From: Alphaproteobacteria bacterium
GTDB taxonomy: Bacteria > Pseudomonadota > Alphaproteobacteria > CAAHEQ01 > UBA3637
Assembly: GCA_017466695.1 (NCBI GenBank)
Contig: JAFTTR010000017.1
Coordinates: forward strand, 62,001-126,000
DNA: 64,000 nt
Direction of reading: 5' to 3'
Below the pieces are notes generated by a model that searched no databases, was not told the origin of the DNA, and saw only the letters and a list, made by a program, of their open reading frames with translations. Position 1 is the first letter of the stretch. Every line of letters begins with the position of its first letter. Position numbers and translations under genes: made by a program. Positions 1-64,000 of this stretch are shown piece by piece.

Positions 1-516
1 AACATCACACAAGCCATGAATATTTTGCAATTTTAAGTAATCCCCTCTTCGAACATGTAATGAAACACTGTTCCTTGATAAAATTTGCTCTAAAATTTTT
101 TTGTTTTCTAAGTTTATTTCATTTTTAGGTGTAAAATCTTTCAACAGTTTTTCTCTGATAGGTTCATAATATTGTGCACACTGAAAAAATCCTTCAAATA
201 TACCTTCTTTTTCTTTTAAAAGATTAGGATTATATATATTTGTAGGATGTTCTATTATTTTTCGCAAACACGTTTTAACACCAAAAAGAGATAGAAACTT
301 ATTGTCTTTTTTATATTTTTTTGCTTGCTTTCTGGTTAATTTTTTGATTTGAATATCAAAAAATTCCAACTCATAATTACGATGAGTAACATTTTTACTA
401 TTTTTTGAATACTCAAACCAAGACAAATCATAATAGACATCATTTTCTAGGAGTTGTCCAAACGCATATTGGAACATTTGATTTCCAAGTCCCCCTAGTA
501 ATTTTACAATTTTCAT
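1..516 (-). CDS. Alpha-1,2-fucosyltransferase-like (GT11) protein, partial
   Basis: This reading frame starts at ATG 516 and is still open at the window edge, so the first 172 residues are visible. The N-terminus MKIVKLLGGLGNQMFQYAFG carries the GGLGNQMFQYA motif of GT11 fucosyltransferases. Residues 154-160 (HVRRGDY) are the conserved GDP-fucose-binding HxRRxDY motif. The family transfers L-fucose from GDP-fucose to a galactose or related acceptor in the cytoplasm while surface glycan repeat units are built. It is the last visible gene of the minus-strand glycan operon, 26 nt after the preceding GT2 gene. The family call is firm; the acceptor sugar is unknown, and related enzymes make other alpha-1,2 or alpha-1,3 links. 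Confidence 0.9.
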   Translation of the reverse strand, partial: MKIVKLLGGLGNQMFQYAFGQLLENDVYYDLSWFEYSKNSKNVTHRNYELEFFDIQIKKLTRKQAKKYKKDNKFLSLFGVKTCLRKIIEHPTNIYNPNLLKEKEGIFEGFFQCAQYYEPIREKLLKDFTPKNEINLENKKILEQILSRNSVSLHVRRGDYLKLQNIHGLCDV

Positions 517-542
517 AACTAAAACCTTAAGTTAATTATTCA

Positions 543-1607
543 CTAAAAAAAACGTATCCCACAAAAATAATATTTCTTTTTCTTGTTTTTTTCACGTATT
601 TTTAGAATTGTCAATTTGTTGAACAGTTTTATTCTTGTGGTGTTTTCCAAGTATTTAGAAAGGAATTTTTGAGGAGTATTTAAAAGTTTAATAACTTTTT
701 TCCATTCTTCATCAAAAAGATTTTCTTTTAACAATCCTTGTTGATTTGCTTTTTTAAATTCATTATAAAATGTTTTAAAAAATTCTTCTTTAAATTCATA
801 AGCGACTCTTTTAAGATTCCAATGATACGTGTCAAATTTTAAACGCCAAAGCAAAGGAATATAGTCTTCCATTTTACGTTCTTTTAAAAAGCGTTCCATT
901 TCATCATATTCATCTTTAACACAAAATATTTTTGCTTTATTATTGATTGAAGAGGATTCATTATCTTGACGATAGTGAAGATATGCCTTTTCTGTCAAAT
1001 AGATTTTTTTTGCTGTTGCCCAAATTTTAAAAGCAAAAGAAGTATCTTGATAAGAAGCACCAGCTGTTTCAAGAAGTCTTAAATTATTTTTTGTGATAAA
1101 ATCTCTTTTATAAATTGCCGACCAAATACAAGGCATAACTTTAAAGATATTAAAATCTTTTTGAGGTTCAATAACTTTTCCATAATAATCTTGTGGAAAT
1201 AATGATTTAATTTTGTTGAGGTGTGGTTTAGTTGACCAATAGAAGTGAAAATTACTTTTCACAACATCAACATTGTGTGTTGTTGCAAGGTTATATAATT
1301 CTTCAAACATATTAGGTTCAATAAAATCATCCGATTCCACAATACCAATATATTCACCAGTTGCAACTTTTAACCCATGATTAACAGCTTTTCCATACCC
1401 ACCATTTTCTTGATGAATTGCAATTACACGTGAATCTTTTTTTGCATATTCATCCACGATAGCTGGACAATTGTCTTTTGAACCATCATCAACAAGGATG
1501 ATTTCAATTTCTTTAAGTGTCTGTGCTAAAATACTGTCCACACATTCATGAATATATTTTTCCACACCATAAATTGGTACAATAATTGATACTTTTGCTT
1601 GTGTCAT
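543..1607 (-). CDS. GT2 family glycosyltransferase
   Basis: A 354-residue GT-A fold glycosyltransferase. The N-terminal 110 residues hold the GT2 signatures: KVSIIVPIYGVEKYI, LVDDGS near residue 40 and the metal-binding region VESDDFIEP near residue 92. It presumably transfers a nucleotide-activated sugar to a lipid-linked glycan at the inner face of the membrane. Its first 300 bases are nearly identical to those of the other GT2 gene at 5196-6311, while the C-terminal halves differ. The acceptor- and donor-specific part is therefore unique to this copy. The C-terminus is strongly basic and aromatic (KKKKYYFCGIRFF), which could aid membrane contact. Its start overlaps the preceding acyltransferase stop by 4 nt (ATGA). 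Confidence 0.9.
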   Translation of the reverse strand: MTQAKVSIIVPIYGVEKYIHECVDSILAQTLKEIEIILVDDGSKDNCPAIVDEYAKKDSRVIAIHQENGGYGKAVNHGLKVATGEYIGIVESDDFIEPNMFEELYNLATTHNVDVVKSNFHFYWSTKPHLNKIKSLFPQDYYGKVIEPQKDFNIFKVMPCIWSAIYKRDFITKNNLRLLETAGASYQDTSFAFKIWATAKKIYLTEKAYLHYRQDNESSSINNKAKIFCVKDEYDEMERFLKERKMEDYIPLLWRLKFDTYHWNLKRVAYEFKEEFFKTFYNEFKKANQQGLLKENLFDEEWKKVIKLLNTPQKFLSKYLENTTRIKLFNKLTILKIREKNKKKKYYFCGIRFF

Positions 1608-2329
1608 TTTGATTCCCTATTATAAATTGATGCGTTTTCACGTAGCCATTTTATTTTTTCTTTTATTTTTTTTGCTGGATTTCCTGCATATATGCAATTT
1701 TTTTCGTTATGATTTTTATTTAATAATGAATTCGCTCCCAAAATACTATTATCGGGAAGAACAGCTTTTTTTAGAATTAAACATCTTCTACCTATCCAGC
1801 AATGATTACCAATCATAATTTCACATATATTATTTACAACATTTCCTTTTTCATCTAAAATAGCATGACCATCTGTTCTAATTTCAATATCATTACTAAA
1901 CATGCAATCATCCCCTATATCTAAGATTGCATTATCTTCATTAATAAAAATGCTGGTTTTTTCTGAAGAAAAATTATTTCCTATTCTTATTTGTCGATTA
2001 TGATTTCTCCACTTGCAAGAAATTTCTAATTCTATGGTATATGGTGAAGAACCCAATTCTATTAAATTATTATCTCCTACTAAATCGATTTTTGATTTTA
2101 CAAAGTTTGGTAGGGGAGTATGAAAAATAACCTTATTATTGTTCCCATGAATCCTTATATCAACATTATTAATTGTTTTTACTTCTTTTTTGTTGTTTTT
2201 ATACACCAATATAATTTTGTTATCATATCCTTTGATTTTAGGCAGCGTATTGTATTTTTTTCTAAACTCTTTCCTCTTTTGTTTATTAAAAATAAAAGAA
2301 GCCATAATTTGAATGATAAGTTTATTCAT
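1604..2329 (-). CDS. Left-handed beta-helix (hexapeptide) acyltransferase
   Basis: A 241-residue protein of the WbbJ/LacA-type hexapeptide-repeat acyltransferases. Hexapeptide-like turns run from about residue 65 to 215 (VDIRIHGNNNKV, LVGDNNLIEL, MIGNHCWIGRRC, DNSILGANSLL). It ends in the usual YAGNPAKKIKEK tail. The expected role is O-acetylation or other acylation of a sugar in the surface glycan, with acetyl-CoA as donor. The first 25 residues are hydrophobic and then basic (FIFNKQKRKEFRKKY), closely resembling the N-terminus of LicD in the same operon. It is translationally coupled to the downstream GT2 gene by a 4-nt overlap. The substrate cannot be read from the sequence. Confidence 0.85.
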   Translation of the reverse strand: MNKLIIQIMASFIFNKQKRKEFRKKYNTLPKIKGYDNKIILVYKNNKKEVKTINNVDIRIHGNNNKVIFHTPLPNFVKSKIDLVGDNNLIELGSSPYTIELEISCKWRNHNRQIRIGNNFSSEKTSIFINEDNAILDIGDDCMFSNDIEIRTDGHAILDEKGNVVNNICEIMIGNHCWIGRRCLILKKAVLPDNSILGANSLLNKNHNEKNCIYAGNPAKKIKEKIKWLRENASIYNRESK

Positions 2330-2335
2330 ATTAAT

Positions 2336-2797
2336 TCATCCTTTTATTTCTATATTTTGTGGAAAATGATTATCTACTGTATTTTGTAATTTTTGATAAT
2401 TGTTATAAATACGTTTTTTTAAAGAAGAAGAACTAACACCATCTCCATATGGAAAATATACCACTGTCACACCATGTTCTTCCAAATAATCATATTTTCC
2501 AGTCCAATCATCACCTACAACAAATATATCAAAATTTAATTTTTTGACCTTATCTGAGTGATCCAATGATTTCTGAGGAATTACAATATCTGGATATTTT
2601 AAAGCTTTTACAAGAGCAATTCTTTCTTCAAATGGGATAATCGGTTGAGATTTATATGAAGCCACTAGCTCATCTGTATTCACACCAACAATAAGAATAT
2701 CACCTAAAGCTCTAGCATACTCAATCATCTTTAAATGATTAGCGTGAAGCATATCAAATGTGCCAGAAGTATACACAACAATCTTATTTTTAATCAT
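2336..2797 (-). CDS. Cytidylyltransferase-like protein (TagD/GCT family)
   Basis: A 153-residue nucleotidyltransferase of the HIGH superfamily. YTSGTFDMLHANHLKMIEYA (residues 9-28) is the GxFDxxHxGH-type nucleotide-binding site, although the second motif position reads HANH. Residues ISSTxxR-type are represented by GVSSSSLKKRI near residue 122. Family members such as glycerol-3-phosphate cytidylyltransferase couple CTP to a small phosphorylated alcohol. The gene overlaps the upstream aminotransferase by 8 nt and shares an operon with LicD. It probably makes the CDP-activated group that LicD transfers. The actual substrate (glycerol phosphate, an aminoalcohol phosphate or an aminophosphonate) is not determined by sequence alone. 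Confidence 0.82.
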   Translation of the reverse strand: MIKNKIVVYTSGTFDMLHANHLKMIEYARALGDILIVGVNTDELVASYKSQPIIPFEERIALVKALKYPDIVIPQKSLDHSDKVKKLNFDIFVVGDDWTGKYDYLEEHGVTVVYFPYGDGVSSSSLKKRIYNNYQKLQNTVDNHFPQNIEIKG

Positions 2798-3878
2798 TTT
2801 TCTTTTCCCTTAACTTATTAGATATTTCTTTCATTTTTTCAATTAAGAAATCAATGTCTTGCATGAACAAGTTCCCAACATGGGAAACTCGTAAAAGTTT
2901 ATCTTTTAAATCACCACCACATGGATTTACAAAAATACGATATTTATTTTGTAGTTCGATAAAAACATCATAAGCACTAATATCAGTAAATATGACAGGT
3001 GTTAACATATTTGATAATTTATAAGTATCAGGTATCTGAAAACCTAATTGAATTATCTTTTCTCTAAAATAAAAACATCTATCTTCAATTCGTTTTAACC
3101 AGTTTTCTTTTCCTGTACTAGATATTAATTTTAACATTTCCCTAAGTTCATACATGATATACACTGCAGGGGTATAAGGAGTTTGACCCCTTGTGATATT
3201 GGAAAGATAATCTTTAAAATTAAAATAAGATGAACCCAAAATATTGTTTGACAGTACTTTCTCTTTCATCCTCTTGCTAAAAGCAACAAAAGATAAGCCA
3301 GGAGATAAAGATAAACCTTTTTGTGATGAAAATATTGTAACATCTATACCATATTTATCCATTTCATAGTTATCAGCTAAAAAAGTACTTATCGCATCTA
3401 CAATGAAATACATTTGATTTTTTTTGCAAAAATCAGCTAACATATTAATATCATAAAGTTGACCTGTAGAAGTTTCATGTAAATTGACAATTAATGATGT
3501 ATATCCTCTTTTTTCATATGGCATCAGATGATTTTTAGTCAATTGTTCATTCCATTTTAAATTTATGCTATCAAAAGGTATATTATGCCAAGCCAATAAT
3601 TGGCAAAAGCGCTGACCAAAACTACCACCATTTATAACCAACACTTTATCTGTTTGAGATAAACAGTTTTCAATAGATGCTTCCATTGCTGCTGTTCCTG
3701 ATGCTGTTAGATAAATTATGTTATTGTTATACTCGGTTCCTAATAAGTCAGCCAACAACTGCATACAATTTCTTACCATACTTCCATATTCTTCTGTTCT
3801 AAAATATGGAAATCCATTTTGGTATACCGCCATTGTTTCTGGGAATGCTTCTACAGGGCCAACTGTAAATAATTTCAT
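2790..3878 (-). CDS. Class V aminotransferase (AEP/alanine-glyoxylate type)
   Basis: A PLP-dependent fold type I aminotransferase of 362 residues. The start is placed at ATG 3878 because GAGGTG sits 4 nt upstream and the product then begins MKLFTVGPVEAFPE, as in the family; the longer frame to 3914 adds a low-complexity leader. TASGTAAMEA is the cofactor phosphate-binding loop, VDAISTF holds the Asp that contacts the pyridine nitrogen, and SSQKGLSLSPGL holds the Schiff-base lysine. Relatives include 2-aminoethylphosphonate and alanine-glyoxylate transaminases. Its overlap with the nucleotidylyltransferase gene and its position next to LicD suggest it makes the amino group of a CDP-activated decoration. 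Substrate assignment is inference. Confidence 0.85.
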   Translation of the reverse strand: MKLFTVGPVEAFPETMAVYQNGFPYFRTEEYGSMVRNCMQLLADLLGTEYNNNIIYLTASGTAAMEASIENCLSQTDKVLVINGGSFGQRFCQLLAWHNIPFDSINLKWNEQLTKNHLMPYEKRGYTSLIVNLHETSTGQLYDINMLADFCKKNQMYFIVDAISTFLADNYEMDKYGIDVTIFSSQKGLSLSPGLSFVAFSKRMKEKVLSNNILGSSYFNFKDYLSNITRGQTPYTPAVYIMYELREMLKLISSTGKENWLKRIEDRCFYFREKIIQLGFQIPDTYKLSNMLTPVIFTDISAYDVFIELQNKYRIFVNPCGGDLKDKLLRVSHVGNLFMQDIDFLIEKMKEISNKLREKKND

Positions 3879-3900
3879 TTTCACCTCACAATTAAAAAAT

Positions 3901-4884
3901 TTATTTTTTTTCATTGTATGAACATAAATTTTCTAAATCATTAGTATTCAATTCAGAAAACGATAAATGGGAATTATATATTTCTGGAACATAATAATCC
4001 CCATAATAATCATACAGAATTTTTTTATACTTATTTGGAACAAAAAAATTATGTCCTTCAAAATTAAGTTCAATCAATGGGAAAATATCATTAATATCAA
4101 AGACAATTGGTTTTGAATTAATTGTTTCAGTGCCTAAAAAAATATTTTTACATTTTTGATGCGAAATAAGTTTTTTTTGCTCTTCATTCATTTCGTTTTC
4201 TACATTAACAAATCCTTTTAAAGATAATTCATTTTTTTTATATGACTTAATTTTGTTTGAATAAATGATAGAAATAATTTCTTTTGCTTTTTCACTTGTT
4301 ATACCATCATTTAAGTAATAATAAGGAAAGATATCATTTGCAAAATATAATTTATCCTGTTTTTCCCAATTAAAAAAAGCAATCCATTCTCTTTCGGTTT
4401 GTGGAACAAATTTTTTATGTAAACATTTTCCAATGTGGGATGGTATTTTTTTAAAAATAAAGTTTTTTTCTTCTTTTTGAATAACCTCTTGAAATTTTAT
4501 ATAATCATCATACAGCATTGCTACATCAACATCATCATCCCAAGGAATAAAACCTTTATGACGAACAGAACCTAACAATGTACCAAAATCTAACCAATAA
4601 GAAATGTTATGCTTTCTACAAATTGCATCTATTTCTATTAAAATATCTAGATTTAAGAGTTGAACAGTTCTAAAAAGCCCTTTAGCTGGAGGCAATTTTG
4701 TAATATCAGTTGTGCTTTTAATTAAATTTTCAATATAATTAATTTTTTCATTTAACTCTTTTATTTCATAACATAAATTTTTTAATTCCATTTTTTTATT
4801 TTTTAGATATTTTTTTCTAAAATGATGTCTATTTTTTTTCTTAAAAATAAAACAAGAAATTAAATTAACGAATATTTTTTTCAT
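3901..4884 (-). CDS. LicD family phosphotransferase
   Basis: A 327-residue LicD-family protein. The diagnostic block is near residues 90-125: YWLDFGTLLGSVRHKGFIPW followed directly by DDDVD, with the acidic residues that bind metal in this nucleotidyltransferase-fold family. LicD enzymes move phosphocholine or a comparable CDP-activated group onto a cell-surface sugar. The N-terminal 60 residues are hydrophobic, then very basic, then predicted coiled coil, and resemble the start of the acyltransferase at 1604-2329. Directly downstream are the aminotransferase and nucleotidylyltransferase that could supply its donor. No choline kinase gene is visible, so phosphocholine itself is not the safest guess. 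Confidence 0.9.
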   Translation of the reverse strand: MKKIFVNLISCFIFKKKNRHHFRKKYLKNKKMELKNLCYEIKELNEKINYIENLIKSTTDITKLPPAKGLFRTVQLLNLDILIEIDAICRKHNISYWLDFGTLLGSVRHKGFIPWDDDVDVAMLYDDYIKFQEVIQKEEKNFIFKKIPSHIGKCLHKKFVPQTEREWIAFFNWEKQDKLYFANDIFPYYYLNDGITSEKAKEIISIIYSNKIKSYKKNELSLKGFVNVENEMNEEQKKLISHQKCKNIFLGTETINSKPIVFDINDIFPLIELNFEGHNFFVPNKYKKILYDYYGDYYVPEIYNSHLSFSELNTNDLENLCSYNEKK

Positions 4885-4890
4885 TACTGA

Positions 4891-5184
4891 CTAACCCTTA
4901 TATTTAAACAATGAATTCCACATAAATAAATTTTTAATAGCTTTATATGGTTTATCTTCAAGAATCCAATCTACAACAGTCACTCTAGACGGATATAAAT
5001 CTGAAATACGCTGTGCAACTTTCAACGTTCTATTTTTATCATAGGTTCCAAAACCATTTTGTAAAATAAAAAAATGAACGTCTGGAGGGGTCATTTCCAA
5101 ATAATTTGGCAAACTTATTTCTAAAGATTCATAATCTTCACAACTTAAAATAACAATAGCCGTTTTTGATAAGATATTATTCAC
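4891..5184 (-). pseudogene. Truncated glycosyltransferase fragment
   Basis: The product is only 97 residues from a GTG start with a good AGGAGA site 6 nt upstream. It opens like a GT-A glycosyltransferase (TAIVILSCEDYESLEISLPN, then FFILQNGFG), but the frame stops at residue 97, before any DxD motif or acceptor domain. Full-length relatives would be around 250-300 residues. Only 6 nt separate the stop from the LicD start, so the missing part is not simply in another frame downstream. I read it as the N-terminal remnant of a glycosyltransferase left by recombination within the glycan locus. A functional short protein is possible but less likely. Confidence 0.6.
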
Positions 5185-5195
5185 AAATTCTCCTA

Positions 5196-6311
5196 CTACA
5201 ATTTAATTTTAATTAATGCTGGTCTATGGTCAAAGTTTTTACTCACTTGAATACCTAATAATTGAATACAAAAAATATCTTTTTTTGTATTTATAGAGAA
5301 AAAAAAGCGTCTTATAGTTTTCAATCTAAAATATCTTTTGTACTTATAAAAAATAAGCCAAACCAATTTACCAGTTGAAATTCGTTTTAAAAATTCATGC
5401 TCTTTTTTCTCAAAAAACTTATTTGTTTGAACAATACTCTGCGGCAAACCATTTACCCAATTTAAAAGTATATTTTTAACTCTTTTCAAATGATTAATGC
5501 CGCCCCTCATATCTATGATAATATGCATATAAGCTATTTCTCTTTTAATCAAAAAAGCCCACACATCATCTGTAATATTTGATTGTGTTTTTAACCACTT
5601 ATGAATCTCCATTGAACGATTATAAGGTATCATTGCATCTTTTAAATCAAGAGATTCATTTAAATTAAACTTCCTATATGTATACAAAATATCTGAAATA
5701 AAAGAAATTCTCTGAGAAAGTATTAGAGTTTGAACTTGAAATAAATTATCTTGCCAAGCTGCTCCAGGGATTTCATTCATAAAAATTTTATGCTCTTTTA
5801 TTAAATCTTTTTTGTAGATACAAGACCAAATACTCGGGTGAAAATATAAAAGAGTTGGTATTTCATTTATAGAACAAGGAAATTTCGCATTTTTTAATTT
5901 TTTTTCCATCTGTGAAGAAATTTTTTGATTGTTTTCAATAAACCAACTGAAAAAATTACATTTTATTATATCTGCATTTATTCGCTTAGCTTCCACATAT
6001 AATTTTTCATACATATTAGGTTCAATAAAATCATCCGATTCCACAATACCAATATATTCACCAGTTGCAACTTTTAACCCATGATTAACAGCTTTTCCAT
6101 ACCCACCATTTTCTTGATGAATTGCAATTATACGTGAATCTTTTTTTACATATTCATCCACGATAGCTGGACAATTATCTTTTGAACCATCATCTACGAG
6201 AATGATTTCGATTTCTTTAAGTGTCTGTGCTAAAATACTATCCACACATTGATGGATATATTTTTCTACTCCATAAATTGGTACAATAATTGATACTTTT
6301 GGTTGACTCAT
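5196..6311 (-). CDS. GT2 family glycosyltransferase
   Basis: A 371-residue GT2 enzyme. The start is set at ATG 6311 (MSQPKVSIIVPIYG) because AGGAGAG lies 6 nt upstream; the longer frame to 6335 runs back into glf. Motifs are LVDDGS and VESDDFIEPNMYE. The first 100 residues are almost the same as in the GT2 gene at 543-1607, even at the DNA level, whereas residues beyond 110 are unrelated or very diverged. This points to a modular exchange of the acceptor half. It sits 1 nt after the glf stop, so translation is probably coupled. Acceptor and donor are unknown. Confidence 0.9.
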   Translation of the reverse strand: MSQPKVSIIVPIYGVEKYIHQCVDSILAQTLKEIEIILVDDGSKDNCPAIVDEYVKKDSRIIAIHQENGGYGKAVNHGLKVATGEYIGIVESDDFIEPNMYEKLYVEAKRINADIIKCNFFSWFIENNQKISSQMEKKLKNAKFPCSINEIPTLLYFHPSIWSCIYKKDLIKEHKIFMNEIPGAAWQDNLFQVQTLILSQRISFISDILYTYRKFNLNESLDLKDAMIPYNRSMEIHKWLKTQSNITDDVWAFLIKREIAYMHIIIDMRGGINHLKRVKNILLNWVNGLPQSIVQTNKFFEKKEHEFLKRISTGKLVWLIFYKYKRYFRLKTIRRFFFSINTKKDIFCIQLLGIQVSKNFDHRPALIKIKL

Positions 6312-6312
6312 C

Positions 6313-7422
6313 TTACACTCTCCTGACCTCATCAAAAAGTTCTAAAGCTCGATTAATTGCTTTATCCATATCATAATATTTGTAATCACCCAACCGACCG
6401 AGGAAATAGACATTTTTTAGCTCTTTTGCTTTGTTTAAATATTGCGTATATAATTCAGCGCTTTTTTCATTTGGAATTGGGTAATAACGTTCGTTTTTTC
6501 CACGTTCAAAAAATTCAGAATATTCTTTTGCTATCACCGTCTTAGGTGATTTGTTATCAAGGTAATATTTATATTCATGAATACGTGTGAAATCATAATT
6601 ACATGGATAATTCACGCAGGCATTTGATTGATAATATTCTTTATCATATTCTTCAAACTTAAAATGAACACTTCGATAAGGTAACTCACCAAATTCATAG
6701 TTAAAAAATTCATCAATCGGCCCTGTGTAAAAAACCCTATCAAATTGTTCTGATACATCTTCATAACGTGTGTTTAACCGAAGTTCAATATTTGGATGAT
6801 TTATCATATTTTTAACAAGCTCAGTGTATCCATTCAAAGGAATACCTTGATATTTATCTTGAAAATATCGTGGATCACAACTCAAATAAACAGGAACTCT
6901 TGCCGTTACGGCTCCATCAACTTCATTGGGTGAAACACCCCATTGTTTTGTGGTATAGTGTAAAAAAACTTTTTCATATACATAATTGGCAAGAAATTTT
7001 AAATCTTCATCTTCTTGTTTTTGAAACTCTAAAATAGGTACTTTTTTATTATATTCAAAACGGGATAATAATTTTTCTTCCATCCTTTGTGCAAGCGTAT
7101 GGGGAAACACATCATAAAGCGTTCTAAAATTAAAGGGAATATTCGTTTCAACCCCATCTATCAAAGCAATCACTTTATGCATATATGTATTAAATTTTGA
7201 AAATCGTGTTACAAATTGCCAAACATTTTCTAAATTCGTATGAAAAATATGAGATCCATATTTATGAATCATAATCCCATTTTTATCTTCATAATCAAAA
7301 GCATTCCCTGCAATATGAGCCTTAGCATCAATAATTACAACTTTTTGATTTAATTCTTCAGCAATTTTTCTTGCCATAGTGGCTCCTGAAAAACCACACC
7401 CTACGACTAAATTTGTTGTCAT
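6313..7422 (-). CDS. glf: UDP-galactopyranose mutase
   Basis: A flavoenzyme of 369 residues that interconverts UDP-galactopyranose and UDP-galactofuranose, the donor for galactofuranose in surface polysaccharides. The N-terminal dinucleotide-binding motif VVGCGFSGATMARKIAEE is followed by GSHIFHTN near residue 60. Conserved C-terminal blocks include FTRIHEYKYY and YPIPNEKSAELY, then LGRLGDYKYYDMD. The start at ATG 7422 is preferred because AGGGGT lies 5-6 nt upstream and the protein then begins at the Rossmann strand. It follows the recombinase-like gene by 13 nt and is the first biosynthetic gene of the operon. One or both GT2 enzymes may therefore use UDP-Galf. Confidence 0.95.
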   Translation of the reverse strand: MTTNLVVGCGFSGATMARKIAEELNQKVVIIDAKAHIAGNAFDYEDKNGIMIHKYGSHIFHTNLENVWQFVTRFSKFNTYMHKVIALIDGVETNIPFNFRTLYDVFPHTLAQRMEEKLLSRFEYNKKVPILEFQKQEDEDLKFLANYVYEKVFLHYTTKQWGVSPNEVDGAVTARVPVYLSCDPRYFQDKYQGIPLNGYTELVKNMINHPNIELRLNTRYEDVSEQFDRVFYTGPIDEFFNYEFGELPYRSVHFKFEEYDKEYYQSNACVNYPCNYDFTRIHEYKYYLDNKSPKTVIAKEYSEFFERGKNERYYPIPNEKSAELYTQYLNKAKELKNVYFLGRLGDYKYYDMDKAINRALELFDEVRRV

Positions 7423-7435
7423 TCTTACCCCTTTT

Positions 7436-8008
7436 TCACCTCGACCCATTTTGGCGTTCAAAATTAAAAATGGTGCGAGAAGTTACACCGACTGTTTTGG
7501 CAATTTGAGATTTCGAAACACCGTTTTTAAGCGATTGAAAAATAAAATCTTTATGCACCTCGCACAGAGATGGCTTTTTATTCTTCGAGCCTATGTGCCG
7601 ACCAACTTTTTCACCATTTTCTCTCTTTTTTTGAATTGTGTTTTTTATTACAAACGAGTGACACATTTTTTTGATATCTATGGCAATTTCCATTCCTTTT
7701 ATAAGGGTTTCACTCTTTTCCCCTTCAAAAAACTCATATCCCTCTGTAACACAAACAATATTCAACCCTTGTTTTGTAAACGCTTTTAAAACAGATTTTA
7801 TCTCCTCAAGTGAAGAACCTAAATCAAACACATTCGAAACAAAAAATATACTTCCCTCCCCTCTCTTTTGCCCTGATGAAAGAAATCTCCTTTTATCCGT
7901 ATAACAAATTTGAATATCATCTTGTTGAAAATTATATTTTTTCAATAAGTTGTTTTTTTCTTCTAAAGACAATTTTTTCAAACCGTTATCAAAATAAACC
8001 TTTTTCAT
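7436..8008 (-). CDS. Degenerate serine recombinase-like HTH protein
   Basis: A 190-residue protein with the outline of a resolvase/invertase. Residues 52-92 (GSIFFVSNVFDLGSSLEEIK and on to CVTEGYEF) match the catalytic core strand and helix, and residues 128-186 match the C-terminal linker (GEKVGRHIGSKNK) and Hin-like helix-turn-helix (GVSKSQIAKTVGVTSRTIFN). The catalytic residues look lost. Where active enzymes read YxRVST, this one reads YFDNGL, and the usual LDRLGRS reads VFDLGSS. It may have become a DNA-binding regulator. It is the first gene of the glycan operon and lies just downstream of an inverted-repeat-flanked promoter. The loss of catalysis is inferred by eye alignment. Confidence 0.65.
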   Translation of the reverse strand: MKKVYFDNGLKKLSLEEKNNLLKKYNFQQDDIQICYTDKRRFLSSGQKRGEGSIFFVSNVFDLGSSLEEIKSVLKAFTKQGLNIVCVTEGYEFFEGEKSETLIKGMEIAIDIKKMCHSFVIKNTIQKKRENGEKVGRHIGSKNKKPSLCEVHKDFIFQSLKNGVSKSQIAKTVGVTSRTIFNFERQNGSR

Positions 8009-8023
8009 CTTTTCTTTTCAATT

Positions 8024-8049
8024 TTTAAAAGTGTGTAATTTTAAGGGTC
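8024..8049. repeat. Left inverted repeat of candidate invertible promoter
   Basis: A 26-bp sequence whose core is gtgtaattttaagggtc, preceded by tttaaaagt. Its reverse complement recurs at 8174-8199 with 3 mismatches in 26 positions, only one of them inside the 17-bp core. It lies just downstream of the predicted transcription start of the glycan operon. It could be a recombination site or an operator. Confidence 0.8.
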
Positions 8050-8059
8050 ATTAAATTTG

Positions 8060-8088
8060 CTTATAACATACCTATTTATACATTGCAA
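8060..8088 (-). promoter_or_regulatory. Sigma-70-type promoter of the glycan operon, inside the inverted repeats
   Basis: Reading the minus strand, TTGCAA is separated by exactly 17 nt from TATAAG. The predicted transcript starts near 8053, crosses the left inverted repeat and enters the recombinase-like gene at 8008. I found no equally good promoter between 8008 and the end of the visible operon. The same TTGCAA-17-TATAAT architecture drives def at 12085. The element is entirely contained in the 124 bp between the two 26-bp inverted repeats. Confidence 0.6.
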
Positions 8089-8173
8089 GGTGTTTAAAAA
8101 AAAGATTTGTAATTCATTGGATTATTTCAAGATACTTTTTTTGAATAAAGGTAGAAAAGTGTGTAAAAAAAAC

Positions 8174-8199
8174 GACCCTTAAATTTACACGGTTTTAAA
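8174..8199. repeat. Right inverted repeat of candidate invertible promoter
   Basis: The inverted partner of 8024-8049, with core gacccttaaatttacac followed by ggttttaaa. Together the two arms frame 124 bp that hold the only promoter seen for the glycan operon. It is followed by about 28 nt and then a terminator hairpin, so inversion would point the promoter at a terminator. Confidence 0.8.
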
Positions 8200-8227
8200 T
8201 TAAGATAACTATTTGATATAACGAAAA

Positions 8228-8256
8228 AAATCCCCCATTTTTACATGAGAGATTTT
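8228..8256. terminator. Terminator hairpin, probably bidirectional
   Basis: An 11-bp stem (aaatcccccat with atgagagattt, two G-U pairs on one strand) has a 6-base loop and is flanked by A and T runs on both sides. On the minus strand it ends the prepilin-like gene that stops at 8284. On the plus strand it would stop any transcript leaving the inverted-repeat element to the right. Confidence 0.7.
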
Positions 8257-8283
8257 TTTATTTTTTAATACAATTAATTGTTA

Positions 8284-8778
8284 TTATTGAAAGCTGTTCA
8301 ACGTTTTTTTATCAGCCTTTAACATAACTTCAACAACACCAGAAGAAACCTCAACTGATCCTTGTGTATACGTTTTTTCATAAGGAGATGAAACATCAAA
8401 ACCAAACTTGTCTAACAAATTAAATTTTGTACATGAACTCTTAACATCACAATCAAGCGTCTTCATCCCAAATGTGATAACAACTTTTTTAAGTGGCGTT
8501 GAATTTTCCGTTCCATCTTCATTCATAAATGAAACTTGCTCTGTTTGAATAGAATGAATCCCTTTGGGAAGAGCAATACGCAATTCTCTCGCACTGATAT
8601 TTTTTTCTTTTGTTTTTGCCACTGTCAAAACTTTTGAAATTGCTTGAGAAAGCTGTGTTTCCCACCAACGTTCTTTGGCGTAATCGTACGTTACCAAACC
8701 AGCAACAGACACAATCGCCAAAACCATTAAAACCCCCAACATTTCAACCATCGAACGACCTGATTGTTGTTTTTTCAT
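8284..8778 (-). CDS. Type IV prepilin-like protein
   Basis: A 164-residue protein with a class III (prepilin peptidase) leader. Six residues, MKKQQS, precede G|RSMVEMLGVLMVLAIVSVAG, with the Glu at position +5 of the mature chain and one hydrophobic helix. The rest is a small globular domain with two cysteines (DCDVKSSC) that could form a disulfide. ATG 8778 is preferred over the in-frame TTG at 8784 because AAGGGG lies 7 nt upstream. It should be inserted in the inner membrane and assembled in a type IV pilus or type II secretion pseudopilus. A paralogue with the same leader is at 11039. It lies downstream of an LptM-like gene and argS on the same strand. Confidence 0.8.
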   Translation of the reverse strand: MKKQQSGRSMVEMLGVLMVLAIVSVAGLVTYDYAKERWWETQLSQAISKVLTVAKTKEKNISARELRIALPKGIHSIQTEQVSFMNEDGTENSTPLKKVVITFGMKTLDCDVKSSCTKFNLLDKFGFDVSSPYEKTYTQGSVEVSSGVVEVMLKADKKTLNSFQ

Positions 8779-8793
8779 ATTCAATCCCCTTTT

Positions 8794-8922
8794 TTATTCT
8801 TCAATTATATATGCGTGTGGATAAAAAGAATCCTTCGGCTCTTGTGGTTTTGACCGTCTACCACAAGAACAAAGCATTGCCACAACACCCATCACACAAC
8901 AAAAAATCAAAATAGTACGCAT
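8794..8922 (-). CDS. Small lipoprotein, LptM-like
   Basis: A 42-residue protein that is easy to miss. It starts at ATG 8922 with AGGAG 6 nt upstream. The sequence begins MRTILIFCCVMGVVAMLCSC with a lipobox LCSC and lipidated Cys20 followed by Gly. The mature part is about 23 residues and holds the pattern CGRR, PxEP-like and YPxxY. That shape matches the small outer-membrane lipoproteins LptM (YifL), which help LptD mature and usually begin CGxKGPL. It lies 15 nt downstream of argS and is probably cotranscribed with it. The lipoprotein call is solid; the LptM relationship rests on size and the YP motif. Confidence 0.7.
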   Translation of the reverse strand: MRTILIFCCVMGVVAMLCSCGRRSKPQEPKDSFYPHAYIIEE

Positions 8923-8937
8923 ATTTTACTCCTATTT

Positions 8938-10701
8938 TTACATCTTATCAGGTACTTTTAACCCTAAAACATCAGCCATTTTAAGCGCAACCGTTAATGC
9001 ATATTTTGTCAACGCTAAACGAGATTTTTGAACACTTTCTTCAGCATCCTTGATGGGGCAATCATGATAGAATAAGTTAAAATCTTGCGCCAATTTGAAC
9101 AAATAATCACATACAACATGTGGTGCATTGTTGTCATAAGCTGTTTGAATACTATCCGGCATTGCATACAAGCGCAAAAGCAATTGTCTTTCAGCTGGAT
9201 GAGAAATTGTTGGCACATCTGTTGCTAACAAATCAAGCGACTCGCCCGATTTTTCAAGCAAAGATTTCATCCGAACCATTGCATACAATAAATATGGCCC
9301 TGTTTTTCCCTCAGTGCTTGTGAGCTTGTCTTCATCAAAGACGTAATTCTTCATCCGTTCATTCATCAAGTCAGCAAATTTAAGCGCTGAAACACCCACG
9401 ATTTTTGAAATTTCGGATTTCTCTTCCTCCGTCAAATCACGCCCCATTTCGCCACTGTTCATCTTTTTAAGCGCTGCATTTACAGATAAATCAATTAACA
9501 TGCGAAGCGTCATTACACCACCATCCCTTGTTTTAAATGGCTTATTATCCTTCCCATTAATTGTACCAAATCCAAGGTGTTTGACTGTTGTATTTTCAAG
9601 CAAACCAATCTTTTCAGCAGCATTAAAAACTTGTTCAAAATGCAAAGCTTGACGCGCATCTACAACGTATAAAATTTCTTCAGCGCCAAATTCTTCAACC
9701 CTCTCTTCAATGGTGGCTAAATCTGTGGCTGCATACATCACTGCCCCATCGGAGTTCACAGCAATTAACGGTGGTAAATCGTTGCCACTTTTTGATTTAC
9801 CAACTTCCATAATTTCTGCCCCAGCATCTTTGAACAAAACACCTTCTTGTCTTAACCGTTCTAACATGAGAAGTAAACGATTGTGAACATCTCTTTCCCC
9901 ACGCCACAATTCAAATGAAACACCTAACTCATCATACATTTGACGAATGGAACCCACAGATAATTCAACAAATTTATTCAAAAGCGCAAGCAATCCCTTT
10001 TCTTTATTTTGCAAACGCCGTGTGAAGTCTTTTGCCTTTGTTAAATAGGCTGGATCTTGCTTTGATTTTTGTGACGCAATTGGATACATCACTTCTAAAT
10101 CATGGCCTGTGAATGGTGCTTGAGATGGATATTCCCCTTCATATGCAGGGTTGAAATAAACACTTTCAGGTTCCCTTTCGGATAACTCTGCCATCAAAAG
10201 GCCCATTGGTAAACCCCAGTCACCCAAATGAACATCTCCAATAACTTTGTTCCCAACGAACTTATGCAAACGTTTAATCGCTTCCCCAATAATAGCTGGT
10301 CTTAAATGTCCCACATGAAGTGCTTTTGCAATATTTGGACCACCGTAGTCAAACACAACCGTTTTGCTTTGAGAAGGATTTTCATATCCAGATTTTTCAC
10401 TTGATAAAATTGAATAAGCAACTTCAGATAACGCTTCATTTGAAATCGTCATGTTAATAAACCCTGGCCCATCAACACTTACCTTTTCAAAAAAGGAATC
10501 CTCTTTTAAAAATGCAACAATTTTTTCAGCCAACGCTCTTGGATTTTGTTTCAGCACTTTAGCAAGAGGTAATGCCCCATTAGATTGATAATCACTAATA
10601 TCTGGTCGATCAGATAAACGCACAAGTAAAGTTGCATCCCTAAAACCAGCGTTTTCAAAAGCTGATTGTACTTTTTGTTTAACAAGTGAGGTTAAATTCA
10701 T
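8938..10701 (-). CDS. argS: Arginyl-tRNA synthetase
   Basis: A 587-residue class I aminoacyl-tRNA synthetase that charges tRNA-Arg with arginine. The N-terminal Arg-S additional domain (residues 1-90) is followed by the HIGH-type motif in GGPNIAKALHVGHLRPAIIG. The KMSK region is replaced by KPFKTRDGG, as in many ArgRS enzymes. The C-terminal DALR anticodon-binding domain contains GPYLLYAMVRMKSLL. The start is at ATG 10701, where AAAGGA is well spaced and the product begins MNLTSLVKQKV; a longer frame to 10770 lacks family sequence. The small lipoprotein gene follows 15 nt later. Confidence 0.97.
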   Translation of the reverse strand: MNLTSLVKQKVQSAFENAGFRDATLLVRLSDRPDISDYQSNGALPLAKVLKQNPRALAEKIVAFLKEDSFFEKVSVDGPGFINMTISNEALSEVAYSILSSEKSGYENPSQSKTVVFDYGGPNIAKALHVGHLRPAIIGEAIKRLHKFVGNKVIGDVHLGDWGLPMGLLMAELSEREPESVYFNPAYEGEYPSQAPFTGHDLEVMYPIASQKSKQDPAYLTKAKDFTRRLQNKEKGLLALLNKFVELSVGSIRQMYDELGVSFELWRGERDVHNRLLLMLERLRQEGVLFKDAGAEIMEVGKSKSGNDLPPLIAVNSDGAVMYAATDLATIEERVEEFGAEEILYVVDARQALHFEQVFNAAEKIGLLENTTVKHLGFGTINGKDNKPFKTRDGGVMTLRMLIDLSVNAALKKMNSGEMGRDLTEEEKSEISKIVGVSALKFADLMNERMKNYVFDEDKLTSTEGKTGPYLLYAMVRMKSLLEKSGESLDLLATDVPTISHPAERQLLLRLYAMPDSIQTAYDNNAPHVVCDYLFKLAQDFNLFYHDCPIKDAEESVQKSRLALTKYALTVALKMADVLGLKVPDKM

Positions 10702-10802
10702 TTTGTTTTTCCTTTTATATTCGAATACTAAATTTCTTCGAAGTATACTAAATCTTTTCAAAAAGTGCAAGATTATTTTAAGCTGACAAGCTCGTGGAAA
10801 AA

Positions 10803-10902
10803 GTAAAAAAAAAGAGGAAGGAGAACGACCCGATAGATTAAAAATGGGCTGCTTTCTTCCGAACCTGACCCGCTGTTTTTAGCTTTCGTCCGTTTCCTTC
10901 CT
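10803..10902 (-). ncRNA. ffs: 4.5S-type signal recognition particle RNA
   Basis: On the minus strand, an RNA of about 90-100 nt begins GGAAGGAAACGGACG and ends in the complementary CGTTCTCCTTCC, giving a long terminal stem. The apical loop contains the universal SRP core GGTTCGGAAGAAAGCAGCCC, in which the GGAA tetraloop and the AGCAG internal loop bind Ffh. The 3' stem is followed directly by a run of U residues that would terminate transcription. The exact ends are estimated. A well-formed promoter lies immediately upstream. The RNA pairs functionally with FtsY, encoded at 50727-51602. Confidence 0.92.
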
Positions 10903-10907
10903 TTTTT

Positions 10908-10936
10908 ATAATATGGTTTCTTTATATTATTTTCAA
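10908..10936 (-). promoter_or_regulatory. Promoter of the SRP RNA gene
   Basis: Reading the minus strand, TTGAAA is followed after 17 nt by TATTAT, and 6-7 nt later by the first G residues of the SRP RNA. The spacing to the RNA 5' end supports both calls. Confidence 0.75.
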
Positions 10937-10975
10937 GACCTAAAAATATTTTTTTAACAACTTATTGAAATTTAG

Positions 10976-11004
10976 TTGTTTTTAATTTTAATTTAAAGTA
11001 TACT
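10976..11004 (+). promoter_or_regulatory. Promoter of the second prepilin-like gene
   Basis: TTGTTT and TATACT are separated by 17 nt. The -10 box ends 34 nt before the ATG at 11039. It is divergent from the SRP RNA promoter. Confidence 0.6.
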
Positions 11005-11038
11005 AAAAAAGGTTACAAATAATTAGAGTGAGATTTAT

Positions 11039-11515
11039 ATGAAAAAACAGCAATCTGGTCGATCAATGATTGAAATGTTAGGCGTTCTTGCTATTATCGG
11101 CGTTCTCTCCATTGGAGGTATTATAGGGTACACCACAGCTATGAACAACTATCAAGCTGACCAAATTATTGATGCTTCTAATAAATACTCCTTCCATGTA
11201 TTTGAGTTATGTCAAAAAATATATAACAATAAAACAACAGGATTACAGGCTATTAAATTTTGCTCCCCTGCTACACCTGGGATGCAAACGTTTAAAGATT
11301 CTAAAATTGCAGCCATCCCTTTTGGTATTTATAAACAAGGTATTTCTTTTTCAAAAATAAAAGAACCAACACCTAATGTTTTTGAGGTCTATATTGAACA
11401 TAAATTAAAATCAAAAGATGTTTGTGAAGCAATCAAATCTCTAACTCATCAAAAAAGTGGCTGCATTGAAGACGAAGCGCCTTATGTTTTAACCATTCCT
11501 TTTAAGCAAAATTAA
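11039..11515 (+). CDS. Type IV prepilin-like protein
   Basis: A 158-residue protein with the leader MKKQQSG and mature start RSMIEMLGVLAIIGVLSIGG, including the conserved Glu at +5. The single hydrophobic helix spans about residues 8-30. The first 13 codons differ from the paralogue at 8284-8778 only at silent sites and one residue, while the bodies differ. Four cysteines are present in the globular part (LCQK, KFCSP, DVCEA, SGCIE), suggesting two disulfides outside the inner membrane. It is a monocistronic unit with its own promoter. It would need a prepilin peptidase and an assembly ATPase encoded elsewhere; whether it is a pilus subunit or a secretion pseudopilin is unresolved. Confidence 0.8.
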   Translation: MKKQQSGRSMIEMLGVLAIIGVLSIGGIIGYTTAMNNYQADQIIDASNKYSFHVFELCQKIYNNKTTGLQAIKFCSPATPGMQTFKDSKIAAIPFGIYKQGISFSKIKEPTPNVFEVYIEHKLKSKDVCEAIKSLTHQKSGCIEDEAPYVLTIPFKQN

Positions 11516-11520
11516 TTTTT

Positions 11521-12072
11521 TTAAATTAAAGTAAGAGGATAAACTTCTTCAACGGTATAGTACTTCCCTTCCCCATTTTCTCTTGCATGGCTTGCAAACA
11601 AGGAAAATGAATCCACTAAAAATTCCTTACTGTGGAATAAATTATTCATGGCAATATAGCGAAAAACCTCATCAATTGTTGTCCCTTGCAATTTCGCCAA
11701 ACTCACATGGGGAACAAATTTAAATCTATCTGCATCCCCAGCGCCAGCTTTTTTAACAGCTAAGTCAATTTTTTGTTGAAGTTCAGCAATAATTCTGGGT
11801 TCACTAACCCCTGTCCAAATGTGGTGAGGAATATTTTTTGAAGCAAAATAATTAATCTCTTTAAAAGACATATAAAACGCCGGAAATCTAATATATCTTA
11901 GTTCTTTCAGAACCTCTTCAGCAACGGGTTCTTCAACATCACCAACAAATCTTAAATTCAAATTTAATTTATCCTTTGGATGCCAAATCGCACCTTCTAA
12001 CCCACCTCGCAAAGCATAAATTTCATCTTTGATTTCTTCTGGCAAATCTAACCCAACGAATAGGCGTATCAT
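11521..12072 (-). CDS. thpR: 2'-5' RNA ligase / cyclic phosphodiesterase homologue
   Basis: A 183-residue member of the 2H phosphoesterase superfamily, beginning MIRLFVGLDLPEEI at ATG 12072 with AAGGAG upstream. The second catalytic motif is recognisable as FVPHVSLAKL (HxS). The first motif, normally HxT in LHLTLRFLG, reads LNLNLRFVGD, so both catalytic positions are asparagine. The family hydrolyses 2',3'-cyclic phosphates or ligates tRNA halves through 2'-5' bonds. Loss of the first motif makes ordinary catalysis doubtful, and the protein may only bind RNA or use altered chemistry. It is transcribed divergently from def. Confidence 0.8.
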   Translation of the reverse strand: MIRLFVGLDLPEEIKDEIYALRGGLEGAIWHPKDKLNLNLRFVGDVEEPVAEEVLKELRYIRFPAFYMSFKEINYFASKNIPHHIWTGVSEPRIIAELQQKIDLAVKKAGAGDADRFKFVPHVSLAKLQGTTIDEVFRYIAMNNLFHSKEFLVDSFSLFASHARENGEGKYYTVEEVYPLTLI

Positions 12073-12084
12073 AAAAAAACTCCT

Positions 12085-12113
12085 TTGCAAATTAATTTAA
12101 TTTAGTGTATAAT
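12085..12113 (+). promoter_or_regulatory. Promoter of the def-fmt-truA operon
   Basis: TTGCAA and a perfect TATAAT are separated by 17 nt. The -10 box ends 25 nt before the def start codon at 12139. Confidence 0.75.
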
Positions 12114-12138
12114 AAAAAAAAACAAAAAGGAAGTAAAA

Positions 12139-12672
12139 ATGACAAAATTAACAGTTTTAGAAATCCCTCATCCTGTTTTGTACGAAAAAGCACAACCCGT
12201 TGAGGAAGTAACCACAGAAATTCAAACTCTTTTGAGCGATATGCTTGAAACAATGTATAAAACAAACGGTGTCGGCCTTGCAGGCAATCAAGTCGGCGTT
12301 TTAAAAAGAGTTGTTGTTATTGATTGCGCCTCAAAAGAGGAAAAACCAGATCCAATTAAAATGGTTAACCCAAGAATTATTGAAAAATCTGAGGAGATGA
12401 TTTGTCATAACGAAGGCTGTTTATCCATTCCTCGTGAATATGCTGATGTTGTGCGACATGAAACGGTCACCGTTGAATATTTGGATGAAAATGGCACATT
12501 AAAACAACGAAAAGCTGACGGCTTGCTGGCTATTGCTATCCAACACGAACTTGACCATTTAGAAGGGATTTTATTTATTGACCATCTTTCTCCACTTAAA
12601 AGAAAAATGCTTTTAAAGCACTTAGAGAAAAGGCGCAAAAAACAAGCTCGTTTAGAAGAAGAAAACCAATAG
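12139..12672 (+). CDS. def: Peptide deformylase
   Basis: A 177-residue metalloenzyme that removes the formyl group from nascent polypeptides. The three family motifs are present: GVGLAGNQVG (motif 1, with Gly-Asn in place of the common Ala-Pro or Ala-Ala), EGCLSIP (motif 2, metal-ligand Cys) and QHELDHLEG (motif 3, HExxH). The basic C-terminal tail from about residue 155 is typical of alphaproteobacterial forms. It is first in an operon with fmt (11 nt gap) and truA, so formylation and deformylation are coordinately expressed. Confidence 0.97.
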   Translation: MTKLTVLEIPHPVLYEKAQPVEEVTTEIQTLLSDMLETMYKTNGVGLAGNQVGVLKRVVVIDCASKEEKPDPIKMVNPRIIEKSEEMICHNEGCLSIPREYADVVRHETVTVEYLDENGTLKQRKADGLLAIAIQHELDHLEGILFIDHLSPLKRKMLLKHLEKRRKKQARLEEENQ

Positions 12673-12683
12673 AAAGGGACAAT

Positions 12684-13589
12684 ATGAAAGTAATATTTAT
12701 GGGAACACCTGATTTTTCCGTTCCTGTGTTAGAAGCATTAGCAACACACCATGACGTCATTTGTGTTTACACCCAACCACCTCGCCCAGCTGGCAGAGGG
12801 AACAAACTTGTTTCATCCCCTGTTCAACAAGCTGCTGAACGATTAAACATCCCCGTTCGCACCCCTGTTTCTCTCAGAAAAGGGAATGCCACTCAAGAAT
12901 TTCAAGATCTTCAAGCTGATGTTGCCATTGTTTGCGCCTATGGACTTATTCTGCCTCAAGGGGTTTTAGATGCCCCTAAAATGGGTTGCATTAACGTTCA
13001 TGCCTCTCTTCTTCCCAGATGGCGTGGCGCAGCTCCCATTCAACGAGCTATTGAAGCTGGCGACACACAAAGTGGTGTAACCATTATGCAAATGGATGCA
13101 GGCCTTGATACAGGTGATATGCTTTTAAAAGGAGTTGTCCCCATTGATGAAAACACAACAGCACAAGTTTTGCATGACGCTTTGTCAAAACAAGGAGCTG
13201 AACTCATTATAAAAGTATTGGAAAATATGCCTGAACCAATTAAACAACCAGAAACAGGCATTACATATGCCGAAAAAATTCAAAAAACAGAAGCTTTAAT
13301 TGATTGGTCACTTCCAGCACAACAAATTAAAAATAAAATTATGGCATTCAATCCCTATCCTGCTGCCTATTTTATGTTAAATGGGGAACGAATCAAAGTT
13401 TTTAATGCTCAAGTTGAAGAGATAGAAATAAATGCTGCTGCTGGGGAGGTTTTAGACAACACCCTGCTTATTGCTTGTGGGAATAACACAGCGTTACGTC
13501 TAACTCAATTACAACGAGAAGGCAAAAAAAGAATGTCTGCCAGCGACCTATTAAAAGGTTTTGAGCTTAAGAAAGGAAGCACTATTTGA
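12684..13589 (+). CDS. fmt: Methionyl-tRNA formyltransferase
   Basis: A 301-residue enzyme that formylates initiator Met-tRNA using 10-formyltetrahydrofolate. The start motif MGTPDFSVPVLEAL is followed by the catalytic and folate-binding block NVHASLLPRWRGAAPIQRAI near residue 110. The C-terminal OB-like domain covers about residues 205-301. It lies between def and truA, and its TGA stop overlaps the TTG start of truA. Confidence 0.97.
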   Translation: MKVIFMGTPDFSVPVLEALATHHDVICVYTQPPRPAGRGNKLVSSPVQQAAERLNIPVRTPVSLRKGNATQEFQDLQADVAIVCAYGLILPQGVLDAPKMGCINVHASLLPRWRGAAPIQRAIEAGDTQSGVTIMQMDAGLDTGDMLLKGVVPIDENTTAQVLHDALSKQGAELIIKVLENMPEPIKQPETGITYAEKIQKTEALIDWSLPAQQIKNKIMAFNPYPAAYFMLNGERIKVFNAQVEEIEINAAAGEVLDNTLLIACGNNTALRLTQLQREGKKRMSASDLLKGFELKKGSTI

Positions 13590-14320
13590 GGTATAAACTT
13601 GTCATAGAATACGATGGCACTTCTTTTTGTGGGTGGCAAAGACAACAATCACGTCTTTCCATTCAACAACTCATTGAAGAAGCATTAAAAATAGTTCTAA
13701 AAGAAGAAATCACCCTTTTTGGCAGTGGAAGAACAGATGCAGGCGTTCACGCCCTTTGTCAAGTGGCACATTTTGATACAATCACTGAAGTTAACCCTTA
13801 TAAGTTAAGAGAATCTCTAAATGCCCTTGTCAGGCCCCATCCTGTTTCTATTAAATTAGTTGAACAAGTATCTGATGATTTTCATGCACGGTTTGGAGCG
13901 AAAAAAAGAACATATATTTATCGGATACTCAATACCCCTTATCCTCCTAGTTTAGAAAAAAATCGTGTTTGGTGGTATAGACATCCCCTTGATGTTGAGA
14001 TGATGAATAATGCTGCTCAACTCCTTATTGGGAAACATGATTTTTCAACATTTAGAGCATCTGAATGCCAAGCAAAATCCCCTATTAAAACGCTTGATTT
14101 TATATCACTTGAAAAACAAGGGGATGAGATTGTCATGACAATAACGGCAAAATCATTTTTACACCACCAAGTTCGCAACATTATTGGGACTCTCACACTG
14201 GTGGGCTCTCAAAAATGGACCATTGATGATTTTAAAAAAGCATTTAACTCTTGTGACAGAAAAGCTGGCGGACCCACAGCACCTGCTGAAGGGTTGTATT
14301 TTTTTAATATTGAATATTAA
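13586..14320 (+). CDS. truA: tRNA pseudouridine(38-40) synthase
   Basis: A 244-residue pseudouridine synthase acting on positions 38-40 of the tRNA anticodon arm. GSGRTDAGVHALCQVAHF (about residues 47-64) contains the catalytic Asp. The FLHHQVRNIIGTL and GGPTAPAEGLYF blocks are also conserved. The start codon is TTG at 13586, which overlaps the fmt TGA stop; GGAAG lies 6 nt upstream and no ATG or GTG is better placed. That arrangement suggests termination-reinitiation coupling with fmt. Confidence 0.95.
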   Translation: MRYKLVIEYDGTSFCGWQRQQSRLSIQQLIEEALKIVLKEEITLFGSGRTDAGVHALCQVAHFDTITEVNPYKLRESLNALVRPHPVSIKLVEQVSDDFHARFGAKKRTYIYRILNTPYPPSLEKNRVWWYRHPLDVEMMNNAAQLLIGKHDFSTFRASECQAKSPIKTLDFISLEKQGDEIVMTITAKSFLHHQVRNIIGTLTLVGSQKWTIDDFKKAFNSCDRKAGGPTAPAEGLYFFNIEY

Positions 14321-14384
14321 AATTTTATTCCACTTGCTTTAAATTATATTGATTTTAAAGTTTAAAATTCATATATTGTCAAGT

Positions 14385-15365
14385 ATGAGTATTTTTATTT
14401 GGCCTTTATCATTTTTATTTCTTTTGCTACCATTTATTGTGTATTTTACACTTCCACCAGTGAAAGAAAGTTCGAATTTATACGCCCTTAAAATTCCTTT
14501 TTTTAAGAGGATAAAATCTTTTGAGCAAATATCAAGTAAAGAAACACATTCAAAAAGCAGCCGATTTTTTTTGATTTTAATGTGGCTCTTTTTTACCACA
14601 GCAGTTGCCAGACCTGTTTGGTATCCAAGCGTCAGCGATACTCCCTTACAAGCGAGGAATATTGTACTCTCATTAGACGTATCAGAATCCATGAGTGCAC
14701 AAGATTTTCAATTAGGAACAGCTGATGTTACCAGATTAACAGCTGTTAAAAAAGTGGTTACAGATTTTTTAAACAAACGTGAAAATGATAATATTGGTTT
14801 TGTTTTGTTTGGAAACGAGGCTTACACATATGCGCCTCTTTCATTTGACAAAACAACACTTAAATCTTTATTAGATGAAATTGGAATCGGTATTGCAGGG
14901 AATATGACAGCCCTCGGAGATGGCCTTGCATTAGCCGTTCAAACAGCGCTTAAAGTTCCTGCTAAAAGCCAAATCGTCATATTATTATCAGATGGTTATG
15001 CAAATACAGGGGTTGTATCCGTCCCCCAAGCAATCGATCTTGCTAAACGCAATAATGTGAAAGTTTACACCATTGGTATTGGCTCACCTGAAGAAGTGGT
15101 TCAAAATTTTTATGGTCTAAAAATTCCAACACAATCAACTTTAGATGAAAAAACACTTCAAGCAATTGCAACGCAAACAGGTGGACAATACTTTTTAGCA
15201 AAAACAACAAACAATTTGCAAAACATATATAAAGTTATTGATAATCTAGAGCAAGAAGAAATAAATTTGCAATCTTTTAAACCAAGAAAAGAACTCTTTT
15301 TCATTCCTTTATTTTTAGGAGTTATTTGCTTATTCATCATTCTGATGAAACGGAGGTTTTTATGA
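14385..15365 (+). CDS. batA: BatA-like von Willebrand factor A protein
   Basis: A 326-residue inner-membrane protein with an N-terminal membrane segment (about 5-22), a second one near 60-75 and a C-terminal one (about 300-320). Between the last two lies a VWA domain with an intact MIDAS start DVSESMS and the later ILLSDGYANTG block. I place the start at ATG 14385 (MSIFIWPLSF), as in the family, although the ribosome site is weak; a TTG at 14349 would add 12 residues. Bat proteins are linked to oxidative stress tolerance and envelope integrity in other bacteria. Its stop overlaps the start of batB/C. Confidence 0.85.
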   Translation: MSIFIWPLSFLFLLLPFIVYFTLPPVKESSNLYALKIPFFKRIKSFEQISSKETHSKSSRFFLILMWLFFTTAVARPVWYPSVSDTPLQARNIVLSLDVSESMSAQDFQLGTADVTRLTAVKKVVTDFLNKRENDNIGFVLFGNEAYTYAPLSFDKTTLKSLLDEIGIGIAGNMTALGDGLALAVQTALKVPAKSQIVILLSDGYANTGVVSVPQAIDLAKRNNVKVYTIGIGSPEEVVQNFYGLKIPTQSTLDEKTLQAIATQTGGQYFLAKTTNNLQNIYKVIDNLEQEEINLQSFKPRKELFFIPLFLGVICLFIILMKRRFL

Positions 15366-17143
15366 TTTTTATACGACCTTGGTTTTTATTATTACTTTTA
15401 GTTATTCCTCTTTTTTTTCATTTAAAAAAAAGAAGTTTGAACAATAACCCATGGAAAAAAATCATCAATCCTGAATTTTTACCTTTTTTAATAATAAAGC
15501 AAAATAAAACAAAGAAAGGGAATCTTTTTTTTATATGGATATCTTTATTATGGGCTATTTTAAGTATTGCTCTTGCAGGACCTGCTTTTGAAAAAGCACC
15601 AACAAGCGTCAACAAAAACGAACAAGGAACCGTTTTAATCGTTGATTTAAATAGTGTAAACCCAACAACTCTTACCCAACTTAAAATCAAACTGTCTGAA
15701 ACAGTCAAACAATTAAAAGCCGAACGCATTGGATTAGTTCTTTATGATGAAAAAGGGTATATTGCTCTTCCAATGACAGAAGATAAACAAATTATTCAAG
15801 AAATGATTCCTATTTTAGACCCATCTGTTTTGCCTGCCATGGGAAATAAAACGCATGAAGGATTTAAAACAGCTATTAACCTTTTAAAAAATAACAATCT
15901 TGAAACAGGGAGAATCTTATTCTTCACAGGAGGCATTCCTTCTGAAAAAGAAACACTTTCACTGTTAAAAGATTATAAGTATTCAATTGGCATCCTTGGT
16001 TTAGGAAATGGGGAAAAAACACCTCTTCTTCTACCAAACGGTCAATTTAGAAGAGATAATCAAGGAAACATTATTTTAAATCAGCTCAATCAAAAAGCTC
16101 TTTCTAAACTAGGGGCTTTAGAACTTTGGCAACCCACACATTCAGATATTGAATCCTTAATCAAAAAAACAAACCCATCACAAAATCCTTCTCTTTTTAC
16201 AAAAACACAAGATTTACTTTTCACTGTTGACACCTATAAAGATGTGGGGATTTACTTGCTTCTTTTATTAATGCCTTTTGTTGCCTTATTTTATCGAAAA
16301 GGATTTTTTATCTTAATTTTTCTTTTGTGTTCAACTGTATCAGAAGCTTCTTTATGGCTTAGAGATGATCAAATTTTATACAATTCAAATGAAAAAGCCG
16401 TTCAAGCATATAAAAACAAGGATTATTTATCTGCGCTAGCTGGCTTTAAAAACGACACATCTGATATGGGACTTTATAATCAAGGAAATGCGACAGCTTA
16501 TATGGGAAGATACCAAGAAGCTATTGATTTGTATAAGCAAGCGCTCCAAAAAAATCCCAATCACAAAGAGGCTCGTTTTAATAAAGAATATTTAGAAAGT
16601 ATGATGAAGAACAATCAATCTTCTTCTCAACAAAATCAAAAAAACAATTCTCAAAACCAATCAAATACAGGGGAAAATAACACTCAAACAAGTGAACAAA
16701 ATTCAAATAGTTCACAAGAAAAAGATTCAAAAAACACAGATAACTCAGAACAAAATAATGATGAAAAAAATACGCCTTCCTCTCAAGATAATGAAAGTGG
16801 CAAAAATCAGGAAACAAAAAACAACTCAAACTCAAGCGCATCAGAAGAAAACAAATCTCCCTCGGCCCCTTTAAATTCTGATACATCTAACACAGATAAA
16901 AATGAACAAATTTATCCTCCAGAAAAAGAAGAGAATACACCTTTAAAAGAAGAAGAAAAAACCACACCTCAAGAAAAACAAAATGAAAAAAATGAAAATA
17001 GTAATGAAGGAACTTATCTTGAAGAAAGTCAGAATGAAAACCCAATTGACCAAACTTCGCAAGAAATTTTTAATCGCTTAAAAAAAGATCCTTCCAGATT
17101 ATTAAGATACCGTTTATATGAACAAAACAGGAGAATCCCTTAA
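15362..17143 (+). CDS. batB: BatB-BatC fusion: VWA domain plus TPR
   Basis: A 593-residue fused protein. Residues 1-320 resemble BatB: two N-terminal membrane segments, a VWA-like domain and a third segment near 290-330. The MIDAS position reads DLNSVNP rather than DxSxS, so metal-dependent binding is probably lost here. Residues 350-415 form BatC-type tetratricopeptide repeats (LYNQGNATAYMGRYQEAIDL). Residues 420-565 are a Gln/Asn/Ser/Glu-rich low-complexity stretch, and the end (RLLRYRLYEQNRR) is typical of BatC. CGGAGG precedes ATG 15362, which overlaps batA by 4 nt. Translation into batD is coupled by a 1-nt overlap. Confidence 0.82.
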   Translation: MIFIRPWFLLLLLVIPLFFHLKKRSLNNNPWKKIINPEFLPFLIIKQNKTKKGNLFFIWISLLWAILSIALAGPAFEKAPTSVNKNEQGTVLIVDLNSVNPTTLTQLKIKLSETVKQLKAERIGLVLYDEKGYIALPMTEDKQIIQEMIPILDPSVLPAMGNKTHEGFKTAINLLKNNNLETGRILFFTGGIPSEKETLSLLKDYKYSIGILGLGNGEKTPLLLPNGQFRRDNQGNIILNQLNQKALSKLGALELWQPTHSDIESLIKKTNPSQNPSLFTKTQDLLFTVDTYKDVGIYLLLLLMPFVALFYRKGFFILIFLLCSTVSEASLWLRDDQILYNSNEKAVQAYKNKDYLSALAGFKNDTSDMGLYNQGNATAYMGRYQEAIDLYKQALQKNPNHKEARFNKEYLESMMKNNQSSSQQNQKNNSQNQSNTGENNTQTSEQNSNSSQEKDSKNTDNSEQNNDEKNTPSSQDNESGKNQETKNNSNSSASEENKSPSAPLNSDTSNTDKNEQIYPPEKEENTPLKEEEKTTPQEKQNEKNENSNEGTYLEESQNENPIDQTSQEIFNRLKKDPSRLLRYRLYEQNRRIP

Positions 17144-18603
17144 TGTTTAATATACTTAAAACAACTTTTTGTTTTAGTCTTTGTTTATATGCAACCACTG
17201 TTTTTTCAAAGACTGAAATGTATTTATCTAAAAATGAAATTGCTTTTGGTGAAACAACAAATCTTATTTTCGAATCTGATGAAGAATTGAAAACCCAACC
17301 GAATTTTGAACTTATTGAAAAAGAGTTTAAAATTTTAGGGAAAAGCCAATCAAGTAATGTCAGTGTTATAAATGGGGTTATGAGTAAAAAAAATAAAATT
17401 GCTTATACGCTCTATCCTTATCAAAAAGGTGAATTTAAAATTGGTCCTATCGAACTTGAGGGCCAAAAATTTGAAGCACTTCTGCTCAAAGTTGTTGACA
17501 CCCCCACTCAACAAACAAATGAAGCAAAACCCTTGGAAATTAAATTTGAATCAACTGTATATCCTTCACAAATTTACGAAGGACAAGTCGCTTTATATAC
17601 CACAAAAATAACGGATGAAAATACACTTTATGATGCCAATTTAAAAACACCTTTTTCAAATTATTTAACATTCACACCTTTGGAATCAGACAAAATCTAT
17701 CAAACAAATAAGGATGGTAAAAACTACAGAGTTTTTGAACGCTTTTTTATTATTACGCCTCAACATAATGGATCTTTTCATATTCCACCAGCGCAATTAT
17801 CTGGTTTAGTTCCAGATTTAACAAAACAGACACGCCCTGATATTATGGGGGACTTTTTTAATTTTCCATTTGATTTTAATTTAAATTCAAAAAGAATGAA
17901 GCCTGTCTATTTTAACTCCAATGAAAATAGCATCGAGATTTTACCTAAGCCTACTCATTGGCAAGGATGGTGGTTCCCAAGTAATAAAGCTGAAATATCA
18001 GAAGACTACGTTATCCCTGACACAGTTTATGTTGGAGATGTCATCGAAAGAAGAGTTACACTAACAGCTGCAAATATTGAAAATGCTAAACTCCCTTTGC
18101 TCGAACATCCTAAAGAAGAAAATTTATCCATCTTTGCTAATCAAGAAGAACGTTTTAGCGAATTTAAAAATAATGAACTTTTAAGCACAGAAAACAGGAC
18201 ATTTGTATTATCATTTCAAAAAGAAGGGAAACAAATCATCCCTGCCATTAACATCAAATACTTTAACACACTTACAAAAAGTGAAGAAATTTTGACCCTC
18301 CCTGAAAAAGAAATCAATGTTCTTGCTCCGTTAAAAACTTCATACGCAGCTCCAACAGAGCAAACCCCTCCACCTTCTTCTCCACCACCACCTGTTTTAG
18401 ATAAAAATACAAGTTCAAAATCCTTTTCACAAACAAGCCTTTTAAGCTTTATTGGTGTTTTTTCTCTTTTAAGTATTGGTGGTCTTTTTTTTGCACTTAA
18501 AAAGAAAAAAAAGAGGATTAAAACATCCATTTTAGAAGAAATTAAAAAACCATCAAGAAAGAAAAAAAGGAAAAAGCCACTTCCTGATTTATATCTTGAT
18601 TAA
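17143..18603 (+). CDS. batD: BatD-like oxygen tolerance protein
   Basis: A 486-residue exported, membrane-anchored protein. A signal peptide (MFNILKTTFCFSLCLYATTVFS) precedes beta-rich periplasmic domains beginning EMYLSKNEIAFGETTNLIFE. A proline-rich linker near 405-420 leads to a transmembrane helix (about 430-448) and a very basic cytoplasmic tail. This layout matches BatD, the third partner of BatA and BatB/C. AGGAGA precedes its ATG, which shares one base with the batB/C stop. The usual moxR ATPase gene is not in this window. Confidence 0.85.
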   Translation: MFNILKTTFCFSLCLYATTVFSKTEMYLSKNEIAFGETTNLIFESDEELKTQPNFELIEKEFKILGKSQSSNVSVINGVMSKKNKIAYTLYPYQKGEFKIGPIELEGQKFEALLLKVVDTPTQQTNEAKPLEIKFESTVYPSQIYEGQVALYTTKITDENTLYDANLKTPFSNYLTFTPLESDKIYQTNKDGKNYRVFERFFIITPQHNGSFHIPPAQLSGLVPDLTKQTRPDIMGDFFNFPFDFNLNSKRMKPVYFNSNENSIEILPKPTHWQGWWFPSNKAEISEDYVIPDTVYVGDVIERRVTLTAANIENAKLPLLEHPKEENLSIFANQEERFSEFKNNELLSTENRTFVLSFQKEGKQIIPAINIKYFNTLTKSEEILTLPEKEINVLAPLKTSYAAPTEQTPPPSSPPPPVLDKNTSSKSFSQTSLLSFIGVFSLLSIGGLFFALKKKKKRIKTSILEEIKKPSRKKKRKKPLPDLYLD

Positions 18604-18620
18604 AAAATTTAAAAAAGTAC

Positions 18621-18649
18621 TTGACTTTTCAATTAAAATAATGTAAAAA
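18621..18649 (+). promoter_or_regulatory. Probable promoter of rpmB
   Basis: TTGACT, a close match to the -35 consensus, is followed after 17 nt by TAAAAA, preceded by TG as in extended -10 elements. The -10 is weak. The element lies between the batD stop and the rpmB start at 18690. Confidence 0.5.
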
Positions 18650-18689
18650 GTTTTAACAGTTTTATTTTTAGTAGGAAAGGATTAGTACA

Positions 18690-18992
18690 ATGGCAAAAAG
18701 ATGCCTCGTTTCAGGAAAAGGTGTTCAAACGGGTAACAATGTCAGTAAATCAAACCGCAAAACGCGTCGTCGCTTTTTGCCAAATTTACAAAGCGTTGCT
18801 ATTTATAGTGAAATTTTAGAACAACAAATCACTCTCAAACTCACAACACAAGGTTTGAGAACAATTGAAAAAAATGGTGGTTTAGATTTATACTTATTGA
18901 ACACACCAGTTTCTAAATTATCAGAAGAATCAAAAAAATTACGTGAACGCATTGAAGGTGCAAAAGCAAAAAAAGCTGCAAATGCTGCTTAA
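18690..18992 (+). CDS. rpmB: 50S ribosomal protein L28
   Basis: A 100-residue ribosomal protein. It starts [20 protein letters not shown] followed by the basic [14 protein letters not shown] block that defines bL28. Later [19 protein letters not shown] is also conserved. AGGAAAGGA lies upstream of the ATG. It appears to be a single-gene unit with its own promoter and a strong hairpin terminator. Confidence 0.97.
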
Positions 18993-19014
18993 TTTTTGAT
19001 TATAAGAATTGCAA

Positions 19015-19045
19015 AAAGACGTTGATATTTTCAACGTCTTTTTTT
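19015..19045 (+). terminator. Rho-independent terminator after rpmB
   Basis: An 8-bp stem gacgttga/tcaacgtc (19018-19025 and 19031-19038) with a 5-base loop is followed by a run of seven T residues. Confidence 0.9.
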
Positions 19046-19086
19046 ATTATCAAAAAAGTAAACAGGTCTAAAACAAAGGACAAAAA

Positions 19087-20028
19087 ATGAGAAAAAACAA
19101 ATTAAATTCAAAAAATAATACCCCTAAATCCAAATTAAAACTCCTATTAAAAAAAATCTTTTATATATGTTCAGTTTTATTCCTATTAAGCATTATCGGT
19201 ATCACCTCAACAGTTATCTACGAAACAATTTCAAACTGGAAATTTCAAAAACTCCCCTATTATCTTTTAACTTTTTTAAGCTCAATCTGCCTCATCGCCA
19301 TAACAGCTTTGATTGCACTCGCACTCAAACATAAAAAATTATTTTTTATATGTTTAATCAGTATTCCCATCATTCTTATTACTACAATCACAATCAACAA
19401 AGTGAATCAGCAAAAACACGTTTTGGGACATAGTTGTTTTGACCCAACACTACACTCTATTTCTGACAAACCCATCATTTACCTTTATCCAACTGAAAAA
19501 ACAAAAATCACAGTTACAGTTGGCAATCCTCAAAATCTAACACATACTTATCCAAAATACGAAACAGGTTGGACAGTTACAGCCGAACCAAACGGCAACT
19601 TAACCGACCCAAAAACAAATAAGCACTATTACGCTCTTTATTGGGAAGGAAAAAACACCATTGAACCTAACTTAAAAGAAGGTTTTGTTGTAAAAGGGAA
19701 AGATACAATTCCTTTCTTGGAAGAAAAACTCGCTCAATTAGGTCTAAACGAACGAGAAGCTAATGAGTTCATCATTTACTGGCTCCCCAAACTTGAATCC
19801 AGTCCTTACAACTTCATCAGATTCCAAACATTGGAAGAGCAAAATCAAAATATGCCATTAGAAGTTACACCACAACCAGACACTCTCATTCGTGTGATGA
19901 TGGAGTTTAAAAATCTTGTTACACCGATTATTGTAACAGAACAGGTTTTACCTCCAACACCTAAACGAACAGGATTTACTCTTGTCGAATGGGGTGGCAC
20001 AGATGTAACAGATACCATCTTAAAGTAA
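19087..20028 (+). CDS. Membrane-anchored protein of unknown function (YLYP/YALYWEG family)
   Basis: A 313-residue protein with a basic cytoplasmic start and three predicted membrane helices (about 24-44, 56-78 and 85-104). The C-terminal 190 residues form an extracytoplasmic domain. That domain begins after LGHSCFDPTLHS and carries PIIYLYPTEKTKITVTVG, a tyrosine-rich TYPKYETGWTVTAEPNG block and YYALYWEGKN. I recognise this as a widespread uncharacterised domain but know no function for it. It is a monocistronic unit between two terminators. There are no catalytic motifs I can name. The start at ATG 19087 follows AAAGGAC. Confidence 0.75.
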   Translation: MRKNKLNSKNNTPKSKLKLLLKKIFYICSVLFLLSIIGITSTVIYETISNWKFQKLPYYLLTFLSSICLIAITALIALALKHKKLFFICLISIPIILITTITINKVNQQKHVLGHSCFDPTLHSISDKPIIYLYPTEKTKITVTVGNPQNLTHTYPKYETGWTVTAEPNGNLTDPKTNKHYYALYWEGKNTIEPNLKEGFVVKGKDTIPFLEEKLAQLGLNEREANEFIIYWLPKLESSPYNFIRFQTLEEQNQNMPLEVTPQPDTLIRVMMEFKNLVTPIIVTEQVLPPTPKRTGFTLVEWGGTDVTDTILK

Positions 20029-20029
20029 T

Positions 20030-20064
20030 TAAAAAAAAGCCATCATAAAAGATGGCTTTTTTTA
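20030..20064. terminator. Bidirectional terminator
   Basis: The stem gccatc/gatggc has a 6-base loop and is bounded by eight A residues on the left and seven T residues on the right. It serves the unknown-function gene on the plus strand and the J-domain gene on the minus strand. Confidence 0.9.
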
Positions 20065-20069
20065 ATAGG

Positions 20070-20612
20070 TTATTTCTCACCCAGCTGTTTTAAAATGTAC
20101 TTATAATGGTCGTGCAATTTTTTAAACATTTTTTCAGCTTCTTTATCCCCGTGATTCGTATCTGGATGATATTTTTTTGCCAATTTCTTATATTGTTTTT
20201 TCACTTCAGATAATTTCAATGGAAAAGAAACCTCCAAAAAAGAAGCAGCCTCAGCCAATCGAGAATGGACCGGAACTTCCTTAACCGGAGGATTATGGCG
20301 ACCATCCATACCTAGACCCAAATCTTCAAAAACACCGAACTTGTCTTTTACTTGACCTGTTCCATACGTTTTAAACTGACCCAAACGCCAAGTGGGGCGT
20401 TGCCATGTTGTATCATTTTGAATATGTTGTTCAATTTCTTCACTTGAAAGCCCTTGATAAAAATTCCAATTTTTATTGTATTCTTTCACATGATTTAAAC
20501 AAAACCAATAATAATCATTCAACAAGCGATTCTTCGGCGCTTTAAAAGATCCACACTCTTCACAACCCGGAAAATCACATTTTCTTTCCATTTTTTCACT
20601 TTTTTTTATCAT
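20070..20612 (-). CDS. J-domain protein with N-terminal zinc site
   Basis: A 180-residue protein. The C-terminal 60 residues are a J-domain (LKLSEVKKQYKKLAKKYHPD, with the HPD motif that stimulates DnaK ATPase). The N-terminus has a likely zinc site from CDFPGCEECG and CLNHVKEYN. The family is common in alphaproteobacteria and acts as a specialised DnaK co-chaperone. Two starts are possible, ATG 20612 and ATG 20591, each with a weak GAGTG or AAGTG ribosome site; the first is used here. It shares a bidirectional terminator with the gene to the left. Confidence 0.85.
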   Translation of the reverse strand: MIKKSEKMERKCDFPGCEECGSFKAPKNRLLNDYYWFCLNHVKEYNKNWNFYQGLSSEEIEQHIQNDTTWQRPTWRLGQFKTYGTGQVKDKFGVFEDLGLGMDGRHNPPVKEVPVHSRLAEAASFLEVSFPLKLSEVKKQYKKLAKKYHPDTNHGDKEAEKMFKKLHDHYKYILKQLGEK

Positions 20613-20756
20613 TTTTCACTCTTTTTTATATTTTTATGCAGTTTTCTATTGAAATTTTCAACCTGAACGTGCATATTGTTATACAGGAATGACAAAAGTT
20701 ATTCGTTTTAGCAGTTATTATATCACATTTATTCAAAATACAAAAGGAGAACAAAG

Positions 20757-21038
20757 ATGCTCGTCTGCAAAAATGTTATTGTTAATGGTAGAAGAACAAG
20801 CATGCGATTAGATAGAGAAACATGGACTTCACTCACAGACATTTGTTTAAGAGAAAAAATCACAATACACGAACTTTGTTCTAAAATCGACTTAATACGG
20901 GATAAATCAGGATTATCCTCAGCAACAAGACTATTTGCGCTCACATATTTTAGATTTATTTTAAGCAAATACGAAAATGAAAAATTTCCATTTTCTCAAG
21001 ACTTCAATCCTGAAAAAATATTAAACGTAAAACAATAA
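20757..21038 (+). CDS. Ribbon-helix-helix (RHH_4) DNA-binding protein
   Basis: A 93-residue protein of the alphaproteobacterial RHH_4 type. GRRTSMRLDRETWTSLTDIC forms the beta strand and first helix, and LSSATRLFALTYFR the second helix of the fold. The family members are small dimeric DNA-binding proteins or regulators with mostly unknown targets. An AAAAGGAG site precedes ATG 20757. It stands alone, divergent from the J-domain gene and closed by a terminator. Confidence 0.85.
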   Translation: MLVCKNVIVNGRRTSMRLDRETWTSLTDICLREKITIHELCSKIDLIRDKSGLSSATRLFALTYFRFILSKYENEKFPFSQDFNPEKILNVKQ

Positions 21039-21055
21039 TTAAAACAACAACTTAA

Positions 21056-21080
21056 AGAAAGTGCCTTTGGCACTTTTTTT
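21056..21080 (+). terminator. Rho-independent terminator after the RHH gene
   Basis: The stem aaagtgcc/ggcacttt with a 3-base loop is followed by a T run. Confidence 0.9.
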
Positions 21081-21117
21081 CTTTTTCAGTTTTTTTAAAA
21101 AAATGCGTATTTTTTTG

Positions 21118-21146
21118 TGGAAACCAGCTTTAATTTTAGATATAAT
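21118..21146 (+). promoter_or_regulatory. Promoter of the coupling-protein operon
   Basis: TGGAAA is followed after 17 nt by a perfect TATAAT. The -10 ends 33 nt before the start codon at 21180. The -35 is a partial match. Confidence 0.55.
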
Positions 21147-21179
21147 AACCTTACAGGTTTGTTTTTTTAAGGCTATAAC

Positions 21180-22355
21180 ATGAAAAATTGGAAAAGAACT
21201 CTTACAATTGGTTTAATTTGGGGATATATTTTATTCGGTTGGTATTTGAATAACTTCTTCAAAACAAACTGGAATTTTCATATATTCTCCCTCTCAAACT
21301 GGGAATTTATTGTTGATGAATTTAGAAAAGGCTGGGGAATTTCTAGCACAGGTGATTGGGTTTTTGTTAGTATAATCCTGTTTATGTTCCCATTTTATAT
21401 TTTCACATGGCGTTGTGCCTTAAACGTTAAGTGGACTGACCTTATTCAAAGAACCGTTAATAAAATTATTTTTTTCTTCACCGGCTCAAAAACAGTTTTA
21501 AATCGTCCTGTCAAACTTGATTTAAACAAAAATTCATCAAAAACGACAAGACCTAAAGCTCTTGACAGTGGCCTTATTCGTCCAATTGCAAAAGATACTG
21601 AATTAAAAGTCCCTGTTGATGAAATGGGTGAAGCTCCAAAGCAAAATTCATATTCTGGAATGGGCAGAATGTCAACCTCTACTCAAAATTCTGGATTCTC
21701 ATTTGATAACTCAAAAAATGGTTTCATGCCACCAAATGATTCCCCTTTTACTTCTTCCTACGGCACACCCAGTGCAAAGAAAAGTTTTTCAATTGCGCCC
21801 TCTCCTTTAGATGAAGATGATTTTGACAAAATCTTATTAGAAGACATCAAGTTACCAGAGCGCACACGTTTAGAAGAAGATTTAGAAGCTGTTTTAGAAA
21901 AAGCAGGTTATTCATTGTTACGTAATGTTCAATTAGGTAATTTGACAGCTGATTACCTAGCTGTTGGGGAAAATAGAGTTATTGTTTGTCAAATCGATCC
22001 TGAAGAAGGTGATTGGCTTGCAGACGAGGAACGTTTCAATGGCGAAGACCCATTATGGTTTTCAGAGAGTTCACACCGTATATCCCCTGTTTTTAAATTA
22101 TTGGAAGAGGTTAAAAAACTTTCAACAAGACTTTCAACATCTGGCTTTATCGGCTCTGTTGCCCCTGTTTTTGTGATTAAAAAGGGAACAATCATAAATG
22201 CTGAAGATATGCTTTCAACTTGGAAAGAGATGTCTATCAGTGTTTGTAGAACTGATATGGGGGGCCCTGATGATTTGAAAAGCTTCACCGAAACAATTGT
22301 TCAAGATAAAGAACCTTCTGAAGAAACCTTGGCTATTGTTCATAATGCATTATAG
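21180..22355 (+). CDS. Membrane protein with NERD-like cytoplasmic domain
   Basis: A 391-residue protein. Two membrane helices lie near residues 8-24 and 62-80. A disordered Ser/Pro/Asn-rich linker covers about 105-215. A folded C-terminal domain begins LPERTRLEEDLEAVLEKAGY. It resembles nuclease-related (NERD) folds: LLRNVQLGNLTADYLAVGEN is the strand with the acidic residue, but the following E-x-K is replaced by CQIDPEEGDW, so nuclease activity is unlikely. It is first of four genes, 9 nt before a VirD4-type ATPase. Topology and position recall Legionella DotM next to DotL, but I see no sequence proof of that. It is likely a partner of the coupling protein. Confidence 0.6.
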   Translation: MKNWKRTLTIGLIWGYILFGWYLNNFFKTNWNFHIFSLSNWEFIVDEFRKGWGISSTGDWVFVSIILFMFPFYIFTWRCALNVKWTDLIQRTVNKIIFFFTGSKTVLNRPVKLDLNKNSSKTTRPKALDSGLIRPIAKDTELKVPVDEMGEAPKQNSYSGMGRMSTSTQNSGFSFDNSKNGFMPPNDSPFTSSYGTPSAKKSFSIAPSPLDEDDFDKILLEDIKLPERTRLEEDLEAVLEKAGYSLLRNVQLGNLTADYLAVGENRVIVCQIDPEEGDWLADEERFNGEDPLWFSESSHRISPVFKLLEEVKKLSTRLSTSGFIGSVAPVFVIKKGTIINAEDMLSTWKEMSISVCRTDMGGPDDLKSFTETIVQDKEPSEETLAIVHNAL

Positions 22356-22364
22356 GAGACAAAA

Positions 22365-24548
22365 ATGGCATTTAAAAGAGACAGTGCTTATGAGGATCAA
22401 ACCAAATATGTTCTGTGGGTAATTTATACAATTATAGCTTCATTTGTAACACTTTACGTTATGATGTTGCTGATGTTACCTCTTAATTTGCTTTTAGACA
22501 CAGAATTAAGCATTTTAACTTGGCGAAAAATCGCAAATTTTTGGGCAACTAATTGGAATGATACAACAAAATTAATTTTGCTTTATTCCTCTCGAATTAA
22601 AGCTGTGTCAAATGCTGTTGAAGTAACCCCAGCTAGCTACTTGGTATTTGTCCCATTTTTATCTTTTTTCATTGTCTTTATTGCAGGTCTTATCAGAAAC
22701 CCATATGAGTATATGCCAAAAATCTTTGGTGGTGGCCGTATGGCCGAATATGGCGACATCAAAAAAATGAAACTTTTCGATGGTTTTTGTGTTGTATTAG
22801 GCAGATTTAAAGGAAAATTAATGAAAATGCCTGAGACACTTTCTTGTTTGGTTGTTGCCCCTCCGGGAACTGGTAAAACTGTTGGTGTTGTGATTCCAAC
22901 AATCTTAGAATCCCCAACCCTTAGCTTAATCGTCAACGACCCTAAACCAGAGCTTTGTTACAATACAACAGCATACAGAGCAACCATTGGTCCTGTTTTT
23001 GTTATTAACTGGGGGGCTCAAGATGAACCTGAGAAAGGGATTTTCTTCCCAAGTTGGAACCCTCTTTCAGCCAGCTGTTTACCACCTCTTGGCAGTGATC
23101 GTGAAAAATATATCGACTCTATGGTGGCTGTTCTTGTTGAAGAACCAAAAGGGGGAGCTGACCCTCACTGGTCAAAAACGGGTCGTAACGCCATGGCAGG
23201 ATTCTTACAATTTATTTCAAGTAAATGTGAGCGTGCTCGTGCCAATGACTACTTCATTAACAAATTGATGGAAGGGAACTTTGACCAAGAAGATGCCAAT
23301 GTGCTCGCCACCTATTATGACGGCATGTCGGATCAAAGCGCTCAAATAGCTTTAGATGCCTTACAAAAAGGTGAATTGTCAGCTGAAAACTATGCTCCAA
23401 TTGGCACATGGGAAGGTCTTCCAGAACAATGGCAAGGGAATGAACCTTGTATCGCTATGATTTTTGACTGGTTAACAGAATCGCAAATGAAAATTGCAGC
23501 AGATATTAAACGCCGGTCAGATGAAGGAGACCAAATGGCCATGATGGCTGATCCAATGCGTGATTTATTGGATTTAGCTGTTAAGGAAGCAACGAGATTT
23601 GCTTATGCCCATCGATGTGTTGTTGAAATGAACCAATTAGCTGGGACACCAGATAAAGAACGTGGTTCTATTTTATCAACAGCCTTGACAGGTATTAACA
23701 TTTTCAAAAACTCGGCCGTACGTGTTCGTACAAAGTTCAGCGACTTAACTTTTAGAGACTTGCGTGGTCTTCAAGACCCTATTAGTGGCGAAGTTAAACC
23801 TGTTTCCGTTTATCTTTCAGTTAACCAAGTTGACGCTAGAAGTATGAACGTTATTACAGGGATTTTTGTTGAATTAATGAGTTCATTCCTTATTTCAAAC
23901 CCACCAAATTTTGTTGGCAATGATGGTATCAAATCTGGCCCATATCCTGTTTTATTCGTGCTTGACGAGTTCCCTCAAATGCCAAAATTAGCAGCTGTTA
24001 AAGATGGGCCAGCTGTTGGTCGTGGTCAAAAAGTGGCCTATCTGCTTATTGGGCAGGATTTAGGACAAATCTCTGGTCAATATGGTAAAGATGACTTAGA
24101 AACAATTATTACAACAACTGCTGCTAAAGTTATTTTGGCACAAAACAACGAACAAACAGCCGAACGTTTCTCCAAAATGATTGGTACAAAAACAATTGAG
24201 GTTGCCAGTTCTTCAAGAACAGAGGGTGTTTCTCAACAAACAAATCCTTTTGCTGCAAACATTTCAAGGTCTCTTCAAAGTTCAAACGTTGTTGGTGCAT
24301 CAGACATGATGAGTTTGGAAAAAACAAAACAATACGTTCTTTTCCAAGGCTTCTTAAACAGACCAATTTTGGCAGATGCTCCTCGTTGGTTCTTAGATAA
24401 AAGTATGAAGAAAAAATGCGCTATGGGAGCTTCTCCTTGGGTTCCATATTGGATTGTTGCACAAAGAGAAAACACCGACATACAAACCCTTAAAATATTG
24501 ATGAAAGGTCAAATTGACGACTTAGAAGAAGAGGTAAGCAAAGCTTAA
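22365..24548 (+). CDS. VirD4/TraG-family type IV coupling protein
   Basis: A 727-residue hexameric-type ATPase. Two N-terminal membrane segments lie near 15-45 and 90-110. GGGRMAEYGDIKKMKLFDG is the family signature ahead of Walker A at residues 165-172 (APPGTGKT). Walker B (LFVLDEFPQMP) lies near residue 525 and LLIGQDLGQI follows as sensor. Such proteins bring protein or DNA substrates to type IV secretion systems at the inner membrane. No VirB or relaxase gene occurs in the window, so the channel must be elsewhere if it exists. AGGAG precedes ATG 22365. The stop shares one base with the next gene. Confidence 0.92.
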   Translation: MAFKRDSAYEDQTKYVLWVIYTIIASFVTLYVMMLLMLPLNLLLDTELSILTWRKIANFWATNWNDTTKLILLYSSRIKAVSNAVEVTPASYLVFVPFLSFFIVFIAGLIRNPYEYMPKIFGGGRMAEYGDIKKMKLFDGFCVVLGRFKGKLMKMPETLSCLVVAPPGTGKTVGVVIPTILESPTLSLIVNDPKPELCYNTTAYRATIGPVFVINWGAQDEPEKGIFFPSWNPLSASCLPPLGSDREKYIDSMVAVLVEEPKGGADPHWSKTGRNAMAGFLQFISSKCERARANDYFINKLMEGNFDQEDANVLATYYDGMSDQSAQIALDALQKGELSAENYAPIGTWEGLPEQWQGNEPCIAMIFDWLTESQMKIAADIKRRSDEGDQMAMMADPMRDLLDLAVKEATRFAYAHRCVVEMNQLAGTPDKERGSILSTALTGINIFKNSAVRVRTKFSDLTFRDLRGLQDPISGEVKPVSVYLSVNQVDARSMNVITGIFVELMSSFLISNPPNFVGNDGIKSGPYPVLFVLDEFPQMPKLAAVKDGPAVGRGQKVAYLLIGQDLGQISGQYGKDDLETIITTTAAKVILAQNNEQTAERFSKMIGTKTIEVASSSRTEGVSQQTNPFAANISRSLQSSNVVGASDMMSLEKTKQYVLFQGFLNRPILADAPRWFLDKSMKKKCAMGASPWVPYWIVAQRENTDIQTLKILMKGQIDDLEEEVSKA

Positions 24549-25243
24549 TGAGTGAAAAAATAAGTCTTTCAGATTTAAACAATGACGATTCGCTTATTCC
24601 TTGGGATAAATTGTTCACAGAGGAAGAAGTTGGCGTTGATAATTTTGATATGAAGACTTTTACCCCTCCTTTAGCACCCAAAGAACCAGAACCTGAAAAA
24701 GATCAATCTTATTGGGAAAATTTATTCAATGAAATGAATTTTCCAGGAATGGATTTAATGGCTGTTTCATATTTTGGAGCTATGGATTCAAATTTACTTG
24801 AGCGGCATATTCAAATGAAACGTATTATACGGGATTTTGTTCGCCTCTTAAGTTATAACTATGTTATGGATTTAAGAGCTGCTGGACTCTCCGAGGAAGC
24901 AATTTTTTATATGAAAAAAGGCATAATACCTGAAAATTACGTTGTTCATTTAAAATATCCATTAGAATACGGTGGTTCGCTCGATTTTAATAATATGGTT
25001 TTAATTCAAGACAAACCCTTTCATGATACGATTCACTCATATATAGATAAACAAATCATTTCTCCCAAAGGGATTGAATACCCACCTCTTTTATACGTTC
25101 CTGTTCCTGTTGGAAAAGTTTATGTCCCCTTCTCATTATTCACAGGTTCTGGTGGAAAAAACAAACAAGATCGAAGTGTTTATGCAGGCTTTTCAAAAGC
25201 AGCCTTTGATAAGATTGCATTGAAGAGTATGCCAGGGAGATAA
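24548..25243 (+). CDS. HNH-like protein associated with the coupling ATPase
   Basis: A 231-residue protein. The N-terminal 60 residues are acidic and proline-rich, and the middle is helical. Residues 128-170 have the beta-beta-alpha metal outline: H134 in YVVHLKYPLEYGG, N148/N149, then H159 and H163 in FHDTIHSYID. Active HNH nucleases have His-His at the first position; here the second, the general base, is Leu135. Metal binding is thus plausible and cleavage doubtful. It starts on the last base of the coupling-protein stop and is followed after 2 nt by a SUKH gene. It may be a structural coupling subunit, as I recall for zinc-binding DotN/IcmJ, or a toxin-derived protein. Confidence 0.55.
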   Translation: MSEKISLSDLNNDDSLIPWDKLFTEEEVGVDNFDMKTFTPPLAPKEPEPEKDQSYWENLFNEMNFPGMDLMAVSYFGAMDSNLLERHIQMKRIIRDFVRLLSYNYVMDLRAAGLSEEAIFYMKKGIIPENYVVHLKYPLEYGGSLDFNNMVLIQDKPFHDTIHSYIDKQIISPKGIEYPPLLYVPVPVGKVYVPFSLFTGSGGKNKQDRSVYAGFSKAAFDKIALKSMPGR

Positions 25244-25245
25244 TT

Positions 25246-25692
25246 ATGAGAATTTTACATCAGGTCTTAAAAAAAATATATCAAGAATCAGCCGTCTTTT
25301 TTCCTCCTGCAAAATACGCAGATATTCATGTGGTTAATACCATTTTGACAAGAACAGGCCTAGCCCCTATACCACAAGATTATATGAATTTACTCCTATT
25401 AACGAATGGGTTATTCTATAATGGTCTTGAACTCTTTGCGACAACAGAACACGAACGTGAAAAGGGCGCTTTTTTTCATCGAAGCATCCCTCAAATGCAA
25501 CGGTTATATTCAGATAATCCAATTATAAATAACAAAATTTTTCTAGCACAAGCCCCTGAAGAATTTGTGTTGTATGACTTTAAAAAGAAAGAATATATTC
25601 TTCTTGATAGATATACCTATACAACCATTGCAAGGTTTCCTCTTTTTTTGGATGTATTATATTTTTTCGTGCGCAGCACTATTGAAAAATAA
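25246..25692 (+). CDS. SUKH/YrhA-family (SMI1/KNR4-like) protein
   Basis: A 148-residue protein of the SUKH superfamily, YrhA-like. The markers are IPQDYMNLLLLTNGLFYNGLELF, the block GAFFHRSI and the C-terminal EEFVLYDFKKKEYILLDRYT strand pair. Many SUKH proteins are immunity proteins that bind nuclease or other toxins delivered between bacteria; others are structural scaffolds. Here it is the last gene of the coupling-protein operon, directly after the HNH-like gene. The pairing suggests a binding relationship between the two products, which is inference. Confidence 0.7.
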   Translation: MRILHQVLKKIYQESAVFFPPAKYADIHVVNTILTRTGLAPIPQDYMNLLLLTNGLFYNGLELFATTEHEREKGAFFHRSIPQMQRLYSDNPIINNKIFLAQAPEEFVLYDFKKKEYILLDRYTYTTIARFPLFLDVLYFFVRSTIEK

Positions 25693-25696
25693 AGTT

Positions 25697-28600
25697 TTAT
25701 CTTCGAATAATTTGACCTTGAAATTTAGGCGAATATTCTGTTTCACTTTCTCTTTCTAAATAGGTTTCTTCTGCCCCCTCAAAACGTCTCTGATTAGGAA
25801 TTTGGTTAATAGAAACTGGAACAATCCGCTCAACACCTTCTGGTTCAAATCTTGAGACATATTCATACGCATGAACGATTTTTGAAAATGCATCTCTTGC
25901 TGTTTGCATTAATGCATCATGTTCATCATTACTCATTTCATTTGAGAACTTCATATTCGTTTCTTGCAAAACTTCAACATACTGAGAAACAGGGACCAAC
26001 AATTTTGAAACAATCTCAATTTCTGGGTTTGAATCATGAATTAACTTCATCTGAGACAACATTTCTTGTGATTGTTTCACAAACGTTTGGACTTGTTTTC
26101 TATCCTCAAAATAAAGATCACGAACAGCTTCATCAACAGCTTCTTGTGCTTTTAAAATGGCTAATCTAGATTGTTCCATTAATTGAATATATTGGGCATC
26201 TGTGAGCTTTTCCTTAACGGATAGTTGATTAACAATTGCCAAAGCATCTTTTGCATTTTGCAACAAGAATGCAGCTGAATCATTATCCCCAGCAAAGAGT
26301 TTTTCATCTGCTGCTTTAACAGCATCTCTTGCTTCATTAATCGCTTGCTTGATACGTAAAACCCGTTCATTTAAAGTTATCTTTGCAAGTTGTTCTTTTT
26401 CTTTTTGAAGTTGCTCTGCAATCTTGGTATTTCCTTGCTGAACGATATCTTCTACAGCATTCGATAAATCAACAAAATTGGTCTGATAAACGGGATTTAA
26501 TGAACTCCCCTTAAGCGACAATGCAAATGGAGGCAAATCACCATATTCAGCCAATGTAATTGGAACAGAAACATCCAGTGCTCTTGTTGGAATATTATAG
26601 ACAACCTGCATTGGATTTGAATAGAATGCATCTGCTTTTAAAGAAGCATCCATCATTTTAAAAACACCTTTTTCAATGGTAAAATTACCAAGCAAGGATG
26701 GAAGTATGGTCTTCCCAGAATTCAAATACCTAGACAACTCTGAATCAAAAACATGCTTTTGAGATCTTTCTTTAATTGTTTTACCAATTAGAGCTGGAAT
26801 TTTTTGAATATCTGCCCCAACCCAAAGTGCATTTTCAACATTCATTTTGCCTGAACCAGACATATTCTTTCTCATTTCATTTGGAGATTGTCCCATCATT
26901 GAAAAATCTCCTGAGAATGTTAACACACCATTCCCAAATGATGTTTTTCCACCTGTTATGATATTTGCTCCCAATTCCAAACCCGACAAATCAACATTTG
27001 CTTTAAGATGTGGAACGCCAGCCCAAGACAAAGTCCCTGTTGTCTTTAATGAAGTACCCTCAACAGAAGGAACCCCTGATAAATTTTCAAGAGTTAACAT
27101 TTTGTCTTGAATATTTAATTTTACTGAAGCATTTTTTAACTCTTTTGAATGCCACAATATTTGACCTGCGTCTAATTGTAACTTAATTTTCCATATATCT
27201 AACAATGAAAAATTAAATGCCGTATTTCCCAGTGGCCCTTCAGCTAAAACATTTTTAAAGTCATTTAAAATATATCTATCCATATCAAATGATGGGGTTT
27301 TAACTTTTAAATCAATGCTTTTTTGAGTCGTTGTATTTTTGAGCTCCCCATCAAGCAAGAGATGACTTGTACCAATTTGGACATCTGTTTCAGCAAATTT
27401 CAAATTTTGTAAATTGCCATTTAAAATTCCCTTAAAAGAAAAAGCTCCCTCGATTGAATTATTAATCTTTTTAGATAAAAGAACATTCTTCAAAAATTGT
27501 TGAAAACTTGGATACGTTATTTCTACGCCTAAATCTTTTGCTTCAACTACCTGCCCAGCATAATTCAACGTACCTGAAAATCTTGTCTCTAATTCACCAA
27601 TTTTATTTCTTAAAGAACCAGTCCAAACATTTTGATCTTCTGTTACTTGTAACGTTGTTGAAATTGAATTCGTTTGATTTAAAAATTGATTATTCGAAAC
27701 TAAATTTGCTCGATCTAGGAACAATTTTAATTCATTTGTATTAAAATCAAGTCTTAAATTCTTAATCTTTTGAGCATCCGTAGCTACATCTTCAATTTCA
27801 GCTGCAGCTAAAAGAGCTGCCATAGCAACGCCGGTAGCTCTCAACTCTGATATTTTCAACAACCCATTTTCCAAACTTCCCACTAATTTACCATGAGAAA
27901 TAGGTAATTGACGGGCTGTTATATCTTTTAAATCCAAATTAAATTTACTATTAAATAAAGTTAAATAATCAGCATCTCTAAAATAAGATTTAACAGATGG
28001 GATAACATCTAATATATCAGTTTTTTGAGCAGCATGTTTGTAACCAGTGTAATTATCTAAATTTATATTTTTCAAAGAGCCATCAAAATTGATAGTTGGC
28101 TTTTTGTCTTTTAAAATTTGCATTTTTCCGACAATAACAGAGCCCCCTGATTCAAAAGAAGAAATATCAACATCTATCGAATCATTCCACAATAAAACAT
28201 TTGCATCAAGTTGTGCTGAATTTAAAACATTTGATGGAATATTTTGAGCATTCATATAACCAGATAAAAGCTTTTTAAAATTCTTAGATTTTAAATTAAC
28301 AATCAAAGATAATCCATTTTTGCCATCTTCAACCAATGTTCCCCCAGATGAAGATAATTCTGTTTCCCCCTCCAACAAAGCGTTTAAATAATGAACAATC
28401 ATTCGATTATCTGTTTTTGACAAAGACAATCCCACGTCTTTAAACACGTTATTTTGATACGTTATCTTTTGCGCATTCATTTTTATATCAAAATTTGGAT
28501 TTTTAGGATTATTCAAATCTTGTTTTTTTAAATAATTAATAACATCTGCCCACTGTGCATAATCAAGATGATTTATTGCAAACGAACCGGTATAGAAAAA

Positions 28601-29569
28601 TCCTCCTTCTTTTTCCTCTCGAGAAGCAGAGGCCGTTAAAGCGACAGAATCCTCCGTATCGCCAAATCTAATTGTAAAATTTTTAATACTATCAACACCG
28701 TTTTGAGCTGTATATGTTAATCCTCCTTGCGCTGGAACATTTAGATCGGCACTTAATGGAATTAAACCAAATGTTTTTAACATATCGTTTGGTTTTTGAA
28801 TAAAAAATGACCCATTGGCCGTCATATTTAAATTTTTAGATTGTGATAAAAATTCTCCTTCAAAATTCAAGGACAAGCTTTTATCTTTCGCACTCATATC
28901 AAGCGAAAAAGGAACTGGAATATCGGTTGTTAATTGTTTAACCGAAAGCTTTGTTAAATAAGAACTCTCTCCATTTTGAACAGACCCATCAAACACATAA
29001 GGTCCTTGTAATGAATCCAAAGTGATACGCCCATTAATATTAAGCAATTCTAAATTTGAATTTGTCACTGCATTTGAATAATTCAAAACACCGTTTTTCA
29101 CTTGTAAATTATTAATCCGTGTTTGAACAAAGCTATTGTTAAGACCCAACATAGAATTTTCAATTGCATTTTTTTCCATAAAAGAAAAATTCCAATTTAC
29201 TTTATCAGACGCCATTCTTTCCAAATAAAGAACGGGATTTTCAACCTTAATTTTGTCAATAACCAACGGATTTTTAAGCAAAGATTTCCAAGTCAACTGA
29301 ATTGAAACACGAGGAATACTCAGCATAACACCTCGTGTGCTTCCTTTAACATTTGCCAATGTGACATCATTTAAAATAATTTCTGGAGAAGGAACCCATG
29401 AGACGTATGTAGCTCCCATTACATTAAATTCACGCCCTGTTATTTCAGAAACAGTTTTAACAATTTGTTTTTGAAAATTATCTGCATTGAACGACCTAAT
29501 TATAAAAAAACCAAGGCCACCCACAATAACACACAAAAGAAATAAAACAGTTAATAGAAATTTTTTCAT
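25697..29569 (-). CDS. AsmA family protein with C-terminal coiled coil
   Basis: A 1290-residue protein. It starts at ATG 29569 (MKKFLLTVLFLLCVIVGGLG), with GGAGAC upstream and an N-terminal membrane anchor. The AsmA N-terminal domain includes FNADNFQKQIVKTVSEITGR and VNPVL-like strands, and an AsmA C-terminal block lies near 880-1070 (SGLELGANIITGGKTSFGNG). The family forms long lipid-transfer grooves in the periplasm between inner and outer membranes. Beyond about residue 1080 it adds nearly 200 residues of helical, coiled-coil sequence rich in Lys, Glu and Gln, which is unusual for AsmA. It is a single gene whose end meets the SUKH gene tail to tail. Confidence 0.85.
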   Translation of the reverse strand: MKKFLLTVLFLLCVIVGGLGFFIIRSFNADNFQKQIVKTVSEITGREFNVMGATYVSWVPSPEIILNDVTLANVKGSTRGVMLSIPRVSIQLTWKSLLKNPLVIDKIKVENPVLYLERMASDKVNWNFSFMEKNAIENSMLGLNNSFVQTRINNLQVKNGVLNYSNAVTNSNLELLNINGRITLDSLQGPYVFDGSVQNGESSYLTKLSVKQLTTDIPVPFSLDMSAKDKSLSLNFEGEFLSQSKNLNMTANGSFFIQKPNDMLKTFGLIPLSADLNVPAQGGLTYTAQNGVDSIKNFTIRFGDTEDSVALTASASREEKEGGFFYTGSFAINHLDYAQWADVINYLKKQDLNNPKNPNFDIKMNAQKITYQNNVFKDVGLSLSKTDNRMIVHYLNALLEGETELSSSGGTLVEDGKNGLSLIVNLKSKNFKKLLSGYMNAQNIPSNVLNSAQLDANVLLWNDSIDVDISSFESGGSVIVGKMQILKDKKPTINFDGSLKNINLDNYTGYKHAAQKTDILDVIPSVKSYFRDADYLTLFNSKFNLDLKDITARQLPISHGKLVGSLENGLLKISELRATGVAMAALLAAAEIEDVATDAQKIKNLRLDFNTNELKLFLDRANLVSNNQFLNQTNSISTTLQVTEDQNVWTGSLRNKIGELETRFSGTLNYAGQVVEAKDLGVEITYPSFQQFLKNVLLSKKINNSIEGAFSFKGILNGNLQNLKFAETDVQIGTSHLLLDGELKNTTTQKSIDLKVKTPSFDMDRYILNDFKNVLAEGPLGNTAFNFSLLDIWKIKLQLDAGQILWHSKELKNASVKLNIQDKMLTLENLSGVPSVEGTSLKTTGTLSWAGVPHLKANVDLSGLELGANIITGGKTSFGNGVLTFSGDFSMMGQSPNEMRKNMSGSGKMNVENALWVGADIQKIPALIGKTIKERSQKHVFDSELSRYLNSGKTILPSLLGNFTIEKGVFKMMDASLKADAFYSNPMQVVYNIPTRALDVSVPITLAEYGDLPPFALSLKGSSLNPVYQTNFVDLSNAVEDIVQQGNTKIAEQLQKEKEQLAKITLNERVLRIKQAINEARDAVKAADEKLFAGDNDSAAFLLQNAKDALAIVNQLSVKEKLTDAQYIQLMEQSRLAILKAQEAVDEAVRDLYFEDRKQVQTFVKQSQEMLSQMKLIHDSNPEIEIVSKLLVPVSQYVEVLQETNMKFSNEMSNDEHDALMQTARDAFSKIVHAYEYVSRFEPEGVERIVPVSINQIPNQRRFEGAEETYLERESETEYSPKFQGQIIRR

Positions 29570-29662
29570 ATTGTCTCCAGATTTTTTAAAAAGAAGTATC
29601 CCCAGCATCTTTTTAATACTATTTTTACTATAGCATATCTTTTTGAAGTTTCAATATATTTT

Positions 29663-31126
29663 TTAAATATTTTTCTTCCAAAAAAATGGGAAAAATAAAA
29701 TCAGAACGGCAACAAATTCTAACCGACCTAAAAGCATCATAAAGGTTAAAATCCCTAGCGCACTCGAAGGGAGCAAGGCAAAAGTTTTATCAGGACCAAT
29801 ATCATTACCAAGTGCAGGTCCAATATTTGATAAAGCGCTTATCGCACCTGAAAAACACGTAACAAAATCAAGATCACAAAAAGACAAAACAACCGTTCCA
29901 ACAATAAGACTGACCAAATACAATCCAACAAATGTCAAAACACCAAAAACAACATCTTCTGCCACAGGAGAAGGGCCATACCTTGGAATAAACACGCCAT
30001 GTGGTCTTGCTGTACTTTTCAATTTTGCATGAATAATTTTCATCATAATTGAAATTCTAAACAATTTAATGCCTCCCGTTGTCGACCCAGTACACCCTCC
30101 TGGAAGCATTAAAAAAACAAAAGAAGCCACAGCCCAAGAACCCCACAACTGATAGTTATCAAGTGTAAATCCTGTTGTTGTTAAAATGGCAGTAATCGCA
30201 AAAGATGTTGTTCTTAAAATAGTTGAAAGTTCTCCATTATCAAATGAAACAGACATCCACCTTAAAAAACTAAAGACACTTATACAAGCTACAAGCAAAA
30301 AAATGTACAATTTTATTTGCTCGTTATTACGAATTCCTTCATAATGGTTGTGAAACAAATAAATACCCACCATCAAAGGGAATCCACCTAAAAACATAAA
30401 TAAAATAATAAGCCATTCAATAAGTGGACTATTAAAATAAGCAATTGATTCATTGTGTGTTGAGAACCCACCTGTTGCAACAACACTCATTGCATGATTA
30501 ATTGCATCAAACATGCTCATTCCAGCCAATCTCAAACAAACAGAAGCAAGAACTGTAAGAAAAAAGAAATAAATCAAAATACCAGATACGTTTTGAAATG
30601 TTGAGGGCGCATCTCTGTTTGTTTCACCAGACACCTCAATATTAAATAATTGCATACCCCCAATACGTAAAGTTGGCAAAATTAAAATAGCAACAACGAG
30701 TATTCCCAAACCACCCATCCAATGCGTTAAAGAACGCCAAAATAAAATACCTTTTGGTAAAACTTCTAGATTTTGAAAAATTGTTGCTCCTGTTGTTGTT
30801 AATCCAGAAACTGATTCAAAAAAAGCCTTCACAAAGCTAATATGTGACAAAGAAAACAAATAAGGCAATGAACAAAAAAGAGAAAAAAACACCCAGACAA
30901 AAGTTGTTGTTATAAACATTTCCTTTGTTTTCAATGGGGCTTGTTTTTGCTCAGTCATTAACAACAAAATACTCCCAAATGAAACGGTTAAAGCTGCACT
31001 AGTTAAAAAACTTCTTGCTGAAAATTTATTGTTATAAAACCAATCCAATGCAGCCGGCAAAGTCATTGTAAAGCCACATAAAACTAACATAAACCCAATA
31101 ATTGAAAAAATTGACTGCCATCTCAT
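29663..31126 (-). CDS. trkH: Trk/Ktr potassium uptake protein, TrkH family
   Basis: A 487-residue polytopic membrane protein that forms the K+-conducting subunit of Trk systems. The four pore-loop motifs are visible: VSGLTTTGATIF, VATGGFSTH, LTTTGFTLDNY and LSNIGPALGND. The start is placed at ATG 31126 because AAAGGA is 8 nt upstream; ATG 31135 would overlap that site. TrkA, the NAD-binding regulatory partner, is not in the window. Confidence 0.93.
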   Translation of the reverse strand: MRWQSIFSIIGFMLVLCGFTMTLPAALDWFYNNKFSARSFLTSAALTVSFGSILLLMTEQKQAPLKTKEMFITTTFVWVFFSLFCSLPYLFSLSHISFVKAFFESVSGLTTTGATIFQNLEVLPKGILFWRSLTHWMGGLGILVVAILILPTLRIGGMQLFNIEVSGETNRDAPSTFQNVSGILIYFFFLTVLASVCLRLAGMSMFDAINHAMSVVATGGFSTHNESIAYFNSPLIEWLIILFMFLGGFPLMVGIYLFHNHYEGIRNNEQIKLYIFLLVACISVFSFLRWMSVSFDNGELSTILRTTSFAITAILTTTGFTLDNYQLWGSWAVASFVFLMLPGGCTGSTTGGIKLFRISIMMKIIHAKLKSTARPHGVFIPRYGPSPVAEDVVFGVLTFVGLYLVSLIVGTVVLSFCDLDFVTCFSGAISALSNIGPALGNDIGPDKTFALLPSSALGILTFMMLLGRLEFVAVLILFFPFFWKKNI

Positions 31127-31218
31127 ACTTGTCATCCTTTAGTTTTTAATAGTTTAATTTTATTTCTTTTCAAAATCAATAAAAAAGTGTAAAATAACTC
31201 TGAAAGAGGATGATATTA

Positions 31219-31902
31219 ATGTATTATGATGCCCACATTCATTTAATGAATAAAGATTTTTTAATTGAAGCACAACAAAAAGGTGTGCACTCTTTCATTA
31301 TGAACGCAACCACACCAAGTGAATGGGAACAAATCATCTCCCTTTCATATCAAATTGATAATTTGTATCCTTGTATAGGAATTCATCCTTGGTTTGTAAA
31401 AAATTTAGAACCAAATTGGGAGCAACAAATGGAAAAACTATTAAAAAAATATCCATTTGTTATGGTGGGAGAAGTTGGGCTTGATTATCTAAAAGCTGAT
31501 AAAGATATTCAATTATATGTTTTTAAAACCTGTCTAAAACTTGCGCAAAAATATCATAGACCCGTGAACATACATGTTCTAAAAGCTTGGCATGATGTTT
31601 TAAAAATACTTAAAAATTTCCCTGATGAAAAATTTCTTTTCCATCAATTTAATGCTTCAGATGACATTATTCAAAAATTAAAAAAATTTGACTCTTTTTT
31701 TTCTATTTCATCTACTCAAAAAATTGATAAAATTCCTATTGAAAGATTATTGGTTGAAACGGATTCCCCGTCGCATAACAAATCGCCACTTGATATGATA
31801 AACTTTGTTAAAATAAACGCATTAAACGAAAAACAACTTAACCAAAATTTTCAAAAATTTGTTACCCCTTTTAATCAAATTATTCCAATGAAAGAAAAAT
31901 AA
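31219..31902 (+). CDS. TatD family hydrolase
   Basis: A 227-residue metal-dependent hydrolase with the TIM-barrel ligand set: DAHIHL at the N-terminus, the glutamate in GEVGLDY, INIHV-like NIHVLKAW, and ETDSPSH near residue 185. Members act as 3'-5' DNA/RNA exonucleases or D-amino-acyl hydrolases. At 227 residues it is shorter than the usual 255-265. AGAGGA lies 8 nt upstream of ATG 31219; an earlier ATG at 31210 overlaps that site. The tcdA gene follows after 1 nt, so the two are cotranscribed. Confidence 0.88.
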   Translation: MYYDAHIHLMNKDFLIEAQQKGVHSFIMNATTPSEWEQIISLSYQIDNLYPCIGIHPWFVKNLEPNWEQQMEKLLKKYPFVMVGEVGLDYLKADKDIQLYVFKTCLKLAQKYHRPVNIHVLKAWHDVLKILKNFPDEKFLFHQFNASDDIIQKLKKFDSFFSISSTQKIDKIPIERLLVETDSPSHNKSPLDMINFVKINALNEKQLNQNFQKFVTPFNQIIPMKEK

Positions 31903-31903
31903 A

Positions 31904-32629
31904 ATGACAGCAGAAAAAGACAACAGAACAACTTTATTACTTGGCGAAAAAGGAATTGAAAATCTAAAAAAATCAACCGTATTAGTTGCCGGATGTGGTG
32001 CTGTTGGTGGATTTGCATTAGAGGCATTAGCAAGAGCTGGCGTAGGTCATTTAATCGTTATTGATTTTGACACATTTGATGAAACAAATTTAAATAGGCA
32101 ACTTTTTGCGACAACAAATACCATTGGCAAATTAAAAACAAACAGCGTTGCTGAACGATTAATTTTAATCAATCCTGAAATTAAAATCACTCAAAAACCC
32201 GTTAAAATATCATCAGAAACAATGGAAGAAGTTTTTTCTTTAATACCAGATTATGTTATTGACGCTATTGATTCTGTGAATGCTAAAAGTCTTTTTTTAG
32301 AAGAGTTAATCAAAAGAAAAATTCCTTTTATCTCAGCGATGGGCGCTGCACTTAAAACAGATTTATCTCGTGTTAAAGTTTCATCATTTCATAAAACAAT
32401 TGAATGTCCACTGGCCGCATTTGTCCGTCAACGATTAAGAAGACGAGGTGTTTCTTTAAAATTTCCAGTTGTTTTTTCAGATGAATGTGTGTCAGATAAA
32501 AAAGCTCTGGCTCCTCAAAAAGATTCTAAATCTGGTCGAAGAGCCATGGGTTCACTTGTTACAATGACAGGAATCTTTGGGCTAACTTGCGCACATGAAG
32601 CTATTTTATTCCTCGCAAATAAAGAATAA
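31904..32629 (+). CDS. tcdA: tRNA threonylcarbamoyladenosine dehydratase
   Basis: A 241-residue ThiF/E1-like enzyme that cyclises t6A37 in tRNA to ct6A using ATP. The adenylate-binding motif VAGCGAVGGFALEALARAGV is at residues 27-46, followed by the IDFDTFDETNLNRQ block and DAIDSVNAK. C-terminal RRAMGSLVTMTGIFGL is also typical. It lies 1 nt after the tatD-like gene and converges on clpB. Two other tRNA position-37 modifiers, mtaB and miaB, are encoded in the window. Confidence 0.9.
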   Translation: MTAEKDNRTTLLLGEKGIENLKKSTVLVAGCGAVGGFALEALARAGVGHLIVIDFDTFDETNLNRQLFATTNTIGKLKTNSVAERLILINPEIKITQKPVKISSETMEEVFSLIPDYVIDAIDSVNAKSLFLEELIKRKIPFISAMGAALKTDLSRVKVSSFHKTIECPLAAFVRQRLRRRGVSLKFPVVFSDECVSDKKALAPQKDSKSGRRAMGSLVTMTGIFGLTCAHEAILFLANKE

Positions 32630-32630
32630 T

Positions 32631-35138
32631 CTATTTATAAAAACTTAAACTTTCCCCCATCGCTTTAACATGGATAGTATCGCCTTCTTTATACACACCA
32701 TCCAACAATTGAAGCGCCAAAGGATTTTCCACTTCTTGTTGAAAAAGACGTTTCAATGGACGTGCCCCAAACTCTTCATCGTACCCACGTTCAGATAACC
32801 ACTCTTTTGCGCTCTCATCTAAAACAACAAAAAGGCCTCTTTCCTTCAATCTCTTTTCAAGTTTAGCAAGCTGAATATCCACAATTTTGCGAATATCTTC
32901 TTTTTTAAGTGGATTAAAGAGAATAATTTCATCCAAACGGTTAATAAATTCTGGTTTAAAAAAGTTTTTCAAAACACTCATCAATTCTTTTTGATTGTTT
33001 GAAGTAACCAAATTAGATGTTAAAATCAAAAACGTATTTTTAAAATCCACTGTTCTGCCTTGCCCATCTGTTAAATGTCCTTCATCTAACACTTGCAAAA
33101 GAACATTAAACACGTCAGGATGTGCCTTTTCGACTTCATCAAATAAAATAACTTGATAAGGTCTACGTCTGACAGCTTCGGTTAAAACACCCCCCTCATC
33201 ATACCCCACATACCCTGGAGGCGCCCCTATCAAACGAGAAACGGCATGTTTTTCCATATATTCGGACATATCAATTCGAATAAAAGCTTTTTCTTCATCA
33301 AATAAAAACGAGGCTAAAGCTTTTGCTAACTCTGTTTTACCAACCCCGGTTGGCCCTAAAAACAAAAATGAACCAATGGGACGATTAGGATCACTTAACC
33401 CAGACCTAGATCTGCGAACAGCATTTGAAACAGCCGTTACAGCTTCTTCTTGCCCTACAACTTTTTTAACAAGCTCTTCCTCCATGTGAATAAGTTTTTC
33501 TTTTTCACTTTCAAGAAGTTTGTCTATTGGAATCCCTGTCCATTTTGAAACAATATTTGCAATTAAATCCGGCGTTACAACTTCCATCGTTGATTGTTTT
33601 TGATTTTCTTCTTCTAAAAGAGATAATCTTTTTTCAAGTTCAGGAATTTCTTTATATTGCAACTCTCCTACTTTTTCATACAACCCATCTCGCAATGCTT
33701 TATCAATATCCGTCTTTGCTTTATCTAATTTTTCACGCAACAAAGAGGCTTCTTGAAGATTATGTTTATGTTTGTTCCACAAAGCATTTTCCTCTAAAGA
33801 TTGTTTTTCTAAAGTTGAAACTTCCTCTTCTATTTTTTTCAAACGTTCTTTTGACGCTGAATCCGACTCTTTTTTCAACGCTTCTTTTTCAATTTTAAGC
33901 TGAATTAACCGACGATCTAATTCATCTAAAAACTCAGGTTTAGAATCCATACTGATTCGCAATTTACTTGCTGCTTCATCCATTAAATCAATAGCTTTAT
34001 CTGGTAAAAAACGATCTGAAATATATCGATTTGCCATAACAGCAGCTGTTACCAAAGCCGCATCCGAAATTCGAACACCATGGTGCAATTCATATTTTTC
34101 TTTCAACCCTCTTAAAATAGAAATCGTTTCTTCCACTTTTGGCTCACCCACATAAACGGGTTGAAATCTACGAGCAAAAGCTTGGTCTTTTTCAATATAT
34201 TTTTGATACTCTTTCAACGTTGTTGCACCAATACAGTGAAGTTCGCCTCGGGCCAAAGCAGGCTTTAATAAATTAGACGCATCCATTGAGCCAGTATTTG
34301 CCCCAGCTCCAACCACTGTGTGCATTTCATCAATAAACAAAATAATAGCCCCATTTGAAGCTTTCACTTCATCAAGAACGGCTTTTAAACGCTCTTCAAA
34401 TTCCCCCCGATATTTTGCACCAGCAATTAAAGCCCCCATATCTAAACCCATCAAACGTTTATGAGCTAATGATTCTGGGACATCTTTATGTACAATTCGA
34501 AGAGCTAATCCTTCAACGATAGCCGTTTTTCCAACCCCGGGTTCTCCAATTAAAATCGGATTATTTTTTGTCCTTCGGGATAAAACTTGTATGGTGTGCC
34601 GTATTTCTTCATCACGTCCAATAACTGGGTCTAATTTCCCTTGTTCTGCTCGTTCAATAAAGTCAACAGCGTATTTTTTAAGTGCCTCAAAATTATCTTC
34701 AGCTGTTGCTGATTGCGCCGTTCTTCCTTGCCGAATTTGATTGATAACTTCATTTAATTTTTGTGCATTAACTTTATATTTTGAATCTAAACAAAGAGCT
34801 TGCAACAAACGCTCAACAGTAACATATGAGTCTTTTGCTTTTTCAGCCATTTGTTCAGCTAAATCTAAAACTTTTAAAAACTCTTGAGAAACAGAGAGTT
34901 GAACAGATTGACCTTGAACTTTGGGGAGATTTTCAAATTCATCTGAAACTTTTTGATAAAGCTCTCCCATATCCACCCCAGATTTTAACAAAAGGGAGGA
35001 AGCTAATCCTTCTTTATCATCAAGCATCACCTTAAAAAGATGAATTGGTTTTAAAAATTGATGGTTATTTCGAACAGCTAAAGATTCAGCTGATTGAATA
35101 AATCCTTTAGACCTGTCTGTTAATTTTTCATGATTCAT
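32631..35138 (-). CDS. clpB: ATP-dependent disaggregase ClpB
   Basis: An 835-residue Hsp100 chaperone that works with DnaK to dissolve protein aggregates. Domains in order are the Clp N-terminal repeat (about 1-145), NBD1 with Walker [14 protein letters not shown], the long coiled-coil middle domain (about 400-520) that distinguishes ClpB, and NBD2 with [13 protein letters not shown] and [14 protein letters not shown]. The start is ATG 35138 with GAGAGG upstream; a longer frame to 35162 begins in the promoter region. A well-matched RpoH heat-shock promoter sits directly upstream. Confidence 0.97.
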
Positions 35139-35156
35139 AATGCACCTCTCAATCTT

Positions 35157-35186
35157 ATACATAGGTACTTATGCTTTTTTTTCAAG
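35157..35186 (-). promoter_or_regulatory. RpoH (sigma-32) heat-shock promoter of clpB
   Basis: Reading the minus strand, CTTG is followed after 17 nt by CCTATGTAT. This matches the alphaproteobacterial RpoH consensus CTTG-N17/18-CYTATNT. It ends 18 nt before the clpB start codon, giving a very short leader. Confidence 0.8.
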
Positions 35187-35212
35187 GGCAACAACAAAAG
35201 ATATTTAAAATA

Positions 35213-37609
35213 TTAAAGTGCCTCTTCTTGCGTAACATTATTTAAAACAACAGAATCTGTTGACACAACTGGCTCTTGGTTCAACTCAACTTGATGTAAA
35301 ACTTCTTGAGTCATAGATTTAACATCCCCCAACAACCAAATCAAATCACCTTCCTCAAATGTAAATGCCGATTCTGGGTTAATAAATAAAGAAGATTTTC
35401 TTTCAACACCAATAACCAAACATTTTGTTTTATTGCGAATTTCAGAATCCACAATATTGTGATTAATGAGACCTGAATTGGGTGTAACCAAAAAGGCACA
35501 ACTTAACAAAACAGTTTTATCTTTTGAGTTCAGGGCCATTTCTTCTTGATTTAAAATATATTCATGTAAACTCAATGGCTTTTCAAAATCAACAAATTCA
35601 ACACCTTTCTTTTTCGCTGATGATTTAAATCGAGACAATTGTTTTCCTGTCCCAACAAAGGTAAGCTCATCTCCCTCATAAAGTTTTTCACTTGATCTTG
35701 GGATATTAATTACTTGGTCCCCACGAATAATTTTAAAAATATTCATTGCATATTTTTCACGCAAAGAAGTATCTTTTAAAAATTTTCCAACCAAATCACT
35801 TTCAGCTGTTAATTTGCCAACCAAAACTTCTAAAGAAGAATCGAGCCACTCTTTTTCTAAATCAACAGCATTATCCGTTTCTTTAATTTGACTTTCAATT
35901 TGCTCTCTGTTCAAATTGATTAAAAAATGTGTTTCAATCTTCATATATTGTTCAGCAATCCATTGAGATTTGAACAACAAGTAGATTGTAAACACAACCA
36001 ACATAAACGTTACATATGGGTTAATAGTTAATAACTGGTGAATCACAACCATAACAAACAAAGCAACAATCAAAACCTTAAAAGCTGTTAACATTAGCAA
36101 GGGCAAACGATTTGCTTTTTTTTCAATCCACAAATCAATATATAATTTTGAAAATTTACCTTTAACAACTAATAAAGCATTTAAGAATGGAGCCATCATA
36201 ACTAACGTTGTAAATGCGACTAAAACACGGCCAAAAACTCCTGGCAATAATTCAGCAAATACTGGCTGCAATAAGTGAAATGACAAATTCATAATTCCAA
36301 TTAAAATGATGGAGAATAATAGTATTCTTAAAAAGTATGCTTTAAAAAGAGCATTCCAAACACTAATATCTTCATTTTTATCAGAACGATATTGCATCAA
36401 TGTTTTTTTAATAAACATCTTCATATTCAAAGGCATTTCATCTCTTAATTTGTTATAAAATGGTACAGCTGATTTAATCATTAATGGCGTTGTAAATGTT
36501 GTTAAAACAGAAACAGCCACAATAATTGGATATACTTCTGGGCTTAACACACCCAAACTTAATCCTAAAGATGCAATAATAAAAGCAAACTCACCAACTT
36601 GAGCTAACGAAAAACCACACAAAATTGCTGTTCTTGGTGTTTGACCGGAGATAATAAATCCAAGGCATGAAAATGCAACTTTTCCAATAATAACAATCAA
36701 TGAAATGTAAAAAATGGGCTGAGCATATTGAATAAACATGGCTGGGTTAACCATCATCCCAACTGAAACGAAAAAGACTGCACCAAAGAAGTCTTTAACC
36801 GGTTTAAGTGTATGTTCAATTCGACTGGCAACATCTGAACCAGCTAAAATAGCACCCATAATAAATGCGCCCAAAGCTGAAGAGAACCCTGATGAGGTTG
36901 CAAGTAAAACCATCCCCAAGCATAAAGCGATTGCAATAATTAAAAGCGTTTCATCATTTAAAAATCTAGATACTTTTTTCATAAAGGTTGGAACAAGATA
37001 AATTCCAATCACAAAACAAAGGACGAGGAAGAAAGTCAACTTCATTGTGCTAATAAGCAATTCCGTTCCATTCACACTTTGACTGAGCGCAACCGTAGGC
37101 AACAAAACCAAAAGGAGAATACCCACAATATCTTCAATAATTAAGACCCCAAAAACAAGATCTGTAAATTTCATTTTTTTCAAATTCAACTCTTCAAACG
37201 CTTTGATAATAATCGTTGTTGAAGACATTGAAATCATCCCACCTAAAAATAAACTATTCATAGGGGTCCAACCAAGCAAAAGACCAGTTGAATATCCGAT
37301 AAACAACAAAAATACAAGGTTCATCATACCTGTAATCACTGCTGTTTTTCCAACATTTACAATTTTTCTAAAACTAAATTCTAACCCCAAACTAAACAAC
37401 AAAAAGATAACCCCAATATCAGCCCAAATTGTGATATTTTCTTTATCTGTAACAGAGGGAAAAAGGGTTAAATAAGGACCAGCAATAATACCAGCTAACA
37501 CATACCCCAAAACAACTGGTTGTTTCAATTTTTTAAACAACAAAGTAATTAAACCAGCATAAATAGATATAAGTGTTAAATCCGTAATCAACGGTGGTAA
37601 TCCGTGCAT
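35213..37609 (-). CDS. CPA2 family monovalent cation:proton antiporter
   Basis: A 798-residue membrane protein. The N-terminal 390 residues are a Na+/H+ exchanger domain of 11-12 helices (VLGYVLAGIIAGPYL, LFLLGLEFS-like FLLFSLGLEFS, LAQVGEFAFIIASLG). More helices follow to about residue 555. The cytoplasmic C-terminus carries two TrkA-C/RCK_C-like domains (about 600-665 and 695-770) that probably bind a regulatory ligand. It resembles KefB/YbaL-type antiporters but lacks an obvious TrkA_N NAD-binding domain. A strong GGGGGAG site precedes its ATG. With TrkH it handles K+ or Na+ balance. Confidence 0.9.
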   Translation of the reverse strand: MHGLPPLITDLTLISIYAGLITLLFKKLKQPVVLGYVLAGIIAGPYLTLFPSVTDKENITIWADIGVIFLLFSLGLEFSFRKIVNVGKTAVITGMMNLVFLLFIGYSTGLLLGWTPMNSLFLGGMISMSSTTIIIKAFEELNLKKMKFTDLVFGVLIIEDIVGILLLVLLPTVALSQSVNGTELLISTMKLTFFLVLCFVIGIYLVPTFMKKVSRFLNDETLLIIAIALCLGMVLLATSSGFSSALGAFIMGAILAGSDVASRIEHTLKPVKDFFGAVFFVSVGMMVNPAMFIQYAQPIFYISLIVIIGKVAFSCLGFIISGQTPRTAILCGFSLAQVGEFAFIIASLGLSLGVLSPEVYPIIVAVSVLTTFTTPLMIKSAVPFYNKLRDEMPLNMKMFIKKTLMQYRSDKNEDISVWNALFKAYFLRILLFSIILIGIMNLSFHLLQPVFAELLPGVFGRVLVAFTTLVMMAPFLNALLVVKGKFSKLYIDLWIEKKANRLPLLMLTAFKVLIVALFVMVVIHQLLTINPYVTFMLVVFTIYLLFKSQWIAEQYMKIETHFLINLNREQIESQIKETDNAVDLEKEWLDSSLEVLVGKLTAESDLVGKFLKDTSLREKYAMNIFKIIRGDQVINIPRSSEKLYEGDELTFVGTGKQLSRFKSSAKKKGVEFVDFEKPLSLHEYILNQEEMALNSKDKTVLLSCAFLVTPNSGLINHNIVDSEIRNKTKCLVIGVERKSSLFINPESAFTFEEGDLIWLLGDVKSMTQEVLHQVELNQEPVVSTDSVVLNNVTQEEAL

Positions 37610-37698
37610 TATTTGTCTCCCCCAAATGTAAATTGATTTTTTCTTATTTTTTTATTACAAAAACAACAAAAAATCAATAGGAACGACAAAAAAATACA

Positions 37699-39510
37699 CT
37701 AATTTTCTTCCAAAAGAAGTTGTAATTCCAACCACAAATTTTCAGCTTCTTCTATTTTGTTTTTCAAATCTGTTAATTTAAGGGCATATTCATTAAATTT
37801 TTTTGGATCTTCTTGATATAAAACCGGGTCATTCAACTTATTTTCAAGTAACTTTGCTTCTTTTTCCATAGCCTCAATTTGTGATGGTAACTTTTCAAGT
37901 TGATGCTTTTGTGTGAAGGTAATTTTTTTTACTTTTGGTTGCAATTGAACAGATTTTACTATCCCTTCATCTTTGACTTTTTCTTTAACAGGTATTTTTT
38001 TATGTTCTTTTTGTTTTAAAATACCTAACAAATCAGAATATGTCCCCACATGTTCTAAAATAGAGCCATCTCCTTTCATATAAAGCAAAGAAACAGCAAC
38101 CTTATCTAAGAAATCTCTATCATGACTCACAATCAAAACTGTTCCATCATATTCATCCAAAACTTCTTGTAACAAATCAAGCGTATCAATATCCAAATCA
38201 TTTGTCGGCTCATCTAAAACTAAAAAATTAGAGGGTTTCGATAATATAAGAGCCAACATCAAACGATTCTTTTCTCCACCAGAGAGAATACCAACCGGTG
38301 AATTTGCTTGTGCTGAGGTAAATAAAAAATCTTTCAAATAAGAAACAACGTGACGATAATGCCCACGCACAAAAATGTGATCTCCTTCAGGACACAAAGT
38401 TTTCCACAGCGTTTTTTTAGGATCAAGCTCAATCCTATTTTGATCAAAATAGCCTTCTTCTAAATTTTTAGCAATTCGAACAAATCCTGAATCTGGCTCT
38501 AACCGTTTTGTTAACAATTTAATCAATGTGGATTTACCGGCCCCATTTGGTCCAACAATGCCTATTTTATTTCCCCTTAAAATCCGAATGGAAAAATCCT
38601 TCACCAAACAACGCTCACCAAATGATTTTGAAACATGCTTGGCTTCAGAAATTAACTTTGATTGAATGGCACCCTTATCAACTTCCAATTTAACAGAGCC
38701 CGTTTGTTTAATTTGATTTTTACGTTCTAATCTTAATTGTTGCAAACGACGTAATCGACCCATGTTTCTTTTTCGTCTGGCAGTGACTCCTTTATGAAGC
38801 CATTCTGTTTCTTCTTGAATGCGTTTATTTAAATTCTTTTGTTCAATAATTTCTTGATTGATAATTTCTTCCTGCCATTCGTTAAAAAAGGCATACCCTT
38901 TATCATTTACATGTAAAGAGCCCCTATCCAACCAAATTGTAGAGGTCGAAATATTGGTTAAAAAACGTCTATCGTGACTAATCACAATAACAGCACCTGA
39001 AAAGTTTTGTATTATATCTTCAAGCATTTCAATCGTAACAATATCTAAATGGTTTGTTGGTTCATCTAAAAGCAAAATATCTGGCTCTTGAATAAGCGCA
39101 TGCGCAAGAGAAGCCTTTTTCTTTTCACCCCCAGAAGCCGTTTCAACCTCTTGCAAAGCATTAATATCAAGCTTATCAATCAAAATATCAGCTTTATATT
39201 CAGCATGTGCATCTTCTTTTGAAAGACCTGAACAGATATACTCTTTCAAGGTTTTAAAACCTGATAAATTAGATTCTTGATCCATATAGACAACTTTAAT
39301 TGCTGGTTGCGAAAAAACCTCACCCGAATCAACGTCCATTTGTCCAGAAATAACTTTTAACAGTGTTGACTTTCCAGATCCATTTCTACCAATCAAACAA
39401 ATTTTATCCCCATACTTAATATGAAGTGTCAAATCATCAAACAAAGGATTCAATCCAAAGTGTAATGATATATTTTTAAGTGAAAAAATCGGTGCTGAAA
39501 AATCTGCCAT
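37699..39510 (-). CDS. ABC-F family ATPase (Uup-like)
   Basis: A 603-residue soluble protein with two ABC cassettes and no membrane domain. Walker A motifs are GRNGSGKST and GPNGAGKST, signature motifs are ASGGEKKKASL and LSGGEKNRLML, and Walker B motifs are LLLDEPTNHLD and LVLDEPTNDLD. The linker between them is a charged P-site-tRNA-interacting helix pair. The last 80 residues form a coiled coil as in Uup. ABC-F proteins act on the ribosome or, for Uup, on branched DNA and ribosome assembly. The Uup assignment rests on the coiled-coil tail and length. Confidence 0.88.
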   Translation of the reverse strand: MADFSAPIFSLKNISLHFGLNPLFDDLTLHIKYGDKICLIGRNGSGKSTLLKVISGQMDVDSGEVFSQPAIKVVYMDQESNLSGFKTLKEYICSGLSKEDAHAEYKADILIDKLDINALQEVETASGGEKKKASLAHALIQEPDILLLDEPTNHLDIVTIEMLEDIIQNFSGAVIVISHDRRFLTNISTSTIWLDRGSLHVNDKGYAFFNEWQEEIINQEIIEQKNLNKRIQEETEWLHKGVTARRKRNMGRLRRLQQLRLERKNQIKQTGSVKLEVDKGAIQSKLISEAKHVSKSFGERCLVKDFSIRILRGNKIGIVGPNGAGKSTLIKLLTKRLEPDSGFVRIAKNLEEGYFDQNRIELDPKKTLWKTLCPEGDHIFVRGHYRHVVSYLKDFLFTSAQANSPVGILSGGEKNRLMLALILSKPSNFLVLDEPTNDLDIDTLDLLQEVLDEYDGTVLIVSHDRDFLDKVAVSLLYMKGDGSILEHVGTYSDLLGILKQKEHKKIPVKEKVKDEGIVKSVQLQPKVKKITFTQKHQLEKLPSQIEAMEKEAKLLENKLNDPVLYQEDPKKFNEYALKLTDLKNKIEEAENLWLELQLLLEEN

Positions 39511-39650
39511 TTTGCAACTCTCATTATTAAATTATTGTATAATATTATCACAAATTCCCAAAAATTGGAACAATCTTTTCAAAAAAAGCCTTGTTGAGAG
39601 GGTAAATTTTATATATATTATAAAAAAATGGCAGCTTAAAAGGAGTGTTG

Positions 39651-40739
39651 ATGTTTTTAGTTTATTCTTTTTTATTCATGAGTGTGCTTTATGGCTATGT
39701 TGAATGGCGACTAATTAGCTTACTTACCACACCTTTTTGGGTCAAAATTGCACTTTCAATTATTTTGCTCCCTGCTCTATTAAACTTATGGCTTATTTTA
39801 TTTTTTGGTGATTCGATTCCTACTTGGGTTTCAAAAATTTTTTCAACCTCACAAGTTTTGTTAGTTTATTTATTTGCTGCCACTTTCTTTTTAGATTTGT
39901 ATCGCCTCATCCACCCTGTGTATAACTTTATCCCCAATGTTGTGGTTATTTGTTGTATTTTAGCAAGTATTTATGCTTCTTTTAATGCAACACTTGTCCC
40001 AAAAGTTAAAGAAGTTGAACTCAAAACAAATCTTCTCTCAAATGAAAAACCAGCGCTTAAAATTGCTCAACTGTCTGACTTTCACATTGGACAGGGATTT
40101 GACGGCAAGTGGCTCGAAAAAACAATTGAAAAAGTCAACACATTAAACCCTGATTTAATTGTTATTACAGGAGATTTAATCGATAACAGCCCTTCTATTT
40201 TAGGAAAAGACATTGAAAAACTAAAACAACTAAAAGCTCCTTTAGGCGTCTATGTCGTTTTTGGAAATCATGAATATTATCACCATCCAAATGAATGGAA
40301 AAACTTTTTCAAAAAAATAAACATCCCTGTTTTATATAACGAAAATATCACTCTTTCACACCAAGGACAAAAACTTACTTTAGCAGGTATCGATTTTGGA
40401 GCTCAATATCAAGAAAAAAGAGCTGAGTCTTTGTTACAAGAAACATTTAAAAACAGTGATAAAAATCAATTACGCCTTTTATTAGCACACTATCCTCATG
40501 TGTTTAAAAAGACAAAAAATTACAACATCTTTTTGCAACTTTCAGGCCATACCCATGGTGGGATGACGTTTCCTGTTGATATGATTGTCAAACTCTCAAA
40601 CAAAGGTTTTTTAAGAGGATTATATCAAAACAACAACTCTTATCTTTATGTTTCAAATGGAACAGGCTTGTGGGGAGGTTTTCCTGCAAGAATTGGCACA
40701 TTCAACGAAATTACACTCATAACTATCAAAGGGGAATAA
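39651..40739 (+). CDS. Membrane-anchored calcineurin-like metallophosphoesterase
   Basis: A 362-residue protein with several N-terminal membrane helices (to about residue 118) and a metallophosphoesterase domain. Metal-ligand motifs in order are LSDFHIGQG, VITGDLIDN, VFGNHEYYHH, LLAHYPHVF and LSGHTHGG. It is similar to YaeI-type UDP-2,3-diacylglucosamine or phospholipid-related phosphodiesterases. ATG 39651 lies 5 nt after AAAAGGAG; GTG and TTG codons just upstream in the same frame are less well placed. A ZIP transporter gene follows after 3 nt. Confidence 0.88.
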   Translation: MFLVYSFLFMSVLYGYVEWRLISLLTTPFWVKIALSIILLPALLNLWLILFFGDSIPTWVSKIFSTSQVLLVYLFAATFFLDLYRLIHPVYNFIPNVVVICCILASIYASFNATLVPKVKEVELKTNLLSNEKPALKIAQLSDFHIGQGFDGKWLEKTIEKVNTLNPDLIVITGDLIDNSPSILGKDIEKLKQLKAPLGVYVVFGNHEYYHHPNEWKNFFKKINIPVLYNENITLSHQGQKLTLAGIDFGAQYQEKRAESLLQETFKNSDKNQLRLLLAHYPHVFKKTKNYNIFLQLSGHTHGGMTFPVDMIVKLSNKGFLRGLYQNNNSYLYVSNGTGLWGGFPARIGTFNEITLITIKGE

Positions 40740-40742
40740 CCC

Positions 40743-41540
40743 ATGTTTGAAAACAGTTTTTTGTTTGCATTTAGCTTAACTTTATTAACAGGTCTTTCAA
40801 CAGGGATTGGATCGCTTGTTGCCTTCTTTTTAAAAAAAGATAATTTTAAATTCCTCTCTTTTATGCTGGGATTTTCAGCAGGCGTTATGATTTACGTTTC
40901 ATTTACAACTTTGTTACCAGAGGCTGAAACACTTTTGTTAAAATCTTTCACCTCAAAACAAACAATTCTGATTTCAAATATCGCCTTTTTCCTTGGAATT
41001 ATTCTTGCAACAATTATTGATAAACTTGTTCCAGAACCACATGAAATTTCAAAAAATTCTTCTTTAAAAAAGACATCAATTGAAAATACAAAACTTTTAA
41101 AAACAGGCGTGTTTGTTGCCATTATTTTAGCTATTCATAATTTTCCAGAAGGATTATCAACCTTTATTTCAGCTCTTACACAAACATCTATTGGATATTC
41201 TGTAGCTCTTGCCATGGCACTTCATAACATACCAGAAGGGATTGCCGTTTCAATTCCTATTTTTTATGCAACAGGTAGTCGAAAAAATGCCTTCACTTAT
41301 TCATTTTTATCCGGATTAATTGAACCAGTTGGTGCTATTTTCGGCTACTTTGTTTTATTTCCACTTATCAGTTATCAATTTATGGGATCTGTTTTTGCTT
41401 TTATCGCTGGAATAATGATTTATATCTCCTTTGCAAGTCTTTATCCCCTTGCCCAACAAACAACAGACAGCAAACTCAGTATTAATGGGTTATTCACAGG
41501 CTTTTTTATCATGGCAATTTGTCTTTTTCTTCTCGCATAA
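40743..41540 (+). CDS. zupT: ZIP family metal transporter (ZupT-like)
   Basis: A 265-residue inner-membrane protein of eight predicted helices. The binuclear metal-binding helices are AIHNFPEGLSTFISAL and ALHNIPEGIAVSIPI, the hallmark HNxPEG repeats of ZIP transporters. FALTFMLGFSAGVM-like FMLGFSAGVMIYVSF is also typical of ZupT. It imports zinc and other divalent metals. Cotranscription with the metal-dependent phosphoesterase upstream is likely, and a bidirectional terminator closes the unit. Confidence 0.92.
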   Translation: MFENSFLFAFSLTLLTGLSTGIGSLVAFFLKKDNFKFLSFMLGFSAGVMIYVSFTTLLPEAETLLLKSFTSKQTILISNIAFFLGIILATIIDKLVPEPHEISKNSSLKKTSIENTKLLKTGVFVAIILAIHNFPEGLSTFISALTQTSIGYSVALAMALHNIPEGIAVSIPIFYATGSRKNAFTYSFLSGLIEPVGAIFGYFVLFPLISYQFMGSVFAFIAGIMIYISFASLYPLAQQTTDSKLSINGLFTGFFIMAICLFLLA

Positions 41541-41543
41541 AAA

Positions 41544-41571
41544 AACGCCCATTTTCAGGGCGTTTTTTTTA
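41544..41571. terminator. Bidirectional terminator between zupT and htpG
   Basis: The stem acgccc/gggcgt with a 7-base loop is flanked by A residues on the left and eight T residues on the right. Confidence 0.9.
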
Positions 41572-41577
41572 TTTAAC

Positions 41578-43431
41578 TTAATCCAATCCACATAAAACAA
41601 AATTTGTTAATCGTTTTGAAAATGCTGCTGGATCTTTTAAAGGTTCACCTTCTGCAATCAAGGTTTGATCAAACAAAACTTGAATTGCATCATCAACCAT
41701 TGTTTCAGATTCTTTTTTATCAATAAGATGAGCTAAACGATGAATAACTTGATGCCTTGGATTAACTTCTAAAACACGATCACTATTCATTGCAATTTGT
41801 TGACCATGTGCCTTCATCATTCTTTCTAAATTCAAACTCATCATGCCTGAAGGTGTAATCAAAGCAAAGGGGCTTTTTGTTAACCTATCCGTTGTTTTAA
41901 CATCTTTAACAGTGTCTTTTAAAACATCTTTGATTCGTTTTAAAAGTTTATCCTCCACCTCTTTTTCTAAACCAGCTTCTTGCGGCTCATTTTCAAGTTT
42001 AATTTTTTCAATATCAGAGCCTGGATGCATCACTGAAAGAATCTTTTTACCTTTATGTTCTTGATATGTTTGAATCCAAAATTCATCAATCGGATCTGTT
42101 AACAATAGAACATTAATTCCTCTAGCTGCAAACCCTTCTAACTGTGGATTATTTTTGAGTGCTTGCAAATCTGTACCCGTTAAATAATAGATATTTTCTT
42201 GCTCTGGTTTCATTGAAGCAATATATTCATCAAAACTGGTTAATGCATCCTCTTTTGTTTGATTAAAACGACACAACGCAGCGATTTCATCTCTTTCTTC
42301 TACAGGTTCGTACAAACCTTCTTTAAAGACAATACCAAAGCTTTCCCAAAATTTTTGATAATCTGCTTTATCTTCAGAGCGTTTTTTGAGTTCCGTTAAA
42401 ATGCGTTTTACAATTCCTTTTTTGATTTTTTGCATCACGGGTGTTTTTTGTAACATTTCGCGTGATACATTGAGTGGCAAATCATTTGTATCAATAACAC
42501 CTGTTACAAAACGCAAATAAAAAGGCATCAATTCTGGCAAATCATCTGAAATAAACACACGATTCACATAAAGTTGCAAATTTGATTTTCTATCCGGTTG
42601 GAACAAGTTAAAAGGAGGCTTTGTTGGAACAAATAATAAAGCTGTATAATCTATTGTTCCTTCAGCTTTATAATGCATTGTCATCCATGGGTCATCAAAT
42701 GCATGAGAAACAGATTGATAAAAATCTTTATATTGTTCTGTTGTAATTTCAGTTTTGGGACGAGTCCACAACGCACTTGCTGAGTTAATTGTTTCTTCCT
42801 TTGCACCTTCTTTTAAAATAATTGGAATAGAAATGTGGTCAGAATATTGACGCACCAAATGACGCAAACGAATAGGTTCTAAAAACTCTTTGGCATCATC
42901 TTTTAAATAAAGAACAATACTTGTTCCAATTGGCAAAGAATTATCTTGTGTAATTGTGAAAGCATCGGCGCCTGTTGATTCCCAAATATAGCCTTTTTCG
43001 TCACCTGCTTTTTTTGTTTTAACAATCACTTTATCAGCCACCATAAAAGCAGAATAAAAACCAACCCCGAATTGACCAATCAAGGCCATATCTTTTTGTT
43101 TATCACCTGTTAAAGATTTGATAAATTCAGCCGAGCCAGATCGTGCAATTGTTCCCAAATGATTGATTAAATCATCTTTATTCATCCCAATCCCATTATC
43201 TGTGATTGTTAAGGTATTTTCTTTTTCATTGGGTTCCAAAAGAATCTTAAACGACCCCGTTTGTTTGGCAAGTTCTGGATGCAACAATAAAGCATAACGC
43301 AATTTATCAGAAGCATCTGATGCGTTTGAAATAAGTTCTCTTAAAAAAATTTCTTTATTTGAATACAGTGAATGAATCACAATATCTAAAACCTTGCTAA
43401 CCTCAGCTTTAAACTCTATTTTTTCTTCCAT
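41578..43431 (-). CDS. htpG: Hsp90-family chaperone HtpG
   Basis: A 617-residue cytosolic chaperone. The N-terminal GHKL ATPase domain shows the family signature YSNKEIFLRELISNASDASD, ITDNGIGMNKDDL and GQFGVGFYSAFMVADKV. The middle domain includes LPLNVSREMLQKTP, and a C-terminal dimerisation domain follows. An RpoH-type promoter sits about 34 nt upstream of the start, so it should be heat-inducible together with clpB. Confidence 0.97.
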   Translation of the reverse strand: MEEKIEFKAEVSKVLDIVIHSLYSNKEIFLRELISNASDASDKLRYALLLHPELAKQTGSFKILLEPNEKENTLTITDNGIGMNKDDLINHLGTIARSGSAEFIKSLTGDKQKDMALIGQFGVGFYSAFMVADKVIVKTKKAGDEKGYIWESTGADAFTITQDNSLPIGTSIVLYLKDDAKEFLEPIRLRHLVRQYSDHISIPIILKEGAKEETINSASALWTRPKTEITTEQYKDFYQSVSHAFDDPWMTMHYKAEGTIDYTALLFVPTKPPFNLFQPDRKSNLQLYVNRVFISDDLPELMPFYLRFVTGVIDTNDLPLNVSREMLQKTPVMQKIKKGIVKRILTELKKRSEDKADYQKFWESFGIVFKEGLYEPVEERDEIAALCRFNQTKEDALTSFDEYIASMKPEQENIYYLTGTDLQALKNNPQLEGFAARGINVLLLTDPIDEFWIQTYQEHKGKKILSVMHPGSDIEKIKLENEPQEAGLEKEVEDKLLKRIKDVLKDTVKDVKTTDRLTKSPFALITPSGMMSLNLERMMKAHGQQIAMNSDRVLEVNPRHQVIHRLAHLIDKKESETMVDDAIQVLFDQTLIAEGEPLKDPAAFSKRLTNFVLCGLD

Positions 43432-43464
43432 TACTTCGTTTTCCTTTCATCTTGATACATACTG

Positions 43465-43492
43465 ATATAATCTTTTTTTATTAAATTACAAG
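43465..43492 (-). promoter_or_regulatory. RpoH-type heat-shock promoter of htpG
   Basis: Reading the minus strand, CTTG is followed after 17 nt by ATTATAT, which matches YTATNT of the alphaproteobacterial RpoH -10 in all but the first C. The spacing equals that of the clpB promoter. Confidence 0.65.
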
Positions 43493-43697
43493 AGACAAAA
43501 CAAATTATCTATTTGCTAGTAACATATGTTATCTATTTTTTCAATATCCTTGTTGACTTTTAATAAAAAATATGATAGTTATAACAAAAGATTGAAGAAA
43601 ATTGTTACAACGCTTGTTTTCTTTATGATGGAAAACAAATTTTTTTATCTTAAAAAACAAGCTGTTAAATAAACTATCTGTTTTAAGGAAAATAAAA

Positions 43698-44504
43698 ATG
43701 ACTGCTCATGTAATTGTTTTTGCCAACGAAAAAGGTGGCACAGGAAAATCAACTCTTGCAATGCATATTATTGTTGCATTGTTACGCCTTGGTAAAAAGG
43801 TTGTTTCTTTCGACTTAGATTATCCTCAAGGGTCTTTAACTCACTATATCGAAAACAGAGAAAGCTTCTTAAAAAGTATGGGAACCCCTATTCCAATGCC
43901 TTCACACACACATTGGACAGATGAAATGGCAAAAATTTATACCATTCGAGGTCAAATTGAAAAAGCAAAAGAAGTTGCTGATTTTGTTATTGTTGACACC
44001 CCAGGAAGCAACAGTCAATATTCGCAAGAAGCAATGGTGTTAGCTGACACTTTAATTACCCCATTAAATGATAGTTTAATTGACTTAGATGTGTTAGCTC
44101 AAGTAGATACAAATAGTTTTAAAATTAAAGGACCAAGTCACTTTTCACAAAAAGTTTGGTCAACGCGTCAACAACGTATGATTGAACGCAAGCCACCTTT
44201 ACACTGGTTAATTGTTCGTAACCGTTTGACATATACAAAGAGCAAAAACTCTCAATTAATGACAACACTTTTAAACGCCCTTTCAAGACGTATTCATTAC
44301 ACACTTGCTTCTGGCGTTTCTGATCGTGTTATTTATAGAGAGTTATTCTTAAAAGGCCTCACAATGATGGATTTAAAAGAAAATGGATTGAATATGCACA
44401 CTTCACCATCAGCCCTCAGTGGTCGACAAGAAATTATCAGTGTTCTTCAAAATATTTTTCAAAGAGACTTGCAAAGTGCCCCTGCAGATGATATAAAAGC
44501 TTAA
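43698..44504 (+). CDS. mipZ: Division-plane positioning ATPase MipZ
   Basis: A 268-residue ParA/MinD-family ATPase. The deviant Walker A is NEKGGTGKST (residues 10-19), with FDLDYPQGSLTHYIENR after it and the long IKMP-type insert typical of MipZ. DTPGSNSQYS is the Walker B/switch region. MipZ forms a gradient from the ParB-bound origin regions and inhibits FtsZ near the poles, so it places the division site in alphaproteobacteria lacking MinCD. AAGGAA precedes the ATG. The 265 bp upstream hold the htpG promoter on the other strand and no clear promoter that I can assign to mipZ. Confidence 0.93.
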   Translation: MTAHVIVFANEKGGTGKSTLAMHIIVALLRLGKKVVSFDLDYPQGSLTHYIENRESFLKSMGTPIPMPSHTHWTDEMAKIYTIRGQIEKAKEVADFVIVDTPGSNSQYSQEAMVLADTLITPLNDSLIDLDVLAQVDTNSFKIKGPSHFSQKVWSTRQQRMIERKPPLHWLIVRNRLTYTKSKNSQLMTTLLNALSRRIHYTLASGVSDRVIYRELFLKGLTMMDLKENGLNMHTSPSALSGRQEIISVLQNIFQRDLQSAPADDIKA

Positions 44505-44534
44505 TATTAGCTTTTATACCTTGCAGGAGGAAAA

Positions 44535-46163
44535 ATGGATATTCAAGTCATCAAAACAGAGCCTTATTTTGATCAAATATGTGGTACCTCTGGCTTAAGA
44601 AAAAAAGTCAGCGTTTTTAAGCAACCAAATTACTTAGAAAATTTTGTTCAATCACTTTTTAATTCACTCGATGGATTTGAAGGGAAAACACTTATTATTG
44701 GTGGAGATGGTCGTTATTTTAACAATCAAGCCATTCAATCCATTATTAAATTAGCAATTGCCAATCAATTTGGTCGATTAATCATTGGACAAAATGGAAT
44801 CTTATCCACACCAGCAGCTTCTCACTTAATTACAAAAAGAGAAGCCTTTGGTGGCATTATTTTATCAGCTAGTCACAATCCTGGAGGCCCCAATTATGAC
44901 TTTGGAATTAAATATGACACAGCTGATGGCGCACCTGCCCCTCAAAGTTTAACCGACAAAATAACAGAACACGCCAAAACGATTGATCACTATTGGTCTG
45001 TTGCAATCAAAGATGTTAAACTTTCAGAAATTGGGGAAGAAACGATTGGCAATACAGTTATTGAAATTGTGGATTCTGTCAAAGATTACGCAGAGTATAT
45101 GCAAGAAATTTTTGATTTTGATGCTATTCGCAATTTATTTAAATCCGGATTCAAAATGCACTATGATGCATTAAATGCCGTAACAGGACCTTATGCTTCT
45201 TATATTTTTGAAACATTACTTGGTGCTGAGGAAGGAACTGTTTTAAACAAAACACCGTTACCAGATTTTGGTGGTTTACACCCAGAACCAAACTTAACAT
45301 ATGCGAAACACTTCGCCGATATGATGTATCAAGATGACGCCCCTGATTTTGGAGCTGCTTCTGATGGTGATGGTGACAGATATATGATTTTGGGTAAGAA
45401 ATTTTTTGTTACACCATCAGATAGCCTTTCTATTATTGCAAAATATATGGAAGAAATACCTTTTTACAAAGGCAGATTTTATGGCATCGCTCGATCTATG
45501 CCAACAGCCCCTGCAGTAGATAGTGTTGCAAAAAGCAAATCTTTACCTATCTATGCAACACCAACTGGATGGAAATTTTTTAGCTCACTTTTAAACGCAA
45601 AAAAAATCTCTCTTTGTGGAGAAGAAAGTTTTGGAACAGGTTCTTTCCACTTGTGCGAAAAAGATGGAATTTGGGCTATTTTATTTTGGTTAAACATTAT
45701 TGCAATAACAAATAAATCTGTACAAGAATTAACTTATGATCTCTGGAATGAATATGGCCGTACATTCACATCAACACAAAGTTATGAAGGTTTAGAAATT
45801 GAACCAACAAACATGATGTTAGATGCGCTTAAGGATAAATTGGAATCTCTCGAAGGTCAGACATTTTACAATCACAAAATCGTTCAAACAAGTATATTTA
45901 ACTATACAGATCCTATCACTGGAGATGAAGCGAAAAATCAAGGATATATTATCGATTTTGAAGATGGTCGAATCTTCTGTAGATTGTCTGGAACAGGCAG
46001 CTCTGGAGCAACATTACGCATGTATTATTCTTGTAGAACAAATAGAAAAGAATTATTTTCATTAGATCCTGTTGTCGCTTTAGATGATTTCATTAAAGCA
46101 GCTAATGAAATTTTACAGATAAAAGAGTTCACAGGGAAAGACGCACCAACCGTCGTGACCTAA
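44535..46163 (+). CDS. pgm: Phosphoglucomutase
   Basis: A 542-residue alpha-D-phosphohexomutase of the long phosphoglucomutase type. GTSGLRKKV opens the protein, LSASHNPGGP holds the catalytic phosphoserine, DGDGDRYM is the metal loop, GEESFGTGS is the sugar-binding loop and RLSGTGSSGATLR the phosphate-binding loop. It interconverts glucose-1- and glucose-6-phosphate. Through UDP-glucose and UDP-galactose it feeds the UDP-galactopyranose used by glf in the surface-glycan operon. An AGGAGG site precedes ATG 44535, 30 nt after mipZ. Confidence 0.95.
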   Translation: MDIQVIKTEPYFDQICGTSGLRKKVSVFKQPNYLENFVQSLFNSLDGFEGKTLIIGGDGRYFNNQAIQSIIKLAIANQFGRLIIGQNGILSTPAASHLITKREAFGGIILSASHNPGGPNYDFGIKYDTADGAPAPQSLTDKITEHAKTIDHYWSVAIKDVKLSEIGEETIGNTVIEIVDSVKDYAEYMQEIFDFDAIRNLFKSGFKMHYDALNAVTGPYASYIFETLLGAEEGTVLNKTPLPDFGGLHPEPNLTYAKHFADMMYQDDAPDFGAASDGDGDRYMILGKKFFVTPSDSLSIIAKYMEEIPFYKGRFYGIARSMPTAPAVDSVAKSKSLPIYATPTGWKFFSSLLNAKKISLCGEESFGTGSFHLCEKDGIWAILFWLNIIAITNKSVQELTYDLWNEYGRTFTSTQSYEGLEIEPTNMMLDALKDKLESLEGQTFYNHKIVQTSIFNYTDPITGDEAKNQGYIIDFEDGRIFCRLSGTGSSGATLRMYYSCRTNRKELFSLDPVVALDDFIKAANEILQIKEFTGKDAPTVVT

Positions 46164-46184
46164 TCATTCTATCGACGTAAAGAG

Positions 46185-46212
46185 AAACCACCGATTAGCT
46201 ATCGGTGGTTTT
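46185..46212 (+). terminator. Hairpin terminator after pgm
   Basis: The stem aaaccaccgat/atcggtggttt with a 6-base loop (tagct region) is followed by a short T-rich stretch. Confidence 0.75.
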
Positions 46213-46218
46213 CTAATT

Positions 46219-46253
46219 ACAACAAAACCCTCCTAAATGGAGGGTTTTGTTGT
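46219..46253. terminator. Long perfect hairpin between pgm and the parvulin gene
   Basis: A perfect 15-bp stem (acaacaaaaccctcc with its complement) and a 5-base loop. It lies between convergent genes and can serve as terminator for the minus-strand parvulin gene. It is immediately adjacent to the pgm hairpin. Confidence 0.75.
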
Positions 46254-46267
46254 AAAGTAATGAACTT

Positions 46268-47428
46268 TTATTGAGCTGGTTTTTCTTCTACCTTTTGAGG
46301 TTCAGCAGCTTGTTCTGTTTGAGTTTTTACTTCTTCTTGAGCAACCTCTTTTACAGCTTCAGCTTTCTTTGCAGCATCTTCTACATCAGCAACAACAGCC
46401 TTAACAGCTTCTTGAACATCTTCAACTGTTTCTGGCTCTGCAACAACTTCTGGAGCTTCTTCTAAAGCCATATCAGAAGATTCTTCTGCTGTAACAGGTT
46501 CATCTTTATTTTCTTGTAAACTTGGAACCAAAACTTTTGCCGCAAAACGAGTATGTTCATCAGCAATCAACTCTGGTACTTTTTGTTGGAAAACTTGTTT
46601 ACGTAAAAATTCTTTCATTTCTTCAAATGCAGGAGGAGCAGCTAATCTGCGATCTTCAACTAACACAACATGCCATCCAAATGATGTTTTAATTGGAGCT
46701 GATAATTGCCCTGTTTTTAAAGCAAACACTGGTTCTGTAAATGCAGGAATCATCATGTCTTTTCTAAAATAACCCAAATCTCCACCATTATTACTTCCAG
46801 CATCTAATGATTTTGTATTCGCAAGCATTTTAAAATCAGCACCAGCTTTTAATTGAACCAAAATATCTTTTGCCTCTTTTTCTGTTTTAACCAAAATATG
46901 GCGTGCACGAATTTCATCTTGTCTTGGGAAATTTTTAATTTGTTCCAAGTAAATTGATTTCAAATCATCATCTGAAACTGTTTTTGTAAACTTGTCGACC
47001 AAATATGCTTCAAACAAAATTGCATTAATACGTTGTTGAACTGCAGGATTGTTTTCAACATCTGAAGATTCAACAGCTTTTTTCAAAACCTTTTCTGCAA
47101 CCACATCTTTAACAAGTTGTGGATAAATATCTTCAAATGGAAGTTCTGCCAATTGAGGAACTTGTGATACCAATCCTTCAACTTCTGATAAATAGACAGG
47201 ATCACCATCAACAGTTGCAATAACCTTACTCTCATCTGTTGCTGATAAACCTGGTAAACGGATCCAATTATTAGCTGCAACAACCCAAATAGCAATTGCA
47301 CTGGCTGCTAAAGCAGAAACTAAAACCGTGCCTTTTTTTAATTTTGATTTTGCACAACATTCACATGTTGCGTTCTCTGCCTTTTCAACAACGGCTTCTT
47401 CTGTAACTTTTTTTGATTTTTGAACCAT
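46268..47428 (-). CDS. Membrane-anchored parvulin-type peptidyl-prolyl isomerase
   Basis: A 386-residue periplasmic foldase of the SurA/PrsA/PpiD class. A cytoplasmic N-terminus with a Cys cluster (CECCAKSK) precedes one membrane helix near 35-52. A helical chaperone region follows, and the PpiC domain lies at about 168-265 (IRARHILVKTEKEAKDIL, GGDLGYFRKDMMIPAF, TSFGWHVVLVEDRR). The last 100 residues are an acidic, Glu/Val/Ala-rich low-complexity tail. It should assist folding of outer-membrane or secreted proteins. The charged tail and the cytoplasmic cysteines are not standard for the family. Confidence 0.88.
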   Translation of the reverse strand: MVQKSKKVTEEAVVEKAENATCECCAKSKLKKGTVLVSALAASAIAIWVVAANNWIRLPGLSATDESKVIATVDGDPVYLSEVEGLVSQVPQLAELPFEDIYPQLVKDVVAEKVLKKAVESSDVENNPAVQQRINAILFEAYLVDKFTKTVSDDDLKSIYLEQIKNFPRQDEIRARHILVKTEKEAKDILVQLKAGADFKMLANTKSLDAGSNNGGDLGYFRKDMMIPAFTEPVFALKTGQLSAPIKTSFGWHVVLVEDRRLAAPPAFEEMKEFLRKQVFQQKVPELIADEHTRFAAKVLVPSLQENKDEPVTAEESSDMALEEAPEVVAEPETVEDVQEAVKAVVADVEDAAKKAEAVKEVAQEEVKTQTEQAAEPQKVEEKPAQ

Positions 47429-47537
47429 TTTTTTCTCCTTTTTTTAATATCTTTCAATATTTTTTTTATAAATTTTTTTTTACAAAAAATCAAACCTTAT
47501 TTTTAAGATAAATCCAAAAAAAGAAAAAACAAGTAAA

Positions 47538-47939
47538 TCATCTTAAACGTCTAGACAATTCACCTATAAAACCTTTTGCAATTGAAGGGTGTAAAGACAT
47601 AACTTGATATAGTCGGTGACCATTTATTTTTAAGACACATGTATTTTCAACTGCTTTAACTTGATAGGGTAAAGTTGCAGGCGATAACACTGTTGTTTCA
47701 CCAAAAAATTGTCGTGGTCCAAACTCTATAATCTGTTCATCCCCCAAACAGGCTTGCGCCTTTCCACTTAAAACAATAAATAATGCCGTATTTTCTTTCT
47801 GATTATCTAACAATATATCTCCAACTTTATATGTTTTTTCTTCTGCTGATGATATTAAATCAGACAATGCCATTTCTGAAGCATTTTCAAACATTGGTAT
47901 ATTTTTTAAAATTAAAACTTTTTCAAACGTAATAGACAT
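47538..47939 (-). CDS. Cyclic nucleotide-binding domain protein
   Basis: A 133-residue protein made of a single CRP-like beta-roll: NIPMFENASEMALSDLISS, then VGDILLDNQKEN, FIVLSGKAQACL and FGETTVLSPATLPY at the place of the phosphate-binding cassette. There is no DNA-binding HTH. The cassette lacks the usual Arg-Ser/Thr pair, so nucleotide binding is uncertain. It lies 9 nt after the transporter-HEAT gene. In some bacteria these parts occur in one polypeptide, so the two products probably act together. Confidence 0.8.
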   Translation of the reverse strand: MSITFEKVLILKNIPMFENASEMALSDLISSAEEKTYKVGDILLDNQKENTALFIVLSGKAQACLGDEQIIEFGPRQFFGETTVLSPATLPYQVKAVENTCVLKINGHRLYQVMSLHPSIAKGFIGELSRRLR

Positions 47940-47948
47940 ACCCAGCTC

Positions 47949-50723
47949 CTAGTTTTCCAAAATAGTGTCCAACGATTGCAAAACAAGTTGACTTGTTGGC
48001 AATGTTAATAAGATGCGATGTCGCTCTTCTTCATTTCTCTCCAACTTACAAAAAGCCCAAATCGCAGCTTCTAAAACAAGTGGATTTTTAGATTTTAAAT
48101 AACTTTTTACAACAGGTAACGATTCTTGACAATCCAACATCCTTAAACAATAAAGTGCCGTTGTTTTTATCCAATTTGGCAAAGTAAATGGCGCATCTTT
48201 TAATAAGGCACAAACATCTCGAGCTGCTAAATCAACAGTGATATCCATTTGTGTAACAGCTCGCTCATCCATTTTAATATCTTCCAATGCCATTTTAACA
48301 AGTCTAAATAATTTTTTAGGGAGCATATCTTGTAAAGAGCTTAAGGCTAATGCTTTAGACTCTTCTTTTTTTAAAAGAAGAAGACGAACAGCTTTTTCAT
48401 ACAATGCATTATCTTTTAACAAAAGCAATTGATATAAAATTGTTTCCCTTGTTTCTTCAATATCCTCCATAATAGCTCGCATTAAAAAGGCGTAAACTTC
48501 ACTCGTTTGAGGAAATGAAACTTGCCTATACTTATGCAATAAATGCGTTAACCACAAAATTCTATTCACATCTTTTTGAATACCACTAAAAAGGAGATTG
48601 TATTTGTTTTTGTGAACCCAAAAAATACCTCTATCAATCATTCCTTGAATAATTATCTTTCTAAGTTTTTGATTCCCTATTTGTAAAGCTCTTAATAAAA
48701 TTTGTTTCCCTTCACCACTTGGTAACATGGTCAAAAACAAAATAAGCGTTTTTAAGCGAACAACTGGAATTTCTGGATTATTTATTGTTCTTTCTATAAG
48801 TGGGAAAGCGTTTATACCATAACTTTTGAGTGCCACTAAAGCATTTTCTCTTAACTGTACATCATCTAATGAAGTTATAATTATAGGTAAACATTCCGGA
48901 TGCATAATTTTAGATGCTACCAACAAAGCCTTAGATGCTACCACAGGCGTTGTACTTTTTAATAATCGCATTAATAAACGAACAAGTCCAACTGATGGAG
49001 CCCACTCTATAATTGATAATGCCAATAAATTATCTTTAATCCGTTTTGAATCAACTAACTTTTGCAACCCTTCAGCAGCTAAAAGAGCCGGCGCTCCACC
49101 GGTTTTTAAAAAACCACACATAGCCCCTATTCTCAACTTTTTATCATCCAGATAAGGTAAAAAAGCATTTATACCATTAAATTCTTTTTCCTCATATGCA
49201 ATTTGTATTAACAAACTTAAGGCTCGACATCTAACTTTAATTGAGGCATCTTTCAAAAAAACAAGTTCGATTGTTTTTTCATGTCGAGCCAACGTATATA
49301 AAGATGCCATTTTTTCAAGAACGTACAAACGAATACTTTCATTTTTGTGTTTCAAAGATTTTAAAAGCCATTTTAGATACAACCATTTATTCGATACTTC
49401 TAAAACCCTCAAAAAATAAATAACATCATTTTTATGTTCCACACCAATATGTTTTTGAATATAGCTAATAACTTTTTTATCAATTAAAAGTAAAGGACCT
49501 CCTCGCCAAGCGCGAATTTTAAATAACTTAATCAACAAAGAGCTATAAAACGTCAAAGATAATATTCCAGCAACAAGCAACGCTATTATGAAAAAGAGTA
49601 ATACCAGTGTTAAGTTTTCAAAATAAATACAACACAAAGCACCTGTTAAAAAACCTAATGGTTCAATAACAACCCATCTTTTTTTATTAATACTTTGTCC
49701 TAATCCTTGATTTAACAAGCGAAGAAGGGCGTTTACAAAATTTTCAAAATACAACAGCATTGATAAAGTTGCGAGAATAGTTCCAATAAAAATTGGAACA
49801 AATAGACCTGTTTTCAGACCCAATAACACACAAACAACACCAATCAAGAACAGTACTATTCCACCAGAAATCATATAAAAATATCTGGTTCTAAATAAAA
49901 GAATTCCACTTAAAAAACCAAAACAACCCAAAGTCATCCACCAATAAAGCATAAATTGCCAGACTTCTAATGTGTTAAAATTACTTCCCAAATATTGATA
50001 AAAAACAAAATCACAAATACACTTAATTGCAAAAAAAGAAAAACAGAATAAACAAACACTTCGAACCAATTTTAATTCTGATAAATCTTTAACCTCTCCT
50101 GTTTTTGCAACAAAAACATCTTTTTCAACAGGGACAAATTTTGTTAAAACGTATAATGAAAAATAACATCCCAACAACAAAACAAAAGAAATATAAAGAG
50201 TACTATAGGCTCCTAAAGATAGGGCATACACCAAAAAAGGACCAAAAGCAAAACCTAAAAATAAAGATCCAGTTATACAAACACGTTTTAAACTACCTAA
50301 TCTGAGGGGCACAAATCTTGAAACAATTAAAAATAACGCAGCTACAAACAAGGAAAATAATGCATATTTTCCCATAAAAAGAAGATGCATATAAATTTCA
50401 CCTGCTTGCGTTCCAACACCCCAAATAATTGGCGTTGTTAAAACAAAAAGAACACTGAGCGCAGCAATGCTTCCATACCCTTTTCTTTTAGCCAATCCTC
50501 GATGGATATACCCCAAAAAGAACAGCAAAAAAGAAACGAAAAGTAAATCATATCCCAACAAAAAAAGTTTTGAATTTTCAACAAACAAACGAACTGTTGC
50601 GGCATCGAAACAAGAAAGCCCTATTCCAACAAAAAAAGATAAAAACATTAAACACAACAACATCCCAAAATGAAATCCAGGAATTGTTGAGAGTGTAATA
50701 AATGCTTTTTTAAGAAATGTCAT
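47949..50723 (-). CDS. Polytopic membrane transporter-like protein with HEAT repeats
   Basis: A 924-residue protein. About the first 400 residues hold 11-12 predicted membrane helices arranged like an MFS or nucleotide-transporter (NTT/Tlc-like) fold. Residues 415-900 are helical repeats of HEAT/armadillo type (for example SIRLYVLEKMASLY, KVRCRALSLLIQIA, LRENALVALKSYG, VRLKTLILFLTML). A cyclic nucleotide-binding protein is encoded 9 nt downstream. I know NTT-like domains fused to HEAT repeats and cNMP domains from other bacteria. The cargo is unknown and nucleotide transport is not established for such fusions. Confidence 0.7.
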   Translation of the reverse strand: MTFLKKAFITLSTIPGFHFGMLLCLMFLSFFVGIGLSCFDAATVRLFVENSKLFLLGYDLLFVSFLLFFLGYIHRGLAKRKGYGSIAALSVLFVLTTPIIWGVGTQAGEIYMHLLFMGKYALFSLFVAALFLIVSRFVPLRLGSLKRVCITGSLFLGFAFGPFLVYALSLGAYSTLYISFVLLLGCYFSLYVLTKFVPVEKDVFVAKTGEVKDLSELKLVRSVCLFCFSFFAIKCICDFVFYQYLGSNFNTLEVWQFMLYWWMTLGCFGFLSGILLFRTRYFYMISGGIVLFLIGVVCVLLGLKTGLFVPIFIGTILATLSMLLYFENFVNALLRLLNQGLGQSINKKRWVVIEPLGFLTGALCCIYFENLTLVLLFFIIALLVAGILSLTFYSSLLIKLFKIRAWRGGPLLLIDKKVISYIQKHIGVEHKNDVIYFLRVLEVSNKWLYLKWLLKSLKHKNESIRLYVLEKMASLYTLARHEKTIELVFLKDASIKVRCRALSLLIQIAYEEKEFNGINAFLPYLDDKKLRIGAMCGFLKTGGAPALLAAEGLQKLVDSKRIKDNLLALSIIEWAPSVGLVRLLMRLLKSTTPVVASKALLVASKIMHPECLPIIITSLDDVQLRENALVALKSYGINAFPLIERTINNPEIPVVRLKTLILFLTMLPSGEGKQILLRALQIGNQKLRKIIIQGMIDRGIFWVHKNKYNLLFSGIQKDVNRILWLTHLLHKYRQVSFPQTSEVYAFLMRAIMEDIEETRETILYQLLLLKDNALYEKAVRLLLLKKEESKALALSSLQDMLPKKLFRLVKMALEDIKMDERAVTQMDITVDLAARDVCALLKDAPFTLPNWIKTTALYCLRMLDCQESLPVVKSYLKSKNPLVLEAAIWAFCKLERNEEERHRILLTLPTSQLVLQSLDTILEN

Positions 50724-50726
50724 TTG

Positions 50727-51602
50727 TTATCCTAGTAATGAATTAGCATATTCCTCAGCTGTAAAAGAAGACAAGTCTTCTATCTGTTCCCCAACACCAA
50801 TCGCATGAATTGGTAATTTAAATTTTTTCGAAAGAGCAAGCAAAATACCACCTTTTGCAGTTCCATCTAACTTTGTCATAATCAACCCTGTTATTTCAGT
50901 TATTTTTGAAAAAGCTTCTACTTGAACCAGTGCATTTTGACCCACAGTTGCATCTAAAACAAGTAAAGTTGCGTGTGGCGCTGTTGGATCAGCCTTTTTA
51001 ATAACACGATTGATTTTTTTCAGCTCTTCCATCAAATCTGCTCTGTTTTGTAAGCGACCAGCTGTATCAATAAATAAAACATCATCTTTATTTTTCTTTG
51101 CCAAGTGAATGGCGTCATACACCAAAGCAGCAGCATCTCCTCCAGGAGTTGTCGTATAAACATGAGATTTGTTTCGAATCCCCCATTCTTTTAATTGATC
51201 AACAGCACCAGCTCTAAATGTATCTCCAGCAGCAAAAGAAACTTGATAGCCCTTACTTTTATAATACGAGCCCAATTTACCAATTGTTGTTGTTTTCCCT
51301 GCTCCATTTACACCAACCATTAAAACAACAAAAGGCTTTTTATCGTTTTCAATTTCAAGTGGAACTGCATAGGGTTTCAACCGATTGATAATTTCATTTT
51401 TTAAAATTAGCTTCATCTCTTCAGCATCTTTTGGTTTTTGTGTTTTAATCTCATTTATGATTTCATCCACACTTAACACACCAACATCAGCCATTAAAAG
51501 AGCATCTTCTAACTCTTCTAATGATTCAAAATCTATTTTTGAAAAAGAAAACAGACGAGCTGTTTTCTTCATACCAAGTTTAAGCTTCTCCAACCAACTC
51601 AT
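50727..51602 (-). CDS. ftsY: Signal recognition particle receptor FtsY
   Basis: A 291-residue SRP GTPase. The N domain (1-80, LEELEDALLMADVGV) leads into the G domain with GVNGAGKTTTIGKLG (G1), DTFRAGAVDQL, DTAGRLQN (G3), TKLDGTAKGG (G4) and GVGEQIEDL near the end. The acidic A domain of enterobacterial FtsY is missing, as in many alphaproteobacteria. It docks SRP-bound ribosomes at the membrane and partners the SRP RNA encoded at 10803-10902. It overlaps mtaB by 23 nt. Confidence 0.96.
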   Translation of the reverse strand: MSWLEKLKLGMKKTARLFSFSKIDFESLEELEDALLMADVGVLSVDEIINEIKTQKPKDAEEMKLILKNEIINRLKPYAVPLEIENDKKPFVVLMVGVNGAGKTTTIGKLGSYYKSKGYQVSFAAGDTFRAGAVDQLKEWGIRNKSHVYTTTPGGDAAALVYDAIHLAKKNKDDVLFIDTAGRLQNRADLMEELKKINRVIKKADPTAPHATLLVLDATVGQNALVQVEAFSKITEITGLIMTKLDGTAKGGILLALSKKFKLPIHAIGVGEQIEDLSSFTAEEYANSLLG

Positions 51603-52776
51603 TTTTCTCTCTTCCTGTAATTAAAACAGGGATTATTTCCCCTGTTTTTTCACAATTTGTTTTCACTTTTAAATAATTTTCCGTATAACCCACTCCTTGC
51701 GTTTCAACCAAAACAGATAGAGTCTTCCCAATTTGTTTATCTAAACAACTTGTCAACAACTCTTGCCCAACCTCACGCAATAAAGCAGCACGTCTTTTTC
51801 GCTCACACATTTCTACCATTGGCATTTTTGCAGCTGGCGTTTCTGGACGAACAGAATATGGGAAAACGTGTAAATGTGTTATTCCAGCTTCTTGAACAAA
51901 TCGAACTGTATTTAAAAACATCTCTTCCGTTTCTGTTGGAAATCCAGTAATAAAATCTGCTCCAAAAACAAAATTCGGCCTTTGTTCTTTCAACTTTTGA
52001 CACATTTTTAAAACTTGTTCAAACGAATGCCTTCTTCCCATACGTTTTAAAATCATATTATCACCTGACTGCATTGATAAATGCAAATGAGGCATGAATA
52101 CTGGATTTGAAGCGACAATATCCACAAATTCATCATCCATACAAGCAGGATCAATTGACCCTAAACGCAGCCTTTTTAAACCAGTAACTTTTTTTAAAAT
52201 TTCTTTTAAAAGAAAATTAAAACCATAAGGATATGAAGTAATATCTACCCCTGTTAGTACAAGTTCTGAAAATCCATTAGAAACAAAACTATTTGCCTCA
52301 TTTATAACTTGATCAACAGGCAATCCTTTGTTTTTTCCCCTCGCCTTTCGCACAATACAAAAAGTACACGCATGTGAGCACCCTTGCTGTATTTGCAAAA
52401 AAGCTCTTGTTCTTGATTCAAAATCTGTAATAACTGGAACTTCAAAATCTGTATCTAAAATATTTTGAACTTGGATTCTATCCCCTTCTAACAAACATTT
52501 TCTAGATAGTTTTTCAATATTACCCACAACTTTAAAAACTTCCGGCATATTCGCATATTTTTGAGGATTTAACTGGGCTGCACAACCTGTTACAATAATC
52601 TTCATATCCGGATTTTCTCGAGCAGCTCGTCTAATTGCTTGTTGGCATTGACGCTCAGCTTCATGCGTGACAGCACAGGTATTAACAACAAAAATATCAT
52701 CTCTATCTGCCAACAGTTTTTGAATAACTGTTGACTCAAATGTATTCAACCTGCAACCAAAAGAAAGTATCTTCAT
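51580..52776 (-). CDS. mtaB: tRNA t6A37 methylthiotransferase MtaB
   Basis: A 398-residue radical-SAM methylthiotransferase that converts t6A37 to ms2t6A37 in tRNA. The N-terminal UPF0004 domain has cysteines in SFGCRLNTFES, VNTCAVT and GCAAQ. The radical-SAM cluster motif is CSHACTFC near residue 145, and a TRAM-like domain ends the protein. The order mtaB-ftsY with an overlap is common in alphaproteobacteria. The CorC-like gene ends 1 nt before its start codon. Confidence 0.95.
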   Translation of the reverse strand: MKILSFGCRLNTFESTVIQKLLADRDDIFVVNTCAVTHEAERQCQQAIRRAARENPDMKIIVTGCAAQLNPQKYANMPEVFKVVGNIEKLSRKCLLEGDRIQVQNILDTDFEVPVITDFESRTRAFLQIQQGCSHACTFCIVRKARGKNKGLPVDQVINEANSFVSNGFSELVLTGVDITSYPYGFNFLLKEILKKVTGLKRLRLGSIDPACMDDEFVDIVASNPVFMPHLHLSMQSGDNMILKRMGRRHSFEQVLKMCQKLKEQRPNFVFGADFITGFPTETEEMFLNTVRFVQEAGITHLHVFPYSVRPETPAAKMPMVEMCERKRRAALLREVGQELLTSCLDKQIGKTLSVLVETQGVGYTENYLKVKTNCEKTGEIIPVLITGREKNELVGEA

Positions 52777-52777
52777 T

Positions 52778-53674
52778 TTATTTTTTCTTTTTCTTTCTCA
52801 AAAAAGATCGTTTTTCTTTTTCTTGTTTTTTGCGTTTATTAAATTTTGTAATTTTAACTTTTTTAATGTGGCGCGCATCAACATCTAAAACTTGGAATAC
52901 AATTCCTGAAGAGTGTTCTACTTTTTCACCTACACGTGGCAACCTACCTGCCAAATGAAAAACAAGTCCCCCAACAGAATCAACAAACTCTTCTCTTTCT
53001 TCCTTGGTCATAAAGGGGCCAATCATTTTTTCCAAATCTTTAAGTAAAATGCGAGCATCTGCTTGAATAACACTGTTGCCAATTCTATGCAAAACAGGAG
53101 CTTCATCTAAAGCGTCATGTTCATCTTCAATTTCACCCACAATTTCTTCAAGCAAATCCTCAAGAGTGATAAGACCATCTGTTCCACCGTATTCATCGAT
53201 AATAATTGCCATCTGCGCTTTTTTAGCTTGCATCTCCCTCAACAAATCTAAAGCACGCACTGATGGTGGAACAAACAAAATGCTTCCCGTCATAAGTTTT
53301 TTTACAGAAATTTCTTCCTCTTCCATCATGGCACACAAAATATCTTTTACATGAATAACCCCGATAATATTATCCAACGTATGTTCAAAAACAGGCAACC
53401 TCGTGAATTTTTCTTCTATCATCAATCGTTTCAATTCCTCGTATGAGGCATCAACACTAATTCCTGTAATATCAATTGTAGGAATTCGAATTTCACCAGC
53501 ACGAACATCTCTTAATCTAAAAAGATTCTTTAAAAGTCCAATTTCATCTGGATCAACTAAAACTTTATCACCCCGTTCTACACGCTCATCCATAATTTCT
53601 TCAATTGTTTCTAAAACCTTTTCTTCTTCAGATGGTCTAACAAATATTGATTTAATTTTTGAAAATAGTGTCAT
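52778..53674 (-). CDS. corC: CBS-domain CorC/HlyC family protein
   Basis: A 298-residue cytosolic protein with tandem CBS domains (about 65-190; RDVRAGEIRIPTIDITGISV, IGVIHVKDIL, IIDEYGGTDGLITLEDLLEE) and a CorC_HlyC C-terminal domain (about 205-285). The tail is very lysine-rich. It lacks the DUF21 membrane domain, as usual for the ybeY-linked form. CorC proteins are associated with magnesium or cobalt efflux. The start shares one base with the ybeY stop region, within a miaB-phoH-ybeY-corC series. Confidence 0.92.
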   Translation of the reverse strand: MTLFSKIKSIFVRPSEEEKVLETIEEIMDERVERGDKVLVDPDEIGLLKNLFRLRDVRAGEIRIPTIDITGISVDASYEELKRLMIEEKFTRLPVFEHTLDNIIGVIHVKDILCAMMEEEEISVKKLMTGSILFVPPSVRALDLLREMQAKKAQMAIIIDEYGGTDGLITLEDLLEEIVGEIEDEHDALDEAPVLHRIGNSVIQADARILLKDLEKMIGPFMTKEEREEFVDSVGGLVFHLAGRLPRVGEKVEHSSGIVFQVLDVDARHIKKVKITKFNKRKKQEKEKRSFLRKKKKK

Positions 53675-54138
53675 TATTCTACATCCTTATAAGGGTTTTC
53701 ATATCCAAGCAGATACATAAGTTTTGTTTCCAATTTTTCCATTTTTTGAGCTTCTTTTTCTTCCAAATGATCATATCCTTGCAAGTGCAAAGCTCCATGA
53801 ATAAGTAAATGTGCCAAATGCGCTTCAAATGTTTTATTTTGATTTTTCGCTTCTTTCAAAACAGTTTCATAGGCTATAATAATATCCCCAGCTAACCATA
53901 AAAAACCTTTTGGTGGAATATTCCCTGTTTCAAATGACAACACATTTGTTGGCATATCCTTCCCACGGTATTTAAAGTTTAACCGATGAACAAAAGGGTC
54001 ATCAGCCAAAACCAATGACACCTCTGCAGGTCGATGACTATGCCACGCTGTTTGAATAACCTTTCTACAAAACGCATGCAATTTTTTCACACGTCTTGAA
54101 TATCTTTTATCCATTTGTTGAATGCAAATATCTGGCAT
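53674..54138 (-). CDS. ybeY: Endoribonuclease YbeY
   Basis: A 154-residue zinc-dependent RNase involved in 16S rRNA 3' maturation and ribosome quality control. The three-histidine motif LLIHGALHLQGYDHLEE is near residue 115, and RFKYRGKDMPTNVLSFE precedes it. It lies 3 nt after phoH and abuts corC, an order conserved across many bacteria. Confidence 0.95.
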   Translation of the reverse strand: MPDICIQQMDKRYSRRVKKLHAFCRKVIQTAWHSHRPAEVSLVLADDPFVHRLNFKYRGKDMPTNVLSFETGNIPPKGFLWLAGDIIIAYETVLKEAKNQNKTFEAHLAHLLIHGALHLQGYDHLEEKEAQKMEKLETKLMYLLGYENPYKDVE

Positions 54139-54141
54139 TAT

Positions 54142-54840
54142 TTATTTGCTTTCTGAATTTGCTTTATCATAAGCTTTAACAATTTTTGAAACAAGCCCAT
54201 GACGCACAACATCTTTTTCTGAAAATTCAACAAAACCTATTCCAGAAACCTTCTTCAAAATCTTAACAGCATCTAACAAACCAGATACCGTTCCACGTGG
54301 AAGATCTGTTTGAGTTAAATCCCCATTGATAATCATTCGAGAACCTTCACCCAAACGCGTTAAAAACATTTTCATTTGCATAGGCGTTGTATTTTGAGCT
54401 TCATCCAAAATCACAACAGAATGGCTAAGCGTTCTACCCCTCATATATGCTAAAGGAGCCACTTCAATTTCACCATTTTCAAGCTTTTTATCCACCATAT
54501 CTGCTGGCAACATTTCGTATAAAGCATCATAAAGAGGTCTTAAATATGGATCAATCTTTTCTTTTAAATTACCTGGCAAAAATCCAAGATTTTCACCAGC
54601 CTCAACAGCCGGACGTGTCAAAATAATTCGATCAACTTTCCCTTCAAGCATAGAGGATACAGCTTTTGCAACAGCCAAAAAAGTCTTCCCTGTACCAGCA
54701 GGCCCTAAACCAAAAACCATTTCATACTTATTCATTGCCTCAATAAAAGCACCTTGAGTTTCCGTTCTTGGGTTAATATGTCTTTTTTTTGTTTTTAATG
54801 TCAAATCTGAAGCTGCGTAAACATCTTGTTCCATCTGCAT
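54142..54840 (-). CDS. phoH: PhoH family ATPase (PhoL-like)
   Basis: A 232-residue P-loop NTPase. Walker A is [14 protein letters not shown], and Walker B is [21 protein letters not shown], with [20 protein letters not shown] after it. It is a putative RNA helicase or RNase partner of YbeY. I prefer ATG 54840, because AAAGGA lies 9 nt upstream; ATG 54858 has no ribosome site and would add six residues. The form is shorter than most PhoH proteins (about 320), lacking an N-terminal extension. Confidence 0.92.
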
Positions 54841-54913
54841 TGAAAAAAATCCTTTCATTTATCTAACAGTAACTTATCTTATACCACGATAAAAAACTTT
54901 TTACAAGAATTAT

Positions 54914-56242
54914 CTAGTCAACTTTAACACCTGTTAAAGAGGTTGCAGAAGCATCCGTAATTTCAAGCATAACAATTTGATTTAAAAACGTATCTGGCAA
55001 TGAAACATGCGTTCCTTGTAAATAAGGTGTATACCCGACTAACTGTCCTTCTTTTTTCCCACGTTCTGTTAATAGAACAGGCAAAATTTTCCCAACTGTT
55101 TGAGAATTAAATTCTTGTTGTTGTTTCAACAATTCAGCCTGCAAAATCATTAACCGTTTTGTTTTTATATCTTCAGGCACTTGATTTTTCATCAATGCAG
55201 CCGGCGTTCCTGGACGAGGACTATATTTAAATGAAAACGAACTTGCATAACGAACACGTTTTACAACTTCCATTGTTTGCGCAAAATCATCATCTGTCTC
55301 ACCAGGGAAACCCACAATAAAATCCGAAGAAACTGCAATATCTGGTCTTGCTTTTCTAAACATTGCAACAATTTCTTCATAACTTTTAGCTGTGTATTGC
55401 CTATTCATTGCTTTTAAAATTACATCACTTCCCGACTGGATTGGTAAATGAATGTAAGGCATCAATTTATCCAACTTCGCATGTGCATCAATTAAATTTT
55501 GAGTTATTTTTGATGGATAAGATGTGGTATAACGAATGCGTTCCAATCCTTCAATTTGAGCTAATTGATTAATTAAATCACCCAAATCTGAAGCCCCATC
55601 TCCATGCCAACAATTCACATTTTGCCCCAGAAGCATAATTTCTTTTGCCCCTGTTGAAACAAGCTCTTGCGCCTCTTTTAAAATATCACTTGCCGGTCTT
55701 GAATATTCACATCCTCGTGTATAAGGAACAACACAATAGGTACAAAAATTATCACACCCTTCTTGAACAGCTAAAAAACTACTTGCAGAAGTTGCTTTTG
55801 TTTTTGGTAAATAATCAAACTTTGAATCAGATGGAAAATCTGCTAATAAAACCCGTCCATTTTTACGATTATACGCAGCCACAAGCTCAGGCAAACGGTG
55901 ATAATTTTGTGGGCCCAAAGCAATATCAACCGGATGAGAGCGTTTTAAGATTTCAGCCCCCTCTGCCTGAACAACACAACCACACACAACAATCAAAGTA
56001 TCTTTTCCTTCTTGTTTACGTGCTTTTTTAAATTCATTTAAGCGACCAATTTCAGAAAACAACTTTTCAGATGCTTTTTCACGTATGTGACACGTATTTA
56101 ATAATAAAATATCAGCCTCACTTGGATTTTCTGTTTCTTGATATCCATGAACAGCCATAGCATCTCGCATACGTGCTGAATCATATGCATTCATTTGGCA
56201 CCCAAATGTTTTTATATAAATTTTTTTCAAACTAAACTCCAT
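54914..56242 (-). CDS. miaB: tRNA i6A37 methylthiotransferase MiaB
   Basis: A 442-residue radical-SAM enzyme that makes ms2i6A37 in tRNA. Cysteines of the auxiliary cluster are in KTFGCQMNAYDS, LNTCHIREKA and CGCVVQ. The radical-SAM motif is CDNFCTYCVVPYTRG near residue 155, and a TRAM domain covers the last 65 residues. The start may be ATG 56242 without a clear ribosome site, or TTG 56230, which lies 5 nt after GGAG and gives MKKIYIKTFGC. It follows the Sel1-like gene directly and precedes phoH. Confidence 0.95.
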   Translation of the reverse strand: MEFSLKKIYIKTFGCQMNAYDSARMRDAMAVHGYQETENPSEADILLLNTCHIREKASEKLFSEIGRLNEFKKARKQEGKDTLIVVCGCVVQAEGAEILKRSHPVDIALGPQNYHRLPELVAAYNRKNGRVLLADFPSDSKFDYLPKTKATSASSFLAVQEGCDNFCTYCVVPYTRGCEYSRPASDILKEAQELVSTGAKEIMLLGQNVNCWHGDGASDLGDLINQLAQIEGLERIRYTTSYPSKITQNLIDAHAKLDKLMPYIHLPIQSGSDVILKAMNRQYTAKSYEEIVAMFRKARPDIAVSSDFIVGFPGETDDDFAQTMEVVKRVRYASSFSFKYSPRPGTPAALMKNQVPEDIKTKRLMILQAELLKQQQEFNSQTVGKILPVLLTERGKKEGQLVGYTPYLQGTHVSLPDTFLNQIVMLEITDASATSLTGVKVD

Positions 56243-56243
56243 A

Positions 56244-56963
56244 CTATCTTAAATACGTTTGTATTTTTTCTCTTAAATTAGACAACTCTTGTTTGCGCAA
56301 AAATGGATCTGCTTTTCCTTTTGTCGGATAAAGAACATTTTTAAATTTTTCATATTCATCAAAAGACAAAACCTCTTTTGCTGTTTCCATCAACTTTCGT
56401 TGTTTCCAACGAGCTCCCTGTTTTATTAAATCTTTTTTTCTTTTCTCATCCACTTGATATGACTTTAATAATGCAGCAGCTTCACTTGAAGATTTTGTAT
56501 TTGTTGGATAATACCATTTTTGAGATGCCGGTTCTGCTGCCAACGATAACAAAACAAACGGATGTAAAATTTCTCCTTGAAACTCTAAAGAAGAAGCATT
56601 CCCAAGCGCCAACTTTATTTGCTTCATATAAGAAAGAACCTTTTCTCTTCCTTGAGAAGTCTCATCTAACTCAAGCAACAATTTTGCCAATTTCGTTTGA
56701 GCAACAGCATTTCCATTATCTGCAGCTAAATGCAAATATAAAAGTGTTTTAACAACATCCTTTTCAACATTTTTCGCCCCCTCATAATAAATATGAGCTA
56801 ACTTTAATTGAGCCTCATCATCATTTTCAATAATGGCACAATTTTGATACGCAGGGATAGACGCTTTTACACTTTTTTGATAAACACTATCACCGGCTTC
56901 ACAGATAGCAAAAACTTTAGATGACATTAAAAACAAAAAAGAAAAAATTAAAAATCTATTCAT
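56244..56963 (-). CDS. Periplasmic Sel1-like repeat protein
   Basis: A 239-residue protein with a signal peptide (MNRFLIFSFLFLMSSKVFA) and a mature start ICEAGDSVYQ. Residues 45-110 contain two Sel1/TPR-like helical repeats (AQLKLAHIYYEGAKNVEKDV, AVAQTKLAKLLLEL). The C-terminal half is helical and basic. ATG 56963 is preferred over ATG 56972, since GAGG is about 9 nt upstream; it overlaps the end of the zinc-ribbon gene by 8 nt. The role is unknown. Position between ftsEX-linked and miaB genes suggests constitutive envelope expression. Confidence 0.75.
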   Translation of the reverse strand: MNRFLIFSFLFLMSSKVFAICEAGDSVYQKSVKASIPAYQNCAIIENDDEAQLKLAHIYYEGAKNVEKDVVKTLLYLHLAADNGNAVAQTKLAKLLLELDETSQGREKVLSYMKQIKLALGNASSLEFQGEILHPFVLLSLAAEPASQKWYYPTNTKSSSEAAALLKSYQVDEKRKKDLIKQGARWKQRKLMETAKEVLSFDEYEKFKNVLYPTKGKADPFLRKQELSNLREKIQTYLR

Positions 56964-57900
56964 CAAAAACAACCTCTATTTTTGAAACTGATTTTGGAGA
57001 TGGCACAACAGCTGTTTCAAATAAAATTTCAGCATTTCCTTCTACTGTTTTTTCATTAAACACCACACGCTTGCGAGCAACGATGTTATCTTCGTCATCA
57101 TAAATAACAGCTTTTGTTTCAAGTAAAGGACAGGCTTTCAATGAAGTATTAACAACAGCTCCTCGAATCAACAATCGCTCCACTCCAACTTCATTTAATC
57201 CAATTTCATATCCTACGTTTTGAACCACCAATGATGAAAGACAAGTTTTAACATCTTGAACTTCATTTTCACCAACCACTGGCTCAACCACATCAACAAC
57301 AGGTAATTGCTCAGCTGGTGTTAAAACAACTTCTTGTGTTTCAATGGGTAAAAATTTTTCTTCAGGCATTTTAACAGGAACTTCTACTTTTTTTTCAACC
57401 CAAAAAGGATCTTTTTTCACCTCTTTTTTTACTTTTGTTTTATCCAACTGACTTAAAATAACTGTATCAATCGAATCGATTAAATAATCTTTTTGAAGAT
57501 AAGCAAAAAAACAAATTCCAGCCCCTATTGAAAGCCACACCAATGTTCCAAACAAAGAAGATTTTTTATTTTCAACTGGTTTAAACTCTTCAGGAACGAC
57601 TGAAAGCAAATCATCTTCTTTTTTTTCGCTCTTTTCATCTCTGTTCAATGGCTCAGTAAACAACGCTGTAGGCAAACTTTCATTCAACTTTGTTAATGCT
57701 TCATTTTCAGCACTCTCTTTTGAAATATCTTGTTTTTGTTCGGTAATTAAAGAGGGCTCCTTTTTCACCTCAACCTCTTTCATTGCCTTTTGCTCAAAAT
57801 AATGACCACACGCCGAACAATGACATTTTTGTGTTTCAAGGACTTGAATTTCATCAGAAATAAGATACTTTGTAAAACATTTTGGGCAAACAATAAACAT
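56956..57900 (-). CDS. Zinc-ribbon (MJ0042-type) and DUF3426-like membrane protein
   Basis: A 314-residue protein. The N-terminal zinc ribbon (CPKCFTKYLI then CHCSACGHYF) is followed by an acidic linker, a membrane helix near 122-142 and a C-terminal beta-rich domain. That domain resembles DUF3426 (GAVVNTSLKACPLLETKAVIYDDEDNIVARKR). Proteins of this plan are widespread in alphaproteobacteria next to ftsE, as here, where ftsE is divergent 87 nt away. The function is not known; a regulatory or assembly role at the envelope is a guess. Confidence 0.8.
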   Translation of the reverse strand: MFIVCPKCFTKYLISDEIQVLETQKCHCSACGHYFEQKAMKEVEVKKEPSLITEQKQDISKESAENEALTKLNESLPTALFTEPLNRDEKSEKKEDDLLSVVPEEFKPVENKKSSLFGTLVWLSIGAGICFFAYLQKDYLIDSIDTVILSQLDKTKVKKEVKKDPFWVEKKVEVPVKMPEEKFLPIETQEVVLTPAEQLPVVDVVEPVVGENEVQDVKTCLSSLVVQNVGYEIGLNEVGVERLLIRGAVVNTSLKACPLLETKAVIYDDEDNIVARKRVVFNEKTVEGNAEILFETAVVPSPKSVSKIEVVFDE

Positions 57901-57986
57901 TTAGCTTTTCCTTTTAAAAAAAATAGTGTAAACATAATATAAATGATTTTCAAAAAACTTACAACTGTTTTTCTGAGGGATATTTC

Positions 57987-58697
57987 GTGTTTACATCAAA
58001 TAAGTTATCTACACCAATTGCAGAGTTTAACGGCGTGTCATTTAAATATGCGACAGGACCAGAAGTTTTAAAAGACATTCAGCTCACTTTAAACCCTGGG
58101 TCATTCTATTTTATGACAGGGGAAAGTGGCGCAGGGAAAACCTCTCTTTTAAGCCTTTTATATTTAAATAACATGCCAACAAGAGGGCGCATTCGTTTGT
58201 TTGGCTATGCACTTGATACGCTTAATCGAGAAGCAAAAGCACAAATAAGGAGACAAATCGGCGTTGTTTTTCAAGATTATCGCCTTTTAGACCATTTAAA
58301 TGCATTTGATAATGTTGCCCTTCCTTTACGTATTGCAGGGACAAGGGAACAAGATATTAAAAAACACGTTCGTGAACTTCTTGCTTGGGTTGGCCTTGAA
58401 AAACAACTCACAAAATTTCCACACGAACTTTCTGGGGGTGAAAAACAACGTGTTGCCATTGCAAGGGCTGTGATTAACAGACCTCGTTTATTGCTTGCAG
58501 ATGAACCAACGGGGAACGTTGATGACGCCATGGCGAAACGATTAATTTATTTGTTTTTAGAATTAAACAAACTTGGGACAACAACCGTTATTGCCACACA
58601 CAACCACAATTTAATCAAGCATTTTGGGTTCCCAAGACTTCATTTATCCCATGGTAAAATTGAACCGGTTGAAAAAAACACATCAAATAAAGGTTAA
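57987..58697 (+). CDS. ftsE: Cell division ATP-binding protein FtsE
   Basis: A 236-residue ABC ATPase. Motifs are Walker A GESGAGKTS, Q-loop VFQDYRLLDHL, signature LSGGEKQRVAIARAV and Walker B LLLADEPTGNVD. With FtsX it transmits ATP hydrolysis across the membrane to activate septal peptidoglycan hydrolases. The start is GTG 57987 with GAGGGA 6 nt upstream. The ftsX gene follows after 12 nt. Confidence 0.96.
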   Translation: MFTSNKLSTPIAEFNGVSFKYATGPEVLKDIQLTLNPGSFYFMTGESGAGKTSLLSLLYLNNMPTRGRIRLFGYALDTLNREAKAQIRRQIGVVFQDYRLLDHLNAFDNVALPLRIAGTREQDIKKHVRELLAWVGLEKQLTKFPHELSGGEKQRVAIARAVINRPRLLLADEPTGNVDDAMAKRLIYLFLELNKLGTTTVIATHNHNLIKHFGFPRLHLSHGKIEPVEKNTSNKG

Positions 58698-58709
58698 TAA
58701 GGTAGAAAT

Positions 58710-59603
58710 ATGAAAAAAAGAGCTGATATTCCATTTTCTTCTGACTCATCAAAGTTTTTTATTCCTTGGTTGAGTATGTTTATGGTCTTTATAGCAACAC
58801 TTATTTTATCTGTTGCAATTGTTGTGTATTCATCTGTTCAATCATGGACAGATAATATTTCAGGCTCATTAACTGTTCAAATTCCAACCTACACGGAAAA
58901 AGGCGAAAGCAGGGAAGAAAAAATCGCCACAGATATTGAAATGGCACTAACCCTTTTACGCTCAAGTGATGGTATTACCGGCGCTAGTTTGCTCACAGAC
59001 GAACAAGTCAGTGCCTTAATGGAACCTTGGATTGGACAAAGTGATTCTATGATGGAATTACCTCTTCCAAAAATTATTGATGTAAATGTTGATTCAAAAA
59101 ATTTCCCCAATATTACACAGTTAAAAGCCGATCTTTATGAACAAGTTCCCGAAGCTGTTTTAGACAGTCACCGTGCAGCGTTAGATGAACTTGTTTTATT
59201 TTTTGAAAACATGGTTAACCTTATTGCCTTTATTTTGATTTTAATTCTCATCACAACAGCAATTTCTGTTATTTATGTTACAAAATCGAGTTTATCTGTG
59301 CATGAAAAAGTTATTGAACTTATCCACATGATGGGGGCAAGTGATTTTTATATTACCATTCAATTTGCAATGCGTAGTTTTAAATTAACATTGATAGGGA
59401 GCTTAGTTGGTTTTATTCTCGCTCTTCCTATTATGGCCTTATTTAATTATTTTTTATCTCAAATGAATGGGAGTTTTGTACTTGAAAGTCAACTCGGTAT
59501 TTTACAATGGGTACTTTTGGCAAGCGTACCATTTTTAACAGCCATTTTATCATTTTTAACAGCTTATAAAACGGTATCAAAAGCGCTGAAACAAATATTA
59601 TAA
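58710..59603 (+). CDS. ftsX: Cell division protein FtsX
   Basis: A 297-residue membrane protein with four helices (about 17-40, 168-192, 222-245 and 265-285). A periplasmic loop of about 120 residues between the first two (SVQSWTDNISGSLTVQIPTY onward) recruits hydrolase activators. The FtsX core EKVIELIHMMGASDFYI is present. It shares one base with the start of the next gene. Confidence 0.93.
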   Translation: MKKRADIPFSSDSSKFFIPWLSMFMVFIATLILSVAIVVYSSVQSWTDNISGSLTVQIPTYTEKGESREEKIATDIEMALTLLRSSDGITGASLLTDEQVSALMEPWIGQSDSMMELPLPKIIDVNVDSKNFPNITQLKADLYEQVPEAVLDSHRAALDELVLFFENMVNLIAFILILILITTAISVIYVTKSSLSVHEKVIELIHMMGASDFYITIQFAMRSFKLTLIGSLVGFILALPIMALFNYFLSQMNGSFVLESQLGILQWVLLASVPFLTAILSFLTAYKTVSKALKQIL

Positions 59604-60184
59604 TGACAAAAAAATTATTAAACTTAGCCATTTATTTTTCATCTTTAGCATTTATGCTATGGATGATTGGGTTGGTTATTTTTTGTTTATACGCATTATC
59701 TTTTAAATATGCCCCTGAAAAGCACAGTGACGCTGTTGTTGTTTTAACCGGAGGAACAAACCGAATTAAAACCGGGCTTGACTTGATGCAAAAAACAAAT
59801 GCTGAATATATGCTCATTTCTGGTGTGAACAAGGAAGTATCACAAAACGAGTTATTCCCTAACATAAAAAATGAAGATTTAAGCAAAATCACTCTCGGAT
59901 ATGAGGCATTAGACACTGTTGGGAATGCACAAGAAATTAAATCTTGGATTAAAGGGAAAAACATCAAAACTATTTTGCTTGTTACCAGTTTTTATCACAT
60001 GCCTCGCAGTATTTTTGAAATCAAAAAAATCAATAAAGATATTCAAATCAGACCGTGGACTGTTTTTCCAAAATCATTCAACCATTCTGTTGAATGGATT
60101 AAGACAAGGTATGCTTGGCTTTTATTCATAGAATATCACAAATATCTTTTTGTACAGTTAAAACATTTAATAAGAAAGGACTAA
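59603..60184 (+). CDS. YdcF/SanA-like DUF218 protein
   Basis: A 193-residue protein with one N-terminal membrane helix (about 8-34) and a DUF218 domain: DAVVVLTGGTNRIKTGLDLM, the ML(I)SGVN strand and TVGNAQEIKSWI, then LLVTSFYHMPRS. Related proteins affect envelope barrier function and sometimes polysaccharide export, but no enzyme activity is assigned. It is cotranscribed between ftsX and plsC in a growth and division operon. Confidence 0.88.
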   Translation: MTKKLLNLAIYFSSLAFMLWMIGLVIFCLYALSFKYAPEKHSDAVVVLTGGTNRIKTGLDLMQKTNAEYMLISGVNKEVSQNELFPNIKNEDLSKITLGYEALDTVGNAQEIKSWIKGKNIKTILLVTSFYHMPRSIFEIKKINKDIQIRPWTVFPKSFNHSVEWIKTRYAWLLFIEYHKYLFVQLKHLIRKD

Positions 60185-60186
60185 TT

Positions 60187-60945
60187 ATGCAAAACGCCTA
60201 TCAACCCTCTAAATTAAGATCAACTTGTTTTAATATCTTCTTATATTTAGGCACCTTTATTTTGTGTATTTTATTTTTACCCACTATGTTTATGACAACA
60301 AAAGGATCTGGTTGTTTTCCACGCATTTGGTCCAAAATTATGCGTAAAGCATTAAAAGTTATTTGTAATATTGAAATTGAAGTCAAAGGACTTGAAAACC
60401 TACCAAAAGAAGCAGGATATATCGTTGCAGCAAAACACCAATCAGCAATGGAGACCGTTCTTTTCCATGGAATTATTCCAAATCTTTTTTATGTATTAAA
60501 AAGAGAATTATTATTTTTACCTCTAGCCGGATTATATTTTTTAAAAACAGGATGTATTGCCATTGATCGAAAAGGTGGCACAAAAACCATGCGCAAAATG
60601 GTTACGGGCGTTAAAAAGAATTTAGCACGAGGGATGAATTTAACCATCTTCCCAGAAGGGACGAGAAAAGCCCCAGGGAGCAAAGATCCATATGCCCCTG
60701 GCGTGGCCTTTTTATATGAACAATGCAATGCCCCCATTGTGCCGGTTGCACTTAACACAGGTTATTGCTGGGGCAGAAATCAAAAACTTAAAACCCCTGG
60801 GATTGTTACAATTTCATTCTTACCCCCAATCATGCCAGGGCTTAACAAACGAATTTTTATGAAAGACCTTTATGATGCTATTGAAACCGAACAAGACAAA
60901 CTTGTTCACCCAACTGAACTTTTAAAACAAAGAGAAGCTAAATGA
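60187..60945 (+). CDS. plsC: 1-acyl-sn-glycerol-3-phosphate acyltransferase
   Basis: A 252-residue membrane enzyme that acylates lysophosphatidic acid to phosphatidic acid. The catalytic block I is KHQSAMET (an HX4E variant seen in some relatives instead of HX4D), block II TGCIAIDRKGGTK and block III FPEGTRKAPG. An N-terminal helix (about 20-40) anchors it. ATG 60187 is chosen because AGAAAGGA lies upstream; a frame to 60115 overlaps the preceding gene. Confidence 0.93.
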   Translation: MQNAYQPSKLRSTCFNIFLYLGTFILCILFLPTMFMTTKGSGCFPRIWSKIMRKALKVICNIEIEVKGLENLPKEAGYIVAAKHQSAMETVLFHGIIPNLFYVLKRELLFLPLAGLYFLKTGCIAIDRKGGTKTMRKMVTGVKKNLARGMNLTIFPEGTRKAPGSKDPYAPGVAFLYEQCNAPIVPVALNTGYCWGRNQKLKTPGIVTISFLPPIMPGLNKRIFMKDLYDAIETEQDKLVHPTELLKQREAK

Positions 60946-62033
60946 TTAGTGAAAAAATTATTTTAGGTGTTTATTCTGATTCAAGTTTAAACAATGTTGA
61001 ACTGAGTCTTATTCACACAGATGGGGTTGATTTGTATCAAGAACCTATCAGCCTTACAAGACCATATGATCCTAAAATAAAAGAAGGTATTTATAAACTC
61101 ATGCTCAAAGGGGATTTTTCCGAAACAAGCGCATTAATCCCCTTATCGCAAGAGATAACAAAATTTCACTCAGAACTGATAAAAGAATTTATTGATTTAA
61201 ACAAACGAAAACATCCCAAAATTGATTATATCAGCTATTCTGGCCACACCATTTATCAAAATCCTGATGAAAAAATCAATATTACGTTGGGCGATTTTGA
61301 GACGATTGCAAGAACATTTAATATCCCTGTTGTGGGGAAATTTTTACATTCCGATATACGAGCTGGTGGACGTGGGGGGCCTATTTTTGGATCATTTTAT
61401 GATGCCTTAACAAGAAGGGAAGAAAAACCTCTTGGTATTTTATCATTAGGAGGTATTTTAACAATGACCTCTATTGGTCCTTTTGGGGAATTACAAGCAT
61501 TTGATTGTTCGATTGGCACCGTTTTATTAGACCATTGGATATTCAAAAAAATTGGAGCCGAAATGGATTTTAACGGTAAATATGCTAAAATGGGAACAAT
61601 TGACACAGCATTATTAAACAGACTGCTAAAAGACAAATACATTTTAAAAACACCTCCTAAAACTGTTAAACGGGACAACTTTATGGAATTGTATAAACAT
61701 GTCGAAGGGTCCAGTTTGGAAGATGGGGCAGCAACACTTACAGCATTTATTGCTCACGCTCTTAAAAATAGCACAAATTATTTAAATGAGAAACCCAAAC
61801 AATGGATTTTGATTGGTGGGGGGATATACAATCCAACATTGGTACAAATGATTAAATCACTTTTTAAAGAACCTATTAAAACAGCCTTAGATTTGAACTG
61901 GCAAAATGATACTTTAAATGCAAGTGCCTATGCTTTTTTAGCAGCCAGATGTGTTATGGGACTACCCATTAGTTATCCATCCACCACAGGAGCGTATGAA
62001 GCCGTTACAGGTGGGCAAGTTTTCACACCATAA
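60942..62033 (+). CDS. Divergent anhydro-N-acetylmuramic acid kinase homologue
   Basis: A 363-residue protein of the AnmK family, which phosphorylates and opens 1,6-anhydroMurNAc in cell-wall recycling. Recognisable blocks are SGHTIYQNP, the catalytic-Asp region VVGKFLHSDIRAGGRGGPIFG, the FDCSIGTVLLDHW block and WILIGGGIYNPTLVQMI. The N-terminal ATP-binding motif, usually MSGTSLDGxD, reads VYSDSSLNNVEL. Loss of these residues may mean altered nucleotide use or a dead enzyme. It overlaps plsC by 4 nt and ends the operon. I give no gene symbol because of the divergence. Confidence 0.75.
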   Translation: MISEKIILGVYSDSSLNNVELSLIHTDGVDLYQEPISLTRPYDPKIKEGIYKLMLKGDFSETSALIPLSQEITKFHSELIKEFIDLNKRKHPKIDYISYSGHTIYQNPDEKINITLGDFETIARTFNIPVVGKFLHSDIRAGGRGGPIFGSFYDALTRREEKPLGILSLGGILTMTSIGPFGELQAFDCSIGTVLLDHWIFKKIGAEMDFNGKYAKMGTIDTALLNRLLKDKYILKTPPKTVKRDNFMELYKHVEGSSLEDGAATLTAFIAHALKNSTNYLNEKPKQWILIGGGIYNPTLVQMIKSLFKEPIKTALDLNWQNDTLNASAYAFLAARCVMGLPISYPSTTGAYEAVTGGQVFTP

Positions 62034-62159
62034 AAACACGATTCGCATAAAAATACTATAGATTCGCTCTTTTTAAAGCGAAAAGATTGTTTTTATACTT
62101 TAAAAATACATAAAAAAGTATATAAAAAACATAAAGTTATAATAAATTATTTTTTATAC

Positions 62160-62188
62160 TTGACTTTTATTTCATTTTTTTATAATAT
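62160..62188 (+). promoter_or_regulatory. Promoter of the LPPTPEYKG repeat protein
   Basis: TTGACT is followed by TATAAT at 15 nt or TAATAT at 17 nt. It ends 37-39 nt before the start at 62225, in a very AT-rich intergenic stretch of 190 bp. Confidence 0.7.
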
Positions 62189-62224
62189 TCGCATTCTGTG
62201 TTCAATTTTTTATAAGGAACGAAA

Positions 62225-62587
62225 ATGAAAACAACAATTAGTAAAACGGTTTTAACATTAACGGCATTTATGTCAGTTAACACTGTTTTCGCAAACACAT
62301 TGCCACCTTCCTTTGAAGGTAAAAAAGAAGGCATTGCTTTCGTGGCTGAAAAAACAAACAACGAAAAGAAATTGGCAAATTCATTGCCACCAACCCCAGA
62401 ATATAAAGGTATTGCAAATTCATTGCCACCTACTCCAGAATATAAAGGCATTGCAAATTCATTACCACCTACCCCTGAATATAGAGGTCTTGCAAACACA
62501 TTACCACCAACTTTTGAAGGCAGAATTTCACGCCATCAAATGGTTGATATGAAAGGTATGCATATCCAACACATTAATATGGGGTAA
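62225..62587 (+). CDS. Small secreted protein with LPPTPEYKG repeats
   Basis: A 120-residue protein. A signal peptide (residues 1-23, ending VFA) is followed by a mature chain made mostly of a 13-residue repeat. The three central copies read ANSLPPTPEYKGI, with flanking half-copies ANTLPPSFEGK and ANTLPPTFEGR. The C-terminal 20 residues (HQMVDMKGMHIQHINMG) contain three histidines and four methionines. I do not recognise the family. The exported, extended, proline-rich repeats suggest a periplasmic or surface spacer or a peptide-binding decoy. It has its own strong promoter and a terminator. AAGGAAC precedes the ATG. Confidence 0.75.
   Translation: MKTTISKTVLTLTAFMSVNTVFANTLPPSFEGKKEGIAFVAEKTNNEKKLANSLPPTPEYKGIANSLPPTPEYKGIANSLPPTPEYRGLANTLPPTFEGRISRHQMVDMKGMHIQHINMG
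62291..62521 (+). repeat. 39-bp coding tandem repeats
   Basis: Three near-identical 39-bp units (62375-62413, 62414-62452, 62453-62491) and a partial fourth (62492-62521) encode the ANSLPPTPEYKGI repeat. A related partial unit lies at 62291-62320. The central units differ only by a few silent changes, so copy number may change by slippage or recombination. Confidence 0.9.
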
Positions 62588-62601
62588 TAAGCGGATACGA
62601 A

Positions 62602-62650
62602 AGAGGGGTGAAAGGAATATCAAGTTTTAATTCCTTTCCCTCTCTTTTTT
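62602..62650 (+). terminator. Terminator after the repeat protein gene
   Basis: An interrupted stem (agaggg and aaaggaat with attccttt and ccctct) is followed by six T residues at 62645-62650. Confidence 0.75.
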
Positions 62651-62793
62651 GTTGCTTAAAATATATCAGAAAAAGTAAACGCCCTTTTTGGAGCGTTTTT
62701 TTATTGTTTAAAATAATTATCAAAAAAATACCAAAACACCCTACAACCCACGACTGTTCAGCCATTGTTTTGAGGGGTTAATTCAAAGTCTCT

Positions 62794-62886
62794 TGGCGTG
62801 AGGCGTGCGAGGGCGTGGAGCGTGCGAGGGTGTGGAGCGTGCGAGGGTGTGGAGGGTGCGAGGGCGTGAGGCGTGCGAGGACGTGG
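62794..62886. repeat. GC-rich 17-bp minisatellite
   Basis: About five and a half head-to-tail copies of GGGYGTGRRGYGTGCGA, at 62794-62810, 62811-62827, 62828-62844, 62845-62861, 62862-62878 and a partial 62879-62886. It is the most G-rich stretch of the window on the plus strand and lies between genes. Confidence 0.9.
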
Positions 62887-62974
62887 GAAACATTTTTCGT
62901 CATGCCGTACTTGATACAGCATCTATCAAAACTTCTGAGACAGGCCAAAAAATTTTAGGATAACGTAAAGAGAT

Positions 62975-63008
62975 AAAAGAAAAACCACCTTTCGGTGGCT
63001 TTTCTTTT
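62975..63008. terminator. Hairpin terminator of the cysteine-rich gene
   Basis: A 15-position stem (aaaagaaaaaccacc with ggtggcttttctttt, one mismatch) has a 4-base loop. On the minus strand it begins 9 nt after the stop codon at 63017 and ends in T residues. Confidence 0.8.
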
Positions 63009-63016
63009 GGTTGCTG

Positions 63017-64000
63017 TTAATCGATATACTCGATACAACATTCTTCAGTAACAGGTCCCGTCGAGGTTATCTTTGGCGATGACGTTGTTATTGTTGTTGT
63101 TTCGTCTGGAGGTGTCGTACAACAGATAATACCAGTCTCCGTTCCATCGTCACAACATTCTGAATAACAACCCACATCTGGGAAGATGTGAATACGAACA
63201 TCCTCAGGGCCACAATAACCCACTTGTTCACTTCTCATATATTCCCAATATCCTGTTTTACATTCACATTTTTTCGTCGTAACAGGAGTTGTTGTTATAG
63301 GTTTCTGGCAACAGAACAAATCATCCGAATGGTGAGCACAACCAAATGGTGGATTATTTGAATCTGCTCCAGGAATTTGCACTAATTCACTTTGAAGGGC
63401 TTGCACCAGTGAATTTGGTGCAGCACTACAAATTGGACAACATGTCTTGTTACCAACCTGTTTAGGATAGAGACAAGAGGCATCAGCCTGACCTTCAATA
63501 TACCCATTTGGACAAACCTCTGTAGTCTCCGTTGTTGGTTCACAACAAACTGTGACTCCTCCACAGCAGTAAACCGTACAATTTGAAGGGACGCCAGCCA
63601 AATCTTCTGGGTCTTGTGAATAATTGTACTTATCACAAACCCCTAATCCACCACTCCATTCAACCAAATTTCCTGGGCAAGAGCTAGGACATTTATTTGT
63701 TGTGCTCCAAGTTGAAGTACTTGTAGAAGTAGAAGTAGATGTTGAAGTACTTGTAGAGGTACTTGTCGTTGTAGTGGATGGATCTTTACAACAAAATACG
63801 TTGTTGGATAGACCTGCCCCTGGGAGTGGATAACAGTTTGGATTATCATTTTGATGATATGCCAGATATTCTCCTTCAGGACACTCTGAAGTTGTTGTTT
63901 CTGTGGATGGTTCTTTACAACAAAATACGTTATTGGATAAACCAGCCCCTTCTAGAGGATAACAATTTGGATTATCATTTTGATGATATGCAAGATATTC
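63017..64000 (-). CDS. Large cysteine-rich, Thr/Ser-rich repeat protein, partial
   Basis: The frame is open from the right window edge to the stop at 63017, giving the C-terminal 327 residues; the N-terminus is outside. Two copies of a 43-residue module (EYLAYHQNDNPNCYPL, then GAGLSNNVFCCK) repeat with a period of 129 bp at the right edge. Next comes a linker of alternating Ser and Thr, then several modules with CC pairs (VYCCGGVTVCCEP, LFCCQKP, SECCDDG, IICCTTP) joined by short Thr-rich spacers. It ends EECCIEYID. Such sequence is typical of secreted, disulfide-rich surface proteins. I recognise no enzyme domain. No transmembrane or sorting signal is visible in this part. Confidence 0.8.
   Translation of the reverse strand, partial: EYLAYHQNDNPNCYPLEGAGLSNNVFCCKEPSTETTTSECPEGEYLAYHQNDNPNCYPLPGAGLSNNVFCCKDPSTTTTSTSTSTSTSTSTSTSTSTWSTTNKCPSSCPGNLVEWSGGLGVCDKYNYSQDPEDLAGVPSNCTVYCCGGVTVCCEPTTETTEVCPNGYIEGQADASCLYPKQVGNKTCCPICSAAPNSLVQALQSELVQIPGADSNNPPFGCAHHSDDLFCCQKPITTTPVTTKKCECKTGYWEYMRSEQVGYCGPEDVRIHIFPDVGCYSECCDDGTETGIICCTTPPDETTTITTSSPKITSTGPVTEECCIEYID

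Follow-up and report, generated by a model that had tools for sequence, protein, structure and literature searches.

Ahead of a surface-glycan operon in a gut alphaproteobacterium, a pair of inverted repeats frames a single promoter, an arrangement that may mark either a segment of DNA that is flipped to switch the operon or a pair of operators for the HTH protein encoded beside it. We pursued this question in the window, the whole stretch of 64,000 nucleotides in which the locus lies, and in the genome of origin and related genomes. The element is, in all likelihood, a site-specific invertible promoter (inverton) served in trans by an Mpi-family invertase and probably tuned by a catalytically dead paralogue, and the window switch is one of a genome-wide Mpi-like system. 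By flipping promoter segments that lie between matched recombination sites, the bacterium appears to turn a surface-sugar operon, as well as families of surface proteins, on and off.

Two inverted 26-bp sites frame the promoter of a glycan operon

The original prediction had placed 26-bp inverted repeats at 8024-8049 and 8174-8199, and both are present, with 23 of 26 positions complementary; the best arms extend to 8024-8052 and 8171-8199 (25/29 complementary). When the intergenic region (8009-8283) was dinucleotide-shuffled 1000 times, no shuffle equalled the observed repeats, the shuffled 26-mers reaching a mean of 18.3 and a maximum of 22 and the shuffled 29-mers a mean of 19.7 and a maximum of 24. 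Each arm belongs to a larger 26-bp dyad site (12-2-12), and the two sites lie 128 bp apart from centre to centre. The proximal recombination site, GTAATTTTAAGG-GT-CATTAAATTTGC (8035-8060, plus strand, core GT at 8047-8048), matches the genome-wide site pattern given below without mismatch on the minus strand; the distal site, GTAAAAAAAACG-AC-CCTTAAATTTAC (8163-8188, plus strand, core AC at 8175-8176), also has no mismatch and is inverted relative to the proximal one. As in the Hin/hix type of site, each has a 2-bp core between two half-sites of 12 bp, and the cores are identical after inversion; on contig C5 of the same genome the site is a perfect 12-2-12 palindrome. The predicted invertible segment, measured core to core, spans 8049-8174, and homologous segments are known both ways round.

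Between the repeats, as predicted, lies the promoter TTGCAA-17-TATAAG on the minus strand (8060-8088; TTGCAA at 8083-8088, TATAAG at 8060-8065), which faces the glycan operon and leaves the switch ON as sequenced. Our automatic promoter scan requires T at position 6 of the -10 hexamer and therefore omits this promoter from its list. Its -10 hexamer directly adjoins the proximal site, which places the predicted transcription start within this site. The same geometry recurs on contigs C20 and C24 of the window's own genome and on C63 of a congener (G005), and it is mirrored, in the OFF sense, on its own C5 and on C34 of a second congener (G003). Beyond the distal site, where a terminator had been noted outside the far repeat, a stem with a T run occupies 8224-8259 (arms 8224-8238 and 8245-8259), which would face the promoter after inversion. 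A prepilin-like open reading frame follows on this terminator side (8284-8784, minus strand), with a weak N_methyl match (E = 0.027). Short prepilin-like reading frames that start MKKQxSGRSMxEMLGVLA recur, at 8284-8784 (minus) and 11039-11515 (plus) in the window and at loci L034 and L071.

Downstream of the promoter, on the minus strand, sugar-pathway and transferase domains bear out the surface-glycan assignment (543-7461): the matches comprise a UDP-galactopyranose mutase (GLF), two family-2 glycosyltransferases (GT2), LicD, a class-V aminotransferase, a cytidylyltransferase and a hexapeptide transferase. The operon had been described as holding ten genes, of which nine minus-strand reading frames are found between 543 and 8008; a tenth would fall below 543.

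The first gene of the operon encodes a degenerate Mpi-like recombinase

The protein encoded by the operon's first gene (7436-8008, minus strand) had been noted as an HTH protein; it is not an ordinary repressor. Its C-terminal HTH holds up, but the match to NF009949 (E = 7.8e-15) and the alignment identify it as a degenerate, catalytically dead Mpi-like serine recombinase. Among NCBIfam models the master DNA invertase Mpi family fits it best, at 55.1 bits and below that family's cut-off of 272. Aligned to 23 intact invertases from the genus, it shows neither the serine of YxRVS nor the arginines of SRLGR. Judged by its residues, the protein is a homologue of Mpi and not an active member of the family. 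Pfam and NCBIfam scans of it return recombinase and HTH matches only, with no homology to UpxY (NusG-like) or UpxZ, and a scan of the genome contigs with the dead protein as query detected no relative.

Three homologues share the same catalytic loss, on C5 of the same genome, on C34 of G003 and on C63 of G005. The four dead proteins form one group (support 100/100) and score 282-300 bits against a joint profile, the next match among 43 genomes of the family reaching 77. Their alignment holds 25 invariant columns, of which 22 lie in the last 80 residues, the exceptions being M1, L21 and L74; a single-sequence fold of the window protein (mean pLDDT 46) is confident only in the C-terminal HTH region and was set aside. 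All four genes lead glycan operons, and all four are preceded by the common type of site, with two sites at three of the loci; at C5 the contig end falls within the second site. A second, separate degenerate recombinase homologue (76.6 bits), encoded in a different genus of the family (G023 C62, locus L122), has no such sites upstream and was set aside.

A common site recurs across three genomes

We searched for the pattern RNAAWWHWAABGACCVTTWDWWTTNY on both strands, allowing at most two mismatches, with the reversed pattern as control. Matches far outnumber those of the control in the window's own genome (G000; 31 vs 8) and in two congeners, the metagenome-assembled genomes (MAGs) RGIG6438 from sheep rectum (G003; 58 vs 6) and RGIG9879 from yak rectum (G005; 39 vs 8), many sites being counted on both strands because they are near-palindromic. 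Seven other genomes of the genus have 0-1 match each (1 mismatch). Adjacent pairs occur in G000, G003 and G005 and are all inverted bar one, on C14 of G000, which is direct; they nearly always stand head-to-head around a single promoter at spacings of ~118-130 or ~263-278 bp. Such invertible-promoter loci, dispersed yet sharing one site, are most evident in G003 and G005, and the window's own genome has fewer site pairs than either.

The two spacings correspond to two kinds of target. The short class (118-130 bp) heads glycan-type operons, and in four of its five loci the dead recombinase gene leads the operon; on C20 of G000 the segment heads an AlgX/MBOAT operon. The long class (263-278 bp) heads paralogous surface proteins with the N-terminus MTNYSRTTLRELKKRYLN or similar, one of which, on C21 of G000, has an autotransporter beta-domain (E = 1.7e-32). 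Segments of this class carry their promoter, of the extended -10 type (TGGTATAAT), at one of their two ends. Across G003, G005 and G000 (loci L070, L074-L086 and L092-L100), a large paralogous autotransporter-like family has each gene behind its own ~263-278-bp invertible promoter. A surface-protein locus on G003 C65 (L084:4065-4090) has one intact site and a decayed partner and is apparently locked ON.

Two further arrangements depart from the inverted pair. A lone, perfectly palindromic site on C24 of G000 (C24:1279-1304; L071) abuts the TTGCAA-17-TATTTG promoter of a prepilin-like gene; this promoter cannot invert and, with no partner seen, the site is probably an operator. On C14 of G000 (L067:4460-4588), a gene for a PM0188-type sialyltransferase is preceded by two direct-orientation sites separated by 103 bp. 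Together, the unpaired and the direct sites indicate that some sites in this genome do not serve inversion.

A candidate Mpi-family invertase lies on another contig

Four places in G000 resemble PF00239. Two are the dead proteins, a third is a large serine recombinase (C14), and the fourth, on C11 (27959-28561), is a small invertase that is intact. The last is the candidate enzyme, scoring 293.2 bits against NF009949 (cut-off 272) with RVS and SRLGR present, alongside 294 and 287 bits for the proteins of L017 and L018. Its orthologues in G003 and G005 likewise exceed the cut-off and keep the catalytic motifs, and the gene occupies one syntenic place in all three genomes. The co-occurrence of enzyme and sites in these three related genomes suggests that the C11 enzyme may act on them. 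Mpi-family proteins are also encoded by the alphaproteobacterial MAG L116 and by Treponema, in genomes that carry none of these sites, which makes the site itself lineage-specific.

Homologous segments are found in both orientations

The original prediction had called for a comparison of orientation among related genomes, and both promoter orientations were found across homologous loci. Every complete locus has one operon flank and one terminator flank, with the promoter inside. The promoter end lies beside the operon flank (ON) at the window, C21 of G000, C16 of G003 and C20 and C63 of G005, and the complete loci in the OFF state are C34, C12b, C35a, C35b, C42, C45, C51, C52, C65b and C73 of G003 and C52 of G005; these promoters and flank types are consensus readings, the flank types finally set by eye. 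Terminator stems holding AACAAAAGG mimic operon flanks in the automatic typing, and those at G003 C42L and at G005 C13s, C13e, C58, C3e and C12 were retyped in this way. Half-loci at contig ends include both ON and OFF kinds. An earlier notion that one switch is ON per genome was dropped, as several half-loci of G005 are ON-type.

When a segment changes orientation its inner half-sites go with it: CGTTTTTTTTAC is the inner half at the non-promoter end both in the window (ON) and on C5 of G000 (OFF). The segments of C5 and C20 are 76% identical and align in opposite orientation (z = 14.4 vs 2.6), the operon side of C20 being less certain since genes diverge from both sides. The window segment resembles its homologues weakly (z 2.7-4.3), and the window locus is seen one way round only; inversion at the window locus itself is what we infer from the sequences of its homologues.

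The end of C5 and the start of C32 share exactly 141 identical bp, the sole two full copies in the assembly. This piece is the invertible segment; its non-promoter end meets the operon flank in C5, whereas in C32 that end meets a terminator flank. In the simplest reading the two contigs would be one locus present in both orientations; alternatively, they would be two loci with an identical segment oppositely oriented, which would also imply inversion. We infer the join between the contigs from a 141-bp match that resembles a de Bruijn overlap and that a second identical copy of the segment elsewhere could also yield. At the start of C12 in G003, a terminator flank and the segment are followed by the same terminator flank inverted, the 48 terminal bases reappearing inverted, a structure expected if both junctions are present. 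The 141-bp overlaps of C13/C12 and C43/C48 in G005 were dropped as evidence of inversion, since their junctions are consistently OFF and strain variation seems to account for them.

These observations bear on three other accounts. It is highly improbable that the sites are operators only, with the dead recombinase binding both, perhaps as a tetramer looping the 128 bp, and repressing its own operon in the absence of inversion. The loss of catalytic residues in the neighbouring protein, the almost wholly C-terminal invariant columns of its family, the lone C24 and direct C14 sites and the -10 abutting the proximal site would all suit such an account, but homologous segments differ in orientation between loci, C5 and C32 display both junctions, the autotransporter-like genes have site pairs with no dead protein nearby, and an intact Mpi-family invertase is encoded. 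Very unlikely, too, is a former inverton frozen ON, in which the dead protein would be what is left of an ancestral local invertase and the window segment would have stopped flipping. The local homologue is indeed dead, the half-sites have diverged, and G003 C65a shows that sites do decay to a one-site, ON-facing state; both window sites nevertheless match the pattern without mismatch and keep their GT/AC cores, the four dead genes are still open with a conserved DNA-binding domain, unlike a decaying relic, and a trans enzyme is available. An origin of the repeats from a MITE-like mobile element, as its remnants or copies, with opposite orientations reflecting independent insertions, is barely credible: near-identical 277-bp segments do occur in many places, and many contigs terminate within one, but complete loci all have an operon-type and a terminator-type flank with the promoter inside, and the short segments have diverged yet retain site, promoter and spacing.

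Discussion

The phase-switch reading advanced in the original prediction is supported by segments whose orientation varies between homologous loci and contigs, by paired sites that flank one promoter and by an intact invertase in trans. We propose that the C11 serine invertase would synapse the two 26-bp sites, cut at their 2-bp cores and flip 8049-8174, after which the promoter would face the stem at 8224-8259 and the glycan operon would be OFF. The same enzyme would also flip the ~263-278-bp promoter segments ahead of autotransporter-like surface proteins. The degenerate Mpi paralogue, its DNA-binding domain retained and its catalysis lost, is predicted to bind the same sites and tune the switch, either by repressing the promoter, whose -10 adjoins the proximal site, or by competition with the active enzyme, or by both.

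The dead recombinase probably regulates these sites from within the locus itself, and it may repress the promoter, compete with the active invertase, or do both. Its retained DNA-binding domain, its place behind its own switch and the lone C24 site favour an operator role besides recombination, and the operator alternative that accompanied the original prediction may hold as well, with the neighbour a catalytically dead recombinase and a lone site standing at a non-invertible promoter. More tentatively, and as less likely than not, we suggest a pseudo-recombinase switch memory, in which the dead paralogue, produced solely in the ON state of its operon, would occupy the shared sites, repress its own promoter and shield or bias the switch at its own and other loci. 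If true, an invertase without catalytic activity would thereby mediate feedback and cross-talk among the surface antigens.

Sites of the Hin/hix serine invertases are 26 bp long, with two 12-bp half-sites around a 2-bp core, and occur as an inverted pair. The window sites share this 12-2-12 build and the inverted pairing; unlike Hin/hix, the present system has many loci, short segments and an invertase gene outside the segment. Jiang et al. reportedly surveyed invertons in gut bacteria with PhaseFinder in 2019. The gut-bacterial invertons found by PhaseFinder have inverted repeats around surface-gene promoters (PMC11892184); here, too, repeats flank a surface-gene promoter, but a common site and a candidate enzyme can be named, which opens metagenomes already available to the scoring of orientation. 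Literature searches of partial coverage found no paper joining "inverton" with "Alphaproteobacteria" and none on point for catalytically dead invertases as regulators; given that coverage, the absence of precedent is a lead and not proof of novelty.

The closest likeness is to Bacteroides fragilis, where Mpi inverts 13 regions, seven of them capsule promoters, according to PMC4747536, which cites Coyne et al. (2003). Both systems combine one trans Mpi-family serine invertase, whose action we propose here, with scattered invertible promoters and with surface glycan and protein targets, a likeness of enzyme, layout and targets, and our findings would extend the Mpi-style, many-locus phase variation of Bacteroides to uncultured gut alphaproteobacteria. 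They differ in that the host is an alphaproteobacterium, the promoters are sigma-70-like (TTGNAA-17-TATNNN), and the operon's first gene is a dead recombinase paralogue in place of UpxY/UpxZ. UpxY and UpxZ are second-layer regulators of Bacteroides capsule loci that act on transcriptional antitermination (PMC12632263). Like them, the window protein would be a regulator encoded at the locus, by the first gene behind the glycan operon's invertible promoter; unlike them, it derives from a recombinase, has an HTH and would, as predicted, act at recombination sites. The new part is the dead recombinase as an added component of a many-locus, Mpi-like invertible-promoter system, possibly a new regulatory layer in which the operons under the invertase's control themselves encode dead versions of it.
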